Below, in pieces: positions 1-64,000 of a DNA stretch of 64,000 nt. Every line of letters begins with the position of its first letter. Positions within the stretch are counted from its first letter, which is position 1. The notes under the pieces were generated by a model. It did no database searches, had not been told where the DNA came from, and was given only the letters and a program-made list of their open reading frames with translations. This DNA comes from Rhizophagus irregularis (taxonomy: Eukaryota > Glomeromycota > Glomeromycetes > Glomerales > Glomeraceae), in contig NC_089441.1 in NCBI RefSeq assembly GCF_026210795.1, positions 2,728,001 to 2,792,000 on the forward strand, given 5' to 3'. Position numbers and translations under genes: made by a program.

Positions 1-1001
1 GCAGCTCTGTCACTACCAAAATGTCTTAATTTCGTTATATCCAGTTCTTTTTGAGTTATAAAAAGGTTTATTACATTCATAATTCCATCAGCCGATGCAT
101 CTGTTATTTGTGTCAATCCAAGAAAACGAAAATAGGTCCACCATTTACTAAATGTTTCGAAACTAATGCAATAGTTTTTTCAGATATAACATTTGTATTG
201 CTTTCATCAATAAGTAAACTCTAACATGGTGATTCTTTAACCTCAGCAACAACGCTTTCTTCAACAATAATAAATATAGAAAAAAGTAATTCTCTTTCTG
301 CAACTGCATTTTTATAAAGTGCATAATTATTAGTTGAAGATGATGAAGTTGTAATTTCAGAATGATTTTGAAGAAGAGGTGGACGAAGATTTTGGATAAA
401 ATTTTCATCCCCAGTTTGATATTGATAATTAATTTGATATGTAATTAAATCACAAAGAGATCCATAATTATTAAGTGCTATATTACGTTGTGTTAAATAA
501 TATACATTACGCATACAACAAATAATTAATGCTTGATTATGGTTCATTTGTTGCATAAAGCCTTCTTTAATTGTCAACTGATCTGAATTTTTTGCATTAA
601 TTGCTTTTATATGCCTTTCAATACAATCTTCCTTTAACCACTTCAAACCAGTAGTTGTCCACACACTAGAACTATACTATTTGCATTTTTGCATATTTTA
701 CAAAACATAACTTCTTTTCCATTTCTTTTTTCACAATATAACCATGGATATTTGAAAGGCCAAGATGGATTCCATTTAAGGTTATCTTTTTCTAAACGTG
801 AATATTTATTTTTTTTTATTTTTATTTTTCGCCTTAAATAATCTCATTTAATTCTCCTTCACTATTAATTTCATTATCTTCAACATCACTAATTTGAATA
901 ACCTCTGTATTTTTATCATTTCGACTTCTTTTTTTTGTTGGTTTGTCAGTTTTTTTCTCTTGAGGAGTATAATTATTTAGATATTTTGTGATATCTTCCA
1001 T
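1..1001 (-). pseudogene. TTF-finger / DUF4371 hAT-type transposase, 5' part, broken
   Basis: Read on the minus strand from ATG at 1001. A charged N-terminus (starting MEDITKYLNN, with KKRSR) is followed by a TTF/BED-like finger at about 810-690 (KWNPSWPFKYPW, then CEKRNG and FCKIC). After that comes an hAT-like catalytic segment with LLIDES, FLGLTQITDASADG and HFGSD near the window edge. This order is typical of the ZNF862/KIAA1586-like hAT proteins with DUF4371. At least two frame changes (near 835 and 680) break the frame, and the rest of the gene lies outside the window. I read it as a decayed transposase or a domesticated relative. The family call is from remembered motifs. Confidence 0.6.
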
Positions 1002-1501
1002 TCTTATTACGCTTAAAAAAAAAGAAAAATTAGATTATCATATCGTTTATCTAATACGAATATATATACGATGCATATCAAATTTTTTTGTGCACAGAAT
1101 AAAATTTTTTGTGCACGAAAATGGGCACTATTATTTGTGCACTATGGATAAACCACGTGTGAAAAAAAATTGGTGTATGGCAGTCTGCCAGATGATCAGT
1201 AATTGAAAGGGACCAATAAATTAATTAGCATAACGAAAACAATTTTTAAGAGCATTGGATATCATTTAAGGATCTTATAGAAAAGGCTTTAATTTTTAGC
1301 GGCGCTGAAAATTTTGATGATAGTCATGTATCAATTATTAAGTATTATTTGATTTTTGCATCAAATCATTAAGTTTAGCATTATTTGAAGACTTTTTTAT
1401 TTAATATAATAATTACAAACATGCTATTATTTTATGTATTTATTATAGCTTTGAAGGATATCGGAATGTGAATTATTATTCCGTGAATGAAAATAAAAAA
1501 C
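1002..1501. other. Non-coding AT-rich spacer with tttgtgcac repeats
   Basis: No credible ORF. Between 1085 and 1145 the word TTTGTGCAC occurs three times with a nearby GGGCAC variant, so a small degenerate repeat cluster is present. Nothing else is recognisable. Confidence 0.5.
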
Positions 1502-2409
1502 TCATTTATCATTATCGACTAAAAAAGGAAAAGAAATTAATAAATTTTGTATTTACGACTAAAAAAGAAAAAAAAAATTAATAAATTTTGTACTTACCAT
1601 TTCGATCTTCTGTATTTAGAGTATTTGTATTTTGAGTATTCCGGCTCCCACGTGCTATAAAATAATTAAGAAAATCAATAAAAATTTATAATTTGATTAA
1701 ACTTTTATACTTTACATATCATTCCTTCTGTTTCATCTGCGTTGAGTTATATTAACACCAATTGAAGCCTGTACAAACTGATCATCTAGAAACATATTAA
1801 ATCATATTAAATAAAACAATTTACCTCTTTAATATAATCATTTTGTTGATTATGTAATGTTGTTAGATTTAAAAGTTCTTACCTGGTTTCTCCCAAAACC
1901 GTGTATTCATGACTTCAAAAAAATGGCACCAGCACGGCTTCTTGCCCCTCTCGGATCGTTTGCAATCACTAATAATTGATCCTAAAGTATTAAGTGTTAA
2001 ATAAGTATTAATAAGTATTAAAATTACTATTACAACAAATTTTTATTAATATTTAACTCACGTGATAACCGGTCACTAATCCATTGAATTTTGTTTGGCA
2101 CTGTTTGCCCGAATAATTGCTCCCACACCTCTCATTTACTTTATTCGCAACAGAATTCCAGAAATTTTTTCTACTTCTTCCTGCAATTTGATAATGGTAC
2201 TCGAAGTTTCTTGACCTCCGCTGCTCAATCAAAGCAGCGATTTGGTCATCCGACCACTCCACCCAGCCAGAAGAATAAGTTATAGTGTTGAAAATGGAGG
2301 TAGTATTGACATTGATGGTATTGGTATCATTGACGGTGGTTGAATCAGTTGAAGATGAGGATATTGTTTGAAATTTTGTTAAAAAATTGTTTAGAATATT
2401 TGGAAACAT
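1502..2409 (-). pseudogene. Myb/SANT-like (trihelix-type) DNA-binding protein, five exons, two frame breaks
   Basis: Exon 1 (2409-2062) starts MFPNILNNF, then a Ser/Thr/Asn linker, then a trihelix/SANT-like domain: WVEWSDDQIAALIE, RRSRNFEYHYQIAGRSRKNF, NKVNERCGSNYSGKQCQTKF. The exon ends at a GTGAGT donor. Further exons inferred from GT-AG signals and continuity of sense are 1981-1883 (DPRGARSRAGA, then NTRFWEKP in another frame), 1785-1716 (DDQFVQAS, then LNADETEG), 1654-1598 and 1518-1502 (ends VDNDK). A run of seven T in exon 2 and a one-base shift in exon 3 break the frame, so this is a young pseudogene or has sequence errors. It probably binds DNA and may be an accessory gene of the neighbouring CACTA-type element. 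That link is an inference from proximity. Confidence 0.55.
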
Positions 2410-3076
2410 ATTTGATAAAAAAAAATGTATTGATTATAAAAAAAAATATGTATTGATTATTAATTAGTATTGATTATCAAAAAAATGCGAGAAAGTTCTT
2501 GTAACAATTCTAATTATGCCATTCAATTATCATGATATTATATCATTTCATTTTTTAATTATTAGTACAATTTTTAATGTAACACCATTTCAAAATGATT
2601 TCATTGATTCATGATATTATATCATAAAATTCACAAAACATAGAATTCGTAAAACTCCGTCTCTTGTCCATTAAAAGTGATTAAAATGTCGATCTTCCAT
2701 TGTTTTCCATCGTACAAAAAAAAAAAATTAGCCATTAAAAGTGATTAAAAATTTTGTAAATTAGGCCCAGTATTATTCTTACGTAAAAATTAACATTTAT
2801 TTATTACGACTTACTAATGTGAAAAAAAATTAATTAATTTTATTAATTTTACATCTCGAATTGATTTAATGTTAATTTTCAAATGTTGAATTAATGTTGA
2901 GCGCGTTAAACGAATTCGTTGAGCAAAAATTATGCTTATGTAATACACGATTAATAATTTTTCATTTGATGAAAGTCACGAGACATACTATCTTCTTGCT
3001 TATATTATACACGATTATCACTAAGCTTGAAATGGAAATCAAATGTGTCATCATTTTCTTTATTTGGTGTGGCATA
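2410..3076. other. Non-coding spacer with short repeats
   Basis: The palindrome-like word TCATGATATTATATCAT occurs twice (about 2528 and 2606), and CCATTAAAAGTGATTAAAA occurs twice (about 2669 and 2733). No coding sequence can be supported. The 90-codon open frame at 2894-3166 runs antisense to the transposase tail and looks fortuitous. Confidence 0.5.
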
Positions 3077-6000
3077 CTACAAGTTAAATCTTCTATTCAA
3101 AGGTATAATCGACAAATATTTTTGTTTTCCTACCGTAATATTTCTAAATTTTGTAGCTCAACATAATATCCTATGAACCGCTAACAGGGAATCACAACCT
3201 TCTTGAAAGTATTCGGCTTTCCATAATTCGGTATTTGATATTTCTGGCTCCATAAAACTATGTTTAAACCGAATACTAGAAGAAGGTGCAGGTTTATACC
3301 ACTTGACATATGCTAGGAGGTGAGTTTTCGTTCCTTCTGGAAATCTAAGGGCATGCTCGAAATAATATTGGACTTCACCTGGATAAGTGTCAACTGAATC
3401 ATCATTAGCTGCTTTCCATTTTGCAAATATATTCGCATTTTTTTCATGGCGACCAGAAATCATAGATCCAAATATTTCGGCGCCAATTTGTAGTCTTGCA
3501 TGCTGATTCATATGCAAATCCATAAATCCTAACACATCTTCTTTTTCCCTTTCATATAATATTGCATACCATTCACATAGAAATCCTCGCAACTCCAAAG
3601 GCATAACGACATTGATATATGATGGGTTAAGCATTTGGCCAGGTAATGGTTCAGTGCCATATATTTTGGAAATCATAGACGTATTATGTCTCATGAATAG
3701 AAAATGCTGCAGTTCCTCCCTTTCTGCTGTGATTGCTAAACTTCCTACAGCTTTTTTTGGTACAAGAAGATGGAGAGATTCATCTAGAAGGCCAGATGTC
3801 CATTTACATGATAAGTGATAATCCACCAAAGTGTTTTTAAGAACAATTTTCATTAATTCGGGTTCTATTTGTCGGTTACTATTAGGATATGATCCTAAAT
3901 AACAGGAATTTTTTTAATAAAGGTACTAAAGACAATTGAAAGACACTGAAGTAAATTTACCTATATATCCATTAAGTCTTTCAAACAGGAAAAGCCAAAA
4001 ACTATATATAGGACCATAATCACGACAGCAATCAGGGATATGAAGTGCGAGATGTATATTGCTTGTTATAAATTCTGGTCCATATGTATATTCTATAAGG
4101 TAGGCCATATCTTTTAACCTCTCTTGCGCCTCCTTCAAATCATCATCTGTAATAAATCTTGCTACTAAAAGATTACAAGCTCGAACAAAATGCCCTAAGA
4201 TCTTTCTATCATTATCATCTAGCATATCCCATAATATAGATGTAGAATAAATCATAATAAAGGTCTTCCATTGATCAGCAGTTAAGTTAGAAAACCCATC
4301 ATTTCCGATTGCAATCTTTGGAGGAATTCTACCAATGTCAGAAGGTAAAACAATATTATCCATTCTGTTTTGTGCTACACGAAGTTGTTCCATAGTTAAT
4401 TTTTTTTGGTTTACAAAAATGGATTTGATTATCCATTTTGCAACACCGAGGAAAAGACAATGCATAGGATCCACTACAGCAAATCATATAGGATCCATGT
4501 ATGGTAGGCGAAGCACTTCAGTCCATCTTATACCATGTACTTTAAAATGTGCTTCTCTGGAGGACTTTGAGTTACATTGCAACCATTCATGAGCATATTG
4601 CCTATGTAATAAAAGATCTGCAGGCTTTGTTACCCATTCATTATAGTCTTGCATTCCTCTGTAATGAGTTTTTCTAAATTCCTCGCTATAAGTGGTACAT
4701 TTATCACACCTATAGCATTTCATTACTGCAAATCCATGACCAAATAACTTTCGTGTAGCTGGAGTATCAGACGATCTAACAATTAACCCAACTTTTATTT
4801 CTAAACCATTGGAAAATTGGTGAGTTTTTGGTACTTTCCACCCCTTCCAAAGTTCTAATAACTCATCTACAATAGGAGCTAGATAATGATTAATGCGTTC
4901 CAACCCTGCCTCTTTTGGTCCTGGTAAGAAACCCAAATATATAATATTTTCGGGCTTATTCCTTTCTGACCTTGGAAGATTGCAAATAGACGCATAAATA
5001 GCGCCAGTACTATGCTGCGTGTAGGAGAATGGTTGGAACCAATCAAGATTAAGGAGAAGACCTAGATGGGTTGTGGCAGTCTCTGTTGTAAAAAAGGTAC
5101 TACCATCAAATGGAAAATTTTTCCATACCTTACCATCGTAAATATCTGAATAGATATTATTTTCGTTTCTTTGAGTCCCTGATAATTTTAACATGTTCTC
5201 AAAATCTGGTCGTTGATATAAAATGCTCAATTGCTGACGAATGTTTGGCTTAGGATAAAGCATGCGAGGTACCGCAATTGTTGCATTTTTATTTTTTTTG
5301 AGAATGGAAAGTGGATTATTGCATTGGTGATTACGACTTGATATTGGATTATTTGGATACTCTTTATACGGGCAATTCATTATAGCAACTTTTCCTTCTT
5401 CCTTATATGCAATAATATCTTTAACATTATGCAATTTATGGCAATCGGTACATGCAGCTAATTGCATTTTCGGTTGAAAAATGTTTAACCATATTTTTGC
5501 CATATATAATGAGGTAGGAAAATTTTCAAATTGCAACTTATCAAAGCGCATAAGAATTATATGAAAAAATTTTATTAAGAATTCAAGTGCAATATCAGGC
5601 AATCGAAATCTTTGTTGAAATTTAAATAGCCATATTATAATCTCAGTATTAATAGAATCACTTAAGCTTTCCACTATAAATGCTTCTTCATTGTCATTGT
5701 CAATCTTAGGAGATGCGAAAAAATCTTCTACATCATCATTCTCCTCTCCTTCATCCACATCATCATTCTCTTCCTCATCCATATTATCTACATCATCATT
5801 CTCCTCTCCTTCATTCACATCATCATCATTCTCTTCCCCATCCATATTATTTACATCATCATTCTCCTCTCCCTCATCCACATCATCATTCTCTTCCTCA
5901 TCCATATTATTTACATCATCATTCTCTTCCCCCTCATTTATATTATCTACATTATAATTCTCACCAAAATAATTGATTTCATCATTATTTTCATCAATTG

Positions 6001-6460
6001 TAGGTGCTGGAATACGAAAACATGAAGGTTTTGATGAAAATAATGTTATATTTTCTTCAATATATTGGAAAGAGGGACCAGGATGGGAAGAGTCCTGATC
6101 CGGACTAGATGTACCGGAGTAATTATTTCTTTCTCGCTTTTTTGATATGTTCAATTTTATTTCTGTATTTATATATGTATTATTAACAGATGATGTTTTT
6201 TTCTTTCTTATCATGATGGTATTTTCCTGATTTTTTCTAGAATCTTTTGATCTCGATTCCCACAAACTATCATCATACGTATGTTTCTCTTGAGTGCGAG
6301 AATCAACTTCTGCACCTTTGCAATGAGCACAATTGCAAATATACAAATACTTTTTTTTGGGCTTTATTAAATCAGCCACAAAGGTTTCAGAGGTTTCAAC
6401 TTTACGTTTTTTATTACTCTTTATTAATTCAGATACAGAGTTACATTTTTTATTACTCAT
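3077..6460 (-). pseudogene. CACTA/EnSpm-type Tnp2-like transposase, two in-frame TGA stops
   Basis: Starts MSNKKCNSVSELIKSNKKRK at 6460, followed by a Cys/His segment (YICNCAHCKG), a long Asp/Glu/Asn tract, and then the Tnp2-like core: YDGKVWKNF, GLLLNLDWFQPF, FLPGPKEAGLERINHYLAPI, CYRCDKC, YMDPI then FAVVDPMHCLFLG. It continues through HIPDCCRDYGPIYSFWLFLF. A 66-bp intron (3960-3895) joins GYI to GSYPNSNRQ, and the protein ends near IIPLNRRFNL at 3077. In-frame TGA codons sit at 4484-4486, where related proteins have Arg (DPIRF), and at 3158-3160. Both are consistent with CGA to TGA. Apart from these stops the reading frame is continuous for more than 1,000 codons, so inactivation looks recent. 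The enzyme would cut and join DNA at element ends. Terminal inverted repeats were not found. Confidence 0.8.
5713..5976 (-). repeat. In-gene tandem repeat encoding acidic EENDDV-type units
   Basis: Part of the CACTA-type transposase. About eight imperfect copies of a 30-36-bp unit encode blocks such as NNMDEEENDDV and DEGEENDDV. The antisense strand stays open in two frames, giving spurious Ser- and His-rich ORFs. Such a tract is likely to vary in length between copies. Confidence 0.75.
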
Positions 6461-6773
6461 TTTTATTAAAATGTATAAAATATATTTTTTATTCTATCAC
6501 TTTTAATAGTTAGTAATCAAGACGTTCAGAAATGAGCTTTTAATAATCCTTATCATACAAAAGAATTGCACAAGAATTTTATGAGTGCGTTACTTTTACC
6601 TGGTGAGAATTGCGCAAACGCGTTGCTACCTCTGAGCCTTGATCTGCATCCTGAAATCTCCGAAATCATTATAAATTTGCACACAATCAACTTTTCTCGC
6701 GTTCTGAAATCTCTACTTTATACGGGATTTTTTTATTTTACAAAATAACAAAAAGATTTTATACTTCGTAACA
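6461..6773. promoter_or_regulatory. Short divergent intergenic region, candidate bidirectional promoter
   Basis: These 313 bp separate the start codons of two divergently transcribed genes, the CACTA-type transposase and the gene at 6774. The region is AT-rich near both starts and has a moderately GC-richer middle (about 6590-6660). No defined element can be named, so promoter function is inferred from geometry only. Confidence 0.3.
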
Positions 6774-7951
6774 ATGAATAGTGATAATGTATCATCTAGT
6801 GATGAATCATTATCATCATCATCCTCCTCCTCCTCTTCTTCTTCTTCCTTTTCTAAAAGTTCTTATAACACGATAAAAGCAAGTATTTGATTATTTTATA
6901 TATTATTTCTGCTTTTATCCTATTTACATTTATCTATTATTTTACAGAAAGAAGTGTTTATTTGGAGCGACTCCGAGCTAAAAGACGTATACAGTATTAA
7001 CTATGAGCTCACATGGGCTGAGCAAAAAGATAACATAGTCACCAAGTTGCTTCCACCACTTTACAAACTTGTAAATAAAAAATATAAAGTCTCAAATAGT
7101 GATTTATTAAAGATGTTATATGGACGTTGGCGATCTCGCCATCGCGTTAGTAATATTAGAAAGCAAGGGGAAGCCTAAATAAAACGTAACAAAAGAAGAG
7201 CAATGAAGAATTCAAGGATGCAGGATGTAAATTATTTAATTAACAGAAGCTATTAAATTTAGTTTTTTTTTTAAATTAATTATATTGTGCTTTATAATTA
7301 ACATTGTTAGAAAAAAAAAAGAAGAACAAACGCGGCCAATTACCTAATACAAAACAAAGATAAGTACATTTGCCGATATCCTGAAAAGGATCTAGTTCAA
7401 ATTTTAAAAGATTCAGGCTACCATTCCGAAGAATGGGAGGAAACTGACGAAGATGATGAAGATGATGAAAATGATGAAGAAGAAGTAGTCACAAAAAAAA
7501 ATTCGATATATATTTATGAAAGATGGTGGAGATCTCCTGCTGTATGTATATTTTATTATTTTTTATCAAAGTATAAACACTAATTTATAGTTTAATTTCT
7601 TTATTTAAGCTTCAACGTTTATTACATGATCGTATTGATCCAACAATAGAGTTATTAAGGAAAAAACCACCAAACTTAAAATGTAAAAGAGTTCTAGACA
7701 AAACAGAAACAGCTAGTGTGCCACCTGCCAGCGCACCAAGCTGGTGTTTGAATAGAGAAGCACTTGAAAAATTCAATTGTTTAACCAAAAATATCCCGGT
7801 TTATGATTATGATACTGATGAAAGCATTATTCAAGACAACAATGGTGCCGATGATGATGTTGATAATAACGTCGTAAATAACAAAAATAACAACAAAAGG
7901 AAAAAAAAGAAAAATAAATCTAAATCAAAAAATAAAAAATCAAAAAAATAA
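6774..7951 (+). pseudogene. Four-exon gene of unknown function with Ser-rich start, YERWWRSP motif and basic tail; one in-frame stop
   Basis: Exon 1 (6774-6882) encodes MNSDNVSSSDES plus a Ser run. Exon 2 (about 6952-7226) encodes WSDSELKDVYSINYELTW, LLPPLYKLVNKKYKVSNSD and YGRWRSRHRVSN. Exon 3 (7311-7541) encodes RYPEKDLVQILKDSGYHSEE, an acidic run and YERWWRSP. Exon 4 (7610-7951) encodes LQRLLHDRIDPTIELL, PPASAPSWCLNREAL and an Asn/Lys tail. The splice joins at 7226/7311 and 7541/7610 are in phase with good GT-AG sites. The exon 1/2 join needs the second AG (6951) to stay in frame. A TAA follows KQGEA at about 7176, while the same frame continues sensibly to the donor. I do not recognise the family. 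It may be a companion gene of the divergent transposase. Confidence 0.5.
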
Positions 7952-9716
7952 ATTTTACAATTATTACACTTTTGCCTAAATAGGTTTATCGTAAAAAATA
8001 CTAATCAGACTTTAATAAAAATCAGAATTCAAACATTTTCATTTAATTTTTTTAAAAATTGATTGATTAAATTAAAAATATCATGGTTTGATAAAGCTAT
8101 AGATTACAGTTTATTTTTTATTAATAAACAAGTTACGGTACTGATTACTTTATTACAGTAACAATTTAATTACGGATAAGGTATTTAATAAGATATCAAA
8201 AACTGATTAATAAAATTTTCTATATTAACATACGATAAATTAGATTAATGAGCTAAATACGATAATATTATTTTTTCAAAAAAATTAAAATGAAAATATA
8301 CACAAATTTTTGTTTTTGGTATGTAAGTCAAATTAAATTTTACTATATGCTTAAATCATAACTCATAACCCAAAGTTGAGGATTAACCGGGTACCTTGCT
8401 TTAGATTCAGCGACACTTCCCAAGTCAGATAAGGTGTCACAGGTACGCTTTAAGAAAACTCGCTATGATAATAAGGATAAGTATATTCGAAAATACCATT
8501 TATGAATGAACATAGGATACGATAAATAATCTCAAATAGAAAAATAAAAAATAAAAAAATAAAATAAAATAAAAATAAAAATATAAAAAATAAAATAAAA
8601 TAAAAAAAATATTTTCAATTAGACAAAGCATCCTCGTTCCTTCCTGGAATTCTCATTTGACTAAATTATTATTGTTTGTAATTTGATCCATTTGAATCCA
8701 CCATAAATTGCCAGACAGGGCGAACCCTTATTAGACAATTATAGCTTCATCACCAAATGGCTGCGATGTGTTTAATGATATGGCAACCTGTTTAATTCAT
8801 TTTTAAATGAGCAAACGTGGCCATAAAACTCATTAAAAAGGTAGGCTACAGAGTGCAATGCAACCTACCTAACCTAACAAGTAGGTCTAAGGGTTAGGGA
8901 ATAAAATATACCCTAAACCCACGCAGTTGGTATGGAAATAAAAGTTTACAAACGGAAGTTTCTGACTGTGCCTGACGACAAAATGGGTGAGGTGCAATCA
9001 GGACTTTTTCCTCTAATCCAGCCCGGAATTATAGAGGCAACATTGTTATCGTACAAAGCACATCGACGAAAACGTCTCTCAAAGAAATTAATCAATAAAG
9101 AGTATACTTGGGCAATAGCCGATCTTCATCGTCACCCTATAAACTCCAAAAGGACAGGGATCAGCGCAGGCATTTTGGCTTACGTATTTCTTTAAAGATT
9201 AATTAAATTGAAAGATAGGATCCAAATTCAATATGACTGAATCGATCACCTCCGGTTATCAAACTTCCATCAGAAGTGATCGCTAGAATCAAAGATACCA
9301 ATAATCACCCTTATCAGTAACGATCGAACTAAAGATGTTGGAGAAATAAAATCCGTCATTTATATGGAATTAGTTTGTATTACAATTTTATTACGATTTG
9401 GGTAAAAAAAATATCTCCTTAAAATTTATTTTTTTTCAGGTATCCTGGCTATATGGAAAGATTCCTAATATGGTAATAGTACAATACACCTTATACGCCA
9501 TTTTGCAAATTCAGTGTAATAGTTTACAAAGAAAAAAAGGGGAACGTATTTATTTTTTTGCCATGAGAAATTTAATTACAATAAGTGGATTTCAGAAAAT
9601 CGCGGTAATTTGAATAATTTGTATATGCTTTTGATAACGGGTTTGAAGTTTAGGTATTCTCTGGCCACACTACGATAATATTAAATAAACACACAAATTT
9701 TTTTAAAGATCATACA
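7952..9716. other. Non-coding stretch; A-rich tract and a doubtful small ORF
   Basis: AT-rich up to 8340. Then a somewhat GC-richer block (8360-9350) with no recognisable gene. 8545-8609 is a simple A/T tract of AAAAT and AAAAAT units. The only longer frame (8932-9195, 87 codons, starting MEIKVYKRKF) has no recognisable motif, and I do not call it. Confidence 0.5.
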
Positions 9717-9913
9717 AATATCGGTGACCGATATATATTAAATAACGGATCGGTGACTAATAGTTTGGATATCGGACACTTGGTAATTTACATTTTTTTA
9801 ACCATATTTGAAATTTGCGCATTATGTGACAAATCGGGTACCCGATATGTTGTTAATATATAAAAATGCCCGATATGTACCTAATTAGTCACCGATATAT
9901 AGGTACCCGATAT
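9717..9913. mobile_element. Small inverted-repeat element built from CCGATAT/ATATCGG words
   Basis: The left end reads ATATCGGTGACCGATATATA. The reverse complement of the right end reads ATATCGGGTACCTATATATC followed by GGTGAC, giving an imperfect terminal inverted repeat. Inside, GGTGAC, CCGATATGT and GGTACCCGATAT recur several times. No ORF and no clear target duplication, so it is probably a MITE remnant. Confidence 0.45.
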
Positions 9914-9938
9914 GTGTGAGATAGATCGTTTTTTGACC

Positions 9939-12084
9939 TGTGCTAGCACATTCAGCAATTAATTATACTGGAAGATTTAATATCAGATATAAAGTTCAAG
10001 CACGTCTATTAAGAAAAGATCATCCAGACAGTCATTATTGTACTGGATATTTTCATTATTTACGTGAATTTGCTATTAAGTATCAAAAGTACACAGTGTT
10101 TATTTGTGCTGATGACAAGCACAGAGTAGCAATTGGTGAATAAGTTGCTACCTCAACTGGAGTTCATAATAGAAAATCATTGATACCTGATAACACAATT
10201 TTGGCAGCAAGTAATCATGATTTTACAAAATTATCCTTGACACCTTCAGTAATACTTTTATGTAAGATACCTACCTCTATTTCAGAATCATTTTACCATG
10301 AAAAAGTCTATACTTCATACATCTGTTCAAGTGTCTCTTCTGTGTTTGTTTATTCGTGGTAATTTTGATATGTTAATAGCAATGAGAACAGCTCCAGCAT
10401 AAAGTTGGACAAATCCAGCTGAAAGAATAATATTAATTTTAAATCTTGGTTTACAAGGCATGGCTCTCCTTAGAGATCAGATGAGTAGCGAAATGGAAGA
10501 TTTGTTTTCTAGAAAAAACACACTAGAAGAAATTCATTTAGTTGCTAAAAACAATTCACAATTAGAAAGTGAACCTAGAAATTCAATTAAATCTATTCAG
10601 CAGCTTCTAAATAGGTGAACAGAAAGATTGGTATTAGATAATGAAAATTTTATATGTAAAAGTCCTGCAGATGATGAAGAAATTGCACGATTTTTTGAGG
10701 TAATTTCAGAATTAAATAATTTTTTTTGTTAAACTCAAATAGCTTATTATAATCTTTTATTATAGGCAATTATTTCAATTGATTCAACTTTGCGTTGTGA
10801 TGAGACTACACAATCAATACTTCAGCAACATTCTGATTTACAAAACTTTATTCAAATACATTGCCAAATTCGGACTTATTCATTCCAAGTATGTATTTAT
10901 AGGTTTATGAATTCAAAATTTACAATAATTTGATTTTAGTTTTAATTAACATCAATTCATTAAAATTCATTAACTTGAGTAGCATAAAATACATTGTTTT
11001 GGTAGATAAAAAAATGCGGCAACATTGAATGTGAAATTTGTACTATACCATGAACGCCACAAGAAGTTTTTAAATCTCTTGATTTTCTTCCAGACCTAAC
11101 ACCAGCAGGTACGATTCAATTTGATTTCTTTTTTTTTTTTTTTCAAATGTTGAATCATGTATCATTTTATTAGAATATATTTGGACTACATAATAATCAC
11201 AACTATTCTGTAAATGATACTCCCAGCTCCTGACCAGTCCGATCAAACATTAAAATTCAATTTGATTTCAATATTACCAAATCAGAATATTAAACTAATA
11301 ATATATAGCTCATGATTCTGATCATTATGCCAATTTTCTATGGTGTATAATAAACCTACGACTGATGAGCATCAACCATCTAAAAAAATTGCTGCTACTG
11401 GTATGGAAAGAGGACCATCAGGATTGTATATTAATACTAAGGTTCATGAATTCATAACCTGTAATGAATGTTCAAAGGTACGTTGCTTATTTAGTGAGAG
11501 GCATAAGTAAGGTTGCTTGTCTAAACTTCTTCAAAATCCTACGATTAGTTTCGTCAAAATTTTACTATAGATTTATTATAGTTTTGGCAGAGTTTCGGCA
11601 GTTTCAGCATTTATAATAAGTTTCGGCAGTTTCGCCTTTCTCCAAAGGTTCACCAGTTTTTTAATATAACTTTAATATAGTTTCAGCAGAATTTTGCTTT
11701 TCGGCGAAACGCCATCTTGCCTAAACCCCTAGGTTTCAGCAAGCAACCTTAGGCATAAGATAGTCTTGAGATTCAACATGCTATAGAAAACTGGCCTTAT
11801 ACATGTGAATCTACTGTTTTTTCACAGGATCACAACTGTGTTTGTTCAGGAGAAAATTTGTTGTAAAACACCAATGGAATTTATTTACTTACTATTCTTG
11901 TCAAAAAGTCCATTCTGATCGGTGCTACCATTGTGGATCAACTGATGATTTACAGGACAAGCTGGATTCACTAATGGAAAAATATAAATCAATACTCTCT
12001 TTATGTGCAGGTTGCTAAGATAAAGGATTGGATTTTTTTTGTTGAATGCCAATACAAACTAAAAAACAAAAGCATGACCAATAA
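9939..12084 (+). pseudogene. Decayed multi-exon transposase-like gene (CADDKH family), internally deleted
   Basis: The 5' end is missing. Readable blocks in order are NYTGRFNIRYKVQARLLRKD, YLREFAIKYQKYTVFICADD followed by KHRVAIGE, ILAASNHDFTKLSLTPSVIL, LFIRGNFDMLIAMRTAPA, SWTNPAERI, then IDSTLRCDETTQSILQQHSD, TGMERGPSGLYINTKVHEFI followed by TCNECSK, and finally SDRCYHCGSTDDLQDKLDSL. I recall a multi-copy family in mycorrhizal fungi and cnidarians with this order, and the acidic CADDKH motif is suggestive of a nuclease-like core. A stretch between FYHEKVYTS and SLLCLFIRG seems deleted. Introns lie at about 10700-10766 and 10889-11006. Stops include TGA where Arg is expected (PRTPQEVF, FFCRMP). 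A 244-bp MITE interrupts it. The function call is tentative. Confidence 0.5.
11508..11751. mobile_element. MITE family 1, copy 1 (244 bp, hAT-type)
   Basis: Perfect 12-bp terminal inverted repeat TAAGGTTGCTTG / CAAGCAACCTTA. It is flanked by a perfect 8-bp target duplication GGCATAAG (11500-11507 and 11752-11759). The interior carries repeated GTTTCGGCAG-like words and no ORF. The 8-bp TSD is the hAT hallmark. It lies inside the decayed CADDKH-family gene. A near-identical copy of the same length is at 41953. Confidence 0.93.
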
Positions 12085-12290
12085 ATATTTTATTGTAGTA
12101 TTAATGTAAACCATAAATCAAACTTAATGATATAATTTTACAAATTTGAAATGCAAATAAATTTACCAATTTTCTTTTAAGCATTTATTCAATTGTAATT
12201 TTAACGCTCACCAGTGGTGAAAATCACCAGTCACGTGACACTATAATTTTTTTTTTTTATTTGGAATATTCACCAGCGGTAAAAATCACT

Positions 12291-14235
12291 AAACAAAAAA
12301 CAAAAAAAAACTCTTTCCCGAATACATTTTTTACGAAAATTTCTGCGTAATAATTTTTTTTAAAAAAAATAATCCCCTTTATTAAATTTTATTACATAAA
12401 TATAAAAATGTCTATGGATAAGAGCCGAACATCAAACGAAGAAGTTTTAGACTTCGTTTCAAAGTTTAACGAAATTTATTTTCAAACTTTTACACACAAC
12501 TTAAGTTCTTTTGTTACAGACGGTTTTCTCAAGGACTTATTTGAAAAAAACCCCTCAGTACCTAAGGATAAAGCCTGGATACTGATAGAGCGGTTTGGTG
12601 AAACAGCCAACCCTGCGAACTTCTCTTCACAAGCTCAAGCTACGAATATACAGCCCACCACCCTTTCGCTAATATTTTCTATAGCACTTTTTGCTGCGTC
12701 CAAGTCTTGGGACAATTTTTCTACCCAATTCTATCTTAATTTTGGCGATACGGGTGATGACGATGATGACGACGATAATGGATCTCAGAATACTGATGAT
12801 TATCTAATGGATGAGTCATATCCGCTTGAGCCCGATGTAGATGAACTTTTACGCCAAGGATTTCAAATGCCACCAAATCCAGTACCTATCAAGCTTCCAT
12901 CAATGCCTGATATAGTAATGCCCCCTGTTGATCAAACTGTAATACCCGAAAACTCCCGGAAGACAGATAAACAAAAGGCGCGTGTTACAGATGATAAACA
13001 AGTCGCGAACCAATCAACAAAGGCAAAACCTGATGTGAAAACATCAGCCAAAGATTCCCATAAGGGACCGAACCGGAGGCTACACAGATACTGACAGGAT
13101 ACGAAGCTGTCAGAGAGGAGCAAGAGCGAATCCGAGACATAATAGTTTACAATATCCCGTATACCTGGGACCTGCAGAAAATACTAGCAGAGTTAAAACT
13201 TTGGGGGAACGCTATTAAATGTTCCGTTAAACGGCAACATAAGTATCAGACTCTTCGAGTCAAAATAGCACTTTCCTCATTTGCCCTTCCCCAGTTTAAC
13301 AAATATTGGACGACAGACCTGGGAGATATACCCGTTAGATGGTTCCCTGCAAGTTGGACTTTACAAGAAAGAAAGCAACGTGAAAAGTTCCAAGCCGTTA
13401 TTCATGACATTCTGGAGGATATGACGATGGCTACCTTGTGGATGGACCGTAAACCATGTGAATTTTTAATGAAGTGCGGTGCTAGCTCATTTAAAGTAAT
13501 TCAAACAAGTAAAGGAAGGAGGAAACTTGTGGCCTATTTCGAGGATTGGGAGACCACACTAAGGGCCTTAGATACGCCACAGTTTTTCGTACCTGATGGT
13601 AAGGAGTTGAAATGGTGTCGACACTCCATTCCTACCTTGAAGAAAGCACAAAACAAACCGAAGGCTAAAAATACACCAAATCCGAAAAAATCAGGTAAGT
13701 CTGATAAGAATTTGGATAGTAAACAGCCTAAGAAGAAGGATAAACCTACATCCTTGAAGATAGTCCCAAAAAATAATAACCAGGAGGAGAAAAACCTGAA
13801 GAATCAGAAGAAGGCAAAGAATACCTCGAAGATTAAGGGTGGTAATAAAGATAACAAGGCGGTTTTAGCAGAAATTTTAACTTTATTACAGAGACTAGTT
13901 TAGCCTATGCTTTTATTAGCGGTTTTACGAATTTCAGAATTGTATCATTATTTTTTAGGATAGAATAGGTTTATGTGTAGTGCCACAATTTCTTGGAAAG
14001 GGGACTTGTCCTCTCCACTTTTTTTTTTTATTATTCCCAGTGTGTTTGCCTGGACCTTTATCGGACGGGGTAGTGGTACAGGTCTTTTTTTTTTAAGAAG
14101 TTAGGATCGGGTGCCAGCTCCTCTGGTCTTCGATGGTGGGTTCTAAGTAGATTAGTAACTCTCGATAGATTGTTCATATCTTTTTGTATACCTCGCCAAC
14201 TTCACATAAAATAAATAAATAAATAAATAAATAAA
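12291..14235 (+). mobile_element. ORF1-only non-LTR retroelement (half-LINE) copy 1
   Basis: The 5' end carries the shared leader (CTCTTTCCCGAATACATTTT and following). One gag-like ORF1 follows, then a 3' UTR and an (AAAT)n tail at about 14208-14235. The flanks share GTAAAAATCACT (12279-12290 and 14236-14247), a retroelement-type TSD that extends further with one indel. There is no room for an endonuclease/reverse transcriptase ORF2. It would be moved in trans by an autonomous relative. Confidence 0.85.
12408..13903 (+). pseudogene. Half-LINE ORF1 (gag-like RNA-binding protein), one frameshift
   Basis: Begins MSMDKSRTSNEEVLDFVSKF. Parts in order: an N-terminal helical region (NIQPTTLSLIFSIALFAASK), an Asp run, a Pro-rich linker (NPVPIKLPSMPDIVM), a basic linker, an RRM-like gag region (IIVYNIPYTWDLQKILAELK; SFALPQFNKYWTTDLGDIPV), TMATLWMDRKPCEF, a Lys-rich tail and a closing VLAEILTLLQRLV. 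Compared with copies 2 and 3, a roughly 10-bp deletion near 13065 shifts the frame after about 220 codons; the second part stays open to 13903. The likely role is binding element RNA into a particle. The RRM-like assignment rests on the appearance of the segment and would need a structure comparison. Confidence 0.75.
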
Positions 14236-14610
14236 GTAAAAATCACTTAAACGAAAAAAAAATCCGATATAATAATATTTTCGCAATATTATTGTACGAG
14301 TAATTCACAATTTTATGTAATAATAAACGAATTATAACTTATGTATTACATGTATAATAGAATTGCCTTTATTATAAAGAAAATTATGCTTGAATTACAT
14401 AAAAAATCGCAAAAAAAAATTCTTTTCCATCCATCCTTTTCTACTTTCCACCACCTATGAATAAGAAACAGTTTATATAATCTTTTCTCATTACATATCA
14501 ATTGTTTATAGTATTATAAACCTAATATAACTTTCAGTTATAAAATTCTAGTAAGAATATGAATATTCTTTTATTCAGTAATTGAACAATAAAAAATAAT
14601 ATACCTAATA
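14236..14610. other. Non-coding interior of MULE element C
   Basis: AT-rich sequence between the half-LINE tail and the 3' end of the MULE gene. No feature beyond the retroelement TSD at its start. Confidence 0.5.
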
Positions 14611-17370
14611 TCATCTAGCGTTTCTCGATGGACACCTTTTTTGGTAATGGCCGAATTTACCACATGATAAGCATCGGCGCTGTTGTTTTACTGGTTGAGT
14701 ATTACTTTCATCTGAAATTTCTTGCATCAGAATTCTTTTTCTTGATACCTCCATCGCACTTTTTAGTCTCTTTTTTGATGGAGTTCCTCTAATTTTAGTC
14801 ACACGAGGATCAGTTATTTGTTCAATTAAATCTTTTTGTAATGGAATTATGCTGCCATCTTCTTGACTAGATTCATTAATTCCTATTATATCATGATTTT
14901 CTTTAATATCATCACCATCACCTATATTTTTTTCTCGCTTTGATTCAATAAAATCTTTTAATAATGTGATTAATTCATGATCACTATTAGTTTCTAATGC
15001 AACATTAATAGCAGTTTTCGCTGTAGAAAATGCAATTCCAAACTTATTTTGTTGATGAGTGTTTTGGTGAACAACTTCACTACGATCTGATCCTTGAATA
15101 TGATGTAAACTTTGGAATGTACATGTAATTTGAAATGAAGTTATATCAGTTGATGTTTCTATTGCTGTAAGAATCAGTGAGTTCTTGAGATTAATGTCCA
15201 AATTGGATAAAATGTTATCTTTATACCATCTAATGGGTATAATACTAATATGGAACTTCGCTAAATGTGAATACAGCATCACTCTCCAGAATGGTGGCAA
15301 ATTATACCTTTTGTGATTGTTTCTAAACAAGTACAAAGATGTGTTCCATCATCTAAAAGTATCACTAAATTGTCCTTACGTGAAAGGCCTCCTATACGTC
15401 ATATTCTCCACATTTCAATAATATTTGAAGTTTCAATACCATTTAAAAGTTATTTGTGGTTCATCAATAATATCTTCAATAAAATTATCATTAGCAGTTT
15501 CGGCATCTACTAAATTCTATAAGATTTATGCAAGTAAGATATTTCTTTATCAATAAATATTACTTAATCTTAATAAAATATTACTTACTTCATTCAAAGA
15601 TGATACCAAATGACCTTCGTAAGTAAATGATTGAGAGATTTGAAACTTTTGCCAGACAATACAAGAGGCGTTAAAAATTAATTAAGAACTGCATCAATAT
15701 TGGAAAAAAATTGAGATGATAAATGCGGAAGTCCAACTGTTGTTTGGTAAGCCTTAAGATTAGCTAATTCATGTCTTTTATCGATAACTTTTTCAATGTC
15801 ACAAAGACTACTTGCACTATTTAATGCTTTTTTAATAATAGCGTTAAATGATTCAACACTTGAGTACTTTGAATCCCCGCGTTAAATTGAAATGGTGTAT
15901 AAGCTTTAGCCCAACTATTTCAATTAGGATATAGTACTCTGGTCATATACGGTTGACTTTCTGGAAATTCATTCATCATAGACCCCATTGTTGTTCAAAT
16001 AGTTCTATGCTTAATGTATTTCTGCATAAATAAAAGGCTTTACAAAACGAATGAAATTTTGTACCTAATTTTGTTTTGAGATGTTTAGTAATATTTTGCC
16101 AGATGTGGAAAAGACAATAAAAGTGTGGAGTTGTTGGAAAAACATGAGCAGCCGCATTAATTAATCCTAGTTCTGAATCTGTCCAAAATGCCTTTGGTGT
16201 AATATTATTAGTTGCTTTCATAAGGTATTGTAAAATCCAAATATACGTAGACGCCATTTCATCTTCAACAAGAGCATTTGCTACATTGCAAAATTTTCCA
16301 TAATTGTCCTTGATCATAAATACACTTAAGTACATATTGTACTTATTCATTTTACAAGTATTGTCATTTAGTACTACATTGTGAAACTGTTGATATAATT
16401 CATGTTGTGATGGAGACATCCAAAAAATTCCAGATAAATGATGCTCATTGCCTGAATGTCAAACAAATATTTTCCAATGTGGATCTTCTATTATCTTTTC
16501 AAGAAAAATATTGAGAAATGAAGTAGTATCTGAGTTTTCTTCTTCATTATTTTTACGTAAACGATATATTGAATTATAAACATTCTGTTTATGAAACACA
16601 TGCTGCGGATATTTTTTTTTTAAAATTTCCAGTTGTACAACAGGCGCTACTTTGCATTCTGTGAAAAACTTTAAATCTTGCATCATTTCATTATTGAATT
16701 GTCGATACCTTACATTAAGATGTGGTATGTCAGTTGGAATTAATTCGTAATTATGTATATCTTCTAATGTTGTGCATTTCACCTGATTTTCTAATTTTGT
16801 AATGTAAAATTACAATGCCAATGGCAATTGAACTTGTTAGAACCTCATTCCCGTTGTAATTCTTGATTAATATTCTTACAAGGTTTGTAAGTACCACCAA
16901 AAGAGCAACGGTATGACTTGCATATAGTAATAGAAGGGTTATTTGGATTCTTGTCATTTCTACAAATCTGATAACCAAAACCTCTTTCTAAACAGTAATT
17001 ATACATAAACGTATCAACAGACATCCAATCATCAAAACTATCTTTTTTACGAAGATTATATTGATATATATTAAAATTATCAACTGAACTTTGGAAGAAT
17101 AATTCTATAGGTGGTTTATTAAAAAAATTATCAGAAAACTTCCAACACAATATTTTCGTTAGTTTCTACAAAAAAAGTTATTAGAAGACTTAGGAGGTGT
17201 AATGATATTTTCTAATACAGTATTTTCATTGATTTCTATATAAAAATTTTCAGGTGATTCTGGAGGTGTAATGATATCTTCTAATACTGTGTTTTCATTG
17301 TTTTCTTTAAAAAAGTTCTCAGGGAAAATAGCGTCTTCAGAAAAATTTAGAAAGAAATCGACACCGCATT
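14611..17370 (-). pseudogene. MULE transposase with zinc knuckle (element C), multiple breaks
   Basis: Minus strand. The N-terminal part (17370-17170) has a 22-residue direct repeat built around NENTVLEDIITPPES and NENTVLENIITPPKS. Then come a FAR1-like segment (DSFDDWMSVDTFMYNYCLER), an LKFFTECKVAPVVQLEILKK block, and the MULE core: VVLNDNTCKMNKYNMYLSVF, NALVEDEMASTYIWILQYL, FWTDSELGLINAA, HFYCLFHIWQNI. A SWIM-type motif (CTCLETITKGIICHH) is frameshifted just before FWRVMLYS. The C-terminus has a CCHC knuckle, CLSCGKFGHYQKRCP. Frame breaks occur near 17170, 16840, 16450, 15960, 15600-15400 and 15305. Homologous throughout to element B at 50557-53347. Confidence 0.8.
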
Positions 17371-17687
17371 AACTATCACGACTTTATTTTATATTCATAA
17401 TGCATAAAATTTTTTATAATATGCATAGGTGTGACAAATACCATTTAGTAACACATTCCACATGTTTATACAAATTCAAGGTTATACAATGTAACGGTAA
17501 AAATCACCAGTGGTGAAATTAAAATTAAAATTAATAAAAATCACCAGTGATATTAAAAATTCAAATTTAAATTTATATAAATTTGTGGTTAAAATCACCG
17601 GCTGGTGAAACTAAATTTAAAAATTATTAAATTCACCAGTGGTGATTAAAATTCGAATTTAACCATTGGTGAAATTTAAATAATTCC

Positions 17688-17953
17688 ATAATACAAATAT
17701 TTACATTTTTATAAATTTAAAATTATTTTTTTTTATACTTATACTAGCCATCAAAATTTTTTATATGGCGGTGTTGATTATTACCTCTCCTCCCCTCTAA
17801 ATTTTGGCCAAGATGTTACATTAAACACATTATCCAATTGGTCCGGCCTAACTAAAAAAAAATATTAGTATTCTACAAATATGAAGTTCCACTATAGTGT
17901 CACATTCGCCCTGACTAATGCTGAGCAATCATCCCATCAGTTCTCTAACTTTC
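17688..17953. other. Spacer with a repeat shared with 33250-33300
   Basis: 17813-17855 (TTAAACACATTATCCAATTG, then GTCCGGCCTAAC) resembles 33257-33297 (TTAAACATATAATCAAATTG, then GATCAGCCTTAAC). The second copy differs largely by C to T and G to A changes, suggesting a dispersed repeat. No gene. Confidence 0.4.
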
Positions 17954-18411
17954 TTAATAATGACCTGATTTTTGCCAACAAAGTAAGTTTTCCAGTTTCA
18001 TTACCATCCAAACCTTTCTTAATTTTTCCAAAAGTTTTAAAAGAATTCTGCTTTCCAGAAGGTTTGCTTTCCTTATTCTTGTTATTTGTAGTATTTGGTT
18101 CAACCTTGTTAGCCAAGTCTTAGTTCTGCTTCTGATTTCAGCCACTTCTTGGTGACCGATTACAATCTTTAAAGAATTGAGAAGAAAGTATCTAGTTCAA
18201 ACATCTTCATATTCTTCCAAGTTCAACTTGAAATTTATGATTTTATCCAAATCAGCCCAATTTTCGTAATACATGATGAGCTTGCAGGTACTCTTTTGAA
18301 GATTCCAGTTAGCAGGATATTAACAAATAAGAAGTCCTCCTAAAGGAGCAGTCCAGACTTCTTGATTCCATAGGTTCATAGCCCACTTGTTGAAGTCAAT
18401 TGAATGGTGAC
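17954..18411 (-). pseudogene. Divergent half-LINE/LINE ORF1 fragment
   Basis: Read on the minus strand, 18400-17954 gives NKWAMNLWNQEVWTAPLGGL, YPANWNLQ, LIMYYENWADLDKIINFKLN and a Lys/Arg-rich end. This parallels NKYWTTDLGG, WFPASWTL and VAYFENWETTLRAL of the neighbouring ORF1 copies but is clearly diverged and interrupted by stops. It is a remnant of a distinct subfamily. The + strand ORF here (17881-18123) is an antisense shadow. Confidence 0.45.
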
Positions 18412-18714
18412 TTATTTATTTATTTATTTATTTATTTATTTTCTGTTAAGGTCGGCAAGACTATCATTGGAACTATATCATGCCTAAACAATCCAGCTCT
18501 TTTTTAGTTCACCATCCAACAGAGCATATAAATGCGCCACTGGACTTAATCCTAATTTGAATACAAACAAATAAATGTATTCGCCAAGGTAACACTAGGT
18601 ACATGTCAATACTAAGTGCTACATATGTAAAAAAAAAAAATTATTCTACCTAATAAAATAATACAAATTAGAAAGTCTAACTAAAAACTAAACTAATTTA
18701 CACAATAAAGACAA

Positions 18715-19287
18715 AATCTCTGCTAAAACCTCCTTGTTATCCTTATTACGTCCTTTGTTCTTTGAGGAATTCTTTGCCTTCTTCTGAACACCAGATTCTT
18801 CAACTGGTTATTATTTTGTTAGGTTAACTTTGAGAACAGAACTTTATCCTTCTTCTTGGGCTCATTACTATCCAAAACTTTACCTGTTTTACCAGACTTG
18901 TTCTTGTTCAGAGTATTTTTAGCCTTTGGTTTAGATTGTGCTTTCTTCAAGTGAGGAATGGAGTGTCAACACCATTTCAACTCCTTACCTTCAGGTACGA
19001 AAAACTGTGGCGTATCTAAGGCCTTAAGTGTGGTTTCCCAATTCTCAAAATAGGCCACAAGTTTCCTCCTTCCTTTACTTGTCTGAATAATTTAAACAAG
19101 TTAGCACCACACTTTGTTAAAAATTCTGGTTTATGGTCAATCCACAAGGTAGCTGTCATCATATCCTTTGGAATGTCATGAATAGCGGCTTGGAACTTTT
19201 CATGTTGTTTTCTTTCTCGTAAAGTCCAACTTGTGGGAAACCATCCTACAAGTATACCTGGCGTTTAACTGAACACTTGATAGTATT
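18715..19287 (-). pseudogene. ORF1 C-terminal part of half-LINE copy 4
   Basis: Minus-strand remains of the conserved ORF1 end: WFPTSWTLRERK-like sequence, HDIPKDM, a WMDRK-equivalent LWIDHKPEFL, AYFENWETTLKALDTPQFFV, LKWC, then a Lys-rich tail. Several frame breaks (for example around 18800-18850 and 19090). No intact coding potential. Confidence 0.65.
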
Positions 19288-21211
19288 TTATTTATTTTAT
19301 TTTATGTGAAGCAGGCAGGGGATATAACAAAGGGCATGATTCCGAAGTAATACAACCCAAATAGATCCTACCATCAATTTCCAGAGGAGCTGGAAGCCAA
19401 CCCTAACTACTTGAAAATAAAAGACCTGTACCACTACCACATCCGATAAAGGTCCAGGCAAACACACTGGGTAAAAAAAAGGAGGGGAAAGAAAGTGGAG
19501 AGGACAAGTCCTCTTTTCAAGAAATTGTGGTGCAAACACATAAATCTATTCTATCCTAAAAAATAATACAATTCTGAAAGTCGTAAAACCGCTAATAAAA
19601 GCGTAGGCTAAACTAGTTTCTGTAATAAAGTTAAAATCTCTGCTAAAACCACCTTGTTATCTTTATTACCACCCTTAATCTTCGAGGTATTCTTTGCCTT
19701 CTTCTGATTCTTTGGGTGTTTCTCCTCCTGGTTATTATTTTTCGGGACTTTTTTTGAGGATGTAGGTTTATCCTTCTTCTTAGGCTGTTTACTTTCCAAA
19801 TTCTTATCAGACTTACCTGATTTTTTCGGATTCGGTGTATTTTTAGCCTTCGGTTTATTTTGTGCTTTCTTCAAGGTAGGAATGGAGTGTCGACACCATT
19901 TCAACTCCTTACCATCAGGTACGAAAAACTGTGGCGTATCTAAGGCCCTTAGTGTGGTCTCCCAATTCTCGAAATAGGCCACAAGTTTCCTCCTTTCTTT
20001 GCTTGTTTGAATTACTTTAAATGAGCTAGCACCGCACTTCATTAAAAATTCACATGGTTTACGGTCCATCCACAAGGTAGCCATCATCATATCCTCCGGA
20101 ATGTCATGAATAACAGCTTGGAACTTTTCACGTTATTTTCTTTCTCGTAAAGTCCAACTTGCAGGGAACCATCTAACGGGTATACCTCCCAGGTCTGTCG
20201 TCCAATATTTATTAAACTGGGGAAGGGCAAATGAGGATAGTGCTATCTTGACTCGAAGAGTCTGATACTTGTGTTGACACACTTGATAGTATTACCCCAA
20301 AATTTTAACTCTGCTATTATTTTCTGCAGGTTCCAGGTATACGGGATATCGTAAACTATAATGTCTCGGATTCGCTCTTGCTCCTTTTCGACAGCTTCGT
20401 ATCCTGTCAGTATCTGTGTAGCCTCTGGTTCAAATGATTTCTTTCCCTTTTGGGAATTTTTGGCTGATGTTTTCACATCAGGTTTGGCCTTTGTTGATTG
20501 GTTTGCAACTTGTTTATCATCTGTAACACGCGCCTTTTGTTTATCTTTCTTCCAGGAGTTTTCGGGTATTACAGTTTGATCAACAGGGGTCATTACTATA
20601 TCAGGCATTGATGGAAGCTTGATAGGTACTGGATTTGGTGGTTTTTTGAATCCTTGGCGTATTAGATCATCTACATCTTGATCAAGAAACGGAGACGCAT
20701 CCATTAGGTAATCATCAGTATCCTGAGATTCCCTATCTTTGTCATCATCATCATCATCCGTATCGCCAAAATTGCAATAGAATTGGGTAGAGAAATTATC
20801 CCAAGACTTGGACGCAGCATATAGCGCTATAGAAAATATTAGCGAAAGGGTGGTGGGTTGTATATTCGTAGCTTGAGCTTGTGTAGTGAAGTTCGCGGGG
20901 TTGGCTGACTCGCCAAACCTGTCTATCAGTATCTGGGCTTTATCCTTAGGTACTGAGGGGTTTTTCTCAAATAAGTCCTTGAGGAAACCGTCCTGTACAA
21001 AAGAACTTAAGTTGTGTGTAAAAGTTTGAAAATAAATTTCGTTAAACTTAGAAACGAAGTCTAAAGCTTCTTCGTTCGGTGTTCGGCTATTATCCATAGA
21101 CATTTTTATATTTATGTAATAAAATTTAATAAAAGGGATTATTTTTTAAAAAAAATTATTACGCAGAAATTTTCGTAAAAAATGTATTTGGGAAAGAGTT
21201 TTTGAACTCAT
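19288..21211 (-). mobile_element. Half-LINE copy 2 with 19-bp TSD
   Basis: Full-length ORF1-only element of 1,924 bp: tail at 19288-19306, 3' UTR matching copies 1 and 3 (GGTCCAGGCAAACACACTGG on +), ORF1, and the conserved leader ending near 21203. Perfect 19-bp TSD CTGAACACTTGATAGTATT on both sides, within half-LINE copy 4. Length, tail and TSD all indicate target-primed reverse transcription. Confidence 0.92.
19608..21103 (-). pseudogene. ORF1 of half-LINE copy 2, broken
   Basis: Starts MSMDNSRTPNEEALDFVSKF at 21103 and stays open for 286 codons (to 20243). A 4-bp-type deletion around KCVNT, where copies 1 and 3 have KCSVKRQHKYQTL, shifts the frame. The second open part, 20090-19608, begins at TLWMDRKPCEFLMKCGASSF and ends VLAEILTLLQKLV. 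Just upstream, an ERKQRE codon is TAA instead of the CAA seen in copy 3 (near 20133). Otherwise it has the same domain order as copy 1. Confidence 0.75.
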
Positions 21212-21440
21212 CTGAACACTTGATAGTATTATCCCAAAGTTTTAACTCTGCTATAATTTTTGGCAGATCACAGGTATACGGGATATCATAAACTATAATG
21301 TCTCAGATTCACTTCTGCACTTCTCCAACAGCTTCATATCCAGTCAGTATTTGAGTATCCTCAGGTTCAGATGATTTCTTTTCCTTTTAAGAATTTTTAG
21401 CTGATGTTTTTACTAGGTAACTTACATCTTATATAATATT

Positions 21441-23346
21441 TATTTATTTATTTTATGTGAAGCAGGTGAGGAGTACAAAGAGGGATGGATTACAAGAATA
21501 CGACCCAACTAAAACCTACCATCGACAACCAGAAGAGCTGGAAACTGACCCTAACTTCTTAAAAAAAAAGACCTGAACCAATACCACATCCGATAAAGGT
21601 CCAGGCAGACACACTGGGAAAAAATAAAAAAAGTGGAGAGGACAAGTCCCCTTTTCAAGAAATTGTGGCACTACACATAACTAAGTTCTATCCTAAAAAT
21701 AATACAATTCTGAAATTCGTAAAACCGCTAATAAAAGCGTAGGCTAAACTAGTTTCTGTAATAAAGTTAAAATTTCTGCTAAAACCGCCTTGTTATCTTT
21801 ATTACCACCCTTTTTCTTCGAGGACTTCTTTGCCTTCTTCTGAGTTATCGGGTGATTCGCCTCCTGGTAATTATTTTTAGGGACTTTCTTCGAGGATGTA
21901 GGTTTATCCTTCTTCTTAGGCTGATTACTTTCCAAATTCTTATCAGACTTACTTGACTTTTTCGTATTCGGAGTATTTTTAGCCATCAGTTTAAGTTGTG
22001 CTTTCTTCAAGATAGGAACGTAGTGTTGACACCATTTCAACTCCTTACCATCAGGTACGAAAAACTGTGGCGTATCTAAGGCCCTTAGTGTGGTCTCCCA
22101 ATTCTCGAAATAGGCCACAAGTTTCCTCCTTCCTTTGCTTGTTTGTATGATTTTAAATAAGCTAGCACCGCACTTCATTAAAAATTCACATGTTTTACGG
22201 TCCATCCACAAGGTAGCCATCGTCATATCCTCCGAAATGTCATGAATGACGGCTTGGAAATTTTCACGTTGTTTTCTTTCTCGTAAAGTCCAACTCGCAG
22301 GGAACCATCTAACGGGTATACCTCCCAGGTCTGTCGTCCAATATTTATTAAACTGGGGAAGGGCAAATGAGGAAAGTGTTATTTTGACTTGAAGAGTCTG
22401 ATACTTATGTTGCCGTTTAACGGAACATTTAATAGCGTTCTCCCAAAATTTTAACTCTGCTAGTATTTTCTGCAGGTTCCAGGTATACAGGATATCGTCA
22501 ACTATTATGTCTCGGATTCGCTCTTGCTCCTCTCCGACAGCTTCGTATCCTGTCAGTATCTGTGTAGCCTCCAGTTCAGATGATTTCTTTCCCTTATGGG
22601 AATTTTTGGCTGATGTTTTCACATCAGGTTTTGCCTTTATTGATTGGTTCGCGACTTGTTTATCATCTGTAACACGCGCCTTTTGTTTATCTTTCTTCTG
22701 GAAATTTTCGGGTATTACAGTTTGATCAACAGGGGTCATTACTATATCAGGCATTGATGGAAGCTTAATAGGTACTGGATTTGGTGGTTTTTGGAATCCT
22801 TGGCGTATAAGATCATCATCATCAGACCCAAGCGGAAATGACTCATCCATCAGATAATCATCAATATTCTGAGATCCATCATCATCGTCGTCATCATCAT
22901 CACCCATATCGCCAAAATTGCAAAGGAATTGGGCTGAAAAATTATCCCAAGACCTGGACGCAGCGTATTGCGCTATAGAAAATATTAGCGAAAGTGTGGT
23001 GGGTTGTATATTCATAGCTTTGGCTTGTGAAGTGAAGTTCGCAGGGTTGGCTGTTTCGCCAAATCGCTCTATCAGTATCTGGGCTTTATCCTTAGGTACT
23101 GAGGGGTTTTTTTCAAATAAGTCCTTGAGGAAACTGTCCTGTACAAAAGAACTTAAGTGGTGTGTAAAAGTTTGAAAATAAATTTTGTTAAACTTTGAAA
23201 CAAAGTCTAAAGCTTCTTCATTTGATGTTCAGCTCTTATCCATAGACATTTTTATATTATTTAATAAAGGGGATTATTTTTTTAAAAAAAAATTATTATG
23301 CAAAAATTTTCGTAAAAAATGTATTCGGGAAAGAGTTTTCTAATTC
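21441..23346 (-). mobile_element. Half-LINE copy 3 with 18-bp TSD
   Basis: Full-length ORF1-only element: (AAAT)n tail from 21441, 3' UTR, ORF1, leader ending near 23339. The TSD TACATCTTATATAATATT is perfect at 21423-21440 and 23347-23364; a few extra bases lie between leader and TSD on the 5' side, as is common for LINE insertions. It is the least damaged ORF1 copy in the window. Confidence 0.92.
21744..23249 (-). pseudogene. ORF1 of half-LINE copy 3, 501 codons with a single premature TGA
   Basis: ATG at 23249. Codon 7 (23231-23229) is TGA where copy 1 has CGA (AGC CGA ACA). After that the frame is open to the stop at 21744, with an internal ATG at 23015 (MNIQPTTLSLIFSIAQYAAS). Domain order is as for copy 1: helical N-terminus, Asp run, Pro-rich linker, RRM-like block IIVDDILYTWNLQKILAELK, SFALPQFNKYWTTDLGGIPV, WETTLRALDTPQFF, Lys-rich tail, VLAEILTLLQKLV. 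Reversal of one transition would restore full length, so this insertion was probably functional recently. It best represents the family protein in this window. Confidence 0.8.
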
Positions 23347-23459
23347 TACATCTTATATAATATTATAAAATTGATTCCTATTGGTACAAAATTAGCATAT
23401 CATGTGATCAAAATTTCCTAAATAAAATTCATGAAACGAAACACTTTATCTACTTTATT

Positions 23460-25384
23460 GAAAGAAAAACTCTTTCTCCTTTTCATTTTTACGAAAATTT
23501 CTGCAAAAATTTTATTTAAACTTTTTCACTTTATTTAAAATTTTTTACATAAAATAAAAATGTTGAACATGGGAGACTTTGTTGGAACTCTAGAAGAAGA
23601 CTTTTTAAAGTTTATTTCTGTAGAAGGGGAGTCATTTTTATCTTACACAACTTTTCAGCTTGGACAGTTTGTTGAAAACGGTTTCCTAAAAACACTATTT
23701 GATAAAAATCCACAACAATCGATAGATAAAGCACAGCTTTTAGTAGATATGTTTGGCGAGTCAGCCAATATGAACAACTTTGCTCAACAAGCGGCGGCGA
23801 TGAATATACAACCTTCCACCCTTTCACTAATATTTTCCATAGCTCTTTACGCTTCATCCAGGTCGTGAGATTATTTTGCTACCCGCGCCTATGCTAGATT
23901 TGGTGATATGGGTGACTCAGAGTCGGAATGTCTCTCTGCTGATGACGAATTTGGATCTACTTTTTTATCAACTCCAAAAACTACACCAAAACCAGTACAT
24001 GTTTCACCCCCCAATACTGCCTAATATGAATATGACCCCTGTTGATCAAACTGTGACACCTGAAACTTTCCGGAAGAAAGATAAACAAAAGGCGCGTGTT
24101 GCAGGAGATAAACAAGTTATACACCAATCATTTACGGCAAATTCTGAGGCACAAACCCCAGACAAAAAAAATACCCTACTTTTGGGGACAAAAACTACCG
24201 CACCTGGGGTCACACATATACTGACAGGATACAAAGAAAGCGATGATGAGCGAGAGCAAGTCAGAGATATTATTGTATATGACATTCCGTATACCTGGGA
24301 CGTTGAGAAAATCTTAGGAGAATTAATGTTATGGGGCAAAACTTTGAAGTTGTCATTAAAATGGCAACATAAATATCAGACTCTTTGAGTCAAAATAGTT
24401 TTGAACTCATTTACCCTTCCCCAATTTAACAAGTTCTGAACAATTGACCTGGGAGGTATACCTGTGAGATGGTTTCCCGCAAGTTGGACTTTACGAGAAA
24501 GAAAACAACGTGAAAAGTTCCAAGCTGTCATCCACGATATTCCAGTTGACATGACGATGGCTACCTTGTGGGCAGACCGTAAACCACAACCATTTTTAAC
24601 GACGTGTGTTGCTAGCGCGTTTAAAATTATACAAACAAGTAAAGGTAAGAGGAAGCTCGTAGGATATTTTAAGAATTGGGAGGCTACTCTCAAAGCCTTA
24701 GAAACTCCGCAAGCTTTCCAGGAAGATTCTCCAGAGTTGAAATGGTGTCGACACTCTTTACCTACTTTGAAGAAAGCACCAACCAAACAAAAGGCAAAAA
24801 ATGTTCCTGACAAGAAGCCTGGGAAAACCATGCAACAGTCTGGTAGCGTTAACCTTAAGAAGAAGGACCAGAAATCCTCAACTAGTGCTAAAAAGCAAGC
24901 CAAATCTACTAAAGACTCGTTGAAGGATCCTAAATCCCAGAAGTCAAAGTCCAATAAGAAGTCTAGGGATAAAGGAGGTAATAAGGATAACACGGTGGTT
25001 TTAGCAGAAATTTTATCCTTACTGCGAAAATTAGTCTAAGTATTTTCTCGATTAACGCTGGGTAATTGTCATTCTTTTTTCTTAAAGATTTAGTAGTTAT
25101 GAGAATGATAGATTTTATTTCAGAATAGGCAGAATTAATTTTTTTCTTTTTGACTGGGAACTCTCGCTAAATTAGTGGTTGTGTCTTTTTTTGCTCTATT
25201 CAGTTCGTAACTTAAGTTGCGGCTAAGCCTGCGTTCTTTGTGGAGCGAGGCTAGGCAACCCCTTCAATTCGTTCGAGAGGTTGGATTAATCCTTAGCTTG
25301 GAATAATGGTTTTACTTTGTTTGTACCTGTTCCTATGTATAGTGCAACCCCAGTACTAGTCTTTATTTTAAAAATAAAATAAAA
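23460..25384 (+). mobile_element. Half-LINE copy 5, divergent subfamily, 12-bp TSD
   Basis: Leader CTCTTTCTCCTTTTCATTTT at 23468, ORF1 at 23560-25039, a 3' UTR unrelated to copies 1-3, and an AAAATAAAAT tail at about 25370-25384. The direct repeat ATCTACTTTATT at 23448-23459 and 25385-25396 marks the insertion. Same ORF1-only layout and almost the same length as copies 1-3 although the sequence has diverged, which argues that this is a stable form rather than chance deletion. Confidence 0.87.
23560..25039 (+). pseudogene. ORF1 of half-LINE copy 5, several stops
   Basis: Begins MLNMGDFVGTLEEDFLKFIS. Blocks homologous to copies 1-3: NIQPSTLSLIFSIALYASSR, PVDQTVTPETFRKKDKQKAR, IIVYDIPYTWDVEKILGELM, IPVRWFPASWTLRERKQREK, TLWADRKPQPFLTTCVASAF, Lys-rich tail, VLAEILSLLRKLV. 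TGA at 23866-23868 and 24437-24439 replaces TGG (SWD; KYWTTD), TGA at 24386-24388 replaces CGA (TLRVKI), and a frameshift lies near 24020. The substitutions are inferred directly from alignment with copy 1. Confidence 0.8.
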
Positions 25385-25443
25385 ATCTACTTTATTTATT
25401 TTTTCAAGAAATTAATTACATTTACAATATTATATTTAAAAAA

Positions 25444-27253
25444 TTAATCTTGAAATTCATTTAATTCTTCATCCAATAATTCTTCCAAATCTGAATAGGA
25501 TTGAAAATCTAAATCAGAAAAATCAGATTCAACGTCAATTTCTTGTTCATTATTACCTTTAGCAGCTTCTCTTATAGCTTTCTTTTGCAATACTTTCTCA
25601 ACCCAGCCCTCTATAGTAAGTGGCTTTTCTAATGAACGTAATATCCGCAGATTCCAAAACATATAAACAATTTTTCTACCCGCTTTTCATGCAATTTATT
25701 TCGTAACTTTGAATGAATAAATCCAAATGTAGACCAATTTCTTTCACTGGCTGCTGAAGTTGCGGGTATGGAAAGTATCTGAATGGCTATATCACTAAGA
25801 ATTGGATATCTTCCTTTCATTAAATTCCACCAGTTAACGGGGTTTTGAATTACATCTCCCCACAAATTGCTATGCGCAAAACTTCCTGTTTTCCCAACAT
25901 ATTCAGCAAGTTCTGTTAAAACTATATCCTTATATTCTTCCCCTACTAAACTTAAAATTTCCTTTTCAATAATAGGATCAAATATGCGTGCATTAAGCTG
26001 ACTACCACAATATCGTGGATCTAATTTATAAGCAACAATGACAACTGGATTGTATAAGAAGTTTTGCCACCGATTTGTGCCAAATTTTTCAACTTCTTCA
26101 CGAATATTTTCAGGTAAATCAGTATTATTTCGCACATGTGCTTTAAGTTGCTGATATTCAAGATATGCAGTAGAAAGAAATGTTTCATCTCCTAATTTTT
26201 TAATAAAAATAGCAAAATTTTCTAAAAAATTTTGAATTTTTCCAAGATCATTCCAAAAAGTATCACTAGAGATAAGTGACTTCATTCTATCATCAAGATT
26301 AAGATGATCCTCAGCAATAGTAGATCAAATAGCTAATTTTGTAAGGAATAACTGGTTAATACAAGAATATGAAGATCTCCATCATGTATCGCAAGGTAAA
26401 ATCAATACGATTTTTTTTCCATATTTTTCTTTTTGTAAGCGTCGAAGTGCAGCAAGTATTACTTGGTGATTATGAAAGTAAATTGATAATTTTTTTGCTT
26501 TTTCTATTATTTCCTTTATCCATTCAATACTTATAATATCTTTCATCCATAAGTGAATACCATGCGCCCAACAGCCAAGGAAGATTTTTTTGGGATATTT
26601 TTGATTTAAAATCTTTCAAGCAGCCTTCATGTTTGGCGCATTGTCTGTAATTATTGCACCAAATTTATTAATATCAGCATCTTTCATAGTAGTTTCAAGT
26701 CCTAGTGCAATATTCTCTGAAGTATGACGTTCTTCCTTAAAAGCAGTTGCTTTAAAAAATAATGGTTTTGGCGTTGACAACTAATTCTAAATGTTCAAAT
26801 TCTTGATCTAAAAGAGTGTTTAAAAGAGTAAAACGTAAAGGAATCTTAAAAGAAGGGCAGGCTTTTTTTAAGAATAAATAAAATCTTCATTTTCAATTAC
26901 ATTAAATGAAATACCCGCTGAGTAAAAGCCCGTATAAGAAGACTTTCTAAAATAATCTGATCTTTGGAAGTAAAAGCAAATTTGTATTCATCAAATGTTT
27001 GCTGTCTTTTACGTTTAGTACCTTGAGGTTGTGAAGTTTCAGTTTCTACATTTATATCTTTGCATTTTTCAATATGTTCTTTAAGACGAGAAGCATTTTT
27101 AGACCATGTACCAGAACAAGTTTTACATGTATATTTTTCTTTTCCATTAGAATCAACAGTAACTTCATATTCAGACCAAAAATTTCCTCTTGTTTTCGGC
27201 ATAATAAAATGGGTTAAACTCGAAGAAAAAAGATTTCGTGTGGTGTTGCTCAA
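25444..27253 (-). pseudogene. BED-finger hAT transposase, broken
   Basis: ATG at 27253 (or 27202). The BED-type finger CKTCSGTWSKNASRLKEHIE is followed by C. The catalytic middle (about 26890-26290) is scrambled by frameshifts but shows an ILPCDT stop WRSSYSCI block, where TGA replaces the Arg expected in the hAT TRW motif. From 26285 the frame is open: KLDPRYCGSQLNARIFDPII, then the dimerisation domain NPVNWWNLMKGRYPILSDIA, SIPATSAASERNWSTFGFIH, KLRNKL. A one-base loss near 25665 shifts into the acidic C-terminus (FWNLRILRSLEKPLTIEGW, ending ELNEFQD at 25444). It would cut and paste with 8-bp target duplications. Element ends were not resolved. Confidence 0.8.
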
Positions 27254-27416
27254 TTAATGATCAATTTGATCACTTTTTATTATTCAAATCACGTTTTAGT
27301 AAATCATTAAATCAATTTAAAAATCGGAAATTCAGAATCAATCTAATGTTATAATTGTTATAATTTTAAAATATGTTGATTCCGAATTATTCTGATATTT
27401 TTTCCAAAACCTTCCG
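27254..27416. other. AT-rich spacer upstream of the hAT gene
   Basis: No coding sequence or clear repeat. May contain the promoter or left end of the hAT element, but no motif supports a call. Confidence 0.3.
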
Positions 27417-27470
27417 ATGTAAGTTACATGTAACTTACAAAACTTAAAATGTAACTTACATCAGGGGTCA
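27417..27470. repeat. 54-bp inverted repeat GATGTAAGTTACAT
   Basis: GATGTAAGTTACAT and ATGTAACTTACATC form a 14-bp perfect inverted repeat, with an extra GTAACTTAC between. It abuts the truncated ORF1 fragment, so it may be the end of a small element that replaced the missing part. Confidence 0.5.
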
Positions 27471-27473
27471 TTT

Positions 27474-27944
27474 TCACATCAGACAGTATTGGAGGCGTTT
27501 AGCCTACTGGAGTTGGTGTTAGTATTCCTGAAATAGACTCATCTTCATTTTCATTAGGCTCATCTAAGAATTCCACGACTTGAATGAAACATATAATGCT
27601 AAAGAATATAATAGTGATAGCATAGATGGTTGTATGTTTGTAGCTTGAACTTGTAAAGTGAAGTTTGCGGGGTTGGCAGCATTGCCAAACATCTCTATCA
27701 GTAACTGACTTTTATCCATAGTTACTGATGGGTTTTTTTGAATAAGTTCTTGAGAAAACCGTTTTCTATAAAGGAACTTAAATGTGTTCTAACGAGTATG
27801 TAAAATGTATCATCAAAAGCAGAGACAAACTCTACTGCTTTATCATTTATTATTTATTCTATAATAATTTTTTAAGTTTATGTAATAAAAATTTAATAAA
27901 GGAAATATATTTTTTAAAAAAAATTATTACGCAGAAATTTTTAA
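27474..27944 (-). pseudogene. 5' fragment of a half-LINE (leader plus ORF1 start)
   Basis: On the minus strand, 27944-27890 matches the half-LINE leader (TTTCTGCGTAATAATTTTTT), followed by degraded ORF1 N-terminal sequence (equivalents of FLKDLF, SVTMDK, MFGNAANPANFT, QATNIQP) down to a PVGIxPPVDQT-like region. The 3' two thirds are absent. Frame breaks throughout. Confidence 0.6.
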
Positions 27945-27997
27945 TTGAGATGGTGACCGTTAAATATTTCTTCTGACGTTTAGTCTTGAAAGTGATC

Positions 27998-28164
27998 TAA
28001 GGTTGCCTGCCTAAACCTCTCAAGGTTTTAGCAGTTTCAGCATTTATAATAAGTTTTGTCTCCTCCAGAGTTTCGCCAACTTTTTAATAAGAGTTTTGGC
28101 AAAGTTTCACCATTTCAGCATTTCGCCAACTTGCCAAAACCTTCTAGTTTCTCCAGCAACCTTA
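27998..28164. mobile_element. MITE family 1, copy 3 (divergent, shortened)
   Basis: TIRs TAAGGTTGC / GCAACCTTA with internal GTTTCAGCATTTATAATAAG and GTTTCGCCAAC words shared with the 244-bp copies, but about 167 bp long. The left flank AAGTGATC and an ACGTGATC found 6 bp beyond the right TIR (28171-28178) may be the decayed TSD. Confidence 0.7.
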
Positions 28165-28204
28165 GCACTTACGTGATCCCATTTTTTAAGATGTTGAAGA
28201 ATTT

Positions 28205-28955
28205 CAAGTTAAGCCCAGACAGATGGAGGAGATATCATATAAAGTAATTTTCCAAATATTATCCTTAAGTACTGGAGTATATCCAGTTATTACTGATTAT
28301 ATTTATTTGGAAGGAGCACATTATTGTTTCTTCAGCCTTACTATCAGATACTGTACTATGCTTTGTTACATTCTTTTTTGCCTATTACCAGGTGGAGTCA
28401 GAGAGGTGTTACGGTTGTTGCCTACATCTAGATTTTTGGAGGCCATTTCTGCAAACGTAACAGTACATCCTTTTTCTTTTGGATTATAGGGTATGTCTTT
28501 GTTATGGAACTCATTATGAAGTTCTTTATTGAAGATTCTACGATCACGTCCTCTGATTGGTGTTCAGTGTATTGATCATTGTGTTCTACAACCATTGATT
28601 AGTGCTTAATGTTTTGCTGTACCTGTATTGATATTAGCATATCATTGGATAGTTCTGTTGACTCGAACTGCACCACTTGTTCTTAAATAGTTTTGTTTAT
28701 GTAATTCTTTATAGAGGTTTTATACTCATCAGCAAAAATGGTGAGAGTAAACAACAAGTAGGTGAGTTGTATATCGTTCTTAATACCAAGTTCTTTAAGT
28801 AATGGTCTGTAGTCTTTTACAAAAGTTTCAGTATTGTATTCTTCAGTAAGTAGAATTTTTATATTATTAGTAATTTGTCTAATCACTCCTTTGCAATTAG
28901 TTGAATTAAAGGTGCAAGTAGATTCTGTTAACATTTTATTGAATAATTTTTTCAA
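28205..28955 (-). pseudogene. Divergent ORF1-like fragment of another non-LTR element
   Basis: ATG at 28955. The open 90 codons start MKKLFNKMLTESTCTFNSTN and continue FVKDYRPLLKELGIKNDIQL, TYLLFTLTIFADEY. This mirrors the layout FVxDGFLKDLF and TLSLIFSIALYAAS of the half-LINE ORF1 N-terminus without close identity. Downstream, in other frames, are ESTELSNDMLISIQVQQN, then FAEMASKNLDVGNNRNTSLT. It appears to be the N-terminal half of a related retroelement ORF1. Confidence 0.4.
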
Positions 28956-28984
28956 AACTTTAATATTATATTAAAAAAAAATGT

Positions 28985-29385
28985 TGTTTTTTATTATTGC
29001 TGTTTTCTAATTACTGTGATCTAACATTATTTAATAAAAAAAAAAATTTTTTGAGAAAATATGTAAAAATAAAAATTTTATTGCATTTTCATTTAAAGGA
29101 GGTTTGATTATAAACTAAAATTATAATTTTAAGAAAAAATTTTCAATTTTTAAATAAGTTTGCTTATAAATAACTTTTTAAAAAACGATTTGTTACACAA
29201 AATTTAAAAAGTTACTTATAAGTAAACTTATTTAAAAATTGAAAATTTTTTCTTAAAATTGTAATTTTCAGCTGAAAATGCAATAAAATTTTTATTTTCA
29301 CATATTTTCTCAAAAATTTTTTTTTTTATTAAATAATGCTAGATCACAATAATTAGAAAACAGCAATAAATTATAAAAAAATAAT
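28985..29385. repeat. Foldback element with arms of about 170 bp
   Basis: Left arm from TATTGCTGTTTTCTAATTA at 28995; right arm ends with TAATTAGAAAACAGCAATA near 29375. The arms match almost throughout (including GAGAAAATATGT.AAAATAAA and AAATTGAAAATTTTTT stretches) with a loop of about 50 bp near 29190. No ORF. It would fold into a long hairpin as RNA or single-stranded DNA. Confidence 0.8.
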
Positions 29386-29962
29386 GCTGTTTTATATTTA
29401 AACTAAATAATAATATTTTGTATTAAAAATAGTGCTATTTTTATAAAAAAAATTTTGTGAATTTTAAAACTATTTATAAAAAATGAACAATATATTAAAA
29501 CTTTAATTATTTTATTTGAATTTTCTATTTAATGTTAATGAATTAATTCTTGAAACAGATCATAAAGTTATGCTAAACATTAGCCTTATTAATTAATAAT
29601 TGCAATTATTTTTTTAATGATAACTTTTTGTTTATTAAAAATTATTCATGTTTATATTAGCCATAGATTCTTAAATATTTAAATAATATATTATAAAAGT
29701 TTCAAGTTTCAAAGTCAAATTAGCAGATAATCAGCATATGATTTATAAATACTAATTATTGATATTTTGGTCTAAATCTAACTTTGGCACTACATTTTTT
29801 TGCCACAATAATTTTATAGTATATTTTTGATAATCTAAATTACCAAACAAAATGATTATAAAATTTTTTTGAGCAAATATGGCTTTACTTGAAGCCCTCA
29901 AAAAACATGATAATCAATATATATGATCAGCAAATGATTGGCAAGGTAATATTTAGCATATT
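29386..29962. other. AT-rich non-coding stretch
   Basis: No ORF, repeat or RNA gene that I can support. Confidence 0.4.
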
Positions 29963-30130
29963 TCATGAAGATTTTTCATCCACCTGGCAATATATTTCAA
30001 AATTTTTTTGTCTATATGCATCTAGTGTAACTTTATGAAAAAGGCTCTCAAAATAATAATCATCAACTTTTATAAGATTTGATTTAACAATATCTTCAAC
30101 ACCTTCTTTGACTGTGACAATTAAACGCAT
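29963..30130 (-). CDS. Small ORF, 55 residues, unknown
   Basis: ATG at 30130, TGA at 29963-29965. The product starts MRLIVTVKEGVEDIVKSNLI and continues with YYFESLFHKVTLDAYRQKNF and EIYCQVDEKSS. Its composition looks more protein-like than the surroundings, but there is no recognisable motif, and the frame continues beyond the TGA with sensible residues. It is probably a fragment of a larger decayed gene. Low confidence that it is expressed. Confidence 0.25.
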   Translation of the reverse strand: MRLIVTVKEGVEDIVKSNLIKVDDYYFESLFHKVTLDAYRQKNFEIYCQVDEKSS

Positions 30131-30560
30131 GTTTTAAAATGTAAGAAAAAGTTTATTCAACATCACTGTGCAGTATGCACGATTTTTAATTTTAATACGT
30201 GTAAATGTTAAAATTCTGAATGTTTAAAATTCTAAAAATGGAAAATTACTGTATATCGTGGACCACAGTACCCTCCTATGCAAAAGTATCTGGATACTTT
30301 ATATAGAAATTTTCAATTTAAAATCTTAGAATTTGTAAAATACCCAGGGTATAAATACTTATTTATAATATAATATTCTGGATACAACTTTATTTATTAA
30401 ATGGAATATTATTTAACATTTATTAACTTTGTTTATTATTCATTATACAAATATATTTATAGTAATATACTCCTTAGTCGGTCCTTTATTTCTAATTATA
30501 ATGCAAGTTTAATAATTAGCAATAAATGGAATAAAATAATATAAAAAAAAAATTTTTACC

Positions 30561-32832
30561 TTATATGTTTTTTTTAATTCGTTGATCATCAGAATCTTGA
30601 TAATCATAATTACCATCATCTTCCTCTTTCTCACTTTCACTTTCGTCATTATCTTCTTCCTGACTAACTTCAATAACAACTTTAACATCCCATTTATTCT
30701 CATAATTAGTTTCTTCGGGATATTCTTCTTCATAATTTTCATCGGTTGAGTTATCCAAATTTTCTAACACTTCGTTATTTCTATTCAACGAACTATCATG
30801 ATCAAAAATACAATCATCTTCCGAGCCATTAATATTTGTTAAAATTCCACAACTTCTAAAAGATCTTTGAATAAGATTTTCATCAACTTCATCCCACAAC
30901 TCTTTAACCCATGTTGCGACTGTTAAATAAGAAGGTCTTTTAATCTTGTAAAGGCATGAATATTTGATATCATCCAATTATTATACTGATCTTTAACCTA
31001 TAATTTCACTAATATTAGTAACTAATAAGAATAAAATTGAAGAAAAGGGTTAAATAATATTACCTTAAATTTAAAACTCTTATTAATTGCAACATCTAAT
31101 GGTTGCAATTTGGATGTACAACCACCAGGAATCACAGCAATATTTGTATTTTTTTCCACTAATCGATTTTTGACAGAATTTACTATATGCCCACGAAAAG
31201 AATCTAATACTAACATAGAACGTGAATTTCTAAAACAGTTCCTTGAAGTCCAAATGTTCTCAATCCACCACAACATTTCCTGTTTGTTAATCCACCCTTT
31301 TTTGTTAGCTCTTATGTAAATACCATATGGAAATTTTTCTTTCAGAATATTTTTCAGTTTGAAAATGCAAACTGCAGGAAGTTTTGTACCATCAGCCATA
31401 CATGTAAGTATAACTGTAAATGATGATCGTTTGTGGTTTTTGCTCCTTTTTGGTTTATAGTTGTATTACTTGGCATGTCAAACCACATGGGCATTTCATC
31501 CATATTGCCCATATATTTTAATTCATATTTATTGCGAATTCTTAGGTACATAATATAACTCAAAAAAATATTTTGCTTTTCAATTAAATCTGATGGAAGT
31601 TGCTGTACTACTGTTGTTCTATGACGCTCACTAAGGTCATATCTTCCTAGAAATCCATCAAGCCATTTATTAGAAAATTTGAATCCAACAATATCTGGAT
31701 TATTTGCTAATGATTCTGGACTTTTGGATAAGGAAATGGCTTTATTGGTAATTAATTTTTGAGTAATGGCATTTCCATTGGCTCTTTTTAACTTATCCAT
31801 GCAAATAAATCATCAGGTTTACCCTGATGAAGTTTAGCTACATGACGCAATTGTTTAGGCTGAATATGGTGCAGAACCTCTATAATAGGAACTTAAAAAA
31901 ATTTAAATAAAATTTGATTCTATAATTGAATTTTAATTTTATAAAAAGAATTAAACTCTATTTGTTAAAAGGAATCGATTTAAAAAATAAAAAAAAAGTC
32001 TCAATTTTTAGATTATGTAAGCATCACGTGATACATATATTAGCCAATCAGAAATTAGGATTTTATTAATTATATGATATAAAAATTTATATAATATATT
32101 TGTTTATTGTATTTCATTATAAACTGATGATTGATGAATCAGGTATATGATAATGAGATTTATATTTTATTATATGCATTTTTTGATTAAATTAAAGTAA
32201 AATTACTTAATTTTTGAATTCTTTTGTTTATAAATTTATCATCTGAACTGTCTTTTAAATATCATTATTTATAACATTAAATTAACCTATACTTAAATAA
32301 TTTTGTTTATTAATTTTTTTTTTGCAATATTAGAACTTTTTTTTCTTCTTAGCATATTGAAAAAAAAATCTGAAGTAAAATAATAATTAATATTACATTA
32401 AATGTGGCTAAAAAAGATCTGTAATGCAAAAATTAGACTAGTCTCAATTTTAACTAAATTTTGTCAGTATATTTAAATTACAGATTTTTAAACAGCTAAA
32501 ATTTAGCCAAAATTTAATTTAGAAAAAAAATAACCGATAATTTTTAAAGCTAATGATCATATCTATAAAAATTATCGGTTAAATTTTTTACTTCAATATA
32601 AAAAAATTTTTTTTTAGAAATTTATAATCAATCAATTGTTACTATACATAAGTAGTTGAGTATAGAGGTTCTGCACTATATCAAATATTTTAGCAGTTCC
32701 ACGTATACTTCTATTATTATTTTCATAATAATGCAATATCATTAATTTTTCTCTTACATTCCATTGTCTTCGTTTCTTTTGTGGTAAACGATTGCGTGTT
32801 TTTTTATTTTTCTTGTTGCCAATAACTACCAT
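30561..32832 (-). pseudogene. pogo/Tigger-type DDE transposase, interrupted
   Basis: ATG at 32832 (MVVIGNKKNKKTRNRLPQKK). The HTH region NVREKLMILHYYENNNRSIR, GTAKIFDI is split by the insertion at 31867-32678 and resumes QPKQLRHVAKLHQGKPDD. Then come ISLSKSPESLANNPDI and the DDE_1 core: NMDEMPMWFDMPSN (first Asp), ILTCMADGTKLPAVCIFKLK, MLVLDSFRGHIVNSVKNRLV (second Asp), PGGCTSKLQPLDVAINKSF (third Asp). After an intron (31062 to about 31000, GT-AG, in phase) the protein ends with VKDQYNNWM, SYLTVATWVKELWDEV, IQRSFRSCGI and an acidic tail. A short deletion after KGAKT shifts the frame near 31415, and a stop follows AWIS near 31795. All three catalytic acidic residues are still encoded. Confidence 0.82.
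31867..32678. mobile_element. 812-bp TA-flanked element inside the pogo gene
   Basis: TIRs TGGTGCAGAACCTCTATA and (reverse complement of the right end) TAGTGCAGAACCTCTATA, each bordered by TA (31865-31866 and 32679-32680). Removing the element plus one TA rejoins KIFD to IQPKQLR in frame, which is direct evidence of the insertion point. It has no ORF. Inside is a hairpin ACCGATAATTTTTA / TAAAAATTATCGGT near 32530-32580. Confidence 0.88.
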
Positions 32833-33249
32833 TTTACTTTTAGCAGAAAGAAAAAAAAGACACGTAAATAAAGACATGTAAATCAAACAAAGACATTTTT
32901 ATGTATTAATAAGGGTATTTAGATAAGTAATTTTATGTAAAATATCTTGAAAAAGTATCAAGATATGAGAAATAGGATACATTTAGAAATTCTTAACGAG
33001 AGATTACATCATAGTGATTATCCACAATACCCAGATATTATACACAAGTACCCCAGATATTTTAAAAATCCTGTACCCCTATGTATAGTACCCACTCATG
33101 TAATATACCCCCAGATACAGGTCCAAACGTCCAAAATTTGCAAGATACCCGGGGTACTATGACCTGCGATATACGGTAATAGTACAAATATACCTAAAAA
33201 TAGAATTTTATATACTGTTGATTTTCTTCTCAAATTCGACTATTAGATA

Positions 33250-33566
33250 GGGGGGTTATGTTAAACATATAATCAAATTGGATCAGCCTTAACCCTTTTT
33301 TAATTTTTTTTTTTTTACCTTGACTTTTCTGTTGTTGCTTCTTTTATTTCTTTTTGTTCAGTTTGGATTTTATCTGCAGTAGCAGTGAGTTAAGAAAGGA
33401 CGTCTCTAAGATATACTTACTTCTCTAGCCTAAATCCTTCACTGACAGTAAGTTAGCAGATAGTTTAGTTCTTACTTCTTAGTGTTTAATTAGAATTTTT
33501 GACATGTATTGTATTACTTCAAAATCTTAATAAAGAATTATATGCATTGCAGCAAAAAAAAAAAAA
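33250..33566 (+). repeat. Dispersed repeat and polyadenylated retrocopy-like 3' end
   Basis: 33257-33297 matches the repeat at 17813. Further right, AATAAA at 33530 is followed about 20 bp later by a poly(A) run at 33553-33565 after TATATGCATTGCAGC. Signal plus A-tail looks like the 3' end of a reverse-transcribed RNA. No source gene is recognised, and the sequence between (33310-33520) has no ORF. Confidence 0.35.
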
Positions 33567-33991
33567 GAAAGAAATTATTTTAGTTGGAATGAAACTATGT
33601 CAAACTCACTATAATAAATTTATTACTAATGATTCCAAAGAGATTAATTTCAATTTTAAATTTAGATGAAAGCAATTTCTATTTGTACACAGAATGTTCA
33701 AACATGAGTCATATAATCCATGATTTTTTTTCCAAATTAAACGTTAACCCGCTTACTTTTAATAGAGGTCTCCTCACAAAATTTCAGATTTACTAGTAAT
33801 TTTACCAACCCTTTCTGTCTCATAATTTTACCTTATATATAGTGTGACCTTTTAAAATTATATTGAATTTTACCTTAAATTTTTAAATATCTAAATTTTC
33901 TTTAAAAAATATTTAATTATTAAATAAAGTATTTTACAATAGTTTAAAATTTTTTTAAACATTTATTAAATTCTTATTAATATAAAATTTT

Positions 33992-35699
33992 GGATTAATT
34001 TTACATTCATATTCGGTGAATTTCACCTTGATCTGCAATGCATTAAAATTATTAAAATTTTAAATTTACCCTGGTGAAATTCACCAGGTGATTTCATATT
34101 ACACAAACACGTAATGCATATTTTGTTTTTTGCTTTCTTGTAGTATTGTTTTCAAAATGACCAGCTTTTACTTTTTATTTTCTTATTATTTCGTTAGTTT
34201 AATGTTCTTTTTCTCTTATGCTAACTTGTTAACTTGTTTTTCAGAAAACAACAATTTCAAATAACTTCAAGAAGTTAAGGTAAGACTCACTTTTATTGCT
34301 AGTATTTTTATTTTTCTACCATTCCCTTTGCTTCCACTTTGTTTTTAATTATCCTTTTTATTTATCATTATCCCTTTCGCTCCTATATTATTTTTCATCA
34401 CTCCATATCGCTTCATATCATTTTTCATCACTCCATATCACTTTTCATCACTCTATATCGCTCCATATTATTTTTCATCACTCCATATCGCTCAATATCA
34501 TTTTTCATTACTCTATATCGCTTCATATTATTTCATATCAGTTTTCATCACTCCATATCACTTTATATCATTTTTTATCACTCCATATCGCTTTATATTA
34601 TTTCATATCGGGTTTCATTACTCTATATTACTTCATATCACTTTTCATCACTCCATATCGCTTCATATCACTTTTCATTACTCCATATCGCTCCATATCA
34701 CTTTTCATCACTCCATATCGCTCCATATCATTTTTCATCACTCCATATTGCTCCATATCGTTTTTCATCACTCTATATCGCTTCATATCGTTTTTCATCA
34801 CTCTATATCACTTCATATCATTTTTCATCACTCCATATCGCTTCATATTATTCCATATTACTTTTCATCACTCTATATCGCTTCATATCAGTTTTCATCA
34901 CTCCATATCGCTCCATATCATTTTTCATCCCTCCATATTGCTCCATATCATTTTTCATCACTCTATATCGCTTCATATCATTTTTCATTACTCCATATCG
35001 CTTCATATCGTTCCATATTGGTTTTTATCACTCCATATTGCTCATATCAGTTTTCATCACTCTATATCGCTTCATATCAGTTTTTATCACTCTATATTGC
35101 TCCATATCATTTTTCATCACTCCATATTGCTCCATATCATTTTTCATCACTCCATATCACTTCTTATCATTTTTCATCACTCTATATTACTTCATATTGT
35201 TTTTTATCACACCATATTGCTTCATATCATTTTATATAAGTTTTCATCACTCCATATTACTCCATATCGTTTTTTATCACTCCATTTTATTTTGCAACAT
35301 TCCACTTTATTTTTCATCATCTCAATTCACTTTGTATTATTTCATTTTGTTTTACATCATCCCATTTCTGTTTTTATTAACCTATTTCACTTTCATTTCA
35401 TTTTTCATTATTATAAAGGATTATATATTGTGCATTACTATAGGTTTTAAATTAATAAAAAAGCTGGATTAAATGGTTAGTGGATGGGTGTAATAGTTTA
35501 ATTAAAGTTATGTTAATTTAAAAAGAAACTTTTTGTCAATAAAACTTTAAAAATTTATGGTCAATAGAAAAAACTTTTTTTTACATGTTTATTCAAACAC
35601 AAAAAAATTTTGATGTGATGAATTTTAATAAATTTTAATATAAAAATAAATATCATGTGATATGGTGAAATTCACTCCCGGTGAGCATTAAAATGATCC
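33992..35699. mobile_element. Non-autonomous MULE (element A) carrying a minisatellite
   Basis: Left end GGATTAATTTTACATTCATA, then TTCGGTGAATTTCACC; right end GGTGAGCATTAAAATGATCC. Both match MULE element B (50302-53847). A perfect 9-bp TSD TAAAATTTT flanks it (33983-33991 and 35700-35708). No transposase. Inside is a T/C-rich leader with splice-like sites, then a 30-bp tandem array. It would be mobilised by a B-type transposase. Confidence 0.95.
34375..35285 (+). repeat. 30-bp minisatellite, about 30 units, T/C-rich
   Basis: Consensus TTTTTCATCACTCCATATCG followed by CTCCATATCA (30 bp), with T/C variants at fixed positions. The unit length is a multiple of three and contains no stop on +, so all three + frames stay open (up to 384 codons, Phe/His/Ile/Ser-rich). 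I treat these ORFs as by-products of the repeat. Confidence 0.92.
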
Positions 35700-35708
35700 T
35701 AAAATTTT

Positions 35709-36629
35709 ATTTTTATTATTTCTATAAATAAATTTTAATATAAAAAAATACAAAATATAAATTTGCAAATTATTGAAAATCCAGTGATCAGATTTTGATA
35801 AATTTTATACCATTAGAATCATCTTATTAAGACAATTCTAATGGTAGTAAAATCATCTTTCTAGGTTTAATATTGACTGAAATAAGTTTTAATAAATTTT
35901 ATTAATTAATTAAAAAATTATTAAAAAAATTTCTATGCTAAAATGAAGTAAAATTAGTTATTTAATATAAAAATAATACTGAGAAATTACAAAATTTTTA
36001 AAAAAATTTATGAACAATTTTCTTCTCCTTTACTCCACCACCACATATAAATTTTTGTTGTTACGCTATCATGTCTAAAATAATTTCTATTTCATCTAAA
36101 TTTGTTTATATTTTAATATTTAAATTTGTTACACCGTTACGTCTAAATCTTATTGTAATTTCATTACGCCGTTATGTCTAATTCTTTTTATAATTTCATT
36201 ACACTGTCACGTTTAAATTATTATGTGTTATTTATTACAATTAAGGGGTAAATTTTTGTGTTATATTTATTTATAAAATTAAAGATTTAATTTATAAATC
36301 AATTTTACCTTATTATATACTTATAAAACCAGAAACTTATTTTAACTTTACCTTACATATCCGGTTTATTATATATATAATTTTACCCTTGACTATTAAA
36401 AGACCTAAAATTAAATTTTACTATAAATTTTACCACAGATTTTTGGACACTTATATTAGAAGTAAGCGGGGTTCTAAATGAACATAAAATAATAAAAAAT
36501 CTTAATAAAAAATCTAACACTTTGTATATACACTACACTTTATTTATTGTAATACTATATAGAATGCTATATAATATAATAAAATGCATATATCTACACA
36601 GTATCTACACTATAACGTATTACTAAGCA
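35709..36629. other. AT-rich sequence between MULE A and the FAR1/MULE pseudogene
   Basis: Holds the right part of MITE family 2 copy 1 and further AT-rich DNA. 35812-35872 (TAATGGTAGTAAAATCATCT) resembles the interior of the element at 40916-41371, so a fragment of that family may be present. No gene. Confidence 0.4.
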
Positions 36630-37214
36630 TTTTGACACGTCCTTTGTTCCATCTTCTACTACAATATTGTTGTCCATTACATTAACTCACACACTATCTT
36701 TTAACACCCTTTTTTCCAATTTGAAGCTATTTCTATACTTGATTTAAGCCATTTTGGAGGTCATCTTTTATGCTTTACAATATTTGGGTTATTAATGTCT
36801 TTCTGAATGTTTTCATTCTGCATATCATAAATGAAAGTCTTTAATACTCTCATTAATTCATGTCATTTGTCAGTCTTAAGTATATAATCAATAGCCTTCC
36901 TTAATATCCCAAATAACTCTGCATAAATAGCTTTACTGGAATTTGCAGTCGAATGGAAACTATGTGAATCAATACAAAGTAAGAAAAAGTGTTGAAAATT
37001 AACGACTATACTAAATCACACTACTAGTACTCAACACCATAATCACGTGATTACGAAATTTTTGATTGGCTAGTTTTTTGATTTTATTTGATCTGTTACA
37101 TTACAATGCATTACATGATTTATAAAAAAAATTTTATGATATAACTGATAGCTGATAAGTTATAATTGCATAACTTTAATTTTAATGCTGTAATGCTATA
37201 ATGCAAATGTGCTG

Positions 37215-38270
37215 CAATATATAAAGAAAGGACAAAAAAATATAGTAAAAAAGGACAATGAAAAAAACTAAGGGAAATAAAAAAAAGAAAAGATAAATGA
37301 AAAGGGTTGAGTAAACGAAAAGTGATATAAGCAAATGAAAGATAAACAAAACATGATGAAGATACATGAAAGATGAACAAAAGAGATGTGAAAGATGAAT
37401 GAAAAAAATGAATAAGTAAAAATGATATAGGGAAACAAAAGATGAATGAAAGAAGATGAAGAAAAATAAAGATAACCGTAAAGGAAATGAAAAAAAAAGT
37501 GAAGAATAGTAAAATGGAATAAAAGAATTAAAAGGGAAATAAAATTTAACAAGAGAAACAAAGGGGAATAAAGAGAAGCAAAGAGAAAATAAAAAAAAAC
37601 AATGAAAAAAATGAAGGGGAAATAAAAACAATGAAAGAAAAAAGAATAAAATACCATGAGAGAGAGATGAAAAAAAATGAAAAGGAACAATAGAAGAACA
37701 AAGAAATGTAAGAGAACAAAAGGGAATAAAAAGCAATGTGAAAGCAACGAAAGGGAATGAAAAATAACAAGAAATGAAGCGAGAATAGAAAACAATAAAA
37801 GAAATAAAGGGAATAAGAACAACAAAGGGATGAAGGAAACGAAACATAAATAAAAATCGATGAAAAGAAACAAAATGAACAGAAATGGATAGATAAAAAC
37901 AAAAATAATGAAGAAACAAATAAAACGAAAGTAAGAAAATAAAAGTAAAGCCAGAACACCATCCATAGAAAAAGAAAAAAATAATTAATATCATTTTAAC
38001 AGCGATAAAATGATAAGAGAAAAAGATGAAAAAAACTTACTCAGATTTTACTGAAATGGTACACATTCAAAAAAGAAACAAAGGTTAATAAAAGAACAGA
38101 AAAAAGAACAAAAAGAAAAACAAAAAAAAAGAAAAAGAAAAGAAAGTAAGATTCACCTTAAATATTTGCTGAAATGAAAACTAAAAATAGCCATGCCTAA
38201 AAAAAAGAACAAGCAAGTTTAATGAATGAAAGAAAGGAAAATAGAAGCAAAAAAAAACTTACCTATAACC
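37215..38270 (+). repeat. Purine-rich tract of about 1 kb (pyrimidine-rich on minus)
   Basis: The + strand is overwhelmingly A and G (GAAA, GGAA, AATGAAA, GAACAAAA words). Because stop codons contain purines, the minus strand is open in all three frames (up to 270 codons, Phe/Ser/Leu-rich). I consider these frames spurious. Splice-like blocks at 38025-38060, 38145-38205 and 38255-38300 break the tract. Confidence 0.8.
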
Positions 38271-38311
38271 TAATCCCAAAGCTTAAAGATGGTCATGTCT
38301 AAAAAAACCTA

Positions 38312-38460
38312 ATATTTATTTATTTATTTATTTTCTGTTAAGGTCAGAAAAACTAGTTTTAACAGACCATTTTGTAATAAAAAAAAAAACTCCAGTCCAA
38401 TAATTAGTCTGCATATTCATGCTCTAAGCCTCTAACAGACCTTCTCTAAACAGAAAAAAT
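38312..38460 (-). mobile_element. 3' end of a half-LINE of the copy-4 subfamily
   Basis: (TTTA)n tail on + at 38312-38330, then TTTTCTGTTAAGGTCAGAAA, matching the copy 4 end at 18412-18460 (TTTTCTGTTAAGGTCGGCAA). Only about 150 bp is recognisable, so it is a strongly 5'-truncated insertion. Confidence 0.65.
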
Positions 38461-40915
38461 AATAAATTGTGTCAAAAAAAATAAACTGATCAGTAACACA
38501 TAATCACGTGATGTGATGTTTACAACATCACTGGTGCATTTTATAATTTCAAAAATTAATACTATTAACACTTTGCTCTATTTCTGGATCATCTTCCATG
38601 CCACATATTTGGATAAAAAGATAACGTTGCGAGAGATCATTGGCTTGAATTTCAGTATCCAAATACCATCAGTTTAGAATCATACTTACATGAAATCTTG
38701 CATTGTGAGAATAAGTACCAACACGAAAAAAGTGTCAGCATATTAATCCTTTGTTAATTAGGAGAAGACAGGTGCACAAATGCGTTCCTTCATTAAACAG
38801 CAGAACTACATAGTGACCTGTTCCTTGCCTACCAGTTGCTCTAACGTTCTATACTTTCATGATAGATTCTAATAGAATAGTTCTAATTAATGAATGAAAG
38901 AGAATCTGCTATGTATCTTGTTTCTGTTCTCTGATCCTGATATTCATTTCTTCATCATCAGTTTCTGCCTAAAGTAAATAAAAATATGAGATATGTCAAG
39001 ATTATGTAATGAAACATATAAAATACTACTTACTTCCAGTAATTGGATACTGTTCTATTAGCTGATTCCATTGGCGTTAGAATAATTCTTTGCACAAAGT
39101 GAATTTTGGCAAGTATAAAATTTTTGTTGAAATTCTTCAAACTGTTTACCTAATTTTCCTTTCAATTTTTTTCTAAAATTAAAATTGATATGAAAAATAC
39201 ATAAGAAATGATGGGTATTAGCATAAGAAAGATATCATTAATTTATCAGATCATTGATAGGTCAGAGTCAATATAAATAACTTCAAGTAAGACACCCGTT
39301 TCAGTAAGAAGATTATTAAGAATCCGCTGGTATGTATTGGGAATTTCGTCCTCAATAATAACACACATAATGATTTTTGTTCTAAAATTGTTATCAATTA
39401 CAATTATAATGCAAAGCATTATTTGAAATCAGTTAGTGTTATATGTTGTATCAAAAATAACAACATCGTTATACTTGATATATAATTCTCTTTACATGGA
39501 AGACATCCACATAAAAGATACTAATTTCCTTGAGATGGGATCTAATTGAAGCTTTACTACCTAGAGTGGATCAGAATCCTTCAACTCTAATAATTGTTAA
39601 ACCATTTGGGAAGTATCATTATTTCCTGAGTTGTTTTTTTTGACGAAATTGGTATACCACATTATACAAATTTTTCCTATGGATAGAATGATCTGGATAA
39701 TCATGCTTAAACAAAGGATATATAGATTTTGAATTTATTCATCCTTGGATAACATACTTCTCTATATCTGCTAACATTTTAGAAGTTAACTTACGAAAAT
39801 GCGGTGCTATTTCACAAATTGCTAGGTAAGAGGATGATTATTGTGATTGTTGTTAAATGAATTGATCTTTATAACACTACTTGTTTTTGGATAAGTTTCC
39901 AAGGGCAAAGAATCCAGCATTACGATGTTTAGTTGGATCAGAACTAACAAGTGGGTTATGAGAACTGGTAACCCTACATGTTATTTCATCTTGGTCCTTT
40001 TCACTCGTTCTTATCTTATAATCAAACCCTTCTTTTAATGCAAATTTACTTATCCAGATTTTGAAATCATCCCAACTAGAAAAAGTGAGACCAGGTTCTA
40101 AGACTTCTACCACATCATTTTGCGAAGGGTCATATTCCAGAGAGTTATCTTCCAGAAAGTCATCTTGCGAAAAGTTGGTTTGCAAAGAAGTATCAGTTTG
40201 CAAAGTGTCAGTTTGTAAGGTTTATATTGCAAAAGGTTGGTTTGCAAAAAGTTAGAAACTATTTTTGAAGACTAGATAGAAATCCGTAAGTAATATTTTG
40301 ATACAACATTATCATAAAGTAACAAGCTTGAAAATGTAGGCAAAGCCAAAGGGTAATAAATAACGAACTGAATACTAACATTATTACGTGACATCTTGGC
40401 GTACTAACATCATTTATAGCATTTTGAACTTCATCATTATTTTCGTGTTCTTCATACACTTTATATGACATTTTCTACAAAATAAAATAACGAAACTATA
40501 GAATAAATAGAATGAAAGGTAAATAGAAAAGAGTTGGTCAGTAACAATCAATTCTATTGTTATTAAAGCAATTCAGTATTGTAATGTTCAATTTATACAA
40601 ATAAGGTAACTACTGTCTTCTTAAAAAAAATGTGTTACCAGTTTTAGCATAGTTATCAATTTATACAAATAAGAAAATTGGGTTTATTGTAATGTTTACA
40701 TGCTTTACATAATAAATATTTATTTATATCACGTGATATCAGATTTGAACACCCCGTGTAAATTTTAAAATACTCTTAAATGAAACTGCTAAAATTTGTA
40801 GCTTATGCAAAAAAAGGACAGATAAGGATCCTGATTATAATAAGTTAGAAGAATATAATGCACCAATTTCTAAAAAAAAAAATGATGATGATATATTAAA
40901 TATAGGAAATCATAC

Positions 40916-41371
40916 ATCAGGAAATTTGTTTAAACGTAATTTAGTGTAATATTTTTGGAGGTGATGTAAAATTTCAATATATTACACTAAAAACGTAATA
41001 TTACAAAAGTTTGCTCAATCAAGACGATCTATAGCTCATTAGAATCAGCTCATTAAGATGAATTGAATGGTAGTAAAATCACATCTTTATATTTAATAGA
41101 TGACTTTCTATTAATTTAAAACTTTATTGCATACTATAGAACGTTCTATCAACTGTAGAATGCAATTTTACTACCATTCGATTCATCTTGATAAGCTGAT
41201 TCCAATTAGTTATAAATCGATCAGTAGATAGTAAAATATTATTAAATTGATGTAATTATTCAAATTTAAAAGCGTAAACTTTTGTAATATTACATTTTTA
41301 GTGTAATATTTCAAAATTTTATACCACCTCCAAAATATTACACTAAATTACGCCTAAACAAATTTCCTGAT
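40916..41371. mobile_element. 456-bp inverted-repeat element with ATAC target duplication
   Basis: TIR about 95 bp: left ATCAGGAAATTTGTTTAAAC, reverse complement of right ATCAGGAAATTTGTTTAGGC, continuing GTAATTTAGTGTAATATT and on to TAATATTACAAAAGTTT. Flanked by ATAC on both sides (40912-40915, 41372-41375). An inner inverted repeat surrounds GAATCAGCTCATTAAGATGA / TCATCTTGATAAGCTGATTC. Confidence 0.9.
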
Positions 41372-41394
41372 ATACTTATTCATTTTAATATTAC

Positions 41395-41607
41395 TGCCCA
41401 AAACTCATTTAACAATAAAATTCAAAATCTAAAACTCAAAAACTTTATTTTTAATGAAAAAATTGGTAAATCCAAAACTTTTTTAAATTATAATTAGTTT
41501 CAGAAAAGCATAAAAACAGTTTTGACAATTAAGTTTATTGTAAAAAATAGTTTTAGATTGAATTTTGATTTAACTAAAATTTTGAAAAAATAGTTTTGGC
41601 AAGCATC
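41395..41607. mobile_element. Possible degenerate inverted-repeat element
   Basis: CTGCCCAAAACT at the left and AGTTTTGGCAAGCA at the right are roughly inverted, as are AAAATCTAAAACT and AGTTTTAGATTGAATTTT. No clear TSD. It occupies a gap in the coding homology of the host pseudogene. Confidence 0.4.
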
Positions 41608-41952
41608 CTTAATTTATTTAGAAAAGATATTTTATACAGTAAAGAAGAATTAAAACAGTTTGAATCAGATTATCAAAAAATCATAATACAATTAATTATT
41701 TCAAATGAAATAAATTTAAGTAATAAAATCAAAAAAATGTCTAGCATTCTTTACAAAAAACAAAAAGTATTAAAATAAAAAACAATTTATGATCCTAATA
41801 AATTTGAAATTATGTTAGAAGAAGCAGATGCAGATTTAATTGGTTTTTTTGATGAATTGTAAAAGAAACTAATCCTAATACAAAATCTGAAAAAACCAAT
41901 AATAATAATAATAAAAAAAGCTAGTTTCTTTATGTTATTCTTTAGCTAGTAT

Positions 41953-42196
41953 TAAGGTTGCTTGTCTAAACCTCTTCAAAATCCTACGATTAGTTTCGTC
42001 AAAATTTTACTATAGATTTATTATAGTTTCGGCAGAGTTTCGGCAGTTTCGGCATTTATAATAAGTTTTGGCAGTTTCGCCATTCTCCAAAGTTTCGCCA
42101 GTTTTTTAATATAACTTTAATATAGTTTCGGCAGAATTTCGCTTTTCGGCGAAACGCCATCTTGCCTAAACCCCTAGGTTTCGGCAAGCAACCTTA
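41953..42196. mobile_element. MITE family 1, copy 2 (244 bp, hAT-type)
   Basis: TIR TAAGGTTGCTTG / CAAGCAACCTTA and a perfect 8-bp TSD GCTAGTAT (41945-41952 and 42197-42204). Same length as copy 1, with only scattered transitions between them. Removing it restores the host reading frame LCYSLASINNKYINGIKAD. Confidence 0.95.
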
Positions 42197-42913
42197 GCTA
42201 GTATTAATAACAAATATATAAATGGAATTAAAGCAGATATTGGATTATATTTAGAAACTTCTGAAGTATCAGCTTCTTCTATTGATATACTTGCAAATAT
42301 AGGATTATCAGTATCTAGAAAAACAGTAAATCGACAAAAAACTTTTATTTCAGAAAATCATCAGTATACTGTAAATAACTACTGTTTACAAAATATTGAA
42401 AATATGTTTATACTTAATATTGATAATTATCATTATATTTATAGAAGAAATCAACTAACTCTATTAAAAATATATGACATTAATCATTTTGTAACAATTT
42501 TATTAAATTCAAATCCTAATATTCCTAAAATACCTTATTATGAGTTAAATAATATTCCAATTCATAATCCTAAAGATGTTGATTTTAAATTAATTATAAA
42601 TTATATTAATGTTAACTTTATAAGTAAATTAGAAAAAGTTTCTTATAAAATAAATTGGAATTTCTTACTGTTCATAATTATAATAGACGTGTTTAAAATC
42701 AACAGGAATTAAGATCAATGAAAAATAATAAATTAGTAGATTTTATTTTATATCCTTTGCACAATACAAAAGATTATATTGAATTTGCAAATATTTTATT
42801 TAAGGTATTTGAAAAAATAGAACAAAAAGATTATTTTAATAACTTTATAATACCTACAATTTGTGATTGACCTGGTCAAGTCAATCTAAAAAGAGCTATT
42901 ACACTACCTACTT

Positions 42914-43659
42914 AAAAGTTTAGGACTACCCTATATTTTGCAATTTTATAATAATTAAATGCATTTATTCAACCTAAAATGTTTTAATTAAAATTTAATA
43001 GTAATATTTATCATTAAATGTATATTTTTTTATATTTTTTTATATTATTAATATAAATATAAATTTAAGTAAATTACCAGTCTACTTTTATAATTAACAA
43101 TTAATAAAAATTTGACTGTAAATAAGATTGTTAAAAAGAATAATTTTAATAAAACTACACTAGATTCAATTTCTCCTAGTTAAGAGGATCAAAATAAGCT
43201 AAAGTTTGTTGAAATTGGTGCAGTAGATAAGGAGAAATTGACTGTTTATGACTAATCATTTATATATAAAAATTAAATGTAGATCATTTTATATATGTAA
43301 AATATCCTAAAATGTCGATATTTAGCAATCAATTTCTCCTTACTATCTACTGCACCGATTTCAACAAACTTTAGCTTATTTTGATCCTCTTAACTAGGAG
43401 AAATTGAATCTGGTGTAGTTTTATTAAAATTATTTTTCTTACCAATCTTATTTACAGTCAAATTTTTATTAATTGTTAATTATGAAAGTAGACTGGTAAT
43501 TTACTCAAATTTATATTTATATTAATAATATAAAAAAATATAAAAAAATGTACATTTAATGTTAAATATTACTATTAAATTTTAATTGAAACATTTTAAG
43601 TTAAATAAATGCATTTAATTATTATAAAATTGCAAAATATAGGGTGGTCCTAAACTTTT
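42914..43659. mobile_element. 746-bp foldback element with arms of about 330 bp
   Basis: Ends AAAAGTTTAGGACTACCC and GGGTGGTCCTAAACTTTT are inverted, and nearly all of 42914-43240 is repeated in reverse at 43328-43659 (for example GGAGAAATTGAATCTGGTG against CACTAGATTCAATTTCTCC). A loop of about 90 bp lies near 43280. It interrupts the host pseudogene between KRAIT and the SIIPMISPLH block. No ORF. Confidence 0.92.
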
Positions 43660-44426
43660 GAAAAATTCTGGAATTTCACCTTAAATACTAAGTATAATTC
43701 CTATGATTAGTCCACTACATATTTCTTTAAATAGTAAAGAAACATTATTTCAAAAATATCTCTTCTTTTTTGAAATGATATATCATGATCTCTTTGGAAT
43801 TAACAAGATTTTAGCACAAAAACCAAAGCCAAGACTTATTAATCTTATATTAAATTTAACTTATTATGGATGAAAAAATATTTGTAATTTAATTGTTAAC
43901 TGTTTTAGAAATATAAAAAATATTGAATATTTAATGATGATAGATTTATTAAACAATTCTTTACCACTTACTTTAGATATATATATTAAACTTTTCAGAT
44001 GTGGATTTTTTAGAAAGTATTATAAAAATTTGGATTTTATTTCAAAGATTATATAGACATAATTATAATAAAGCACCACTTATATTTTTAAGTGATGTGT
44101 TTTATTGGACATTAAATAATTATCCAATACTAAATATTTTAAAAAATAATTTACCAATTTTTAATGATTATTTTGTTAAAAATTTTCATAGTTCTCTTAA
44201 ATATCAAACAGCTGAATCAAATACTAATAAACAAATTATACAAAAAGCAAAAACTATTAATCTTGAAAGAAACGATAATAGATTTAAAAACACTTTTGTT
44301 AATACAAGAGATGTAAATATTTTAAAGGTTAAATTAATATCTTTAGAGAAAAAAGTTTTATTATTCTTATTATTTCTTTTTGACAAAATTTATCATAATA
44401 TTGGAAAATCAAATAATAGTAACAAT

Positions 44427-44896
44427 TAGAGTTTAGAATCGGTTGCACTAACTGGTTTAAAAATCAGTTTCAACCGATTTTTTGGCAATTCAGTTTGACC
44501 TGAATTCATATTCTAAAACTAAAACAGGTGCAACTGGATTTCCAACTCGGTTTGATATTGAAACTTTATAGTGCTGGCCTGAATTACGAATTAAAATCAC
44601 GTGACCACAGCTAAATAGTTTAACCACTAGGTAAATTATATTACACAAAATTTTATTACAAATAATTTTGTCCCACAAAATTTCATAATGTATTACACAA
44701 GGGTTATAATTCTGGCCAGAATTATAACTTGGCCAGATTTATACTAATCACATTTAATTCTGGCCGGAATTATCAAATATATATAATTCGGTTATTTAAT
44801 TTCAATTGGGTTTTGCAAAATCGATTTGAAATGGATCGAACTGGTTGCATCCGTTTTAAATTCAGTTTTTGAAAATAGAACCAGTTCCAAACTCCA
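44427..44896. mobile_element. 470-bp MULE-type MITE
   Basis: Perfect 9-bp TSD AGTAACAAT (44418-44426 and 44897-44905). TIR left AGAGTTTAGAATCGGTT, reverse complement of right GGAGTTTGGAACTGGTT. Internal direct repeats of CGGTTGCAC / TGGTTGCATCCG. It sits at the 3' end of the decayed gene at 40795-44429. Confidence 0.88.
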
Positions 44897-44905
44897 GTAA
44901 CAATA

Positions 44906-45535
44906 ATATATTTAAACTTCCAAATTTTAACAATAGAAATGTAGAATAAGTACAAAAAAATTTTTTTCATATATGTATAAATTTAAATTTTATATAAAAT
45001 TTTTATAAAAAATAAAAAATCCAGTAATTTAATATAGGTTTATATATAACTTTATAAATATTCATACTTAACTTGATAAAATTAAATACTTAATAATTCT
45101 ATATCTGCAGAACAACTTTATTTAACCCTTAAATATGTGTTTACTTTGAATAAGCTGTTGTAATTATATTAATAAAGTTAAAAAATAAGCACGCACTGTA
45201 ATTTTTACTATAAAAACTCAGTTTATTGTTAAAGCATAAATGATAAATAAATAAAATCAACGTGTGATGTAAGGGGGAATAGGATAAGTAACATATATCC
45301 TAGAAACAGGTTAAGATTCCTCCACTGGGATGTTAGATCGATATATTTACCATAGTAACACTACCAATTTTATAATTAAAATTCACTCTCATGTAACCAG
45401 TGACATTTAAGAGATTATGAAAAAAATAATTTTGGAAGGCAAAAAAACTAAGTCCCTCAAATAAATATAAATAGTGAAAACGTGGTAGGGTGTGGGTCAT
45501 GTGGAGGTAAAAAATTTAGTGGTATTACTGGGGAA
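44906..45535. other. AT-rich spacer upstream of the hAT MITE
   Basis: No ORF or repeat identified. 45250-45520 is somewhat less AT-rich, which may mark the outer promoter region of the host gene. Confidence 0.35.
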
Positions 45536-45543
45536 GATGATCG

Positions 45544-45929
45544 CAGAGACCCAGATTTATTCTGATATTAAATCACAAATTTTTATCATGATAATGGAAA
45601 AAATTCTGATTTTATTCTAATAAAAAATTACCAATTATAGTAAGAAACATTTAATAATTCTAGCCGGCTTACATCTTAATGCAGGCCAACTTAGGTTATG
45701 CTAGTAACATGACAATGATTTTAGCCAAAAACTGTATAGATATTGCAAAATTGCAAAATCACATTTTTTTATGATTTTTAACAATTTTATTCCGACACGT
45801 GACAACTAGCCAATCATTATTGCATATTTTATTGACTATATCGTGATAGAAGTTTCATTTTATTCCATAATACAGCAAAAATTCCGATATATTCATTTAT
45901 TATAAAAATGGAATTTTCCCGGGTCTCTG
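45544..45929. mobile_element. 386-bp hAT-type MITE in the upstream region of the host gene
   Basis: TIR CAGAGACCCAG at the left; CGGGTCTCTG at the right, inverted. Perfect 8-bp TSD GATGATCG (45536-45543, 45930-45937). The CAGAG-type ends and 8-bp TSD are classic hAT. It ends 125 bp before the ATG at 46055, so it is part of, or displaces, that gene's upstream control region. Confidence 0.92.
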
Positions 45930-45937
45930 GATGATCG

Positions 45938-46054
45938 ATACACACAAGTCACGTGGGGGTGGGAAATTTGATAAAAAGGCACGAGTGACGTAAATATATA
46001 ATTAGAGGAAAACAAACAGTTTTTCATACCTATGGCTAATGGCTTTTCGTGGTT
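45938..46054 (+). promoter_or_regulatory. Proximal 5' region of the intact host gene
   Basis: Contains a CACGTG box (AAGTCACGTGGGGG at 45948-45961) and GATAAAAAGGCACG, where the ATAAAA at about 45973 could act as a TATA-like element. An out-of-frame upstream ATG occurs at 46033. Promoter role is inferred from position. Confidence 0.35.
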
Positions 46055-47794
46055 ATGGAAAACCAAAAACAATTTAGTTTTAAACCTATATCTAAAAATG
46101 AAACTTTCCTTCTATCATATGACGAAATGCAGGATAAACTTAGCGAACTAGATTCTGTAAGCTTTTCTAGAGCTCGAAAAAGAAGGGAAAGCGCCGCAAT
46201 TTTTGATAGATTAAATGAAGGTTTGTAATTTGAATTTGCTTAATCTTTTATTTTATCCTGCCTTATTTTTAATGTATTTTATGAATAAAAATAGACACTA
46301 GTATAAATTTGTTGAATGACCCACTTGAATTACGGACATTTGAAGAGGAAGACGTCTTTGAGTTTCTGCCTAAAGAGATTCCTACGCCTGAAGTGAAATT
46401 TATTAATTACAAGTATGTTCTATTTTAATGGACTATTTTTTTTAATTATTATATTTGTTTTTTCTTTTAACAAAAATGTAGCCCTATAGGAAAGGACGAG
46501 GAAATTACGTGTTCCACTTCGCAAAATGACGATGTAAACGCGTCACAGAAGTATTTAAGCATTTCTTCGAATACTTCGGAAAATATACGTGAAATGCCAA
46601 AAAATACATATTTTTCCTTGAATGATGAATATCAGCAAAACGCGCAAGGTATCAATTTATTCACAATATTTGAAATTGGATCATAATATATTTACATGTT
46701 TGATATTAATTATCAATTTAGATATAAATAATTCTCTCAATAATGAAACAAGACGAAATGCCTCTACTCTACAAAAACGGTCAAATCAAGGTTTGGCATC
46801 AACCGATAACACAAACGACGAATCACTGCTTATTGAACAACGTGCACGAACTACTTTGAACCAGTTTAAAGAAGTGATGTCTAAATTTAAAATGACAAAT
46901 GTTAATGCGCAACCACTACCCGTTAAATCTGCTTCAAAACCGGAGTTGGTGGCAAACTTGTCTCATATAAAATGTCCGGATGATGTTGTATGTTTGGTTA
47001 ACCATCATTTGTATTCTCCGATCGGAATACATAGGACTTATCCTGCGCAAGAAATTAAAATACGAGAGCAACTCAACATTGATGTTAATGATAATGATTC
47101 ACCATTAAGGGAACATGCTACAAAAGAATTTGACCAATCTAGACTTTTTACAAGATATGAGAAACGAGAACTCTCAATTCAAAAAAATGAAATAACAAAG
47201 GTATCTATGGATTTTCAACAGCCAGTACTTTTGGGAAATATATCTAGGGAATCAACCATTGATAAAGGGATGATTCTAAGATGTGAAAACAAATTTAGTT
47301 TGGATTCTTTGATTCATTCCCAAAAGCCTGAGAATAATTCAAAAAATAAAGGAATGACATCAAAAGCTTTATATAAATCTGTTTCAATATCAAATAACGA
47401 AAAGCAAAGAAATATGAAACCAAATAATGAATCATCAACTGAAAATTTAGATGAAAGAAATGAATTTCGAAAAAGAAAGAATGAAAAGCCTTTATCACCA
47501 CATTTGAGTTATATAAACGATTCAAGTAAGATAGTCTACATAATTAAATTCGGTAATTTGAAATCAATAATTTTACATTTCCCTTTCGTTTCAGATAAAA
47601 TTCAAGCCATATCAGGCATATCTACAGCAGCCAAAAAAGTGAAGAAGACTCAACCATCAAATTTGAGAGCACCAACTTCCATCTCACGTTTGAAAAAGAA
47701 AGTTGGCTCTTTGAATAGCTCAAATATGGATGGTTTTAAAGCCTCAACTAATTCACAATTGCGTCGAACCTCTAATACTAAACAATGGAAATAA
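46055..47794 (+). CDS. Intact five-exon host gene, 484 residues, function unrecognised
   Basis: Exons 46055-46220, 46295-46412, 46482-46648, 46722-47525 and 47595-47794. Every intron is GT-AG and 66-74 bp, and the coding total is 1,455 nt, exactly 485 codons, with no break. The protein starts MENQKQFSFKPISKNETFLL and has a basic SFSRARKRRESAAIFDRLNE segment, an acidic FEEEDVFEFLPKEIP stretch, a Ser/Asn-rich middle, and the more conserved-looking IKCPDDVVCLVNHHLYSPIG plus YPAQEIKIREQL. The C-terminus is basic and Ser/Lys-rich (AAKKVKKTQPSNLRAPTSIS, SRLKKKVGSLNSS). No transmembrane segment or signal peptide. Low complexity plus basic tail suggests a nuclear or chromatin/cytoskeleton-associated protein, but this is a guess. 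The last intron is a multiple of three without stops, so retention would add 23 residues. Confidence 0.85.
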
Positions 47795-48462
47795 GTTTAT
47801 TGTGAATGAGTTTAGTTAACATAAAATGGGATGTTATTGCTATACACTTTCTCTGACTATTTATAGGGTTAATATTCAATTCGTTAACTCGTTAACCATT
47901 TGCAATTGATTAAAAAATAATACGTATTTTTACGACAAAATTCTGTAGAAATTCTTGAACCTATGCTCGACTAGTAACAATTAAAAATCCTAAAAAGAAT
48001 CATTTTATGGCACAAATTTAAGCATTTTTTTGGTTAAAGTTAATATTATTTATATAAAAATTGAAGAAATAATTACCCATTACGGACCGAGTTCATAATT
48101 TCTTTTTTATCTTATCAGGTTTTTGCACTGCCTTCTTGTCTCCTAGATGACAATGAACCAACAACTAAGGCGAAAACCAGTGGTATATTATCGTCCACAT
48201 ATGTGGTATGAGATATACGTATATACACCACAGTTTATCTTTGTTTATTTATATATATCAATCACTGCGCATGTAATAAAATTTAAGGGCAAATTTTTCT
48301 TATATTAAAAATTATGGTGCCGACGTGCTGTATAGTTATTAATTATATACGCCCTGTTCGTATCGATCGGATCGGAAAAAAAATTAACCAGTCAAACTAC
48401 AGTGCACAATTTGTATAGCTCGATCGGATCATATCATAAACAATAAATATGGTTTGTCACTA
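47795..48462. other. Downstream region of the host gene
   Basis: No AATAAA close to the stop was noted with confidence. The stretch is non-coding and contains palindromic CGATCGGATCGG words at 48365-48432. Nothing further can be supported. Confidence 0.4.
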
Positions 48463-48739
48463 GGCCAGTTCATAATTGATTGAACGGGATATTTGGTCGG
48501 TTGCACTAAAAATTCAGACCAATAAATTTAACTGTAGAATGATCAACTGACCGTTCAACGTGAACCACCAAAAACGTAGGTCGTTTTGGTCGAGTAGACA
48601 AAAATACTGACAAAAATAAACAAAGCCATAACTATTGGTTGCCTTATGTTTATCAATCAAACCAACTCAAAATTGAACTTTGATCATGAGATTAGTGTAA
48701 CATGACCAAAAAAGCCGATCGAACAATTATGAACTGGCC
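48463..48739. mobile_element. 277-bp TA-flanked MITE
   Basis: TIR GGCCAGTTCATAATTG at the left; CAATTATGAACTGGCC at the right, perfectly inverted over 16 bp. TA on each side (48461-48462, 48740-48741) suggests Tc1/mariner-type mobilisation. No ORF. Confidence 0.88.
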
Positions 48740-49098
48740 TACTGGCATGCGTCAGTCGCGTTATTTTCGAATCCATAATTCTGACCAAATTTTGCTTAAT
48801 TGAATAAATTTTTAAATAAACCCAAAATCTAAAAAGAAAAATTTCCTTTTTTTCATTATATTTGTATAATAGTATTATAAATTCTTTATTATTTCAATAA
48901 TTTTAATTACAAAACAAACTATTTTCTAATTTAAAGAACAATCTGAATATTAAAAAAAGATGAATTAAATAGGAATTTAATATTAAAATATAATTAGACA
49001 AAAGTGGATTTACTAAAAATAATGAAAATTTTGTAATTTTTTTTAATTTAAAATAAATATATTATTCAAAAAATAATAAATAAATTTGGGTATTACTT

Positions 49099-49309
49099 AG
49101 GGGATGGCCAGAAATGACGTAATTTAAATTTTAGGATTTTTGACCCCCCTCCTTATGTCATCATTCATTTTAGGAAATGTAAAATTAAAACACAATTCTG
49201 GCTAGAATTATATTAACTACAAGTGTCTAAAATGGAAGATGTGTAACATCATCATGGTCTTAATTCCCCTCCCCCCCTAAGGAAATAACATCATTTCTGG
49301 CCATCCCCT
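49099..49309. mobile_element. 211-bp MITE with AGGGGATGGCCAGAAATGA ends
   Basis: Left AGGGGATGGCCAGAAATGA; right TCATTTCTGGCCATCCCCT, perfectly inverted over 19 bp. Internal CCCCCCTCC and TTCCCCTCCCCCCC tracts. Short flanks TACTT / TATC leave the TSD length unclear. Confidence 0.88.
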
Positions 49310-50301
49310 TATCACCATATGTAAAATATTTTTGAATTTTTAAAAATTTTTGACTGAGATATTATTCTTATTATAATATAAATATCATTACTATTTGCTA
49401 ATTTATAAGTAGAACAAGTTTCCCTTAAATTATAAAGGCTGTTGTTTAAATAGTTTTTGAGAAAAACAGGAAAGTTTAATTTTATAAGTAAAATACAATT
49501 TTTTGTTTTAAAAAAGATTTTTTTTAGTCAAATTTTCAAAATTTTAGTGTGACTAGTATTTACTCAGATTTGTTTTACACATTTATTATTTAAATTGAAA
49601 TTTTTTAAAAAAATTTATAATGTGTTTTTTAATTTTAGCCAAAATTATAATTTTAAATTTTATCATTATTTCATATTAAATTCAATAATAAACAAAAATC
49701 TTATTGGTGATTGAAAAGTTACACCTAAAAATAAAATATTTATTATTAATTAAAGGATTCTTATTAAAATTTTATTTCTTTTTTTATTAAAAAATCAATT
49801 TTTTTGTGTTTATGCAAAAACTACCTGAATAACTATTATTAAGCCCTTAGAAAATCTCAAACTTTTAAAAGGATTTCAAAAAAAGTTTATTTTTTAATAT
49901 AAATTTCAGAAATTAGTAAAGTATATAATGTTTTATCAAATTACTTAGTAATTTCTATAGAAATTTATACATATTTAAAAAAAACCCTAACTCTAATTCT
50001 AATCCTATATCATAAAATAAAATAATTCAAATATAATTACACAAATTTTCTTTAGTATAAAAATGATTTTATATTACATGTATGATGATTAATATATATT
50101 AATATTTGAAATGTATAGTAAAAAAAAAAACTTTATATTTATCTATTTTATTTGTTTATTTTTAAAAAACTATTATAGCTTTAATTTATTATAAAATATT
50201 TTTCTTTTTAAAATTTATAAATTTCCGTTTATACTTATTATAAACTTTTAATTTATTATAAAATATTTTTCTCTTTTTAAAATTTATAAATAAAAAAAAT
50301 A
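49310..50301. other. AT-rich non-coding stretch
   Basis: About 1 kb with long T and A runs. A near-duplicate pair TTTATTATAAAATATTTTTC occurs at about 50186 and 50252. No ORF or RNA gene. Confidence 0.45.
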
Positions 50302-53300
50302 GGATTAATTTTACATTCACCTCCGGTGAATTTCACCAGGATGAATTTTGCTATGATTTGCATTATGCATAAATTTAATAAATTTTATGGTGAAATTCAC
50401 CGTAGGTGAATTTCACCTTGATTTTCATAAATTTTTTAAAATGGTTTCCCCTGAATATACCAAGACGCCACTTTTCTCATTTTGTTATTTTTTTAAAGAA
50501 AATCCTTCTTTCTTAATAATAAATAACTTTGAATAGTTAGTTTCTTTAATAATAATATGGAATTTAATGCTTTTTGTTCTGATTATCATAATAATAATTA
50601 TGAGACAAGTGCTTTTATTTCAACATATTCTGAACCTTTTAATGATAATTTTACCAATATAAACCTTTCACTATATTCCGAACCTTTTAATATAAACTTT
50701 TTGCCATCATCTTTGGAACTTTCTGAGCCACCTTTTGTATCACCTGTATTACCATTTGTATCACCTGTTGAACCACTTTTAACTTCAGATGATAATTTTA
50801 CAGATATAGAAACTTCGTTACCTTTAGAACCATCTTTTGGTAATAGTAATTATCAATATAATTTGGCTGTAGGAGATTCTTTTGATGATTGGTTATTAGT
50901 TGATACATTTATGCATCAATATTGCTTAGAACGTGGTTTTGGATATCAAATTTTCTGTAATGATAAAGATCCTAATGATTCAACTATTATCAGACGTAAA
51001 TCATTTCGTTGTTCATCAAGTGGTAATTATGAACCTAGAAAATTAATGGATCAAAAATTACATCGGTTACGTGGTACGATTAAAACCAATTGTGAATGGC
51101 ATGTTAACTTTACATTTCCTAAATCTGCACATCAAATGAGATTCTTGTAGCCGTTAAAAGATGTGCGTAATCATGAGGTAAATCCTGCACAAATATCTCA
51201 TATTATTGCTAGATATAGACGTCTTGATAGTGAAATGATTCAAGATTTAAAGTTTTTTTCAGATTGTAAGGTTGCGCCAATTACACAATTAAGAGACTTT
51301 AAAAAAAAGTATCCAGAACATGTATTTCACAAGCAAGACGTTTATAATGCAATTTATAAATTGCGTCAAAGTAATAGAGATGAAAAACTGGACTCAGTTT
51401 TATTTCTTAATGTACTTTTAGAAAAAATGACTCAAGACCCACGTTGGAAGATTTATATTAAACATTCTGGTAATGAATGTCGTTTATCAGGCATCTTTTG
51501 GATGTCTCCCTCTCAACAAGAATTATATCAACGATTTTCTGATGTAGTATTAAACGATAATACTTGTAAGACCAATAAATACAATATGTATTTGAGTGTG
51601 TTAATGGTAAAAGACAACTATGGACGATTTCGAAATATAGCAAATGCACTAGTGGAAGACAAAATGGCATCTACATACACATGGATTTTGCAATGTTTAA
51701 TGAAAGCTACTGATAATATTGCGCCAAAAGCATTTTGGACAGATTCAGAGCCAGGATTAATTAATGCAGCTTCTCAAATTTTTCCTACAACGCCACATTT
51801 TTATTGTTTATTTCATATTTGGCAAAATATAATTAAGAATCTTAAATCAAAATTAGGATTAAGATTTCATGCTTTCAGTAAGGCTTTTTATTCATGTAGA
51901 AACGTACTAAGCATAGAATTATTTGAGCAACGTTGGGCATTTATGATAAATGAATTTCCAGAGTGTGAACGTATATATTAAGGGCGTTATATGGTAATAG
52001 AATCAGTTGGGCTAAAGCTTATATGCCATTCCAGTTTAATGGTGGTATACAAAGTACCCAAAGTGTAGAATCGTTTAATGGTATTATTAAAAGGTCTTTA
52101 AATTCAGCAAGTACTCTTTGTGATATTGCAGAAACAATTGATAAAAGACATCAGGAGGAGTTTAAGTACTGTCAATTAACAGATATTAAGGCGAAATATA
52201 CACCAATTGGATTACCACATCTTTCATCTCAATTTTTTTCAAGTGTTGATGCAATTATTGTGAAATTTTTATCACCTTTTATATTATCTTTACAACGATA
52301 TCAAATTTCACAATCTTTTACATATGAAGGACAGTTAACATCATACTTATTTGAGGTATGTTAATAACACGTTGAATTAGTTTGTTAATAAGTTGAGATA
52401 GAGTTTAACATAAATTTTTGTTATAGAATTTACAAGCTGAAACCATTGATGATAATTTCATAGAAGAAGTGGTAGATGAACCACAAATAACATTGAAGGT
52501 TATACTTGATGGTATAGATACGTCAAATATTATTGAAGTATGGAGAATTATTAGAATAGGAGGTATTTCTAGTAAAGAAAATCTGGTGGCTTTTTTTAGT
52601 GAGTGGGACTCATATTTGTACGTGTATGGAATCTATTACAAAAGGAATTATTTGCCATCACTTTTGGCGAGTAATGCTTTATTCAAGTACTGCAAGATTC
52701 CATATTAGTATTATACCTATCAGATGGTATAAAGATGAAATTTTAATGAAATTAGATGATATTCTTGATAATTCACCAGTACTTACAGCATTAGAGTCAT
52801 CTACTGAAGTTAATACAACATCACGAACAGTAGATTTTACTCTTCAAAGTCTAAGACAACTTCAAGGATCTTATTCATAAAGAAAAATGCTCAGAGAATT
52901 ATTCCTCAAAGATATCGTTTTGGCGTAGCATTTTCAACTGCTAAAACTGCAATTAATATTGCATTAGAAACTGGAAGTGATACTGAATTAGTAAAATTAT
53001 TAAAAGATTTCATTTTGAATAAGCAAAGGAGTCGTGATGGTGATGGTATTGAATCAGAAATTATTAATGTAGTTGTGGAAAGTAATAGTCAAATTGTTTC
53101 CTTACAGGAGAATTTGATTAATCAAACTACAAATCCATATGTTACTAAAATTCGAGGAGCTCCAAGTAAAAAAAGAATAAAAAGTGCTATAGAGATTTCA
53201 GGAAGGAGTGTGATACATGACATTACAAGTCAAACTAATATTCAACAAAGTAATGATGGTGATATAACGTCAAGATCACAACGAAAATGCAGTCTTTGTG

Positions 53301-53847
53301 GAAAACCAGGTCATTATCAGAAAAGATGTCCAAATGGTAGAGAGTAGATGCGAAATCAACATATGATATAGTGTAAGTTTGTTAGATTATTTGATTATCC
53401 AATAGTTGTTATAGTAATTTATATATGCGCATTACTAATTAATTATTGAATTGCGTTACGTATTACTTAATTAGAGCGAACGCAAAATTGTACAATGTTG
53501 TGATACGTTTTTTAGGGGGAATTAAAAAGGTGGGTGGGAGGTTTGGGAGGTTTGGGGAAAAAAATAAAGTCTTTTCCGAATAATTTTTTTTTAATTGATT
53601 ACTTCTAATGAAACTTGATCAATTTTTACTCAATAATTATAATAAAATATTCATTAGAAAGGGGAGAAAATTTTACATATTTTTATTCATTTTTATTGTA
53701 CTTTTTATTGTATTTTTAATTACATAATATCATGTTAAAAATTGTACTTTTTTTAAAAACGAATTTTAATATAATAATTATAAATCACGTGATATGGTAA
53801 AATTCACCTCCGGTGAATTTCACCTCCGGTGAGCATTAAAATGATCC
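50302..53847 (+). mobile_element. MULE element B, full length, perfect 9-bp TSD
   Basis: 3,546 bp. Left end GGATTAATTTTACATTCACC, with CTCCGGTGAATTTCACC following; right end GGTGAGCATTAAAATGATCC. TSD AAAAAAATA at 50293-50301 and 53848-53856. Subterminal CACCTCCGGTGAATTTCACC palindromes at both ends are candidate transposase-binding sites. It carries one gene on the + strand. Confidence 0.94.
50557..53347 (+). pseudogene. MULE transposase with SWIM finger and zinc knuckle (element B), broken
   Basis: Starts MEFNAFCSDYHNNNYETSAF. FAR1-like domain: DSFDDWLLVDTFMHQYCLER, CNDKDPND. After a TAG at 51148-51150 the frame continues with HEVNPAQISHIIARYRRLDS. MULE core: VVLNDNTCKTNKYNMYLSVL, NALVEDKMASTYTWILQCL, FWTDSEPGLINAA, HFYCLFHIWQNI. 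Frameshift near 51975, then WAKAYMPFQFNGGIQSTQSV. A 71-bp intron lies at 52356-52426. SWIM motif HICTCMESITKGIICHHFW in a shifted frame (52606-52660), then FHISIIPIRWYKDEIL. Further breaks near 52590 and 52880. C-terminal knuckle CSLCGKPGHYQKRCP. Catalytic acidic positions are still readable. It shares the whole architecture with element C. Confidence 0.85.
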
Positions 53848-53996
53848 AAAAAAATATATTAAAATTATAATTAAATCTTAGTTAATAAATTTTATTTATT
53901 AATTGCCGATCTGCATGTAATCAATAGAATTTACATAGTAAAATGCAGTGTTATATTAATTAATAAAAAAAATGCTGTTTGAAATCTATGTTTCCA

Positions 53997-54838
53997 GGAC
54001 CCTCTTACTTCTAATAGAGATCACCCACAAGCCTAAGGTAAAAATTACATAGAAAAGTCAAAAAAACTGGTTGAATTCATAAGGTAAAATTCTTTATAAA
54101 TTAAAAAAAGTAAATGTAATTCCATGGTAAATTTTTTTTATGTAACTGTTAAGTATATGGTAAAATTAAACAGAATTTTAAAATGTAACTTGTAATTATA
54201 AGGTAAAATTTATGATTTCGTAAAATTTATTAGTATATACTATTTTTAGCACAAAGTTTATTACACAGACACGTAAAATTTTATTACACAAACACGTAAA
54301 ATTTATTATATTATTTTTAGCATAAGTTCATTATACAGACACATAAAATTTCATTACAAAAATGCAGATACATATAAATTTATTACACAAACACGTAAAA
54401 TTAAAAAAATAAATATGTAAAAAAGAATTTTTATAGATATCCGTGTAAGGGTGGTTGGGGGTGGTAGGTAGGATAAATTAAAATTATTTTTTTTTATTTT
54501 TTTTGTCAAAAAATAATATATATATATCTATAACTATTGATCAATTTTGAATTTATTTTAAATAGGAACTTTTTTACATTTTTTTAAAATAATTATATCT
54601 AAAAATTAGGCCAATTTTAAAAGAAATAAAAAGTACTAAATGTATAAAATAAATTATGTTTTATATAATCTATAATTATAAATGTTACTGAACTTGTAAG
54701 ATAAAAATATATATGATTTAAAAATGTAACTGAAAAGCTGGTAGAATTACTTAGTAAAAGGAAAATTTGGAGTAAAGTAAATTTACATATAAACCTTAAA
54801 AATTTTACGGTGACCACTATTAGAAGTAAGCGGGGTCC
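53997..54838. mobile_element. MITE family 2 (CCGCTTACTT), copy 2, 842 bp
   Basis: Left GGACCCTCTTACTTCTAATA, right TATTAGAAGTAAGCGGGGTCC-like end, inverted. Subterminal GAGATCACC / GGTGACC. Flanks TCTATGTTTCC and CTATTTCC may be a decayed 8-bp TSD. Internal repeated TTTATTACACAAACACGTAA words. No ORF. Confidence 0.8.
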
Positions 54839-55403
54839 TCTATTTCCCAAGAAATAACAACGTAAAATACATACATAACACCAAAAAAACGGGTGCTATT
54901 ATATCAGAATTTCATTATTATGGCTATATTTATATGACTTGTTTATTATTTTTTAAGAAAAATTCAAGATAACTATTCCTATTTTGAAATTACATTAAAA
55001 CAGGATCCCAGATAATTATAATTGAGGTCATATCTTACTATGTTTTAAATTTTATTTTTCTTTTAACATGTAATTTTATTAAGTTAATATTATTTTTTAC
55101 CATAGAAAAAAATGTTTCTTTTGAAGAGAAGAATCTTTTGATACCAAAATCTTGCAAATTTCCTTATTAGAATTTGAGATAAGTATCATTACACAGGCAA
55201 AATTTGGCAAAAAAATATACGCTTTTTCACTATCAGTATACATGAAAATATACAAAAAAATAAAAATTACTATTATTAAATATTACTTTTTAAGTAACAA
55301 AATTATAGATAATAGGAGGGCAATTATTATTACAAAGTTTTGTATTTATAGTTTTAAAAGTAAGTTCAGGATGACAAGGGTAAATTTTTAGCATAGAAAA
55401 TAT
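54839..55403. other. AT-rich spacer
   Basis: No feature apart from the left TSD of the following hAT-type element (55396-55403). The open frame 55152-55391 is AT-composition noise. Confidence 0.4.
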
Positions 55404-56326
55404 TAGAGCTCCGAAACCTGACCCGACAGATCGGGTGACCCGACGGGTTGACCCGAAATATTCAGGTCAGGTCATCAAATTCATGACCTGACACGGGTCG
55501 GGTCAGTGCTAGTCGGTACCCGACCCGACCCGTTGACCTGACATATATTTGGGTCAAATAAATTAAATAACGCCGAAACTTATAATGATTCCGGCGTTTT
55601 TACATGTAAAATCGAAAAAAAACGCTGGAACTAATGATTCCGGCATTTTTACATGTAAAATCAAAAAGAAAAATGCCAGAACTAATGATTCCGGCGCTTT
55701 TACATGTAAAATCGAAAAAAAAACGCCGAAACTATCAGTTTTAGCGTTTTTACATGTAAAATCAAAAAGGAAAAACGCCGGAACTAATTATTCCGGCGCT
55801 TTTACATGTAAAATCGAAAAATAAACGCTGAAACTATCAGTTTCGGCATTTTTACATGTAAAATCAAAAGAAAACTGCCGGAACTAATGATTCCGACGTT
55901 TTTACATGTAAAATCAAAAAGAAAAACACCGGAACTAATGATTCCGGCGTTTTTACATGTACAATTGAAAAAAAAACGCCGAAACTATCAGTTTCGGCAT
56001 TTTTACATGTAAAATCAAAAAGAAAAACACCGGAACTAATGATTCTGGCGTTTTTACATGTAAAATCAAAAGGAAAAACGCCGGAACAAATAGTTTCGGC
56101 GTTTTATATATAAAAACAAAAAGTAAAAAACATTACAAAACGTTTTTTTACAATATTTAATAATGAAACTTCGGATAACCCGAGTTACCCGAAGTGACCC
56201 GAATACTTTCGGGTCAAATGGGTCAGGTCGGGTCAGAACGGTTTACCCGACCCGACCTGACCTGAAAAAAATTTCGGTTCGGGTTAACCAGGTAACCTGA
56301 CCCGACCCGACCCGTTCGGAGCTCTA
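55404..56326. mobile_element. hAT-type element with tandem hairpin array, copy 1 (923 bp)
   Basis: TIR TAGAGCTCCGAA / TTCGGAGCTCTA, perfect 8-bp TSD GAAAATAT (55396-55403, 56327-56334). Both subterminal regions are packed with ACCCGA/TCGGGT and GACCTGAC words. The middle (55571-56118) is 11 units of about 50 bp. Each unit has a hairpin (stem CGCCGGAA / TTCCGGCG, loop CTAATGA, alternating with a GCCGAAACT / AGTTTCGGC form), the 14-bp palindrome TTTTACATGTAAAA, then an A-rich spacer. CpG-rich by local standards. No credible ORF. Confidence 0.95.
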
Positions 56327-56569
56327 GAAAATATGACCTTAATTATAATTGTCCAGGTTCCATTAAAACTTAATAAAAGCCCTTTTATTATTTATATATT
56401 TCATTATATTTATATTTTTTACAAACTGAACGTATTTGTAAAAGAAAAAGAGATATAGAAGTGCATAGTGTTATTAAAAATGTAATAGTTAACAGAAATA
56501 ATAATCAAAAAAGTTTTATAAGCGTCAAAAGAAAGTTAAAGAAATAGAAATCGATTATACCATTTATAT

Positions 56570-56845
56570 TAGTATTCTGCACAAATCGATTCGTGACATG
56601 ATGTGACTCTGATCACTCCCAAATAATAAAAACGTATTTTACGAATAACTTTTGATCTAGCAGTCCAATTTTGATGATCTTTTTTTATTTTGATCAGGGC
56701 CAACAAGACCTATCGATTAAAAAAAAATTATTGAAATTGGATCACTAGATCTTGAGATAATAATTTTTGGAGGTCAAATTAAGTCTGAATCGAGTCTGAA
56801 TCAAATCGAATTTCAGAGGAGAAATTTGATTCGTGCAGAACACTA
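56570..56845. mobile_element. MITE family 3, copy A (276 bp, hAT-type)
   Basis: TIR left TAGTATTCTGCACAAATC, reverse complement of right TAGTGTTCTGCACGAATC. Perfect 8-bp TSD ATTTATAT (56562-56569, 56846-56853). A reverse-complement relative, interrupted by another element, is at 60805-62506. Confidence 0.92.
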
Positions 56846-56853
56846 ATTTATAT

Positions 56854-57510
56854 CATAGAAGTAAAATACTATGAAATTTCTGTTTCCTACATATAAAACT
56901 TTATAGATTGCAAAGAAAAAAAAACTTATAAAAATTTTTTTTTCTGAGATCTTAAACGTATATTGCAGGTGTTAAATTATGCAATTGTATAACAATATAG
57001 TTGCATTTTATTTGATATAAAAAAATGATCAATATGGCTTATATATAAATGTTACGCCGCATTTTATTATATAAATTCTATCAATCATATGCAAATCAGC
57101 AATTAAGTTTTTATTATTATAATAAAGTATGAATATTTATAAACTATAGATTTAATTATTATTGAATTTCAATTTATGCTTTTTTTTAAGATGTTTTCTT
57201 AATGCAATTTCATATTTTTTTAATATTAAAATTTACTCTTGATAAGTTCTTCTAATTTAAATGATGATTTATTTTCTTTATATAGTTTGTCATTCTTATT
57301 ATCATCTATTATAATATTTTTCCTAGGTCTTTCTTACTACTTAATTATACTTTTGCTTATATTTTATAGGAACTGACTTTAATTTTTTAATTTATACTTT
57401 AGTAATAATAAATTATTAATTTTAATTAAAAATAAAGGTAATATTATATATAATCAAATAATTAATCAATTTACCTTAACATTTATTGAACTCAATATTA
57501 TGAATAATGA
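56854..57510. other. AT-rich non-coding stretch
   Basis: No ORF, repeat or RNA gene that I can support. Confidence 0.4.
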
Positions 57511-58237
57511 GTAGTATTCTAAAAGAATTAGGTCAAATTCAGATCATTTAACTTGATTCATGTTTAATTATTTGACATGAGTCTTATATTTAATCTGACT
57601 TGTCAGATCAGACCTTTTGCTTAACTTGGGTTGACTCAAATTGACCAAATATTCATATTTAAAATATTTATAAATATTTATATTATATGATTTTTAATTT
57701 TTAACTTTATTTATATATAGAATAAGTGAGGCTGAGAAATTAACTTTTGGAAAGCAAACTTATTTAAGAAGTTTAAAAAAGTACTTAATCTTTAAACAGA
57801 TCAAAATCAAGATGTTCTACTATGATAGAAAATATATGATTTAATAATATTAGTATATTATATTAGATTTTATTAATTCGTTATAAAAATATATATTATA
57901 GTTAAATATAATAGAGTATTTACAATTTTATACCTAACAGTAATAATAAGAAATTATCTTGTAATTATTGAATAATATTAAAATTGGTTAAATTTTTTTT
58001 ACCTGTAATTAAAAGTGTTATAGTTGAAAATTTTTCTGAAAAAACTAGCTAAAAGAAGTAATCTAAAACCAAATACAAATCACATGTGTACTATGCATTT
58101 AAAATCAAGCTGAATATAAAAAGAATTTAATAAAAATTATATATTTTAAATATCTAAAAATTTTATTTGGATTTAGATTATCTAGAAATTATGAATGTAT
58201 CCTCAAATCTAATCTAACTCGACCCTTTTAAAATACT
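57511..58237. mobile_element. Probable inverted-repeat element of about 0.73 kb
   Basis: Left AGTATTCTAAAAGAATTAGG, reverse complement of right AGTATTTTAAAAGGGTCGAG. Flanking 9-mers AATAATGAG and AATAATAAG differ by one transition. Internal GTCAAATTCAGATC / TGACTTGTCAGATCAGACC words resemble decayed subterminal motifs. Strongly decayed. Confidence 0.55.
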
Positions 58238-58599
58238 AATAATAAGGTTTTTATTACATTTTCTATAAGATACTAATGAATATACCCTTTTTTTATCTAA
58301 TTTACATCTCCTATAATAAGAATTATTAATTACATTAATTATAAGTATTACTATAATCAGTGTTATTATGAGATACAGATATGGACATGGGACAGCCGGA
58401 ATTGGACAGTTCCTGTTTGTGTCCTGTACTTTTTATGTCCTGGATATATTACAGATATTATATATAAATCACATGATTATTTTATTTATGATTTAAATAA
58501 AAGTTTATATTTAAAATAATGATTATTGATTAATAATTAGTATATTTATGTTTAAATGTAAAATAACAATTAATTATTTATTATTTTGCAGAATTAACA
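58238..58599. other. Non-coding spacer
   Basis: 58381-58446 is a less AT-rich patch with GGACATGGGACAG, GGACAG and GTCCTG words (possible decayed element end). No gene. Confidence 0.35.
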
Positions 58600-60480
58600 T
58601 CAAAGACACAGCAAATTAATTTACATCAATTATTAGAATGGTAAATTTACATTTATATTATTAAAGAGTGTTAACAAATTCCATTTAGCACTAATATCAT
58701 TAGCAGGATGAGTAACATCACCTATTGGTGTATTACTTTGTTCTTCAGTTTCTTCATCAAGCTCAGCATTTTTCTCGTTCTTTAGCATTTCAGCCCAACC
58801 TTGAAGATATTTATTAAAATCATTTTCTAGCTAGGGTTCAGTAATTTCAATCTAGCCTAGCATTACCCAAAAAAAAAAGCACTGGTCATATGACTTTTTA
58901 AAAATCATCGCATCTGTCACACTTCTCAGTGTTTTTATTATTTATATTTATCTGAAGGACTTGGTTTTTTTCGAGTTGATAAAAACTTATTCGTCACATG
59001 TTATATGTCACTACACTATTCATATGACTATGCATAATTCTGCATAATGCCGGCCACCAGTACTTTTTTTGGGATAACGCTAGTGTAGTTGTAATTTCAT
59101 CATCTAAATTATCTTCTATTGGTTCAAAATTAATTTCTAAATTAGCAGCTGAACTATTATCTCTAATATTTTCCAAACCATTTATATTATTGAAATGTTG
59201 ATTAATATCAGTTTCATTTGCATTATTAATATCTAATGTAGGTTTAATAGATAATGGATTATTATGAAAATGATGGGCATATGTAATTTCAGCTCTTAAT
59301 TTGCAGCTTTAGATGACTATATATTAAAAAATTAATGTTAGAATATATATGTTTTTAATAAAATATAAATATAAAATATATCATTAATCTATTACACCAG
59401 TTTGTTTGTAAAAACTCCATGCAGCTCTAAAGCCTTTTTATAGAAGCATTTATACATATATTAAAAATTTTACAAGCTACAAAATCCAATTCATTTGTAG
59501 AAACACTAATATAGTACCAATAACACCAAATGTTATTATCAAATTGTCTATAAGCTTCAAGATCAAATGGATATTTAGCTAGCCAGAAATCATTAAATTC
59601 ATAGAGTATACATTTTGGTTTTTTTTCAGATCATGTACAATAATAGTACATTAGCCACTTTTCAAATGCTGAATAATTGACACTAGAAATTGTATTATTA
59701 AATTTAAATTGATTCATTCAGTATTCAGGATATAACAAATAAGATAGTAATAGGAGTGATTATTCCTAATCTTTCTAACATTTTTCCAATTATCTAAAAA
59801 TTTGCTTAGCAAGTGTGTAATCTGAATAATTCAACTAAAATTGAACCAAATAATTCATATTATATACTATCAGAAAAAAACGCATCTTATCATATTATAG
59901 TAAATTAAGTAATTTACAATATAGCAGATAGATCAAGAATTTTATTAATAAGCATAATTTGATCCTAGAATATAGAAAAGTTAATAATCTCAAATATTTC
60001 ACGTGATAAAGTTGGTGTTTCTCCTTGCTGACAATGTATTTCAACAATTGGTAATTTAAAATTAATAGTTAGAATCTAATAAAAAAAATTAGAATTAAGT
60101 TTATATCTATTGCTAATTTTTAATTAATTATTAAATTATTTAAATATGCTTATTACTTGTTGAGTTTTTAAAAGACTAATATATATATTATAAAGACTAT
60201 ATATTCCATCATGTCTCTTTTGGAACAGATATTGCAATATGTTTTTTATATGTTTCATTTGCTGATTTCATAAATGTCCAATAAAGTATTTATGATTTGA
60301 ATTGTTAAAATAAGTAACAAGCTAAATACTATGATTAACAGTAATTTTAAATTCAGTAGATTCTTTAAAAATTTTGCCTACATAAAGTCAGATTTATTGA
60401 TTTTCTTGTAAAATTTTTGAAGTTAAAATATAATAAAAGATAAAGTCATAGGACTGTTTGCACAGCAAAAGGATAAAACT
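58600..60480 (-). pseudogene. hAT transposase pseudogene, C-terminal half
   Basis: Minus-strand blocks: EYxMNQFKFNNTISSVNYSA, FEKWLMYYYCT, KPKCILYEFNDFWLAKYPFD, LEAYRQFDNNIWCYWYYISV, STNELDFVACKIFNICINAS, KRL stop SCMEFLQTNW (59770-59390). These match the hAT dimerisation-type region with pattern ELxxxAcrIfsicvNaaSvERLWS; TGA replaces its Trp. After a spacer come ENIRDNSSAANLEINFEPIE and the terminal NDFNKYLQGWAEMLKNEKNA, HPANDISAKWNLLTLFNN (to about 58665). Stops and shifts throughout. It differs from the BED-hAT at 25444. Confidence 0.65.
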
Positions 60481-60739
60481 TACCAGTATCATGCAATGAG
60501 TTTAAAGATGAGTAGGCGGCATATTTCTAGCTTTAGATCAGCCTTAAAAGTAGCCTGATGGGAATGTTTTTTACCACAATTACTGTCTATTTGAGGAATT
60601 TATAAAATACTCAGTAATATAGATGACCTCTTGAGGATAATAGGATACTAACCCAATGATATCTCAAAAAGAGGTAAAGGAAGACCTGGCCGTAAACTAA
60701 TAGCAAAATAAAAAAGTAAAAAAATAAAACTAGGGGTTG
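60481..60739. other. Non-coding spacer
   Basis: No ORF. 60520-60660 is less AT-rich than average and may belong to the body of the SINE-like sequence that follows. No firm call. Confidence 0.3.
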
Positions 60740-60804
60740 ATCACTTTAGTGCAGTTGTTAAAGCGGCACTTCTTCATATAGCCTGAGTATGATAAGGTCG
60801 CAGA
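60740..60804 (+). repeat. tRNA-like segment, possible SINE head, truncated
   Basis: TAGTGCAGTTGTTAAAGCGG resembles an A box (TRGYNNARNNGG), and AAGGTCGCAG resembles the bases just before a B box (GGTTCGANTCC). The B box itself is absent because MITE family 3 copy B begins there. No cloverleaf can be completed, so it is not called as a tRNA. Confidence 0.3.
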
Positions 60805-62506
60805 TAGTGTTACGTACAAATCAAATTTCTTCTCTGAAATTCGATTCGATTTGGATTTGATTTGACCTCCAAAAATTATTATCTCAGAATCTAGTAATCC
60901 AATTTCAATGATCTTTTTTTTAATCGATAGGTCTTATTATCCTGATCAAAATAAAAAAGGATTATCAAAATCAAACCACTAGATCAAAAGTTATTTGCAA
61001 AATACATTTTTATTATTCAGGAACAATCAGGGTCATACCATGTCATGTAAAGCTTCGCAACTTAATCTGAAAGATTGGATAACCCGACAGGTTGATCTGA
61101 AATATTCAGGTCAAGTTATCAAATTCATGACCTGACACTGGTCAGATTAGTACTAGTCAGTACCTGATCCAACCTGTTGACCCAACATATATTTGGGTCA
61201 AATAAATTAAAAAATACCAAAACTAATAGTTCTGGCGGTTTTGTATATAAAATCAAAAGAAAAACTGCTAGAACTAATAATTCTGGCATTTTTACATGTA
61301 AAATCGAAAAAAAAATGCTGAAACTAATAGTTTTGGTATTTTTACATGTAAAATCAAAAAAAAATGCCAGAACTAATGATTCTGGCATTTTTATATGTAA
61401 AATTGAAAAAAATGCTAAAACTAATAGTTTCAGTAATTTTACATGTAAAATCAAAAGGAAAAATACCAAAATTAATGATTCTAGCATTTTTACATGTAAA
61501 TTAAAAAAAAAATGCTAAAACTATTAGTTTTGGCATTTTTACATATAAAATCAAAAAGAAAAACACCAGAACTAATAATTCCAGTATTTTTACATGTAAA
61601 ATTGAAAAAAAATACTGAAACTAATAGTTTTAGCGTTTTTAAATGTAAAATCAAAAAGAAAAATGCTGGAACTAATGATTCTGGCATTTTTACATGTAAA
61701 ATAAAAAAATACCAAAACTAATAGTTTTAGCATTTTTAGATGTAAAATTAAAAAGAAAAATGCTGAAACTAATGATACTGGCGTTTTTATATATAAAATT
61801 GAAAAAAAATGCCAAAACTATCAAAACTATCAATTTCAGCATTTTTACATGTAAAATCAAAAAAAAAAATGCTGGAACTAATAATTCTGGCGGTTTTACA
61901 TGTAAAATCAAAAAAATACTGAAACAATCAGTTTTAGCATTTTTACATAAAATCAAAATAAAAAATGCCAAAACTAATGATTCTGGCATTTTTATATGTA
62001 AAATTAAAAAAAAAATGCTGAAACTAATAGTTTTGGCATTTTTACATGTAAAATTATAAAGAAAAATGCCAAAACTAATAATTCTGACGTTTTATATAAT
62101 TACATGTAAAATTAAAAAGAAAAATGCCAGAACTAATAATTCCAGTATTTTTACATGTAAAATCGAAAAAAATGCCAAAATTAATAGTTTTGGCATTTTT
62201 ATATATAAAATAAAAAGTAAAATACTGGAACTCTTGAACCTGACGTTTTTTGTATAATTAATAAAAAAAACATTACAAAACGTTTTTTTACTTGAAATAT
62301 TCAGTATAATAATAAAACTTCAGGTAACCTGAGTTACTTGAAGTGACCTGAATACTTTCAAATCAAGTTGGTCAGGTTAAGTCAGAACGGTTTACATGAC
62401 CTAACCTGATCAGAAAAAAAATTTCAGTTCAGGTTAACCAGGTAATCCAACCTGACCTAACCCGTATAGAGCTCTAGTGTTATAAATCAATTCATGCGGA
62501 ATACTA
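60805..62506. mobile_element. MITE family 3, copy B, split by the hairpin-array element
   Basis: Reverse complement of copy A: left TAGTGTTACGTACAAATC, right end AATTCATGCGGAATACTA. The interior (60835-61040) parallels copy A base for base with many transitions. The match stops at 61047 and resumes at 62477, where the hAT-type element is inserted. Its own TSD is no longer clear. Confidence 0.82.
61048..62476. mobile_element. hAT-type hairpin-array element, copy 2 (1,429 bp, transition-decayed)
   Basis: Ends TAAAGCTTCGCAA and ATAGAGCTCTA, versus TAGAGCTCCGAA and TCGGAGCTCTA in copy 1. About 21 units of roughly 50 bp (61211-62270) with the same hairpin plus TTTTACATGTAAAA layout, but nearly every CG in copy 1 reads TG or CA here. 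Flanking 8-mers ATGTCATG and GTGTTATA differ only by transitions, consistent with a decayed TSD. Spurious repeat-encoded ORFs (Phe/Thr/Lys-rich) run on both strands. Confidence 0.92.
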
Positions 62507-62605
62507 ACACAAATTCAGTTCTACTAATTACAGAAATTAAAATAAATTTTATTGCAGATGCTACCATCAATAGCGTGAAGGTACAGGGATTAGTATAATT
62601 AGACT

Positions 62606-62829
62606 AGAACCCTGCTTACTTATAATAAAGGTCATTGTAGAAAATTGGCCCTTTACTGATAGTTTTTACCTTACTTTTTTCTTAAATTCTATTGGTTAAT
62701 TAGCTAAAAGGAAAAAAATCATAACAATGTAACATAAAATTTCCTTTTATAGTAGAAACTGCAAAGAATTTTATATATGATTTTTACTTTAGGCTTGGGG
62801 TGACCTATCTTATAAGTAAGCAGGATCCT
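62606..62829. mobile_element. MITE family 2 (CCGCTTACTT), copy 3, 224 bp
   Basis: Left AGAACCCTGCTTACTTATAA, reverse complement of right AGGATCCTGCTTACTTATAA. Perfect 8-bp TSD ATTAGACT (62598-62605, 62830-62837). Shortest and best-bounded member of the family; it sets the TSD length at 8 bp. Confidence 0.9.
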
Positions 62830-62945
62830 ATTAGACTGCATCATCGTGAATTAGTGTGTACAGTTAAGTTGTATATTTTAACAAAGGGTTATAATATCCT
62901 TCTAACGTTCCCTAAGAGGCTATTGGCATCTCTATAAAAAAAAAT

Positions 62946-63425
62946 ATTACATTTAAAATATATTTAATTTTCTTTAAAATATATTTAATTTTCTTTAAAA
63001 TATACTTAATTTTCTTTAAAATATACTTAATTTTCTTTAAAATATACTTAATTTTCTTTAAAATATACTTAATTTTCTTTAAAATATACTTAATTTTCTT
63101 ATTTTATACTTAAAATATACTGAAAATTGAATTTTCGCAAAATTTGAATTAAATTGTATTTAATATATACTTAAAATATATTTAATTTACATTTAAATTT
63201 TGCCTATTTCAGTATATTTTAAGGATATTTAAAATAAGAATATTTAAGTATATTATTATATACTTAAATTATACTTAAATGATATTTAATTTTTGCCTAT
63301 TTTAGTATATTTTAAGTATAAAATAAAATTTTAAATATATTTTAAATATAAAATAAAATTTTAAATATATTTTAAATATAAAATAAAATTTTAAGTTTAT
63401 TTTAAGTATATTTTAGCAAAAATAT
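62946..63425. repeat. AT-only tandem repeats
   Basis: 62955-63115: about eight copies of the 21-bp unit AAAATATACTTAATTTTCTT+T. 63300-63415: three to four copies of a roughly 30-bp unit containing ATATAAAATAAAATTTTAA. Both are built of the same AATATA and TTTAA words, and the block is partly self-complementary. Confidence 0.85.
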
Positions 63426-63429
63426 TTTT

Positions 63430-64000
63430 TATAGGGCATGTGCACAGTCTTGTCTTTAAGGTCACTACTATACCTTGGAGGAACTTCCTATTCAAATAGT
63501 CACTTCATGATACCGTTTGGAATCTTTAGGGACTAAATGGTTGTCTTAAATGATAAAGCTAAAGATGCAATATCTTTGTGGTAGTTTGACCTTCTATTAG
63601 GTCTTAGATCAACCAAGGTGTTTATGCACAAAACAGATAGTTCATGGTTATGGAATTCGATTCCCTACTCTTTGGGTCCTAATTGGTGATTCCTAGTGAT
63701 TGATACCTATCTAAGTAGTCATTACAAAGTATATTATTTGAGGTAAAAAACTGTATTATCGTTGTTGGGTAATTGTGGACTGTAGTGGCCTTTGAGTGAG
63801 ACTTCGTATCTAAAATAGTGGTATGGATAATGTTACGATCTGGATGAATTCATCATTTGTTCAATTCAGTCTGAAAATAAATGGATGATCTGGATGAAAA
63901 TCTGGATTTAATTCAGATGAGAAAGTTATATGTACAATCAAAATGATTCAGATCCAATCTGTTAAAACATAGAGGTAACAGATAACGGATTGATCTGGAT
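63430..64000. other. Less AT-rich non-coding end of window
   Basis: No ORF of note. 63830-64000 repeats GATCTGGATGAA-type words (GATCTGGAT at 63838, 63888 and 63992), reminiscent of the decayed subterminal motifs of the hAT-type elements. Possibly the start of another element that leaves the window. Confidence 0.4.

Follow-up and report, generated by a model that had tools for sequence, protein, structure and literature searches.

MITEs with internal satellites are already known, and so is an internal region that is common to several MITE families; the comparisons that follow refer to the consulted parts of the cited papers. The Pearl-type MITEs of bivalves (CvA, DTC84) are non-autonomous elements of modular build that contain short satellite arrays inside, and for DTC84 a conserved palindrome has been reported near the repeat junction (PMC5139131). 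However, Pearl arrays comprise at most six monomers, which resemble some satellite monomers (PMC5139131), whereas the arrays found here in Rhizophagus irregularis are built from double-palindrome units of 50, 52 or 60 bp, with three unrelated arrays behind one end type and one array behind two end types. In the CMITEs of Acropora corals the internal region is better conserved between families than the TIRs, a new element was born by insertion and tandem arrays occur, but the ends are related to piggyBac, the arrays are made of whole elements and a hairpin satellite is not described in the consulted text (PMC2872659). The satellite monomer miDNA4 of Xenopus tropicalis was likewise born in a MITE and amplified in tandem, but this is a Tc1/mariner MITE and the consulted text does not mention a palindromic double unit (PMC9659126). 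Among the foldback elements of Drosophila, Tetris has internal tandem repeats that seed satellites (PMC4079207) and the repeats of Galileo contain further sites for transposase binding (as cited in PMC4079207); in both the repeats lie in long TIRs (PMC4079207), whereas the element described below has TIRs of 12 bp and a central array. Finally, the annotated hAT elements of R. irregularis come from the same species, belong to a recently expanded superfamily and include copies of low methylation, but neither hairpin arrays nor array sharing are described in the consulted parts of the two reports (PMC11075540, PMC8647823): the words 'tandem' and 'satellite' are absent from the main text of the former, and 'hairpin' and 'MITE' from the consulted text of the latter. 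Among the titles and openings of abstracts listed in a literature search, none describes these hairpin arrays.

The element under study lies in a window of 64,000 nucleotides (C13:2728001-2792000), and the genome that was searched comprises 146,748,485 bases in 32 contigs. It is a non-autonomous, MITE-like hAT element with an internal satellite (Table 1). We consider it, with a probability of roughly 0.8, to be a hAT element mobilised in trans, whose cargo is a palindromic minisatellite module that spreads independently. A preliminary description of this DNA knew of no named family with such a layout, which holds only in part: the kind of element, a MITE with an internal satellite, is known, but three unrelated double-palindrome arrays behind one end type, one of them exchanged with a second hAT family, go beyond the cases found in the literature and look new.

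Table 1. Features of the array-bearing element and of its second family member in the window (window coordinates)
Feature	Position	Strand	Basis or remark
Left TSD, 8 bp, GAAAATAT	55396..55403		Sequence inspection
Left TIR TAGAGCTCCGAA, 12 bp	55404..55415	+	281 exact matches genome-wide
Left subterminal region, CCCGAC / GACCTG motifs repeated	55416..55560	+	Sequence inspection
Array, 11 units of about 50 bp	55566..56129	+	CpG-rich hairpin, then TTTTACATGTAAAA-like palindrome in each unit
Lone D hairpin AAACATTACAAAACGTTTTTTT	56124..56150	+	Also beside V2-A and V1-C arrays
Right subterminal region, CCCGA / GGGTC repeats	56165..56314	+	Sequence inspection
Right TIR TTCGGAGCTCTA, 12 bp	56315..56326	-	Exact reverse complement of left TIR
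Right TSD, 8 bp, GAAAATAT	56327..56334		Perfect match to left TSD
Second V1-A member, old and decayed	61048..62476	+	16 hairpins still recognisable; decay at 57% of the scored stem CpGs

The exact TIRs and the identical TSDs on both sides bear out the hAT-type ends that had been proposed for this element, and the proposed cargo of head-to-tail units of about 50 bp was also found. TRF reports a 50-bp unit repeated 10.8 times at 55583-56129, next to periods of 101 and 253 bp. The array holds 11 palindromes at up to three mismatches, nine of them exact copies of TTTTACATGTAAAA, and 10 of the 11 hairpins are matched by the hairpin pattern; the first hairpin has a longer loop. A typical unit consists of a CGCCGGAAC-TAATGA-TTCCGGCG hairpin followed by TTTTACATGTAAAA or a near match, and the two main loop types, CTAATGA and CTATCAG, are interspersed, as previously stated. 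Arrays of this kind, called type A here, are nearly strand-symmetric. The earlier statement that a transposase is absent from the element can be maintained, as its longest ORF spans 79 amino acids and is, by eye, derived from the repeats. An Rfam scan of 55300-62600 gave no family, and an exact search of viral_contigs with a 21-base piece of the unit gave no match. The exact TIR matches 281 times genome-wide against three matches of a reversed-pattern control, TTTTACATGTAAAATC 760 times and the hairpin core 148 times, both against none in the control. Since these numbers are far above the controls, the features of the element are not due to chance.

Ends of this kind are referred to as V1, and elements that combine them with a type-A array as V1-A. 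In a similarity search the best 40 of 471 candidates were scored and hand-grouped into 40 loci; 39 loci besides the window were fetched, three of which turned out to have the second end type described below (V2), and together with the two window copies this gives 38 V1-A loci. All copy numbers in this work are pattern counts or lower bounds. The expected family of copies with the same ends and 8-bp TSDs does exist, with a TSD of 8/8 in 22 and of 7/8 in three of the 38 loci. A convincing TSD is missing in the other 13, of which five are one-ended and eight have a TIR pair but less than 7/8. The latter include the copy at 61048-62476, which the preliminary description leaves out and where the TSD is preserved at 5/8 positions (ATGTCATG/GTGTTATA) and all three differences are transitions. 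Unit number varies as predicted, from 7 to 34 hairpins per locus, with nested inserts lying between the 34 hairpins of L037. MITEs are usually well under 1 kb; the V1-A copies with a TSD span 722-1779 bp because of the array.

When the flanks of one copy (L023) were joined with a single TSD, matches of 83-87% were obtained at 40/40 scored places, the best 40 of 119 candidates, and all 40 cross the join and thus represent uninterrupted paralogous sites. One of these empty sites (L105) was inspected closely, and its alignment extends over 399 bases and is free of gaps. Together with the other empty sites this shows that the ends and the TSD are real. The elements display the absence of coding capacity, the high copy number (63 array ends), the TIRs and the TSDs of a MITE, and the 8-bp TSDs, the short TIRs exact at both ends, the hAT-coding partners with the same ends and the empty sites of a hAT element. 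hAT TIRs are short and begin with YAG, and the target preference of hAT elements is nTnnnnAn. Among 58 TSDs of 7/8 or 8/8, position 2 is a T in 28 and position 7 an A in 31, these being raw counts in an AT-rich genome. Two other classes were considered and rejected: a foldback transposon, which has long TIRs of tandem repeats, is contradicted by the 12-bp TIR and the central array, and a CMITE-type element with piggyBac-type ends and a TTAA target by the 8-bp TSDs and the TAG ends.

The array is not confined to V1 elements. A pattern for the right end of the array matches 63 times genome-wide and never in the control. Assigned partly by reading, 37 of these array ends belong to V1, 24 to a second vehicle, V2, and two (L066, L077) to neither. 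In detail, 22 adjoin the V2 TIR TAGTGCTCTACA(C/T)GAGCC with its GAGCC/AGCTCG subterminal repeats and 22 fall in the V1 loci already fetched, while of the other 19 array ends 11 have a V1 TIR (at up to three mismatches), two are V2 by sequence (L067, L080) and four (L072, L073, L074, L078) show the V1 inner flank, but cut, decayed or interrupted. The array end at C7:3933505, one of the 22 next to the V2 TIR, is V2 in its own right, with the TSD CTGCCCAT on both sides. Eight complete V2 copies with the array (L084-L091) have TSDs of 8/8 in seven cases and 7/8 in one; with L038-L040 added, the 11 V2-A copies comprise nine with 8/8, one with 7/8 and one that is single-ended. The preliminary description had held that units occurring genome-wide without its TIRs would refute its reading. 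This concern is partly justified, since 37 of the 63 array ends are indeed V1 but 24 lie in a vehicle with different ends.

One might ask whether the array is an ordinary dispersed minisatellite that is flanked by hAT ends merely by chance, as it is found with two kinds of ends and two of its 63 right ends show neither. We consider this hardly credible, since V1-type (37) and V2-type (24) flanks account for the other right ends and the arrays are bounded by TIR pairs with 8-bp TSDs. Moreover, the 100 listed of the 760 palindrome matches form clusters in which the matches lie about 50 bp or a multiple of it apart, and none of those listed is shown to stand alone. A third vehicle, suspected from L072, was dropped as a probable nested insertion. 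The corresponding pattern has one exact and seven two-mismatch matches against two in the control, and at L104 (C19:3103700-3105900) there is no TIR/TSD pair within the limits of the scan.

Between three V1-A and four V2-A copies, the array DNA shows 80-86% identity in stretches of up to 1263 bp. In contrast, a comparison of both ends of the window element with the same four V2 copies, three of which were trimmed by 50 bp per side, gave no significant match (best E 0.012). By reading, the similarity between V1 and V2 continues beyond the last unit and ends at the D hairpin. Array and ends are thus separable modules. The unit subtypes CTAATGA, CTATCAG, CTAATTA, CTAATAG and the terminal CAAATAG are common to V1-A and V2-A, and each vehicle also has private subtypes; CCAATTA, for instance, is nearly restricted to V2 (24/25). 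Given these shared and private subtypes, the simplest reading would be a single transfer of a multi-unit block between V1 and V2, followed by separate evolution.

Two further kinds of hairpin arrays were found behind V1 ends. V1-B elements (L046, L049, L092-L103) have units of about 60 bp with a CGTCGGGTTTGACG hairpin and a GAAAC...GTTTC hairpin, and all 14 hold at least six type-B hairpins and none of type A. Their TSDs are 8/8 in six and 7/8 in two of the 14 cases, with the score of L096 referring to the V1-C element nested in it; the outer pair of L096 is 8/8 as well. V1-C elements (L042, L047, L048, L050-L061) have 52-bp units of GTGAATCGC...GCAACTCAC and a TATATAGATTCTATATA palindrome, and 12/15 have a TSD of 8/8. 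One or two type-B hairpins also lie beside the type-A array in 13/38 V1-A copies. The D hairpin AACGTTGCGAAAACGTT is present in 34/38 V1-A, 11/11 V2-A and 15/15 V1-C elements, but only in 1/14 V1-B elements (L096, which has the nested V1-C element) and in none of five larger elements. In the 61 kb of the window outside the elements, the hairpin patterns match once (A), twice (B), never (C) and twice (D). This distribution points to an ancestral element that bore several hairpins, with different hairpins multiplying in the individual lineages.

A search for an autonomous hAT element with TAGAGCTCCGAA ends, advised in the preliminary description, yielded larger candidate elements. Among exact V1 TIR pairs, picked from the first 100 of the 281 TIR matches, L043 (4683 bp, without a recognisable TSD) and L044 (3901 bp, TSD 8/8) contain exons of the hAT dimerisation domain (Pfam Dimer_Tnp_hAT) with E-values of 5e-9 and 1e-5, respectively. 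The remaining transposase parts of both were recognised by reading only, and the N-terminus of L044 has no Pfam match. The left end of the window element is 83% identical to L043 over 71 bp and its right end 87.5% over 32 bp; the right end is 75% identical to L044 over 72 bp, and the left end 82% identical to the V1-B element L046 over 158 bp. L043 and L044 are candidate suppliers of transposase, and V1-A elements would be moved in trans by the transposase of such larger elements with the same ends. Array-free elements also exist with V2 ends, namely L082 (4155 bp) and L083 (4130 bp), both with a TSD of 8/8. L082 encodes a BED zinc finger (E 1.4e-8) and a hAT dimerisation domain (E 1.3e-4, 22.1 bits against a cut-off of 21.4).

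MULEs, too, generate TSDs in this size range (8 to 11 bp), and one V1-C element, L042 (C9:3897322-3901664), combines V1 TIRs and a TSD of 8/8 with an open 740-amino-acid MULE/FAR1 frame at 1121-3343 that is absent from its short sisters (MULE domain E 2.4e-18). However, a place of the V1-type elements among the MULEs is very improbable: L043 and L044, both with the same TIRs as L042, possess the hAT dimerisation domain. In addition, the other 14 V1-C elements measure 727-1086 bp and thus lack the segment of about 3.3 kb (L047 being the one aligned), and a ninth TSD base is inconsistent, as the 52 perfect TSDs can be extended in 15 cases on one side and in 26 on the other. The MULE/FAR1 segment of L042 represents either a gene capture or a nested MULE.

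Within an element, the module seems to lengthen by duplication of multi-unit blocks, as two copies suggest. The youngest copy, L019, contains an exact repeat of 196 bp, 454 bp apart, which is best explained by a block duplication. In L037 one foreign insert occurs twice, about 660 bp apart, in blocks that are 93.5% identical, the inserts being 97.7% identical, and this pair looks like a duplicated block. Alternatively, the insert may have hit a hot spot twice, as L029 bears the same insert family at a like place in opposite orientation. Foreign inserts were observed at or beside the ACATGT palindrome of the type-A array in L037 (C26:242751-246198), L029 (C15) and L033 (C16), with the ends AGGACCCCGGATATC in L037 and L029 and CAGTGCGGTACC in L033; this palindrome may be a preferred insertion site.

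hAT elements have also inserted into the hairpin arrays. A V1-C element of 696 bp lies inside a type-B hairpin of L096 with the TSD GGTTTGAC, and its removal restores the unit. Likewise, the type-A array of a V2-A element is interrupted by L081, a V2 element of 4.16 kb, which has 16 palindromes ahead of it and two behind. At this locus (L081/L107/L108, C7:3933100-3939300) the host V2-A element has the TSD CTGCCCAT, and the TSD of the nested element is 6/8, both differences being transitions. It is possible that this nesting is a snapshot of how vehicles meet arrays.

The TSDs and the empty sites show that the module is copied elsewhere with each transposition of its vehicle. The comparison of V1-A and V2-A further shows that a block of several units has passed at least once from one hAT vehicle to another whose ends are unrelated. 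The crossing most likely took place at the D hairpin beside the arrays, either by recombination or by template switching when the break that hAT excision leaves was repaired. Alternative routes would be a nested insertion with a later deletion or a composite of two V2 ends.

The hairpins themselves decay once inserted. Decay was scored in 712 hairpins from 49 arrays with a pattern that allows chiefly transitions and misses more decayed hairpins. Stem CpGs are decayed at 1521/5695 positions (27%), as compared to 17/1424 (1.2%) at two non-CpG stem sites, and the share per copy rises from 1% in L019 over 17% in the window element to 57% in the copy at 61048-62476. When stratified by copy and unit type, the decay of partner positions is independent (OR 0.97, 0.76, 0.73 and 0.70; z -1.3 to -0.15), and the 558 hairpins belonging to the two main types show no compensatory changes after this stratification. 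Pooled tables had given an apparent signal (type A pair 1: OR 2.6, p 1e-4; pair 5: OR 1.6 and 1.8, p 0.07 and 0.08), but it is gone on stratification and was ascribed to the different ages of the copies. Among non-partner pairs, |z| exceeds 2 in 2/12, both negative. Since partner positions decay independently, nothing preserves stem pairing in the resident copies, and the hairpins are unmaintained after insertion.

The decay pattern is that of methylated CpG, and methylation itself is inferred from this pattern and the published methylome of R. irregularis. Of the roles that the preliminary description had suggested for the array (small RNAs, methylation, protein binding), the mutation pattern thus fits CpG methylation. 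According to the consulted parts of that study, 30.8% of CpGs are highly methylated, with high levels in most TE families, many hAT copies are weakly methylated, and AGO-loaded small RNAs are centred at 24 nt and stem particularly from young TE loci (PMC8647823). An inserted element would hence probably become methylated, silent DNA, in which the observed loss of CpGs lets the hairpins collapse without compensation, and hairpins would matter, if at all, only in a few young source copies. In CTAATGA-type hairpins the first stem C is changed to T in 173/311 cases, whereas the adjacent G is changed to A in only 23/311. This uneven decay within one CpG points to context-dependent deamination or repair.

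It is conceivable, though in our opinion unlikely, that the arrays are a selected cargo whose hairpins are transcribed or folded to yield small RNAs or to set CpG methylation de novo, and that this silences or protects the elements, to the advantage of those that bear an array. L019 is indeed very rich in CpG (observed/expected 2.32 against 0.75 for the window), three arrays of unrelated sequence (A, B, C) share one hairpin-plus-palindrome plan in elements with the same ends, and the consulted text describes CpG methylation at most TE families of the fungus as well as 24-nt AGO-loaded small RNAs (PMC8647823). However, the 558 stratified hairpins lack compensatory changes, many hAT copies have low methylation in the same source (PMC8647823), and circular self-complementarity, reached by none of 2000 shuffles for units A2 and C and thus clear for these, is only modest for units A (19/2000) and B (79/2000). 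Equally doubtful is the notion that hairpin-plus-palindrome arrays are interchangeable, selected hAT cassettes, of which at least three unrelated ones arose behind one end type and one is common to a second hAT family, since a palindromic, CpG-dense array would help its carrier. The benefit might lie, for instance, in stalled replication or gap repair by which the element is copied, in methylation that hides the element or in its own small RNAs. The repeated origin of such arrays can be read in two ways, either as selection for arrays or as a mere effect of repair, in which palindromes are easily multiplied.

Under the preferred account of a module that moves in trans and spreads independently, the spreading unit is the cargo rather than a single element family, and like arrays occur in sister families. 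A satellite-like array would thus be a cargo able to change its transposon vehicle, and this in a TE-rich fungus long considered asexual. The copies form a natural series from young to old (1% to 57% stem CpG decay), along which it could be traced, copy by copy and with the available methylome and small-RNA data, how a mobile satellite grows, is methylated and decays. On the practical side, repeat libraries built on internal sequence may here merge two different hAT families.

The window contains some other repeats. A short element-like stretch at 41960-42200 has the ends AAGGTTGCTTG...CAAGCAACCTT with GTTTCGGCA repeats inside, and like ends are found in L077. About 1 kb of a 30/60-bp minisatellite, ATCGCTCCATATCATTTTTCATCACTCCAT, lies at 34358-35319. 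Just past the element at 61048-62476, a 21-bp minisatellite, TTTAAAATATACTTAATTTTC, occupies positions 62952-63100 with 7.1 copies and a match of 99%, and it is either very recent or homogenised.
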